This document shows, in pieces, positions 1-26,033 of a stretch of DNA of 26,033 nucleotides. The DNA is taken from positions 1 through 26,033 of the IMG/VR virus record IMGVR_UViG_3300031576_000262, one strand, 5' to 3'. The notes beneath the pieces were generated by a model, which saw only the letters and a program-made list of their open reading frames with translations, did no database searches and was not told the DNA's origin. Position 1 is the stretch's first letter. The number at the start of each line of letters is the position of its first letter. Made by a program: the position numbers and the translations under genes. Origin of the DNA: a virus.

Positions 1-1381
1 CTGCTGCCTCTTCGTATTCAAACGCCATGTGTCCTATGTCGGAGCTAACACCCACGACGCCTGACGCAGCAGCAAGAGCGTTCGCTGTTGCGTCTACGAA
101 TAAAGCACACCCCGCGTTCGCGACGCTTGCCGTCGTACAGTACACGCCCTGAAAACGTATCAACAATTTATTTGTCGCGCTCTTAGGCGTAATGCTTGCT
201 GTCAGAATTTCAACGCCCTCTGTGATCTGAGGGATTGTATCATCGAACGGAATCTGTGTCGTGATGTCAGCGTTGGCTAAATATTCTGAGTACACGCGCT
301 GGACAAGGAAGCCCGTAGCAACCTTCGTGTGATCGACAGCACGATCAGCAAGCTTGGCTGTCGTAACGAACAGGTCAGCCATCTTAGCAAGGCCCGTCGC
401 TGTCGCTTCCAATATTCCGTCTGCCAGTTTTCCTACTGTAATGGAAAGATTGACGTACTTATTTGTAGAGATGGAGTTGTCGAGCGGAATAACTTTAAAC
501 GTACCCCACACAACCGCCGTCGTGCCGAGCGTGCCGCCCGCGTTAGCTTGGCAGAGGAAAGTGTAATCTGCATACAGCGTGCCTTCCTCTACGTTGACGG
601 CTTGCGATATAAGTTCGGCCCAACTATTAGCATCATCTGCTCTGGCCCACGCGCCAGCAGCAGCAACATAAACGCCGTTCTCTGCCGGAGCCGTCTGATT
701 CCACGCAAGTATTCTATCGCCTGCAATCGGCGTTACGCCATCAATCGCTGTAAGCCCGGACAACGCATGGTTAGCTGTTGTCGATATACGAACTGACGGC
801 CTCCACTTCATCCCTGCTGACGCAGCAACCGCAATGGCCGAAGCGTCTTGTGCTGCGTCGCGTGCGGCTATGGCGTCGTCAAGAATAGCTTCTGGGTCTG
901 TGATCGAGCCGATAGAGGGTCCGTTGATAATCGTACCGCCCGGCCCGCCAACAAGAACATGTCCCTCTTCTGGACGGATAAGCAGAGTGCGCGCAACCTT
1001 GACGGCCAACTGTTGAAATCGCATAGCGATACGGTCAAGTTCTCTGGACAGGAATGTTCCCTTAATAACTGTAGAGGGTTCACCGCTTGTCAAGTAATCA
1101 AGATTTCGCGTGATTAAGATGTAATTAATTTCGTCGCTATCCTCTGCGATAAGTGCGTTGATCTTTGAGATAAGAGATGTAGTTGGCGTCAACGTAAAAG
1201 TATTATAGTTCTCTTCATCGAGCGCGACGCTGTAATCTGTATTGAGAACAGCAACCAATTCGTCAATGCCGTATGCGACAAGAACTTCGTCCTCAGAATG
1301 TAAAGGTATAGCGCAATTAATCGGTGTACCCGCAACAATATCTAAGGCTTCAATTTCTGTCGTGTCTGTTGCTATAGCCAT
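1..1381 (-). CDS. Tail fibre protein, T7 gp17-like N-terminus (3' end outside window)
   Basis: I translated this frame by hand: it is open from the ATG at 1381 to the left edge (459 complete codons, no stop), so the C-terminus is missing. Residues 1-135 resemble the T7 gp17 N-terminal domain that attaches the fibre to the tail: a small beta domain, then the LDYLTSG and LSRELDRIAMRFQQL helix region. A short alanine-rich helix (about 163-190) links to a module at about 191-300 with the LSGL..IDGV.P.AGDRILAWNQ and AENGVYV pattern common in phage fibres. A further beta domain starts near 360. The start overlaps the stop of the upstream 848-residue gene in a TAATG. Its position after the ejection proteins fits the T7 order. 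It probably recognises the host surface. The attachment role is well supported; the receptor is unknown. Confidence 0.88.
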   Translation of the reverse strand, partial: MAIATDTTEIEALDIVAGTPINCAIPLHSEDEVLVAYGIDELVAVLNTDYSVALDEENYNTFTLTPTTSLISKINALIAEDSDEINYILITRNLDYLTSGEPSTVIKGTFLSRELDRIAMRFQQLAVKVARTLLIRPEEGHVLVGGPGGTIINGPSIGSITDPEAILDDAIAARDAAQDASAIAVAASAGMKWRPSVRISTTANHALSGLTAIDGVTPIAGDRILAWNQTAPAENGVYVAAAGAWARADDANSWAELISQAVNVEEGTLYADYTFLCQANAGGTLGTTAVVWGTFKVIPLDNSISTNKYVNLSITVGKLADGILEATATGLAKMADLFVTTAKLADRAVDHTKVATGFLVQRVYSEYLANADITTQIPFDDTIPQITEGVEILTASITPKSATNKLLIRFQGVYCTTASVANAGCALFVDATANALAAASGVVGVSSDIGHMAFEYEEAA

Positions 1382-3927
1382 TATTCATTCTCCTGATATT
1401 GTGGAAGCCGCTCAGGTGTCCTGTCACCGGGAGGCCAATAGTATTCGTTGCCGAACGTTTCTTCCTGTCTACGCATTTTACGTTGGCGCTTGCTGTACGT
1501 CTTAGGGTCTGCGATCTCCTGTAGCCTGTCCCACACTTGACGTTCTAATGCCAGCCTCGCCCACCATATATTCGTACCGGGTGTATAACGCTTGGCGTAT
1601 TCTACCAGCTTCGGAAGTGTTTTGCTATCGAAGTCTTTATCACTCAGAGAGCCGACAGAGTTAGCCCACTGGAAGGCGTCGCCAAGCGCAAGCTGTGTCG
1701 TATCCCCGAAGAAACCAAGCAACGGTCCAGCCGCAACGTCGCCCGGCCCTGACCCGAATTGATTGACGCCAGAGAACAGGAAGTCGCCCCAGATGGCCGT
1801 AGAGCCACCAGCAAGAAACGCTTTACCTAAAAACGCAGGGCTGTCCATGGGGATAGGGTCACGGCCTGACGCTAACTCCCTCATCTGTACGCCCATCGCT
1901 CCCACTAATGTCATGCCCGCGCCTAGCCCGGCGTAAAATCCTAGCCGTCCTTTAATGCTGTTTGATGTCATACCCATACGTCCGTAAATCATGTGGAACG
2001 ATATGGGGAAATTCTTGTACATCGCAAAGCTGTGGAGCAGTAGACCAACCAGCGTGTCAGGACGCGACGTATCTTTTAATGTAACAGCGCCTTCAATCGT
2101 AGCCTCTGGAACCATCTTGCGGCTTTCCTCGAAAATCATTCCTTGAAACTTACGATACAGGTCTTGTTTATTTCGTAGATTAGATTGCAGCACGTCGATA
2201 GGTCGTAAAAAGTTTACGTCTTTGCGCGGTTGCCACGCCTTAACATTATTTCTAAACGCGTTCCAATCTTCTGCCTCAATACCGTAGCGTTTCATCACGG
2301 CCACGAACGGGAGCTTGTCGTACTCCATCCCCTTCATCCGATTCAGCAGTCCCATAAATTCTGCCTGAGTGGACCAACGCGCAGCGCGTGTGTGTCCTGA
2401 CATCATCGACAGGCGCATGATGCCGTCAGAGATATGGCGCGTTACAGCAGGCCCGACAGTTGCTAAGCCCGTCCAGCGCGTCGTAGCGTACGTAGACATC
2501 ACGGCTTCGTCGTGGATGAAACCCGACTGTGCAGAAATCTCGCCCTGAAATTTACGATCACCCGCAATCGACTTGAAATAAAAGTCCATGCCGCCGAACA
2601 GGTTCATCTTATTAAGAGCGCGTACTGCTGCGGTCTGCATGAAGTCGCCGGGCATCGCCAACAGCGACGCGCTACCAAGCTGCGCTGCTGTTAAAATATT
2701 TGACGTGCCTGTAACCAGAGCGCCCATAGCGCTGTTCGGGTCCATAGGATTAGTGCGCGTAATCATCTCAAGCATTGGCTGGAATTTATTCTTTAACAGC
2801 GCGTCGGCTTCGGCCTTGTCTTTAGCAGACAGTGTTGCTGCTTGCTTCTTAACAATGGCCTCTATGTTCATAAAAGTAAGATCAGGATTCGGGCCGAACG
2901 TTTCTACCATCGCTACTTTATGCGACATCTGTTCGATGTGTCTCTGCATCACGTCAAAAATATTTCCGTCGCCAAACTCATTGTGATCTGCCAACCACGC
3001 CGCAGCGTCCTTGTAGTGTACGAAGCGATGATTGTCTATCATATTACCGACAGCACGCCCCCGTCCTCGAAACGCTTTAGGGTCTATCTTCGTCGCGCCG
3101 TCTGTAGTCAACGTAGCAAAAATATCTTTCATCAATGCCGGGCGCTCAGCAACATCAATCGGTGAACCGTCAGGCCAACGCATACGGTTCCAATCCCAAC
3201 GGTCAGCGCGAGACGCCCTCCACGCAGCTTCATTCTGTACAAGCTTCACGGCATTAGCGGATTGCGGAATATAGTTAGCAAGTTTTTTCATCGAACCACC
3301 TGCTTGATTGAACAGGTCTACGCCAACGTCGCTGACTTTGAGCCATGCATTAGCGACTTGCTTTGCCAACTGATCTCCCGAACTGCCGGGCGCATAAATC
3401 TCTTTAATGATATTAGGAAGGTGAGCTTTACCCTTCTGCGTACCGAACGCGCCCTTGCCTACTTTGTCAAGAACATCACCCATGATCGCCCACAGTTGGC
3501 CGCGTGTGACTTCCTTCGTCGTGCTGTATGAAAGCCCGGAGAATCGCGGGTCGTCTTCCAGCAGCGATATAGCGGCGCGTGCCAGCGCCCGGCCCCGGCT
3601 GCTCTTTTTAATCTTGCCGCTCTGGTCTTTTGTGTCGAATAGTTTTATGTCAGCCGTTATACCTTGCGCGATGCGTTCATTATTCTGCGCCTGCACGCTG
3701 AGCATCTTGGCGGTACGCTTAGCTTTCTCCATTGCGTTTTCTGAGATGCCGTCGAATACATCTTTCATCGCCAGCGTTGCTGCCGTTGTGTTGTCACGTC
3801 CTTGCTTGCGGTATCCTTCTGCCCGCGCTTCAAAGTCAGCAACAATTTCGTCGGCACGCTGCTTACCGAAGCGACGGTCTTTTAAATTCTCACGTATACA
3901 ATCTACGAAGCTTTGGATATTGAGCAT
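1381..3927 (-). CDS. Large internal virion (DNA-ejection) protein, 848 aa
   Basis: A large protein between the transglycosylase and 686-residue genes and the tail fibre, the position held by T7 gp16. The N-terminal 400 residues are mostly helical and charged. Hydrophobic glycine/alanine-rich stretches lie at about 402-428, 662-682 and 702-745. The segment around 699-725 (FLGKAFLAGG, then AIWGDFLFSGVNQFG) matches a pattern I associate with the C-terminal part of large ejection proteins of podophages. No enzymatic motif is visible. By position and composition it likely enters the cell envelope at infection and helps form a DNA channel; that is inference. The ATG at 3927 overlaps the end of the preceding gene by 25 nt, with only a weak Shine-Dalgarno match (GAAAG). 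Its stop shares a base with the fibre start. Confidence 0.75.
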   Translation of the reverse strand: MLNIQSFVDCIRENLKDRRFGKQRADEIVADFEARAEGYRKQGRDNTTAATLAMKDVFDGISENAMEKAKRTAKMLSVQAQNNERIAQGITADIKLFDTKDQSGKIKKSSRGRALARAAISLLEDDPRFSGLSYSTTKEVTRGQLWAIMGDVLDKVGKGAFGTQKGKAHLPNIIKEIYAPGSSGDQLAKQVANAWLKVSDVGVDLFNQAGGSMKKLANYIPQSANAVKLVQNEAAWRASRADRWDWNRMRWPDGSPIDVAERPALMKDIFATLTTDGATKIDPKAFRGRGRAVGNMIDNHRFVHYKDAAAWLADHNEFGDGNIFDVMQRHIEQMSHKVAMVETFGPNPDLTFMNIEAIVKKQAATLSAKDKAEADALLKNKFQPMLEMITRTNPMDPNSAMGALVTGTSNILTAAQLGSASLLAMPGDFMQTAAVRALNKMNLFGGMDFYFKSIAGDRKFQGEISAQSGFIHDEAVMSTYATTRWTGLATVGPAVTRHISDGIMRLSMMSGHTRAARWSTQAEFMGLLNRMKGMEYDKLPFVAVMKRYGIEAEDWNAFRNNVKAWQPRKDVNFLRPIDVLQSNLRNKQDLYRKFQGMIFEESRKMVPEATIEGAVTLKDTSRPDTLVGLLLHSFAMYKNFPISFHMIYGRMGMTSNSIKGRLGFYAGLGAGMTLVGAMGVQMRELASGRDPIPMDSPAFLGKAFLAGGSTAIWGDFLFSGVNQFGSGPGDVAAGPLLGFFGDTTQLALGDAFQWANSVGSLSDKDFDSKTLPKLVEYAKRYTPGTNIWWARLALERQVWDRLQEIADPKTYSKRQRKMRRQEETFGNEYYWPPGDRTPERLPQYQENE

Positions 3928-5963
3928 GTCTGTACGGCTTTCAATTCAAATTCAGTTTCACTTTGATCTTCTAATATCTGTCTTATACTCATCATCTTCC
4001 CGCCTGTGCCTTCGTCGTGCGGCATAGCGATGGCGTCCTTGTCGAGAGACAGTTTATATTTCTGTCCGTTAATCTGTATCTCGCCGCCCTCTTCTTTAAT
4101 TAGTTTATCAATGCTAGAGCGATACACTTCTAATGCGTCGTCCAGCGTCTTCATGTTATCAGCTATGATCGCTTTAGCATAGTCTGCTGCGTCTGACGAC
4201 GGAGACATTTTGGCTTGGACTTTTTCTGCCTGTTGCAGAATAGGTGCTTTTTCCACAAGCGTTCTATCGAACAGCGCAACTGTATTTTCGTAGGTGTCAT
4301 TCAATACTGCCTTTCCTGCGTTGGGGAAATCGCTACGGCCATCACGAATCATTGAGCGTATGGCTTCTCTGTCTTCTGCGCCCAAGTCCCATTGCTTTTT
4401 AGCAAAGGCGTAGGCGCGGGTAACTTCCGGGGCCATGTCGCGCATACGTTGGTCAGCATCTAAAAGTTTTCCACGAACAGTCGCCATCTCAGGCGAATCT
4501 TTTCCGAGCAGCGTTGCCTTCACTTTCGCCTGCTCCGCTTTTAGTTCTTCAAGCTTAGGTTCTAGTGCAGCACGTTTCTTATTCCCAACCTTGCTCATGT
4601 TGTGTTGTAGGTTGCTAATCTTTGTATTTATCTCATCGAGCTTCGCTTCTACTTTCGCGGAATCGGGCTTCATCTCGTCAAGCCATCTACGCCATACAGT
4701 TTTATTCGCAGCAAGCTCATCAAAAGTTTTAAACAACTTAGGGTCTATCTGACGCGCCGCGTCGTCGATATTCTTACCGGGACTGTGTATATCGACTTTG
4801 ATTTCAGGCGACACAAACGCGTCAACCTTTTTAGGTATTGCTGTCATTGTACGCGGCGGTATCAAATTAGGTGTCTCGCCGTCCCACGCTTCAAGGCGCG
4901 GTGCAACGTAATCTATATCCATGGCCGTACGAGCTTTACCCTGACGCGTGTTCGATAACGGAGACATAGGTTGTAACTCGTCGGTGTAGGCCCGTGTGCC
5001 TGTCATTAGATCTCGCACAGTTTGTTCTTGATAAGCTTTAACATCGCTTTCCCATGCGTGCTGCCCCGGCCACGATTCGCCGCCTTCTTGCGGTCTGCCG
5101 GGTTTATATTCTAAAAGCCGTTGCGGTTCGGCGGGGGGAGGCGGCGCAATATCGCCTTCGCTGGATTTAAAGAACCGCTTGCCTGCTAGAGCGACGCCTT
5201 CTCCCAGACCTTGCACTACCGCGCCGCCCACAGCCGCGCCCGCAACACGGCTAACGCCGTCCATAAAACCGTTCTCTAATCCTAACAGTTCACGTTGTTC
5301 TTGCACGCCTGTAATCTGATTAATCGCTTCGATGCCGCCTTGTCCTGCGGCCTGTGTCAGTATCTGCGCTCCTGCTGTTTTGCCAACGCCTCCCGCAGGC
5401 AACGTCATAAAATTAAATGGCGACGTGCGGGGATTGAGTGACGCGGCTGTGCCGCCTGCGAAGCCGCCAATCTTACCCCCCATTGTAGTACGGGCGTTAG
5501 CTGCTTTCTCTTCCGCTTCGCGTGATACCTTTACCACTTCATCAAACATGTCACGCGAACTTTTTAATTGTAGATCAGGATACCGTTTTCTCAATCCTTC
5601 AATGCGTTCATCAAACGCGGCTAGATACGATGCTGAGTTTTCATCACCGCCCTCTGCATAAAAACGCGCAACGTCGAGATAAGAACGCGTACCGTATACA
5701 GGTCCGATCTCTAAACCAGAAAATGCGCCTTGTGCATACGGAGATATTTCCGGCACGTCTTCTACGCCTGCGCGACGTAGAATGTCAACTTGGTCCTGCT
5801 CTATTTCTCTAAACGTTTCTTGTATGCCGTGCGTGGCCGCAGCTTTATTCTGCGCTTCCCATGCGTAGCCGAAGTTTTCTTGAAAGCCAACACGCGGCCC
5901 CAAGGCTCCGTCCTGCGGGTCTACAGACATAGCGTCTTCGTTATGCTCAGATAAGAATGTCAC
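3903..5963 (-). CDS. Putative internal virion protein, 686 aa
   Basis: Most likely start is the GTG at 5963: it forms a GTGA overlap with the stop of the transglycosylase gene and has AAGG eight bases upstream. An ATG at codon 12 (5930) is the alternative. A glycine/alanine-rich, weakly hydrophobic region spans about 160-262, followed by a proline run (APPPPAEP) near 273. A charged coiled-coil-like region rich in K, E and L lies around 440-510. The protein ends in a short AVQTCSISKAS tail. I recognise no catalytic motif. Its place between the transglycosylase and the 848-residue ejection candidate suggests a virion protein ejected with the DNA. In related phages this and the next protein may be a single chain, so the pair could be a split ejection protein. 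Function is inferred from context. Confidence 0.65.
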   Translation of the reverse strand: MTFLSEHNEDAMSVDPQDGALGPRVGFQENFGYAWEAQNKAAATHGIQETFREIEQDQVDILRRAGVEDVPEISPYAQGAFSGLEIGPVYGTRSYLDVARFYAEGGDENSASYLAAFDERIEGLRKRYPDLQLKSSRDMFDEVVKVSREAEEKAANARTTMGGKIGGFAGGTAASLNPRTSPFNFMTLPAGGVGKTAGAQILTQAAGQGGIEAINQITGVQEQRELLGLENGFMDGVSRVAGAAVGGAVVQGLGEGVALAGKRFFKSSEGDIAPPPPAEPQRLLEYKPGRPQEGGESWPGQHAWESDVKAYQEQTVRDLMTGTRAYTDELQPMSPLSNTRQGKARTAMDIDYVAPRLEAWDGETPNLIPPRTMTAIPKKVDAFVSPEIKVDIHSPGKNIDDAARQIDPKLFKTFDELAANKTVWRRWLDEMKPDSAKVEAKLDEINTKISNLQHNMSKVGNKKRAALEPKLEELKAEQAKVKATLLGKDSPEMATVRGKLLDADQRMRDMAPEVTRAYAFAKKQWDLGAEDREAIRSMIRDGRSDFPNAGKAVLNDTYENTVALFDRTLVEKAPILQQAEKVQAKMSPSSDAADYAKAIIADNMKTLDDALEVYRSSIDKLIKEEGGEIQINGQKYKLSLDKDAIAMPHDEGTGGKMMSIRQILEDQSETEFELKAVQTCSISKAS

Positions 5964-8900
5964 TTAACAGCCTTCATGCTTGTGCCGGGGTAGTAGGTAT
6001 TTTTCTCTGACCGGGACACGACAGGCGCACGCGTTGATATTTTTTCAAGCGCCTGTTTGTCTGGTACAAAAATATATGCTTCCGCTCTTCCTGTCGATGT
6101 GATGTTCCCTGTCAATAAAACACTTCCATCATCCAGCATCATTTTATATTTACCGCCGCCGATAGAACGTAGCGACACTTCATCTTTAATATCGTATGGG
6201 TCCACAACACTCCCGTCACGATAGCGCGGCGCGGCTCCGTTGTACGACAAGCGTATGTAGTCTTCGATCTTCATATTCTGTAACGCAGCTTCCATCATAT
6301 CAGGTGAAACATTACGCGGCAACACTGTCGGCGTTCCGTTCACTGTAGCAACAGCAGGAGAAGTTTTTGTCCCGCCCATTACGGCTTGAGTTGCGGCGTC
6401 GTAATTCTGCTTGCTAAACGTGCTACTTGTAGAGTGTTGAACGTAATACGCTAACGCTGCATCTTGAATCGCTTGTCGGCGCTCAGGCTCTAGGTCGTGG
6501 AGCGCCGGGCCTGTTTGACTTACAAAACGATCATTAAGTTCCTGCGGCTGTGCGCCAATCTGTTCGAGAATGGCCGGGTTGTCATTGATCTTTTTACGGC
6601 CACGCATAATGTCGCCAGCGACGGAAGGCGCTCCGTCTACGTACAGGTCTGCGGCGTGCGCGAATACTTTATCTTTCTCGCCCATCTGTTTAAGTGCAGC
6701 ACGTGCAGGCTTCTCCCCCATCGTGGAAATATTCGCCATCATCGCAACAGCAGCGTCGGAATCTCCTTCGTCAATTTGTTTCTTAATCGCTGTAGCTTCA
6801 TCTTCTGTGAACGGTTTCATCTCGTTCATAGAGATGCTGTAGTAGTCAGCAATCGAACGCGCCGTGGAACCGCGTGCCGCAAAGCCGCCGTCTTGGTCAA
6901 GTGGCAATACGCTGTGACTGCCGACAGAAGATGCGTACGTGATTGGGTCTGTTTTTAAACCCTCTTCTGCTTTCTTCAATAAACGTTCGCGTGTGCGGTT
7001 ATCTTCAAAGGCTACGCGTGAAGGCGCAATGGCAAATTCTTGTGAGATGTTATCGTAGACCTGACGAACTGTAAGCGCGTTGCCCTTCTTATCGTAGAAC
7101 ACAGGCTTGTTCGCTTTCGCTGCTGACGGCATTAAATCTGCGGCGAGTTGATCTGGATTATTTTTATATCCTGTCAAAAAAGTTACAGCGCCGTCGCCGC
7201 CCATGAAGTGCGCCATGTACAATTCGCCATCATTGACTGTGCGTCCCAACACGTTCTCTAAAACTTTCTGGTTCTTAGCAGCATAAGCGGCTCCGGCCAT
7301 GATCGACAACCTTGGGTCTTTACGCAACTCCAATAGCTCCGCGTCGGTCTTGCCTTCGATGCCAACACCTATGGCCGCAGCGACAGTTGGATTCTTTATT
7401 GTGAAAAGCCATGTGTCGTCTGTGAATTGCATCACGCCTACAGCAGAAGATGTCGGTTTACCGTTTTCGTCTACGATACCCGTAGGCTTGCCGTAGTCGA
7501 TAGGTTCATCTTTAATGAGCGGGTTGCGTTTAATAGTTGATTGGTCTGCTCCCGCAGCGAAGCCTTTTTCTTTAAGCGTGTTCGCTACAGTGGGCGATAG
7601 ATACGTCCAGCCTCCCCACACTTTGCCGTCCTGTTCCGCGAAATTATTCGGAACGGATTGACGCATATCTACGCGCAGAACGCCGTCATATTCCGCGAAG
7701 CCTGTAAAGCCTGAATCGACAAGTGACGCTGTGACTTTACCCTTCTGTTCTTCGGACATGCCGACTGTTGATATGCTGATACTCGTTCCGCTCTTATCTT
7801 GTTTGTCGCCTGCTGTAACTATGAGCGGAGCGCCATACGACTGCCCCGCCGCCGTAACAGCATTAACAACATCTGCACGAACATTGCGTAGGTCCATATC
7901 TTTGTGTGCAACTTGCGGCTTGAATTTTTCCTGTAGATCGACTTTGGGCTTTTTAAAATATTGTCCGTATTCTCTGTTTGCCATGCCGCCGAGAAAGCCT
8001 GCGTTAATACCGAACGTTTCACTGGCTTGGTTCACGGCGTCTGACACTACGGGGGGTAGGTCAGGATACGCCAAGCCGGGATTACCGTTGACGGCGTTAA
8101 TGCGTGCGCGTAGCTCAGACGGGGGAAGCTTCTGCTCTGTCTTAATAATATCTTGGTCACGCGCAACACGCGCCATGCGTTGACGAATTACAGGGTCAGT
8201 AGTACGCTTCACGACTTGCTGTGCTTGCTGCAACTCATCCTGCGGGATTAATACAGTCTCTTCTTTCGTTCTATCTTCAAGCGTTGTTACTACGGCTCTG
8301 CCGTCAGCGTCATTACGTGTCTGGAATGTTTTCTTCATCGTTCCAACATCGTTCATCAATTTCTCGAAGTCCGATGGCAGAAATTCTGTTGACCAATCCC
8401 GTCCGGTTTTTCCGGCCAAGTCTAACGCGATATTGTCAACGTCCTCTTCTGTCTTCGCGTTCGATAGCATACCTTGGAATCGACGCTTAACATTATCCTG
8501 TTTCCATGTTTCTTTCATCGACGCTTTTAATCCGGCTGTCATGCCGGGGCGAGAATCAATAACTGCGTTCCCTTGCTCTAAAGCAGCGTCGTAGAATAGC
8601 GGGTCAGAAGTTACACGATTTTGTAATGTGTTTAATGACGTGTCGGCTTGGAGCTTGCTGTTCTCCGCTTTCTGCGTGAACTCGTACGCGGCTGCACGTC
8701 CTGAAATATTATCTGTGTTCTCTACCAATTTTGTTTTCAACGCAATACGCACGTCGTCGTCTTCAATGCCGCTTGTATAATTTTCAACAGCGTCGCGGTA
8801 TTCGGACAACACACGCTCTTGGTAGCTGCGTCCGTCTGCGTCAACTTCATTACGCAATTCCAATTCGCGCTTCGTGAAATCGAACTGTGCCATTTTATTA

Positions 8901-9106
8901 GCAAGCTCTTCTTTCTTTTCCCGCTCTTTTTCTTTGATAGCGATAGTACCTACGGCTTGGCCGAATTGCTGCTGCGCTGCGCCAAGTTCTTCCTGTGACT
9001 TACCAACAGAATATCCGAAGCTGTCTGGATTAGCTTTCGTGTTAATCTCGTTTTGAGTACGGCCCGTGAGTGCGCTGACGCCAACGTTATAATTAATTTG
9101 TGGCAT
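5960..9106 (-). CDS. Internal virion protein with lytic transglycosylase domain, 1048 aa
   Basis: Probably a peptidoglycan-cutting ejection protein that opens the cell wall during DNA entry. The N-terminal 340 residues are helical and coiled-coil-like (EKEREKKEEL near 60-70). Transglycosylase motifs follow in two blocks: a helix around 361-381 with the likely catalytic glutamate E379 (MANREYG), then VGVMQFTDDTW at 556-566 (the GLMQ-type motif), AYAAKN at 607-612 and ELYMAHFMGGDGA at 628-640. Between the blocks, about 400-490, sits an inserted domain that resembles an M15 D-Ala-D-Ala carboxypeptidase but lacks its zinc ligands. The remaining 400 residues are of unknown role. T7 also carries a transglycosylase in an internal protein (gp16), although there it is N-terminal. 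ATG at 9106 follows GGAGG and overlaps the upstream stop. Confidence 0.85.
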   Translation of the reverse strand: MPQINYNVGVSALTGRTQNEINTKANPDSFGYSVGKSQEELGAAQQQFGQAVGTIAIKEKEREKKEELANKMAQFDFTKRELELRNEVDADGRSYQERVLSEYRDAVENYTSGIEDDDVRIALKTKLVENTDNISGRAAAYEFTQKAENSKLQADTSLNTLQNRVTSDPLFYDAALEQGNAVIDSRPGMTAGLKASMKETWKQDNVKRRFQGMLSNAKTEEDVDNIALDLAGKTGRDWSTEFLPSDFEKLMNDVGTMKKTFQTRNDADGRAVVTTLEDRTKEETVLIPQDELQQAQQVVKRTTDPVIRQRMARVARDQDIIKTEQKLPPSELRARINAVNGNPGLAYPDLPPVVSDAVNQASETFGINAGFLGGMANREYGQYFKKPKVDLQEKFKPQVAHKDMDLRNVRADVVNAVTAAGQSYGAPLIVTAGDKQDKSGTSISISTVGMSEEQKGKVTASLVDSGFTGFAEYDGVLRVDMRQSVPNNFAEQDGKVWGGWTYLSPTVANTLKEKGFAAGADQSTIKRNPLIKDEPIDYGKPTGIVDENGKPTSSAVGVMQFTDDTWLFTIKNPTVAAAIGVGIEGKTDAELLELRKDPRLSIMAGAAYAAKNQKVLENVLGRTVNDGELYMAHFMGGDGAVTFLTGYKNNPDQLAADLMPSAAKANKPVFYDKKGNALTVRQVYDNISQEFAIAPSRVAFEDNRTRERLLKKAEEGLKTDPITYASSVGSHSVLPLDQDGGFAARGSTARSIADYYSISMNEMKPFTEDEATAIKKQIDEGDSDAAVAMMANISTMGEKPARAALKQMGEKDKVFAHAADLYVDGAPSVAGDIMRGRKKINDNPAILEQIGAQPQELNDRFVSQTGPALHDLEPERRQAIQDAALAYYVQHSTSSTFSKQNYDAATQAVMGGTKTSPAVATVNGTPTVLPRNVSPDMMEAALQNMKIEDYIRLSYNGAAPRYRDGSVVDPYDIKDEVSLRSIGGGKYKMMLDDGSVLLTGNITSTGRAEAYIFVPDKQALEKISTRAPVVSRSEKNTYYPGTSMKAVK

Positions 9107-9615
9107 TATAGCTGCCCTCCTAATTGCGCGACTTGTGAACCCGCGCCAAAGAACGCAGCAGTAGACCTATTTTTTCCTGCCTGCTTAGCGTTACCCGCAG
9201 CCGCTAAATTCATGTTCGCTTCTTCCTGATAGCCTTGCATTTTAATTGTACCCTCACGGTATCTTATATCGCCTTCGTATTCTATACGCCGCTCTTCGAG
9301 TGTCATTTCTCTAGCAGTATCAGCAAGAACATCTAAAGGCGACCCGGCCAACTCCAATCCTGTTGTGCCGTACGATGCTCTTATGCTTGAAAGTTTTCGT
9401 GCGTTCTCACGCCGTTTATCTTCGGCTTCAAGTTGCGCGGTAGCAAGCGCCTGATTCCTGTCTTGGTCTGCGAGTTGTTTATTGCGTAGATTAATCTGCG
9501 CCTGATAATTATACGCGTCGGATTCCGCTTGCGCTGACTGCTGAGCGCCCGCCATAGAATTTAAACCGCCGAGGACCGTGAAGCCTATACTAATCCATGT
9601 AAACGGGTCAGCCAT
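9106..9615 (-). CDS. Internal virion protein, T7 gp14-like, 169 aa
   Basis: A short N-terminal hydrophobic segment (FTWISIGFTVLGGLNSMAG, about 5-23) is followed by a long alanine/glutamine/glutamate-rich helix (about 24-90) and a second helical stretch with many E and R (109-140). It contains the stretch RASYGTTGLELAGSPLDVLAD, a pattern I know from gp14-like internal core proteins. Size (T7 gp14 is about 196 residues), composition and place between the gp13-like and transglycosylase genes support the assignment. Such proteins are ejected and are thought to help form a pore in the outer membrane. ATG at 9615 has a strong GGAGG seven bases upstream. The gene overlaps the end of the gp13-like gene by 8 nt. 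Confidence 0.78.
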   Translation of the reverse strand: MADPFTWISIGFTVLGGLNSMAGAQQSAQAESDAYNYQAQINLRNKQLADQDRNQALATAQLEAEDKRRENARKLSSIRASYGTTGLELAGSPLDVLADTAREMTLEERRIEYEGDIRYREGTIKMQGYQEEANMNLAAAGNAKQAGKNRSTAAFFGAGSQVAQLGGQL

Positions 9616-10021
9616 GTTTGGGCCTCCAATAAATATTCTCGTCCCCTACAGGCTTTAAAAACTGGAAGCCTAGCATCAAAGCCATCTGGCATCCGTGCTT
9701 AAAAGTCTTGGGTGTCGTCATATAAACGTCTGTGTGATGTAAGTCCAACGCTGCGCGAATCTTGCGTAACAGTTGTCTCAGATACGGGCCTGCGTCTTTG
9801 CCGATAACGGACCACGCTAAATATGTTCCATCTACACACTCCGTAATGCCCGCCGCGCACACGCAACGGTTCTTAACCCACGCCGACATAGAGAAGTTTT
9901 CAGTAATGACATGATGGTATCCGGGGCGTAGATAGACGCTCTGCACAAGCTTATCGTGCTCTTGCGGATTGATGTACCTTATATGCTCTGGATGGCATGG
10001 CATATAAACTATGTCGCTCAT
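9608..10021 (-). CDS. T7 gp13-like (DUF2833) virion assembly protein candidate, 137 aa
   Basis: The length (137) is nearly that of T7 gp13 (138), and the layout resembles a GNAT-type fold: an N-terminal strand-helix part, a central CVCAAGITECVDGTYLAWSVIG strand pair, an arginine-rich helix (LRQLLRKIRAALD) and a closing strand region ending MALMLGFQFLKPVGDENIYW. T7 gp13 is a minor protein needed for virion maturation. Four cysteines occur (9, 53, 55, 62), which is notable for so short a protein. The start overlaps the tail tubular B stop in a TAATG. Assignment rests on length, layout and synteny with T7 (gp11, gp12, gp13, gp14 order). An acetyltransferase acting on a virion or host protein is the alternative. 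Confidence 0.62.
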   Translation of the reverse strand: MSDIVYMPCHPEHIRYINPQEHDKLVQSVYLRPGYHHVITENFSMSAWVKNRCVCAAGITECVDGTYLAWSVIGKDAGPYLRQLLRKIRAALDLHHTDVYMTTPKTFKHGCQMALMLGFQFLKPVGDENIYWRPKHG

Positions 10022-12594
10022 TATCCCCTGTCCTGCGTATTCATTTGTGGCATTAGGCTTGTCACGTTAAACGGCAAAGGTGAGTTCTTTGGCCGTCTAA
10101 AGAAGATTGACCCACGCTTCCAGTAGCCGGGCGCGGGGACAATCGGGCCAATGATACCACTAAACAAATTTATTGTCTCTACCTCATCGAAAAGCTGCGG
10201 ATAGTCAAGAGGGGTATATTCGATAACTTGTTGGTCCTCGTTGTACGTGCCGACTTCGCCGCCGTAAGATTCCCACACATTGACAGATATACCATTCATG
10301 CGTTTAACTTTACCCTGCGCCGTGCCGTCCTGAGCGCCGTTCTCTAAGGCCGATGTTTCACACTCAGCTTCATAGCCTAAGCCTATGATAACGTCAGACG
10401 CCTCACGGTCTAAAACAATGGCCCCCTCTGTAACCGTAAGAGGACCGATAGGAATACCGTCAGCTAAACCGTATATATCTTCTCTACCTTCAAGATGTTG
10501 TGCGCCAAAGATAACATCTGTAGCTTCGCCTTGGTAGCGCAGCGCACAGTCTACGAAGTGAGACTGTTCGATTGTCATGTCAAAATCCCAGAACCGGGTA
10601 AGACGTTCAATGTAACGTTTCTCTTGGCCGTTTACAGTACGACGTACTACCATCCACAAAGTATCCTGTAACTGGTCAGACGAAGGAATAACAGCAATGC
10701 TTTCTACGACGCCGCCCGATATGTCATGCCTATGCCAACCCACTACATTTTCGTCCCGATTATAAGTCATACCTACAATAGTGCCGTTGGCTCTACGGAC
10801 CCAAACAATACTATGTGGTTCGGACGCATAGGCCATCTCGACAAACGGGCTGATACCCAAGTGGTTAGCTAATAGATTCATTGAAGGCGCTTTATAGCCG
10901 TCAGCTTCATATACGAAAGCGAACTCACGAAGCTGTCTACCGAAGCGTTGTACGAACAGCACTTGTGCGCCGAACGAAAGAACGTCCGTGTCCGTGCTGC
11001 CGCGTGTGCCGGAATCCTCTACCTTGGCGCTGGATGGCGTCAGGGGCTTGCTGGCTCCCTCCGCAGAGGTCATTACGTATTCGCTGCCGCCTGTCCCCAT
11101 CATTAAGCCCCTGTCGCCTCCCACCATCCATTTAAGGCGGGCAGAGCGCCGGGAATTAAGACGCGCTGTGAAGCCGTTCTCGTCAAGCACAGTACCTTGG
11201 GCGTTCGACGGCGAGAAACTTTCATACAGCCCTTGCTCTGACATAGCAATAAAGTCAGGGAACTCTGTAGAGCCTCCGCACGCAAGACGGTCCTGATAGA
11301 ACGTAGCGCAGTTCGGCCAACCTGTCGTACCGGACCACGCGCCCAGACGCCAATCCTTAGAGGCAGATGCGTTCGTCAAGGATTCGCCTCTAATCGTCAC
11401 TACAACTTCTGTCGCAGAGTTACGCGCTGTGATCTCAGCCCACGTCCAAAGGTTAGCCGTGCCGGGCGACGTAGAGTTTCTTACTAAAGTGTGTGTTCCT
11501 GTACCGTTTGTTGTAAAGTCGATAGCGGTTCCCGCGATAGCTAACGCCTGAGATGTAGCAAGCTTAACTGTGTTGGCGTCTACGTAGATAATCCAGTAGA
11601 TAAGTCCTTTAGCCAAGCCGCTTGGCAACGCGCCGCCCTCGTTGTCCAGTGTAACCGAATCTTGGCCTGACGCCGTATATCCGTGTCCTGCGGAAGTCAA
11701 CTGATCGTTAGTGGCGTTAGCTGTAAATGCACGCGGCCCGGCCTTAAGACGTATTAGCCTGCCAACGTCGGTAGACAGGAACCCTAAATCGTTGTTGATG
11801 CCTGTCGTGGCGCTTGCCGTCACTGTAACCCCAGAACCGCTAATAGCCGAAGGTGTCAATGTAGTTAAGGTTATGTTCTTTGGTAAGTAAGGTCCGTCCA
11901 TAAAGTTTAAATCAGAGAACGCCCACGAGTACGTGTTGGTTCTAATAAGCTTCTTAGGACGTATGCTAGGATTAAAACAGAATATCGTATCAAGAGACTG
12001 TAAGTCTCTGACAGTTTCAAGATGCCCCTCTTCGTAGGGGGAATTAATATGGTACACAAGATAGACTTGTATATTAGGAAATATTGCTAGAGCAGGATGC
12101 GTAAAGTCTAACGTATAGTCGTCGCCTACCTTAGACAAAATCTTCACAACTTCGTAGTTCAAGTTGTACTCATTAGGAAAACCCATTAAAACAACTTCAT
12201 GCCCTGCTCCCGCGCCTAACCCGGTCAGGTCCGAGGACGTAATAACAAAAGGGCTATTATCCGTAACCGTTGCGTCTACGGCTGCGCGTACAAGTATGCC
12301 GCCGTCTTCCGTAAAGAACCTTACACGCTGATGCGCGAACTCACAAATATAAATATCAAGCGAATCTTCCTGATCGTACACAAACGGGATTAAAGAGCTT
12401 TTCCGGGCGTGCAGATACGCCGGGTCAACAAAGACCGTACCAGAGCGCCCAATGGCCGGACCCTGCGGAGCGGCCACGTAATTGAGCATCTTGCGGCAAG
12501 ACGAATTGTAACGGTCAACGTCCGTCCGTCCCTCCATCATAAGGGAGAACTCGCCTGCGTTGAACGATCTAACTAGAGGGGAAACTTTAGCCAT
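10021..12594 (-). CDS. Tail tubular protein B (T7 gp12-like nozzle), 857 aa
   Basis: Forms the nozzle of the short tail. I chose the ATG at 12594 (MAKVSPLVRSFNAGEFS) over a TTG nine codons upstream: it gives the usual family N-terminus and only an 8-nt overlap with tail tubular A. The FNAGEFSLMMEGRTDVDRY stretch near 11-29 and the DWRLGAWSGTTGWP plus FYQDRLACGG region near 414-441 are typical of gp12-like proteins. Between IRLK (281-284) and WTWAEITA (383-390) lies an inserted beta module of about 85 residues with an AGHGYTASGQD and GLAKGLIYWIIYVDANTVKLA pattern. T7 gp12 is 794 residues, so the insertion largely explains the extra length. The stop is joined to the gp13-like start. Confidence 0.88.
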   Translation of the reverse strand: MAKVSPLVRSFNAGEFSLMMEGRTDVDRYNSSCRKMLNYVAAPQGPAIGRSGTVFVDPAYLHARKSSLIPFVYDQEDSLDIYICEFAHQRVRFFTEDGGILVRAAVDATVTDNSPFVITSSDLTGLGAGAGHEVVLMGFPNEYNLNYEVVKILSKVGDDYTLDFTHPALAIFPNIQVYLVYHINSPYEEGHLETVRDLQSLDTIFCFNPSIRPKKLIRTNTYSWAFSDLNFMDGPYLPKNITLTTLTPSAISGSGVTVTASATTGINNDLGFLSTDVGRLIRLKAGPRAFTANATNDQLTSAGHGYTASGQDSVTLDNEGGALPSGLAKGLIYWIIYVDANTVKLATSQALAIAGTAIDFTTNGTGTHTLVRNSTSPGTANLWTWAEITARNSATEVVVTIRGESLTNASASKDWRLGAWSGTTGWPNCATFYQDRLACGGSTEFPDFIAMSEQGLYESFSPSNAQGTVLDENGFTARLNSRRSARLKWMVGGDRGLMMGTGGSEYVMTSAEGASKPLTPSSAKVEDSGTRGSTDTDVLSFGAQVLFVQRFGRQLREFAFVYEADGYKAPSMNLLANHLGISPFVEMAYASEPHSIVWVRRANGTIVGMTYNRDENVVGWHRHDISGGVVESIAVIPSSDQLQDTLWMVVRRTVNGQEKRYIERLTRFWDFDMTIEQSHFVDCALRYQGEATDVIFGAQHLEGREDIYGLADGIPIGPLTVTEGAIVLDREASDVIIGLGYEAECETSALENGAQDGTAQGKVKRMNGISVNVWESYGGEVGTYNEDQQVIEYTPLDYPQLFDEVETINLFSGIIGPIVPAPGYWKRGSIFFRRPKNSPLPFNVTSLMPQMNTQDRG

Positions 12595-13171
12595 TTGTAT
12601 AGTACCCGTCGTGTGCGCCAAGCCAACTAAAATTGCTGTCGTCTGCTGCTATGTCTTCTGGCCCTATGACGAACGCGTTGGCTTGTCCTGCATCTTTGAC
12701 GGCTTCTTGGTACAACTTGTACGCCTTCTCAGTTTTGGACGTTGACTGTGTTACGTACTCGCAAGCTTCGTAGCCTATCTTGCACATTAACACTTCGTTA
12801 AATAGGGGGTCGAAATCTGATTCCGGGGCGTTCTTGATATAATCAAGTTTTAACGTCTCAGAAGATGCATAGACAAAACGGCCACGTTGTACCCAAGGGG
12901 TGTAGCGATTCCTGATAGGGCGCAAGCAGTCGTTCGGTAAAGCGAACTTATAAGGTCTGTCGGTATCTGTGAGGGTTGCATTTAATGTCAAGTCGTACTC
13001 TTCGACGAGAGCAAAAACCCAACGGCGCTTTGCAAGCTCTGTGCGCTTCCAGTGTTCGTAGTTCACCTTCATGTACTGTTCGAGCGGCGTACGTGGAGGC
13101 GTTAAAATATTAATGCGGGAGCTTGATATTTTTGACAGACCGCCGTTACAAAGTTGCAAGTCTGTCAGCAT
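12587..13171 (-). CDS. Tail tubular protein A (T7 gp11-like gatekeeper), 194 aa
   Basis: Links the portal ring to the tail nozzle and closes the head after packaging. Length equals that of T7 gp11 (196) within two residues. The N-terminal helix LQLCNGGLSKISSSRI, the HWKRTELAKRRWVFAL segment (42-56), the ALPNDCLRPIR strand (77-87) and the C-terminal helices with LMCKIGYEACEYVTQS follow the family pattern. ATG at 13171 has GGGAGA eight bases upstream. The end overlaps tail tubular B by 8 nt, and the same gp11-gp12 pairing occurs in T7. Confidence 0.9.
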   Translation of the reverse strand: MLTDLQLCNGGLSKISSSRINILTPPRTPLEQYMKVNYEHWKRTELAKRRWVFALVEEYDLTLNATLTDTDRPYKFALPNDCLRPIRNRYTPWVQRGRFVYASSETLKLDYIKNAPESDFDPLFNEVLMCKIGYEACEYVTQSTSKTEKAYKLYQEAVKDAGQANAFVIGPEDIAADDSNFSWLGAHDGYYTNG

Positions 13172-13210
13172 ATCAATTCTCCCGCACTATATTAAGTCGT
13201 AGGTAAGCTC

Positions 13211-13681
13211 TTATTCAGTCACGTAGGCGATGAAGCCCGACAGCGTTGCGCCCACCGGGATTGTACCCCCGGCTACAGTTGCGAACACATTGACGCCTGC
13301 TTTAGAGTACAGGTCAAACTTCGTGATAGAATCAAAGCCCCGGCCTTCGCCTACAGCCGAAACGTCAGCCGCCGCAACAAACGCGTCGGCGTCTTCGGCT
13401 TCAAACGTCTCGCTGGCACTATCGCGCTTTTGATACGTTCTGTGGCCGATGTCGAGTGTACGGGCCGCGCCCCACGCAGAGTTGTTAAACTTGCTCAGGG
13501 CAGGAATCACACGCACCTTACCGGGCGGTAATTCGCACAGTTCGATGGTCGAGGCAATATCGCCCGCCACAGCAACAGCCGGGACGTTAAAATACTGCAC
13601 ACGGATTTTCCCGTGGTCGTTAATCGGACGGCCTCTGTAGCCTTCCGTCATTTCGTCGGAGTTAAGTGCTAATACGGACAT
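13211..13681 (-). CDS. Putative capsid accessory or decoration protein, 156 aa
   Basis: A beta-rich protein directly after the capsid gene. It has no hydrophobic helix or catalytic motif. The sequence alternates short beta segments (IRVQYFNVPAVAVAGD, TIELCELPPGKVRVIP) with glycine turns, and its C-terminal part (AGVNVFATVAGGTIPVGATLSGFIAYVTE) resembles the barrel-like ends of small phage head proteins. Position between the capsid and the tail tubular proteins suggests a head decoration or head-completion role; I cannot assign it to a named family. ATG at 13681 has AAGGA nine bases upstream. The 107-nt gap before it holds a hairpin. Confidence 0.6.
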   Translation of the reverse strand: MSVLALNSDEMTEGYRGRPINDHGKIRVQYFNVPAVAVAGDIASTIELCELPPGKVRVIPALSKFNNSAWGAARTLDIGHRTYQKRDSASETFEAEDADAFVAAADVSAVGEGRGFDSITKFDLYSKAGVNVFATVAGGTIPVGATLSGFIAYVTE

Positions 13682-13751
13682 TGTATTAATCCTTCTGTTA
13701 GAGTTAAAGTGTTAAGTCTGTAGTCGTATTCGGTAGTCTTATCGGGCGGAA

Positions 13752-13777
13752 AGCGACACGCCGTTAAGCGTGTCGCT
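13752..13777 (-). terminator. Perfect 10-bp hairpin after the capsid gene, possible terminator
   Basis: Arms 13752-13761 and 13768-13777 (AGCGACACGC and its complement) pair perfectly around a 6-nt loop, 12 nt past the capsid stop. On the minus strand only three T follow, so it may be a weak terminator or a stem that protects the capsid mRNA 3' end. T7 has its terminator at the same place, after the capsid gene. Confidence 0.55.
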
Positions 13778-13788
13778 ATGTATATTTA

Positions 13789-14712
13789 TTAGCTGCGCTT
13801 GACTTGCAACTGGAAGACTTTGCCTTCCTCGATACGTGTTGCGCCTGCTGTGAACGTCCCGTGAATCTGCTTGATGTTGTTCTTGTCTGGACGGTTGTTG
13901 ATCGTAATGACCAATCCATCCCAAGAACCCCAATGCATACCGTCTGGAACCCAGACAGGAAGATCGCGGATTGTGCCGCCGTCCGTATGGATAGGGATGC
14001 CCCGGCCATTGGTTGCGGTTACAGTTCCGTTGTCTTCGTATGGGATGAAGTTGAAACCCATGAAGGTAGCAACTTCGCCGTCTACGAGCGGCTTAACGGA
14101 GTTGAAGTCGGACGAACCTACTGCAACTTCGCCTAGCAAGTCGTCAACCTCGTCGGCTGTGACAGCAATGTACGGCTTGACAGTACGAACGTCAACGTGA
14201 CGCTTCTTGACAAGCTTACGCATAGCGCGGAGCTTGGCTACTGTCAAAGCAGTATTACCGTGTACGACAGTATCCGCGACAGGGAACGTCTGGGTAGTTG
14301 TACCATCTTTACCAACTTTAGCGTCGGCAAAGAATTTACCCATGATAATCTCGTCCTGTTTACGCGAAGCTGCCTGACGGAAGCGTTCTACGTAAGGTGA
14401 CGTAGGGTCGTAGATCATCTTGAGCAAGTCAAGACGGTCAACGAGTACGGCACAGTCGTATTCCTTACCGACTATCCAACGTTGCGTGTGTTCGAGTTCG
14501 GTAAGCTTGGTATCTCCGTACGGAGTGTCGCGCTCAATGAACTCGACAGTACCGATGAAGTTTACAACCTGAGCTTTTTCACCGCGATACGTTCCTTGCG
14601 AAACGAGAGGGGTTAAGATACCCCCCGCTTTTTGCAGGACCGCTTGTACGTTGGCCGTGTACATCTTAACGTGATGTTCCGGCACAGAGTAGGATGCGAT
14701 TGATTCAGACAT
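13789..14712 (-). CDS. Major capsid protein, 307 aa
   Basis: Builds the icosahedral head shell. The N-terminal SIASYSVPEHHVKMYTANVQAVLQKAGG, the VNFIGTVEFIERDTP strand pair, the alternating K/R helix region LRAMRKLVKKRHVDVR (164-179) and the YIAVTADEVDDLLGEVAVGSSDFNSVKPLVDGEVATFMGF... region fit the small phage capsid proteins with an HK97 fold (P domain and spine helix). Length is in the normal range for podophage capsids. It follows the scaffold gene, as expected. ATG at 14712 has AAGGGG eight bases upstream. The 174-nt upstream leader contains a terminator and an inverted repeat, so this gene is probably transcribed separately and strongly. Confidence 0.88.
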   Translation of the reverse strand: MSESIASYSVPEHHVKMYTANVQAVLQKAGGILTPLVSQGTYRGEKAQVVNFIGTVEFIERDTPYGDTKLTELEHTQRWIVGKEYDCAVLVDRLDLLKMIYDPTSPYVERFRQAASRKQDEIIMGKFFADAKVGKDGTTTQTFPVADTVVHGNTALTVAKLRAMRKLVKKRHVDVRTVKPYIAVTADEVDDLLGEVAVGSSDFNSVKPLVDGEVATFMGFNFIPYEDNGTVTATNGRGIPIHTDGGTIRDLPVWVPDGMHWGSWDGLVITINNRPDKNNIKQIHGTFTAGATRIEEGKVFQLQVKRS

Positions 14713-14743
14713 TTGTAGTACCCCTTGTTTAGGTTAAACGATT

Positions 14744-14781
14744 TTCGTCAAAATGCCTATTGTTCGGTATTATTTGACGAA
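14744..14781. repeat. 9-bp perfect inverted repeat in the capsid leader
   Basis: Arms 14744-14752 (TTCGTCAAA) and 14773-14781 (TTTGACGAA) are exact complements separated by 20 nt. They flank the T7-promoter-like motif at 14753-14772. The repeat may be an operator around a promoter or an mRNA stem-loop; the sequence does not decide which. Confidence 0.7.
14756..14772 (-). promoter_or_regulatory. Candidate late promoter for the capsid gene
   Basis: Read on the minus strand this is TAATACCGAACAATAGG, close to the T7 RNA polymerase consensus (TAATACGACTCACTATAGG) but one base shorter and with changes in the specificity region. It lies just after the scaffold terminator and 44 nt before the capsid ATG, where T7 has its strongest promoter. 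A weak sigma-70 reading is also possible: TTGCAC, 16 nt, AATAAT, immediately upstream. No phage RNA polymerase gene is in this window, so the assignment is tentative. Confidence 0.3.
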
Positions 14782-14817
14782 GGGGTGTTCGTGCAATACG
14801 GCCCTCCCAGATAAGAA

Positions 14818-14846
14818 AAAGGAAGCCGAACAAAACGGCTCCCTTT
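14818..14846 (-). terminator. Intrinsic terminator between scaffold and capsid genes
   Basis: Arms 14818-14828 and 14836-14846 pair over 11 positions with one A-C mismatch around a 7-nt loop (AACAAAA). On the minus strand the stem is followed by a T-rich tract (TTTTTCTTATC counted from the stem end). It sits 41 nt past the scaffold stop and before the capsid leader. Confidence 0.75.
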
Positions 14847-14886
14847 ATACTTAACTTAGGTATAGATGTAGTGTCAACCGATATTT

Positions 14887-15798
14887 TTATCCCGCCTTCG
14901 CAAATAGTTTTTCCATCAACTGCAAAGCCGCAGCGTGGCCGGGGTCGGCTTTGTTGGTATATCGTTTCTGAAACTCAGCGTCGCCCTGTAACGCCGTGAT
15001 TTTCGCTTTCGCTTGGTCTGCCGTCATAAGGTTAGGGTCGTTCGGGTCGCCGCCGTTGCCGCCGTCTTTAAAGCCGCCTGAGCCTTCGTCGGACTTACGC
15101 CCGATAGCAACAAGCAGTTCAATCAACGAGGCTGCGCCTATGCTGCCTTCGATCTTTTGCATGATCTCGTCATTGAGGCCAAGGGCTTGTATTGCGCGTT
15201 GTCCAGCCGCCTTGTTCTTTTCAAGGTCTGCGCCGAATCGAGTTTCAAGAGCTTTCATCTCCTTGTCGTTTTGCACGCGTGCTGCCTCTTCTGTCGCAGC
15301 TTTCATTTCACCCACAGTTTTATTCCACAGGTCGTATCCTTCCTGTGCTTTCTTAGGGGTGACGCCCGTCTTGTGAAATATCTCTTTACCGAGCTTGTCA
15401 AGATTCGGGTCGATAGTCACGCCTTGCGTAGGCTTTAGATCGTACTTGTCGGGTGTTTCAGGTACACCGAGCTTTGAGTAAAAAGCTTTCTCTTGTTCCG
15501 GCGTAGCCTTACCTTCGACAACTGCCTGAATCTCAGGAGCCATCTTGTTTATCTTGTTAGCGTTCCATGCCGCACGCGCAACTTCGTCGGGGTTGGCGTA
15601 ATTCTTTTCCTTCATGTACGCTTTTATCTCAGGCTCTTGTATGCCTTCGTACCACGGCTTAGCGGCTTCGCCTTCGCCGATAGTGTACACGCCTTGCACG
15701 CCTGACCATGGAGCTTTAAACTCTGTGGGTGCGCCGGTTCCTGCACCCGGACTTTGGGGTGCAGGTGTTCCCGAATCCGGGGCTGCTGGTTGGTTCAT
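14887..15798 (-). CDS. Scaffolding protein, 303 aa
   Basis: Guides procapsid assembly and is absent from the mature head. The N-terminus is rich in P, G and A (1-26), followed by KPWYEGIQEPEIKAYMKEKNYANPDEVARAAWN-type segments and FYSKLGVPETPDKYDL (about 107-122), both patterns I know from phage scaffold proteins. The middle (about 160-205) is a charged helix rich in E, K and A. The C-terminus is basic and ends in a helix (AALQLMEKLFAKAG), as expected for the part that touches the coat. A glycine/aspartate spacer (GGFKDGGNGGDPNDPN) precedes it. AAGGAG lies eight bases before the ATG at 15798. The gene lies directly before the capsid gene and is followed by a terminator. Confidence 0.85.
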   Translation of the reverse strand: MNQPAAPDSGTPAPQSPGAGTGAPTEFKAPWSGVQGVYTIGEGEAAKPWYEGIQEPEIKAYMKEKNYANPDEVARAAWNANKINKMAPEIQAVVEGKATPEQEKAFYSKLGVPETPDKYDLKPTQGVTIDPNLDKLGKEIFHKTGVTPKKAQEGYDLWNKTVGEMKAATEEAARVQNDKEMKALETRFGADLEKNKAAGQRAIQALGLNDEIMQKIEGSIGAASLIELLVAIGRKSDEGSGGFKDGGNGGDPNDPNLMTADQAKAKITALQGDAEFQKRYTNKADPGHAAALQLMEKLFAKAG

Positions 15799-15813
15799 TA
15801 GGTAGTCTCCTTA

Positions 15814-16209
15814 TTACTTGGTTATCGCGTTTGTGTACTTTACAAATACGGCTTCACGATCTAAACGCGTATGATCGAGAACCCGGTTAAACACTTCGCG
15901 CCTGCCCTCTTTAATCTTCATAAGATCGTTGGCGTTACCGCCTTCTCTTACGTCGTAGGTAGGGGCGTATGCTCTACAGAACCAAGCAAGATCATTTATA
16001 ACGATGTCAATATCCGCTTGGTCGGTATGTCCTTTAGAGAATACAGCAGCGTAGGCCAAGCGTCGGCGCTCTAAGTAGCCTTTAGCTATTTCCTCTTCCA
16101 TCTGCGGGCGCTCTTGCTCTTTGGCTTCCGCCGCCGCAAGGTCGCGTGGGTCAAATTCATCGAAGCCTACTATGTCTGTAGGTTCGGAGGCTTTCTTTTT
16201 ATTAGTCAT
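15814..16209 (-). CDS. Bbp19-like phage structural/assembly protein, 131 aa
   Basis: The core from about 55 to 115 (YAAVFSKGHTDQADIDIVINDLAWFCRAYAPTYD, then a GRREVFNRVLDHTRL block) fits the Bbp19-like phage domain: a helix with DL..FCRA, a short loop, then the EGRREV helix. The family occurs in podophages between portal and scaffold genes, as here; its exact job is unknown. The N-terminal 45 residues are acidic and lysine-rich and look disordered. The start overlaps the portal stop in an ATGA, so it is probably translated by coupling to the portal gene. Confidence 0.75.
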   Translation of the reverse strand: MTNKKKASEPTDIVGFDEFDPRDLAAAEAKEQERPQMEEEIAKGYLERRRLAYAAVFSKGHTDQADIDIVINDLAWFCRAYAPTYDVREGGNANDLMKIKEGRREVFNRVLDHTRLDREAVFVKYTNAITK

Positions 16210-17909
16210 TTAGGTGTACCTTCTTGCATGTCTTTAGCAGACTTCATAGCGCCTGCTATGTTAGCTGAGTTCTTAAGTAGCTCAGACTGTTGCTGCTGTT
16301 GTGCGCGTTTATCCGCAATAGCTTTCTTTTTCTTATCATCATTCATCCAGCGTTGCGGTACTGCTTGATAGTAGGCTATCTCAGGGATGGCCGTATCAAA
16401 ATCAAAATGGTCTAAATGCGACGGGTCTTGGGCAGCCTGCGCTACGTTCAAAGATGTTTCTACTGTACGCATAAAGCCGCTAACCTCTTCGGCGTACATA
16501 GCCTTAGACATAGGCGACGTATAAATAATCTCAAAGTCGCCTTTAGCTTCAATAAGCTCAGGCGGCATCTGTAGGCCGGGGCTGTTTGGTCCGTCGGCCA
16601 ACAACCCCATCTCCTGCAACAGGTCAATCTCACGTTCAATCTGCGGGCCAAGCTGCTCCGATTGTATGCGCCCCATTGTAGGAGAAAGCAACGCAGACTT
16701 CTCAGCCGAACGCTCCACGACTTCCGTAGCTGTCATTTCCGGCGTTTCCATTAATATCTGGAACAACGTCACAAAGAAGCTGTCGTTGATGTCGCGCCGT
16801 TCGTCTTCCAGTAGCTTATCGCTTATCTGGAAGTTACCCGAATCAAGCGTCTGTATAAGCTTCTTGCCTTCTTTGCTGACCCCGCCCGGATTCGCCGCGC
16901 CGGGGCGTAGATCAAGAGAACCATTTAACACGCCGTCGTCATGTGTCAGTAGCACGGGGTCTGCTGCTTTTTGCCCCTGACGTAATGTTGTTTTCTTAAC
17001 TGCGCTGGCAGTACCAAGCGCGGGTAGAGCCTGCATCGCGGGGGAGAATCCGTAAGGGTCGCCCGCTTCTGTAAATGTACGAGGAACCTGATAGGGCATA
17101 GAGCGATAGCCTTGTTCGCCGCCTATATAAGCTTGGTCTGCTACACAAGCGTAACTACCTACTATGGGGTGACGCCTCATATCAATAGCTTCGGGGTCGT
17201 GATCTGTACGGGGATGGACAGCGTGTACAAACTCAAAGAAGTCCATATCACTCGCCGTAGCCCCGTTCTTAATTTTTACCGCCATACAGGGAGGTAAAGC
17301 TATGTCAGGAAACTTCTGCTGAAACTGTCGAACGTTTAACCAGAAACGACGGAACACAGTGTCAACTTCGCCCTCGTCATTTAGTAGGATAAAGATGTCT
17401 CTAAGAGGACACGCCTTGTACAAGAAGCTCTGCGCTTTAGACAGGGAGTTAGGCGTACGCTGGCCTAAGTAGTTTGGTCCTGTTCCGTACACCCCTAATG
17501 AGCCGTAGACTTCCGTAATAGACTGTCGGAAGTTAGCGCGGGGAGCGTAGCGCATTTTAAACACTAAGTCTTGTAATTCATCAAAGAACCCACGTACTCT
17601 TCCGAGCTTCATCAAGTCTTTGTTACTTGCTGCTAGGCCATGCCAACGCATTGAGTGCGGGGTAGCAATACGTTCAAGGATAGCGACGTACTTTGGAAGG
17701 GCCAGTACACCCGTACTATCATAAGCTATGCGTCTGGTTGCTGCGGTACTGGACCCGCCAAAGTTCGCCGGGCCTTCTGTCTGCCAAGCATTGTAATGTC
17801 GTGGTAAACAATATGCTGACGCCATACGCCAATCATTCTCGTGCCTATTGCGCGTAGTCTTAGCGTCATTGTAACGAGCGATTAACTTATTTGCGTCTAT
17901 ACGTGCCAT
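16206..17909 (-). CDS. Portal protein (head-to-tail connector), 567 aa
   Basis: Forms the dodecameric ring at one head vertex through which DNA enters and leaves. The N-terminus has the connector-family pattern: RYNDAKTTRNRHENDWRMASAYCLPR (9-34), then YDSTGVLALPKYVAILERIATP (64-85), followed by YGSLGVYGTGPNYLG near 137-151 and a C-terminal EMTATEVVERSAEKSALLSPTMGRIQ-type segment. T7 gp8 is 536 residues, so the length fits. The C-terminal 60 residues are rich in K and Q. The start shares a base with the stop of the small proline-rich gene (TAATG). Confidence 0.92.
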   Translation of the reverse strand: MARIDANKLIARYNDAKTTRNRHENDWRMASAYCLPRHYNAWQTEGPANFGGSSTAATRRIAYDSTGVLALPKYVAILERIATPHSMRWHGLAASNKDLMKLGRVRGFFDELQDLVFKMRYAPRANFRQSITEVYGSLGVYGTGPNYLGQRTPNSLSKAQSFLYKACPLRDIFILLNDEGEVDTVFRRFWLNVRQFQQKFPDIALPPCMAVKIKNGATASDMDFFEFVHAVHPRTDHDPEAIDMRRHPIVGSYACVADQAYIGGEQGYRSMPYQVPRTFTEAGDPYGFSPAMQALPALGTASAVKKTTLRQGQKAADPVLLTHDDGVLNGSLDLRPGAANPGGVSKEGKKLIQTLDSGNFQISDKLLEDERRDINDSFFVTLFQILMETPEMTATEVVERSAEKSALLSPTMGRIQSEQLGPQIEREIDLLQEMGLLADGPNSPGLQMPPELIEAKGDFEIIYTSPMSKAMYAEEVSGFMRTVETSLNVAQAAQDPSHLDHFDFDTAIPEIAYYQAVPQRWMNDDKKKKAIADKRAQQQQQSELLKNSANIAGAMKSAKDMQEGTPK

Positions 17910-18145
17910 TAGGTTTTAGATGCTCCACCTAAAAATCTCACAGCGCCTGCGGCTGAATCCACGCCGCTTGACGTGAAGAACGTAGATGCGCGTCCTGCGG
18001 AGCCGCCGTAGCGACGCAGTTTCTTTTCCGTCTCTGTCTCGTTGTCCGGGTCAGCGACAGCAGGAGGCGGCGGGGCCGGGTCCGGCGTAGCGGGCGGCGG
18101 CATATAGACATTCTTTGGTTTTGAAGAGGCGAACGGATTGCTCAT
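17909..18145 (-). CDS. Small proline-rich protein between terminase and portal, 78 aa
   Basis: A short protein of low complexity: a proline/alanine-rich stretch (YMPPPATPDPAPPPPAVADP, about 14-33) followed by an acidic and basic patch (ETETEKKLRRYGG) and a small glycine/serine-rich C-terminus (SGVDSAAGAVRFLGG). Small proteins of this kind often lie next to the portal in podophages and may be minor head components; I know no tested function. It is well supported as a gene: GGGGGAG seven bases upstream of ATG, ATGA overlap with the large terminase and TAATG overlap with the portal. Confidence 0.7.
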   Translation of the reverse strand: MSNPFASSKPKNVYMPPPATPDPAPPPPAVADPDNETETEKKLRRYGGSAGRASTFFTSSGVDSAAGAVRFLGGASKT

Positions 18146-19680
18146 ACTGTTACTCCCCCGTAATTAAGTTCGTCATATTCCATGATTGCACGTCGTTTGT
18201 CCCGGCTGGCGTCTTTATTGCGGTCACGCCGGGCAACGCGCACGGCAAAAGTCAAGGCAAGCATATCAGCTTCGTCCGGGCTTTCCAAGCCTCTTTTCTT
18301 CATCTCTTCTTTAGGCTCTAGTTTCACGCGCTGTTCATGTCGATCAAGACTGTACAGAATTGTTGTAAGCTGTCTAAACAGTTGCGGTTCGTCAGGTATG
18401 CACCCTTCACTGTAGAGCCAATCTCGCATAAGTGACCAATACTCTGCGCGGCGATTTATATAAAGTTTATGTTCTGTAGCAGCAGCGCCGGGATGAACTT
18501 CTACAACTTTGTAACCTCTGTCGCGCATGATGTCAATTAAGCCTGCGCCTACGCCCGTGGCCTCCACAACGATAGCGTCCGGTTTATGTATGTCTGCTTC
18601 TCGCATTGCTATCTCAGCAAGCTTTGTGATCGTAAGTCCTTTAAATTTTAAGCTTGGTCTTGACTTACCGTCTCTGCCTTGTCTAAAGCCTATGACAGAA
18701 CTATCGTTACCGAATCGAGCAACATCTACGGCCATGATTAACGCGGCTTGCGAATCAGCGATTAGCTGTCGCTCCATCGCCATACGCGCAATGTCTATGC
18801 TGATAAAACCATTAAAGCTTTGTGAAGGGAATAGACCCTTAACGCGCACTTTAACTTCGTCGCTATCCTCGCCGTATTTCTCGATTAGCACTTGTACGTT
18901 AGTTAAGTTCGTATGACTTACTTCGCGGCTGTCTACGTGACGTGTTCTGTATAAATGTATGTGCTTGTCAAAGCAGTCAGCAAACTCACCGTCAGGACGT
19001 GTTGGGTTTCCTTTAGCGAAAAAGAACTTCTCGCCTTTACCCATTAACGCCCCTTCTGCGACTTCCCATACTTTGCCGTGTACGCCTGACGCTTCGTCAA
19101 ATATAACAAAGACAGTTTTACCTTCGTTGTGCAATCCAGCAAAGGCTTCTGTCTTTTGTTCTGATACGGTTGCTGCCGTTGTCTTATAGTTCTTTTGCTT
19201 ATCTTCTGGGTACGCAGCAAACACTAAACCTGTTGCTGTCCACGTAAACCAATGTCTATTAATAGCTAGATTGTGCCACTTAGCTAATTCCGGCCAAGTC
19301 TTATCTTCTAACTGGAACTGCGTAGAAGCTGTGACCACGCCGCGTGTGTCAGGTCTGGTAGACATTAAAAAGTAGATCAACCACGCAACAAGTGCCGACT
19401 TACCGACGCCGTGTCCCGACGCTGTTGCGCTGCGCCAAACAAGCATCTCTAACCCCATGGAGTCGAGTATCATGTTATTGCGTATGTGTTCGCCTAGCTC
19501 TAAGAGAAAATCCTTTTGCCACGGCTCCGGGCCTGTCTTGTCCTTAAGCGGATTCTCGCTGCCGTCAGGCAGGCTTGGCATACCCCAAGGAAAAATCGCC
19601 ATAACGAACCCTAGCGGGTTGGCGTAGAACTTCGCCACAAATTCAGCTAGTTCTCTTTCTGTTTGTATTTTTAGCGACAT
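18142..19680 (-). CDS. terL: Terminase large subunit, 512 aa
   Basis: ATP-driven motor and nuclease that packages DNA into the procapsid. ATPase part: Walker A GHGVGKSA at 89-96, Walker B VFVIFDEA at 190-197 with D195 and E196, and the coupling motif GNPT at 224-227. Nuclease part (RNase H fold): D319 in MAVDVARFGND, E373 in VVEATGVGAG and the C-terminal acidic pair D469/D472 in SPDEADMLALTF. All key residues are present, so it should be active. The start overlaps nothing: the small terminase candidate begins 17 nt away on the other strand. AAGG lies close (2 nt) to the ATG. The stop overlaps the next gene in an ATGA. Confidence 0.96.
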   Translation of the reverse strand: MSLKIQTERELAEFVAKFYANPLGFVMAIFPWGMPSLPDGSENPLKDKTGPEPWQKDFLLELGEHIRNNMILDSMGLEMLVWRSATASGHGVGKSALVAWLIYFLMSTRPDTRGVVTASTQFQLEDKTWPELAKWHNLAINRHWFTWTATGLVFAAYPEDKQKNYKTTAATVSEQKTEAFAGLHNEGKTVFVIFDEASGVHGKVWEVAEGALMGKGEKFFFAKGNPTRPDGEFADCFDKHIHLYRTRHVDSREVSHTNLTNVQVLIEKYGEDSDEVKVRVKGLFPSQSFNGFISIDIARMAMERQLIADSQAALIMAVDVARFGNDSSVIGFRQGRDGKSRPSLKFKGLTITKLAEIAMREADIHKPDAIVVEATGVGAGLIDIMRDRGYKVVEVHPGAAATEHKLYINRRAEYWSLMRDWLYSEGCIPDEPQLFRQLTTILYSLDRHEQRVKLEPKEEMKKRGLESPDEADMLALTFAVRVARRDRNKDASRDKRRAIMEYDELNYGGVTV

Positions 19681-19691
19681 AGCCTTATGCT
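19663..19691 (+). promoter_or_regulatory. Weak candidate promoter for the plus-strand small terminase
   Basis: TTGTAT at 19663-19668, a 17-nt spacer and TATGCT at 19686-19691 give a poor sigma-70-like element inside the start of the large terminase gene. Seven bases past the -10 lies the A of the small terminase ATG, which would make a leaderless mRNA. This fits the absence of a ribosome-binding site, but the boxes match poorly. Confidence 0.25.
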
Positions 19692-19697
19692 GTTGTT

Positions 19698-20183
19698 ATG
19701 AATCTGCCATACGATTACTACCCGGCTGTTTTGAACGTAATAGACCTTATTTCTCAGGGCTATACGAAAACGTCTGCGTGTGATGAAAACAATATTCACA
19801 TGACGACTTTCGACAACTATATCAAAAACAATCTGACACTCCAAGAGTTATTAATCGAAGCGGAACAACGTTGCTACGATGCAATGGCCGACGCGCTGCT
19901 AAACCCGGACAACCACGACATCTACGGACACTCAGACCCTAAGATGGCGAAAGTGCAATCCGACAACATGAAGTGGTTTCTTGATAAGAAAGATCGTAAA
20001 CGTTACGGCGAACGCGTAACAGTAGACCATAATCTTACAGCAGATAAAGCTATTGTCGCTGCGCTCACAGCAGGCAGACAACGCGCCCATCATTTAGAGT
20101 TTAGAGACGTAGAGGAAGCTGAGTTCGTTGACGTGACGCCTGTTAATGAAGATGAAATACTTCTAGCTGAAATCTGCTCTTAA
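19698..20183 (+). CDS. terS: Putative terminase small subunit, 161 aa (only plus-strand gene)
   Basis: Probably the DNA-recognition partner of the large terminase. Residues about 8-45 (YPAVLNVIDLISQGYTKTSACDENNIHMTTFDNYIKNN) form a helix-turn-helix of the type small terminases use to bind the packaging site. The segment near 100-120 (MKWFLDKKDRKRYGERVTVDH) is a well-known small-terminase pattern. The C-terminus is acidic. It lies 17 nt from the large terminase in divergent orientation, and its stop overlaps the convergent repeat-protein stop by 4 nt. An in-frame TAG at 19680-19682 rules out an upstream start, and I see no Shine-Dalgarno site. Because the gene runs against the whole operon it must have its own plus-strand promoter. 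A DNA-binding regulator is the alternative. Confidence 0.82.
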   Translation: MNLPYDYYPAVLNVIDLISQGYTKTSACDENNIHMTTFDNYIKNNLTLQELLIEAEQRCYDAMADALLNPDNHDIYGHSDPKMAKVQSDNMKWFLDKKDRKRYGERVTVDHNLTADKAIVAALTAGRQRAHHLEFRDVEEAEFVDVTPVNEDEILLAEICS

Positions 20184-21226
20184 CGTCTACGCCGTCTATA
20201 GGACGGAATGTAGTTCGTACCTGCTCTGTAATCTAATCCCGTAGCATTACCCGTCAAAATATAATGTCCAGTGTCAACCGCCAAGAACGCGGCTGAGCCA
20301 TAGAACAACCCGGCGTTTTGTCCAAGCAGAGAATAGCTGCCTGTTATAACTGTCATGCGTGAGTGCTTCCGTAAAGAAGCGTCATTGCCTGTTAAATTAT
20401 AAACCCCTGTGTCCGGGTAAAGCTTAGCTATGTGACGTAACACAACGTCTTGTCCCGACAGCGCATAGGCTCCCGCCGACACAGGCATACTAAACGATTT
20501 ACGCAAGCCTGCGGCATTACCTGTTAAAATATACGCGCCTGCTGTCACGGGCATATCTATCCCGGCATGATGATGGTCTAATCCTGCGTCGTTTCCAGTA
20601 AGGATATAAGCGCCCGCCGTGACAGGCATCTTGAATCCTTTAGCCGTAAGGATGCCTTGGCCTGTTAAAACATACACACCTGTCGTTACGCCAAGATTCA
20701 AATATGTTTTCTTAAGTATAACATTTTGACCTGACAGAACATACGCCCCCGTATCCGCTATCAGCTTAAACGCTTTCCTAAGAACAGCCGCTTGACCCGA
20801 CAGGACATACGCACCCGCAGTCACGATCAGATTCAAATACGACTTACGTAGATTAACTGCTTGACCCAATAGCGTATATGCTCCTGTATCTGCTATAAGC
20901 TTGAAATTCTTTCTTAGCACTACGGCTTGACCCGACAAAGAATACGCTCCTGTTCCCGCAACTAGATTGAGCCACGACTTACGTAGGTTAATTGCTTGAC
21001 CCGATAGCGTATAGACGCCCGCAGTAACAGGAAGCTTAAGCCCTCGCTTTAGAACAGCAGCTTGGCCGGACAGTGTATAAGCACCCGCAGTAACAGGAAG
21101 CTTAAGCCCTCGCTTTAACCCAACGGCTTGACCCCCAATAGCATACACACCTGTTGTAATCCCTACAGTATATTCTCTAGGGGCAGGCCGTGGTATACCA
21201 AAGATGCCTAGTCGCGTTACGGCCAT
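20180..21226 (-). CDS. TGxYxLTGQ repeat protein, 348 aa, 14 tandem repeats
   Basis: From about residue 26 to 335 the protein consists of 14 repeats of 22-25 residues with the core TGAYxLSGQ(A/D)xxLRK or TGxYxLTGNxAGL. A short N-terminus (MAVTRLGIFGIPRPAPREY) and a basic tail (YIPSYRRRRR) flank them. The repeat would give one or two short strands and a turn per unit, suggesting a beta-solenoid or beta-sandwich rod; that is inference. Repeats alternate between a KLIADT and an LNLIVTA-type linker, so the unit may really be a pair. I have seen such repeats in other phage structural regions, but know no function. It lies downstream of the LamG and 201-residue genes, with only 7 nt between it and the latter. 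A role as virion fibre or surface decoration is plausible. SD is weak. Confidence 0.8.
   Translation of the reverse strand: MAVTRLGIFGIPRPAPREYTVGITTGVYAIGGQAVGLKRGLKLPVTAGAYTLSGQAAVLKRGLKLPVTAGVYTLSGQAINLRKSWLNLVAGTGAYSLSGQAVVLRKNFKLIADTGAYTLLGQAVNLRKSYLNLIVTAGAYVLSGQAAVLRKAFKLIADTGAYVLSGQNVILKKTYLNLGVTTGVYVLTGQGILTAKGFKMPVTAGAYILTGNDAGLDHHHAGIDMPVTAGAYILTGNAAGLRKSFSMPVSAGAYALSGQDVVLRHIAKLYPDTGVYNLTGNDASLRKHSRMTVITGSYSLLGQNAGLFYGSAAFLAVDTGHYILTGNATGLDYRAGTNYIPSYRRRRR
21018..21117 (-). repeat. 34-bp exact direct repeat within the repeat-protein gene
   Basis: Positions 21018-21051 and 21084-21117 are identical, offset by 66 nt, which is exactly 22 codons. The encoded repeats 1 and 2 share the KRGLKLPVTAG stretch. 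This points to a recent in-frame duplication or gene conversion near the N-terminal end. Confidence 0.85.
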
Positions 21227-21233
21227 GGGTTGC

Positions 21234-21839
21234 TTACACGATTACGAACGTGTCTCCGTTGCTTGGCGATTCGCCCGTAGGGGTTGCTGAGAACGTCAAA
21301 AGCTTCGACGCCCCGGTATAAGCCGTGATCGTGCAAGCCGAATCTTTTAGCACGCCAGAGGTCCAGATAATCGTCCGGCCTACATAGTGGCTATTCGTCG
21401 CTTCTGTCAGGTTGGTCGTCGCCTGAGTGGACGACAGCGTGCCTGTGATGGCCGAACCCGTGACGGCGCTGGCCGCGCCCGCCGCAAGGTCTGCCGCCGC
21501 TTCCTCGGCTCCGTTGATGGCGAGAACATTAGGTTTTACTAATAGAATAGTCCGGGACACATCAAGCATCCCTGACGATTTAATGTGTAGGGCGTATTCT
21601 TGCGAGAAGTCGCCTGCGTCAATCGTCATGTCTTCATCAAGAAGAAATTTGTATAAACCCGGCATATTAGTTGCATCGACTTCTGTAACAGTCGGTGTTG
21701 TGTAAGCCGTAGCCGCACCGCCGTTTCTTGAACGATAGGCTGTAAAACTTGATAGACCTGTTTTACGTGCGCCTGTTGTATCGTCAACAGCCACAAAATA
21801 GCAATACTGGTCTGTAACTCCGCTTTGTATCTGTAGCAT
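21234..21839 (-). CDS. Phage structural protein candidate, beta-rich, 201 aa
   Basis: Two parts are visible. The N-terminal half (1-105) is a beta domain with YRSRNGGAATAYTTPTVTEVD and a PGLYKFLLDEDMTIDAG segment, similar to the N-terminal modules of phage baseplate or fibre proteins of the BppU type. An alanine-rich helix (AEEAAADLAAGAASAV) links to a C-terminal domain with the pattern NSHYVGRTIIWTSGVLKDSACTITAY then SPSNGDTFVIV, which I recognise as a recurring phage structural module. No catalytic residues are apparent. The start shares a base with the stop of the LamG-like gene. It likely takes part in a fibre or head surface together with its two neighbours. The function is not established. 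Confidence 0.65.
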   Translation of the reverse strand: MLQIQSGVTDQYCYFVAVDDTTGARKTGLSSFTAYRSRNGGAATAYTTPTVTEVDATNMPGLYKFLLDEDMTIDAGDFSQEYALHIKSSGMLDVSRTILLVKPNVLAINGAEEAAADLAAGAASAVTGSAITGTLSSTQATTNLTEATNSHYVGRTIIWTSGVLKDSACTITAYTGASKLLTFSATPTGESPSNGDTFVIV

Positions 21840-22549
21840 TATCCGTACGCCTTTGTTGGAGGGGTGAAGTCAGCGGTCCATCTCGCCATAGTAGAAAATC
21901 TTATTTCGTCGAACCAGCCCGTAAACGCTTGGTCAAAAGACGAAGCTAAACGCCGCGCCCCGAACGTGAATCCGTCTGCTTGCGCTGAGTAAGAACCACT
22001 GTCTGTAAGTGTAAGTGACGACACGCCGTTGACGTACAACGTAAACGTATTACCACTACGAACAAGAGCTAAGTGCGACCACGCGCCGTTCGTAAGTGTA
22101 GTGTTACCCGAAGCTTGTGCGCTGCCTGCATCGTTACGAATCTCAAAACGCATTGTTGTAGACGTAACAAGTGCTATCTGAAAACAGCCTCCCGGCGAAG
22201 TTTCGTCGCGGCCAAATGTAAACACGCGGCACGTGCCGGGGCTGTTAGGACGTATCCAGAAATCTAAGGTGAAGTCCCCTGTCCCAAGATTAAAGTCTGC
22301 GCTATCGGCGCAAGTGAGGTAATCGCCTGAGCCGTCGAATAACATAGACGATGCGCCGAACTTAAACTGTGCTGTATCTATTTGAGCGTTACCCGTAGGC
22401 GTAAAGGCACGAGCATACTGCGAACTATCCGTAAACGTCGTAGACGCGTCAGCGCCTTCTCCGTGCAACAAAAACAGCGCCTTGCTGTCGTTGCCGTTCT
22501 TTGTGCAGATTATCCCTGATTCGATTGCATGGAGGCCCGCCTGTAACAA
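21839..22549 (-). CDS. LamG/concanavalin-A-like jelly-roll protein, 236 aa (TTG start)
   Basis: Residues about 26-230 match the Laminin-G-like (concanavalin A-like) fold: ALFLLHGEGADAS, FGASSMLFDGSGDYLT, FTLDFWIRPN, WSHLALVRSGNTFTLYVNG and the closing GWFDEIRFSTMARWTADFTPP. Such domains bind sugars or act as spacers in phage surface proteins. The start is a TTG at 22549 with a perfect AGGAGG five bases upstream; there is no nearby ATG in frame. The short N-terminus (LQAGLHAIESGIICTKNG) has no signal peptide, so export as a virion part is more likely than secretion. It may recognise host polysaccharide; that is inference. Confidence 0.8.
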   Translation of the reverse strand: MLQAGLHAIESGIICTKNGNDSKALFLLHGEGADASTTFTDSSQYARAFTPTGNAQIDTAQFKFGASSMLFDGSGDYLTCADSADFNLGTGDFTLDFWIRPNSPGTCRVFTFGRDETSPGGCFQIALVTSTTMRFEIRNDAGSAQASGNTTLTNGAWSHLALVRSGNTFTLYVNGVSSLTLTDSGSYSAQADGFTFGARRLASSFDQAFTGWFDEIRFSTMARWTADFTPPTKAYG

Positions 22550-22558
22550 GGTGTCCTC

Positions 22559-22888
22559 CTACTGTGAACCCTCTACAGGCTCACCCCGCGCAGCAGCTTC
22601 GGCCTGCCCGCCGCTCATCGTCTTGCCGCCCATGGCGCGTGCGATAGCGCCTATTTGTTGGTCAAGCTCAAACATACGCGTGCCTTCGATAGCTTTAAAC
22701 TGCTTGGCGAGTTCGCGCATCTCGTCTTCGATGGGTTGTAGCTTTTCCTGTAGCTTGTCGCGTTTGTCTCTAATCGGTTGCGATTTACTACGCAGAGCTT
22801 CTTTCTCCGCCTGTAGTTCCTGAAACAGATTCCACAGTTCGGGAAACTTGATTGATCTGTCGTCTGTCTGTTCTGTTTTCTTAGCCAT
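22559..22888 (-). CDS. Small coiled-coil protein, 109 aa
   Basis: Residues about 15-75 are a nearly continuous charged helix with heptad-like hydrophobic spacing (LFQELQAEKEAL, then KRDKLQEKLQPIEDEMRELAKQFKAI). A short alanine/glycine tail (AIARAMGGKTMSGGQAEAAARG) follows. No cysteine, signal or membrane segment is visible. I do not recognise a family. It may be a small assembly factor or a minor virion part. SD AGAGG lies six bases before the ATG at 22888; spacing to its neighbours is 9-11 nt, so it belongs to the operon. Confidence 0.6.
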   Translation of the reverse strand: MAKKTEQTDDRSIKFPELWNLFQELQAEKEALRSKSQPIRDKRDKLQEKLQPIEDEMRELAKQFKAIEGTRMFELDQQIGAIARAMGGKTMSGGQAEAAARGEPVEGSQ

Positions 22889-22899
22889 GTGCGCCTCTC

Positions 22900-23322
22900 T
22901 TATGCGATTGTAAGGACGCCAGCAGACGCGTCGAAGTCAACTGTAAACGTCTCTGTGTTGGCGAGGGAGATAGACGAACCGTAATCGAACCACGCGATAA
23001 GCGGGTCAGCAGGCGAGGTCGGCGTATCGTTGTACAGTACAGCATAACGGAACGGACCTACCGCGCCTGTAGCAGTAAAGGTGACATCGGCCAAGACGAG
23101 CTTGTATGTTCCGCTTGTCTGGGCTGAGGATGAAATCGTGGCCTGTGTGCCGCCCGTCGTGTAGCCGTTTCCGTTGGCTATCTGTGTAATGTCAGCAATG
23201 ACGGAATTGCCTGCTACAGGAGCCGTGTTGGTCAAGGCAACCTTAAGCGTATCCGCTCCGAGGTTGTGAACCTTTTCCGCTAAGTCTTCTACGAACTGGT
23301 TGTGTTTGTTATACGCTACCAT
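22900..23322 (-). CDS. Beta-rich phage structural protein candidate, 140 aa
   Basis: The sequence starts MVAYNKHNQFVEDLAEKVHNLGADTLKVALTN-like: a helix, then a run of beta strands (SSAQTSGTYKLVLADVTFTATGAVGPF) and a closing FTVDFDASAGVLTIA. The helix, LKVALTNTAP and RYAVLYNDT pattern is one I have seen in small proteins of phage structural regions, often of unknown function. No enzyme motif is visible. It probably folds as a jelly roll or immunoglobulin-like sandwich and could decorate the head. SD GGGGAGA lies six bases upstream. The start overlaps the preceding coiled-coil gene by 14 nt. Confidence 0.62.
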   Translation of the reverse strand: MVAYNKHNQFVEDLAEKVHNLGADTLKVALTNTAPVAGNSVIADITQIANGNGYTTGGTQATISSSAQTSGTYKLVLADVTFTATGAVGPFRYAVLYNDTPTSPADPLIAWFDYGSSISLANTETFTVDFDASAGVLTIA

Positions 23323-23827
23323 CTACGTTCTCCCCTAAGTTCTTTTGTATCTGGGCGTAAGCCTTCGTCTTCTCTTCTTTAAGACGCTGAATGTCGCCGT
23401 TAAGCGTAGACAGTTCCTTACGGGCGATGTCGATCGTATCATCGAGGTTCTTCAAGTCGGCCTTACGGTCCTTAATAGCCGTCTCGTGATTCTCTTTCTC
23501 CTTAGCAAGCTTCGCTTTCTCATCAGCGATGTATTGCTCTTCCTGCGCTACATACTGCTTAGCTTTCGCTTCGGCTTCCGTAACGATGTTCTTAGCGCGT
23601 TCGCGTGCGGCGTTTACTTCCTCCAAGGCTTTCTTCTTGTCTTCCTTGGCGTCGTCTACGTCTTTCCGTAGCTGCTTTAATTCTTTCTGCTTGCCCTTAG
23701 CTTCCCAATCCATACCCTGTAGCTTATTCAGAGCTTCCAGCCCTGCGCGGAAGGGTTCAAAGAAAACCGACACTTTCTCTAGTGCTGATTTCAGGTCTTC
23801 TACGGATGGCTGTTCTTTGTTTTGCAT
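23309..23827 (-). CDS. Long coiled-coil protein, 172 aa
   Basis: From about residue 45 to 160 the chain is one highly charged helix rich in K, E and A with heptad spacing (LKQLRKDVDDAKEDKKKALEE, then AEAKAKQYVAQEEQYIADEKA). The first 40 residues form a separate short helical part (VFFEPFRAGLEALNKLQGMDW). No signal, membrane segment or catalytic motif is visible. The neighbouring 109-residue gene is also coiled-coil, so they might form a complex. I cannot name a family. SD GGAGA lies six bases upstream of the ATG at 23827, and only 3 nt separate it from the previous gene. Confidence 0.6.
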   Translation of the reverse strand: MQNKEQPSVEDLKSALEKVSVFFEPFRAGLEALNKLQGMDWEAKGKQKELKQLRKDVDDAKEDKKKALEEVNAARERAKNIVTEAEAKAKQYVAQEEQYIADEKAKLAKEKENHETAIKDRKADLKNLDDTIDIARKELSTLNGDIQRLKEEKTKAYAQIQKNLGENVDGSV

Positions 23828-23830
23828 GTC

Positions 23831-24235
23831 TTATCTCCGTGGCGTACACGTAAGGGTTACGTCCATGTCGCCGCCGTCAGGCGTGCCTGACATTGCCGGG
23901 CGTACCCACGCGGGGTTCTGCATAACCTGTGCGTTGAGCGGATTCGATGAGCGCGTAATCGGTTGGCCGAAAGAATCTTTAAGGACTACGAAGACTGCGC
24001 TTTCGTAGTCGGGATGATCGGGGTTGCCTGCCGAGTCGCCTGTGCCTTCAAACGTTACAGCGCCGTCACCGGGGTCGTTGCCGCCCGCGCAGCCTAGCTG
24101 CACGTTCTTGTCGCCAAACTGCGTGACGTTAATGGCTTTGCCTTTTTTGCCGCCCTTAAGTCCTTCCCAGACGAAAATTTCTACACCCGGATTGCCGTAA
24201 GGCTGTGAGTTATTTACTGGTATATCGTCGGCCAT
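23831..24235 (-). CDS. Unknown 134-aa protein, first gene of the 24-kb operon
   Basis: A soluble beta-rich protein without signal, membrane segment or recognisable motif. It is rich in G, N, D and P (NPGVEIFVWEGLKGGKKG; CAGGNDPGDGAVTFEG; GDSAGNPDHPDYESAVFVVLKD; SNPLNAQ). It has two cysteines (49 and 130). Composition and neighbours suggest a small virion component. It is the first gene behind a candidate sigma-70 promoter and has a good GAGGGG Shine-Dalgarno site. I do not recognise the family. Confidence 0.58.
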   Translation of the reverse strand: MADDIPVNNSQPYGNPGVEIFVWEGLKGGKKGKAINVTQFGDKNVQLGCAGGNDPGDGAVTFEGTGDSAGNPDHPDYESAVFVVLKDSFGQPITRSSNPLNAQVMQNPAWVRPAMSGTPDGGDMDVTLTCTPRR

Positions 24236-24260
24236 GGGTGTCCCCTCGAAGTGTCAAACA

Positions 24261-24290
24261 AATATACGCACAAACTTTTGTGGCCGTCAA
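24261..24290 (-). promoter_or_regulatory. Sigma-70-like promoter for the operon starting at 24235
   Basis: Minus-strand TTGACG (24290-24285) and TATATT (24266-24261) are separated by 18 nt; each matches its consensus in five of six positions. Expected start of transcription is near 24254, about 19 nt before the ATG and directly behind the terminator of the previous unit. Confidence 0.65.
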
Positions 24291-24299
24291 TGGCAAATA

Positions 24300-24329
24300 A
24301 AAAAGCCGGAGATTGCGCCCCGGCTTTTT
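24300..24329 (-). terminator. Intrinsic terminator after the secreted-protein gene
   Basis: Arms 24300-24309 and 24320-24329 (AAAAAGCCGG and complement) pair perfectly around a 10-nt loop. On the minus strand the stem is followed by TTATTTG after its own T-run. The T-runs on both sides would allow action in both directions. It lies 22 nt past the stop at 24351. Confidence 0.85.
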
Positions 24330-24350
24330 CGTCTCCTATGGCAAGAAGTC

Positions 24351-24983
24351 TTATGAGAACGGCGTAGTTTCCGAACCTGTCTCTGTAACCTGACCGGATA
24401 CGCACCACTTAGTGGTAACACAGTCCGTAAGAGTTACTCTATCACCGATAGAAGCGCCTCCTTTGGTTGTACCATTTAAAGTGATTGTGCCGCCCGAAGC
24501 CTCGAACGCCAACGCAGCATTAGAAGCGTTGTCCGAGGCGTACAGTAGACTTCCGTTCATTGTGTCAGAACCCGCTTTGGTAATGACATAGTTGGAAGTA
24601 TTGACTGCCCCTACGACGAACGTATACACCGCGCCGGAACCTGTCGCGGCAGGCATTGTAAAGGTTCTCGAAGAACCCGCGCCTCCCAGGACAAGAATAC
24701 GGTTAGCGTGTGTCGCTGACGTTAGGGTTGTATCGACAGCTAACGAGACGAGGTTCCCCGCGCCGAAGCCGGGGATGCCTGTAGCGTCAACGCGTTTTAC
24801 CTTGTCTGCGGAAACGTCGTATACTGGAATAAAGTCACCCGCCGCAACTGCGCTAGGAGCTAAACTGTCCAGTGAGGGGATGCCAAAGTAGGCAAGGTCA
24901 ATGCCGCCTTCGGCTCTTGCAACGCCGACGCCTGCGATCAGGAGCGCCGCTACAAGCAGTAGGGATGCTTTTAGGTTTTTCAT
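24351..24983 (-). CDS. Secreted beta-rich phage protein with Sec signal peptide, 210 aa
   Basis: The start is the ATG at 24983, with AAAGGA seven bases upstream; a longer frame to 25028 lacks such support. Residues 1-24 are a classical signal peptide: MKNLK, a hydrophobic core (ASLLLVAALLIAGVGVA) and an ARA|EGG cleavage site. The mature part is beta-rich: SRTFTMPAATGSGAVYTFVVGAVNTSNYVI (near 99-128), then AGSDTMNGS, and ITLNGTTKGGASIGDRVTL and CVSGQVTETGSETTPFS at the end. This last region resembles modules found in phage virion proteins, which normally have no signal peptide. There are two cysteines near the C-terminus (about 191 and 197). It forms a single-gene unit between a promoter at 25028-25056 and a terminator at 24300-24329. 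A periplasmic or surface role in the infected host is the simplest reading. Confidence 0.7.
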   Translation of the reverse strand: MKNLKASLLLVAALLIAGVGVARAEGGIDLAYFGIPSLDSLAPSAVAAGDFIPVYDVSADKVKRVDATGIPGFGAGNLVSLAVDTTLTSATHANRILVLGGAGSSRTFTMPAATGSGAVYTFVVGAVNTSNYVITKAGSDTMNGSLLYASDNASNAALAFEASGGTITLNGTTKGGASIGDRVTLTDCVTTKWCVSGQVTETGSETTPFS

Positions 24984-25027
24984 GGGTAGTCCTTTCATTT
25001 TGCAAAATAGAGGTTTTAATCCGGCCA

Positions 25028-25056
25028 AGGATACGTCACTTTAAATTATCCGTCAA
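25028..25056 (-). promoter_or_regulatory. Sigma-70-like promoter for the secreted-protein gene
   Basis: Minus-strand TTGACG (25056-25051), a 17-nt spacer and TATCCT (25033-25028). The -35 matches the consensus in five of six positions and the -10 in four. Expected transcription start is near 25021, giving a leader of about 38 nt. Confidence 0.62.
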
Positions 25057-25061
25057 TGAGT

Positions 25062-25202
25062 TTAAAAAAGGCTTAACTGATTATCCTGTTCCGTCTTTAG
25101 CTGCTTTCTTTTCCGGCCTTTGAATATGATTATAGGCAGGCATACAAGCCCCGCCAGTAGCAACAAACACGCCATCATTAAGTGTGTGGTTTCTGTACAC
25201 AT
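25062..25202 (-). CDS. Membrane microprotein ending in QLSLF, 46 aa
   Basis: Translated by hand: an ATG at 25202 with GGAG seven bases upstream, open for 46 codons. A polar start (MCTETTHLM) is followed by one clear membrane helix (about 9-27, MACLLLLAGLVCLPIIIF), then a strongly basic stretch (KGRKRKQLK) and TEQDNQLSLF at the end. The positive-inside rule predicts that the C-terminus is in the cytoplasm. The last five residues are identical to the consensus motif by which bacterial proteins bind the DNA-polymerase sliding clamp. It overlaps the 56-residue frame for 122 nt in another frame. It lies between a terminator and a promoter and has no known relative that I recognise. A holin or other lysis protein is also possible. 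Confidence 0.5.
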   Translation of the reverse strand: MCTETTHLMMACLLLLAGLVCLPIIIFKGRKRKQLKTEQDNQLSLF

Positions 25203-25251
25203 CGTTACGCTCCTGTTCTGTTACGTTTTCTAAATGCTTCTTGTGATTCAT
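25081..25251 (-). CDS. Small overlapping reading frame, 56 aa
   Basis: Translated by hand from the ATG at 25251, which has AAGGG nine bases upstream, to TAA at 25081. The product (starting MNHKKHLENVTEQERNDVYR, ending KKAAKDGTG) is soluble and basic and has no recognisable motif. Its last 122 nt overlap the membrane microprotein in a different frame, which starts within it behind GGAG. It may be a leader that couples translation of the membrane protein, or only one of the two may be made. It starts just behind the terminator at 25279-25310, so its promoter is not obvious. Confidence 0.42.
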   Translation of the reverse strand: MNHKKHLENVTEQERNDVYRNHTLNDGVFVATGGACMPAYNHIQRPEKKAAKDGTG

Positions 25252-25278
25252 TCCGTAGTTCCCTTCTTTTAATAAGAA

Positions 25279-25310
25279 GAGGGCGGTAAGCCCTTTAACC
25301 TACCGCCCTC
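25279..25310 (-). terminator. Strong intrinsic terminator after the coiled-coil gene
   Basis: Arms 25279-25288 (GAGGGCGGTA) and 25301-25310 pair perfectly over 10 bp with a 12-nt loop. The minus-strand tail reads TTCTTATT. It lies 44 nt past the stop at 25354. The rest of 25252-25353 contains no gene I can see. Confidence 0.82.
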
Positions 25311-25353
25311 CTTGCCTTTAGCACCGTTCACGCTCTGGAGAACTGAACCCCGT

Positions 25354-25947
25354 TTAAATCTTACCTAAGTTGTCGATAGACCCGTGCAAGGACTCGCTGT
25401 CTTTCTTAGCAGCTACTAGCGTTCCTGTAGTCTTCTTAAGTTCGGTAATCTCGTTCTCCAAGCTCTTGATACGGCTTTCGAGTGAGTTGATGCGTTCGCC
25501 CTGCTCTTTAAGCTGTAGCTTTAGCTGTTTTGCTAAAATGTCAAAGATACAGCGGGCGTCTTCGTCGAGGTGCTTTTCTAAGTCCTCGTCGCTATAGTCT
25601 CCGGGGCGTCCGAGGGTACGCTTCTGACGTTCCACTGTATCGTTCGCCCCTAGCGGCTTTGGGTCAACAACGTCTCCGTCTTCGCCAACGCGTTCACCGC
25701 TTGCGGGTTGGCCTGTAACGGGGTTGTGAGCTTCCGTAACCTTGCCGTCCTTGTCTGTCTCGTCAACGACGGGATTGTCCGTAACGCTGCCTTGACGGTT
25801 GACGGAGCCTTCACCGGAATCAGCCTGTCCGATTGGCGGCGACGCAGGGGGCGTAGCCAGTTCGGTTGCGCGTTGGGCCTGCTGGTCTTTGGTCCGTTGC
25901 TTCGCATCTTCCTTGGCCTTGTTCTTCTGGGCTTGAGTTTGTGACAT
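25354..25947 (-). CDS. Disordered and coiled-coil protein, 197 aa
   Basis: The N-terminal 120 residues are polar and of low complexity: a lysine/glutamine-rich start (SQTQAQKNKAKEDAKQRTKD), a TPPASPPIGQ stretch and aspartate/glycine-rich segments. From about 135 to 180 there is a good leucine-zipper-like coiled coil (FDILAKQLKLQLKEQGERI, then LESRIKSLENEITELKK). No signal, membrane segment or catalytic motif is seen. Of the possible starts I prefer the ATG at 25947, nine bases from AAGGA; an ATG at 25953 and a longer frame to 26025 are alternatives. It has its own strong terminator. Function unknown; an assembly or scaffold-like factor is one guess. Confidence 0.55.
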   Translation of the reverse strand: MSQTQAQKNKAKEDAKQRTKDQQAQRATELATPPASPPIGQADSGEGSVNRQGSVTDNPVVDETDKDGKVTEAHNPVTGQPASGERVGEDGDVVDPKPLGANDTVERQKRTLGRPGDYSDEDLEKHLDEDARCIFDILAKQLKLQLKEQGERINSLESRIKSLENEITELKKTTGTLVAAKKDSESLHGSIDNLGKI

Positions 25948-25996
25948 TTTCATATTTCCTTCTCGAAGGAGGGGGTAGGTGTGGTCAGGCCAACTC

Positions 25997-26025
25997 AGAT
26001 TCTCGCAATTCGTTCCCCCGGTCAA
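25997..26025 (-). promoter_or_regulatory. Weak candidate promoter before the coiled-coil gene
   Basis: Minus-strand TTGACC (26025-26020) matches the -35 consensus in five of six positions. At 17 nt spacing the -10 reads GAATCT and matches poorly. It stands where a promoter is expected and shares its TTGAC core with the two better promoters at 24.3 and 25.0 kb. Confidence 0.25.
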
Positions 26026-26033
26026 GAATTATT

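Follow-up and report, generated by a model that had tools for sequence, protein, structure and literature searches.

The stretch of DNA analysed here, referred to as the window, comprises the complete 26,033 bases of an IMG/VR podovirus fragment, in which portal, major capsid, tail and terminase genes were recognised with PHROGs. The large terminase subunit shares 39-41% identity with its counterparts in epsilon15 and similar podoviruses, and the gene for the small subunit (positions 19698-20183, plus strand) is divergent from the large-subunit gene, an arrangement common to the relatives. Two small minus-strand frames are nested in the window. The outer frame, p56 (25081-25251), encodes a soluble protein of 56 aa, while the inner frame, p46 (25062-25202), encodes a 46-aa single-helix membrane microprotein with the sequence MCTETTHLMMACLLLLAGLVCLPIIIFKGRKRKQLKTEQDNQLSLF. 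The latter consists of a helix at approximately residues 8-27, a basic stretch at residues 28-36 and the C-terminal pentapeptide QLSLF at residues 42-46. As described in the initial annotation, the frames are out of phase and share 122 nt; p46 is in the +1 frame relative to p56. Both frames also possess the ribosome-binding sites attributed to them: the AGGAG of p46 (25210-25214, minus strand) was read from the sequence inside p56, 7 nt before the ATG, whereas p56 is preceded at 9 nt by the weaker site AAGGG. A programmed frameshift from p56 into p46 was considered and dropped, as visual inspection of the stretch that is open in both frames ahead of the p46 ATG showed no slippery site.

The neighbours of p46 are a coiled-coil protein, p199 (25354-25953, minus strand), and p210 (24351-24983, minus strand), which carries an apparent signal peptide and is predicted to be exported. 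Between p199 and p56 lies a strong intrinsic-terminator-like hairpin (25277-25312, minus strand; fold -29.3 kcal/mol, z -4.9). In its C-terminal domain, p210 shows a relationship to capsid-adjacent proteins from Rhizobium phages and from pelagiphage HTVC023P. The p199 family is conserved upstream of the terminase in relatives, and p199 itself ends in SLHGSIDNL. The coiled-coil-like proteins of this family are otherwise highly divergent, but a C-terminal LHGx[IV]xxL was found in 11 relative loci (L203, L204, L205, L206, L210, L211, L213, L222, L223, L226 and L227), and its conservation suggests a functional C-terminal peptide.

The sole syntenic relative, L204, whose terminase is 73% identical to that of the window, contains in order a coiled-coil gene, a hairpin terminator, a short frame, an exported p210-like protein, a p134-like protein and TerS. 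Its hairpin is placed as in the window (-33.4 kcal/mol, z -4.6), the exported protein is 29% identical to p210 over 201 aa, and the p134-like protein is 35% identical to p134. By eye, an apparent Sec signal peptide is present in both p210 and its L204 homologue (L204:941-1546), and another in the next L204 gene (1634-2101), the p134 homologue, whereas the p134 of the window lacks one. The short L204 frame, 45 aa long and located at the position of p56, starts with MNVQQHKEHLERVAQQAYERH compared with MNHKKHLENVTEQERNDVYRNH in p56; the local alignment gave a shuffle p of 0.0004 for a similarity that spans 20 residues in one relative. This likeness is suggestive of the outer frame being a gene. 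The codon score of p56 is typical of the window's genes, and the joint chance of an open p56 frame with such a score, given p46, is near 0.016. We therefore consider p56 as probably the older small gene of the pair.

In contrast to p56, p46 has no counterpart in L204, where no membrane ORF was found in its position or frame. Among the remaining relatives whose sequence extends upstream of the terminase, none has anything resembling p46, and no homologue came to light in viral contigs, phage records, bacterial genomes or related phages. DNA and protein searches of phage records for the locus returned no match, and neither did back-translated scans with p199, p210, p46 and p56, although distant homologues could escape these scans because exact 8-residue stretches were required. 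The QLSLF end, which the initial annotation had proposed to look for in related phages, was thus absent from them together with p46 itself and is left without comparative support. The same annotation had held that relatives keeping only the 56-residue frame would speak against its functional reading of p46; L204 does display this pattern, albeit by the weak 20-residue similarity and as one relative only.

The membrane helix and the basic stretch ascribed to p46 were both borne out. The helix has a Kyte-Doolittle 19-residue mean of 2.88 and appears in a single-sequence AlphaFold model as one helix covering residues 3-45 (mean pLDDT 77, pTM 0.33). The sequence KGRKRKQLK follows the helix, and the positive-inside rule predicts a cytoplasmic C-terminus, so that the charges point to an N-out/C-in topology. 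A hydrophilic linker of 14 residues separates the helix from QLSLF.

Whether p46 is a gene at all was assessed from its helix and its codon usage. Among out-of-phase segments of the window's genes (n=273), the maximum hydropathy was 1.67 as against 2.88 in p46. If selection on p56 alone were responsible, synonymous versions of p56 should sometimes yield such a helix; however, none of 20,000 synonymous shuffles reached the p46 score, and their median was 0.5. Same-strand nested ORFs of equal score do occur (3 of 3,468 in the 2.19 Mb of the window and relatives), but only two of the 94 nested ORFs with an ATG and a good ribosome-binding site reached 2.5. One of these two, an L215 ORF scoring 3.44, is evidently a real gene with two helices, since L217 and L219 contain similar ORFs. 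A membrane helix by itself depresses the codon score. That of p46 is poor (-0.8, below 1% of in-frame windows), and p46 might therefore yet be non-coding. An accidental open frame within p56 would fit this score, the gene-like score of p56 and the presence of only a p56-like start in L204. Set against the helix that synonymous p56 versions fail to produce, the rarity of such helices among well-initiated nested ORFs and the combination of ATG and AGGAG in p46, we regard such an accident as improbable. Weighing the outlier helix and the shuffles against the codon score, we conclude that p46 is probably, though not certainly, expressed as a genuine gene.

The C-terminus of p46 corresponds exactly to the consensus clamp-binding pentapeptide QL[S/D]LF (PMC12309361), as the initial annotation pointed out. 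The natural C-terminus of Bacillus subtilis PolC is also QLSLF; the peptide binds the clamp there with a KD of 3.8 uM and binds the Escherichia coli clamp approximately five-fold more tightly (PMC12309361). In transposases, QLxLF is usually C-terminal, and the full consensus QLSLF improves clamp binding in a peptide or protein (PMC4549789). At the composition of the window, the chance of an exact C-terminal QLSLF is about 5.5e-7 per protein and that of QL[SDAT]LF about 2.7e-6, yet these low values apply to a single protein, and QLSLF is one among many motifs that could be noticed across very many ORFs and windows. None of the 22,669 ORFs of relatives carries QLxLF within 3 residues of the C-terminus. 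The DNA methyltransferases of two related prophages contain QLDLF near the C-terminus (L160:7814-8560 and L174:4889-5569, both minus strand), possibly as a clamp-binding motif, and such tags are therefore present in nearby phage proteins, on DNA enzymes. A scan of the collection for a hydrophobic run followed by a C-terminal QLxLF, with permuted LQxLF as the comparison, gave 32 and 73 stretches, respectively, and hence no excess of the motif. This result says little, because the pattern, which needed 12 consecutive NTN codons and is not matched by p46 itself, was too strict and most matches lay out of frame.

These observations allow a reading in which the cytoplasmic tail would fit into the host sliding clamp at its hydrophobic pocket and so retain the clamp at the membrane or titrate it there, which would disturb host replication or gather clamps for phage DNA synthesis. 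The identity of the tail with the PolC motif, its terminal placement as in transposases, the linker that parts it from the helix and the methyltransferase tags all agree with this proposal, and proteins that block DnaN are known from S. aureus phages (PMC3594737). Two of them, Twort gp168 and G1 gp240, are likewise small phage proteins, and p46 would share their target; compared by description, they differ from p46 in that the source does not describe them as membrane proteins. PolC and the transposases, which resemble p46 in bearing an identical or consensus QLxLF at a free C-terminus, are soluble DNA enzymes, whereas p46 is a 46-aa membrane protein without a DNA-related domain, and its clamp-binding motif is a putative one. 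To our knowledge, a membrane-bound clamp decoy has no precedent. Retention of the tail could not be seen without a p46 homologue, syntenic L204 lacks p46, C-terminal QLxLF is missing from the ORFs of relatives, and the AlphaFold model, built from one sequence and of low reliability, renders the tail helical. A role of p46 as clamp tether or decoy appears unlikely, and we are quite doubtful that a recently overprinted microprotein anchors the host clamp at the inner membrane as a decoy through its PolC-type tail. The takeover device suggested initially accordingly gained no support from the sequence comparisons, in which p46 homologues were absent from everything searched and L204 had no membrane frame.

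Holins of the T7 gp17.5 type possess a single helix with N-out/C-in topology. p46 resembles them in its one helix, short length and basic tail, predicted to be cytoplasmic, but no holin profile from Pfam, NCBIfam or PHROG matched it, and it lacks adjacent lysis genes, its neighbours being the coiled-coil p199 and the predicted exported p210 rather than endolysin or spanin genes. Lysis genes of the Rz/Rz1 type are small and nested out of phase, with one membrane-associated product, as are p46 and p56. The p46 tail is, however, too short for a spanin, and the Rz-like PHROG match was weak (E 0.27). An Rz1-type spanin lipoprotein was rejected, as the surroundings of Cys12 (MMAC) and Cys21 (GLVC) fit no lipobox. 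Weak profile matches to AmaP (E 0.018) and PIRT (E 0.008) fell well short of the cutoffs and were discounted.

The explanation that we tentatively prefer, as one that is quite possible, is that p46 is a genuine lineage-specific protein with a membrane or envelope role. Overprinting of the older short frame, p56, would have given rise to it; the protein would insert N-out/C-in through its one helix, and its most likely site of action would be the host inner membrane, alongside the exported proteins whose genes adjoin p46. Such an accessory envelope cassette might act in a holin-like manner, in superinfection or at the host surface. The QLSLF end would then be incidental or not so far subject to selection that can be seen, having come about by chance or been acquired recently. 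This envelope role is favoured because the downstream neighbours look exported, namely p210 and, in L204, its homologue and the gene that follows. The underlying observations are the frames, the outlier hydrophobicity, the AGGAG at ideal spacing from the ATG, the L204 synteny and the absence of p46 from L204 and everywhere else searched. Small membrane proteins with two helices, similar to one another, also adjoin TerS at the matching place in L215 (6438-6632), L217 (3487-3684) and L219 (1356-1553). On the other side, p46 has neither an endolysin gene nor any other proven lysis gene beside it, the poor codon score could mean a non-coding p46, and an exact clamp motif at a free, predicted cytoplasmic C-terminus is unlikely to arise by chance in one given protein. 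By eye, the spanin- and holin-like ORFs of relatives sit elsewhere.

If the tail does bind DnaN, p46 would represent a minimal decoy that overprinting had created for the replication clamp at the membrane, and it could serve directly as a genetic tool for relocating the clamp. If it does not, p46 adds to the orphan membrane microproteins of phages and counsels caution when pentapeptide motifs are interpreted in orphan proteins of small size. Two further features were recorded. The small membrane protein of L215 shows a weak likeness, below the cutoff, to Pfam Phage_holin_2. In the window, positions 20180-21226 (minus strand) encode a putative 348-aa protein built of numerous short repeats (TAGAYxLxGQ...).
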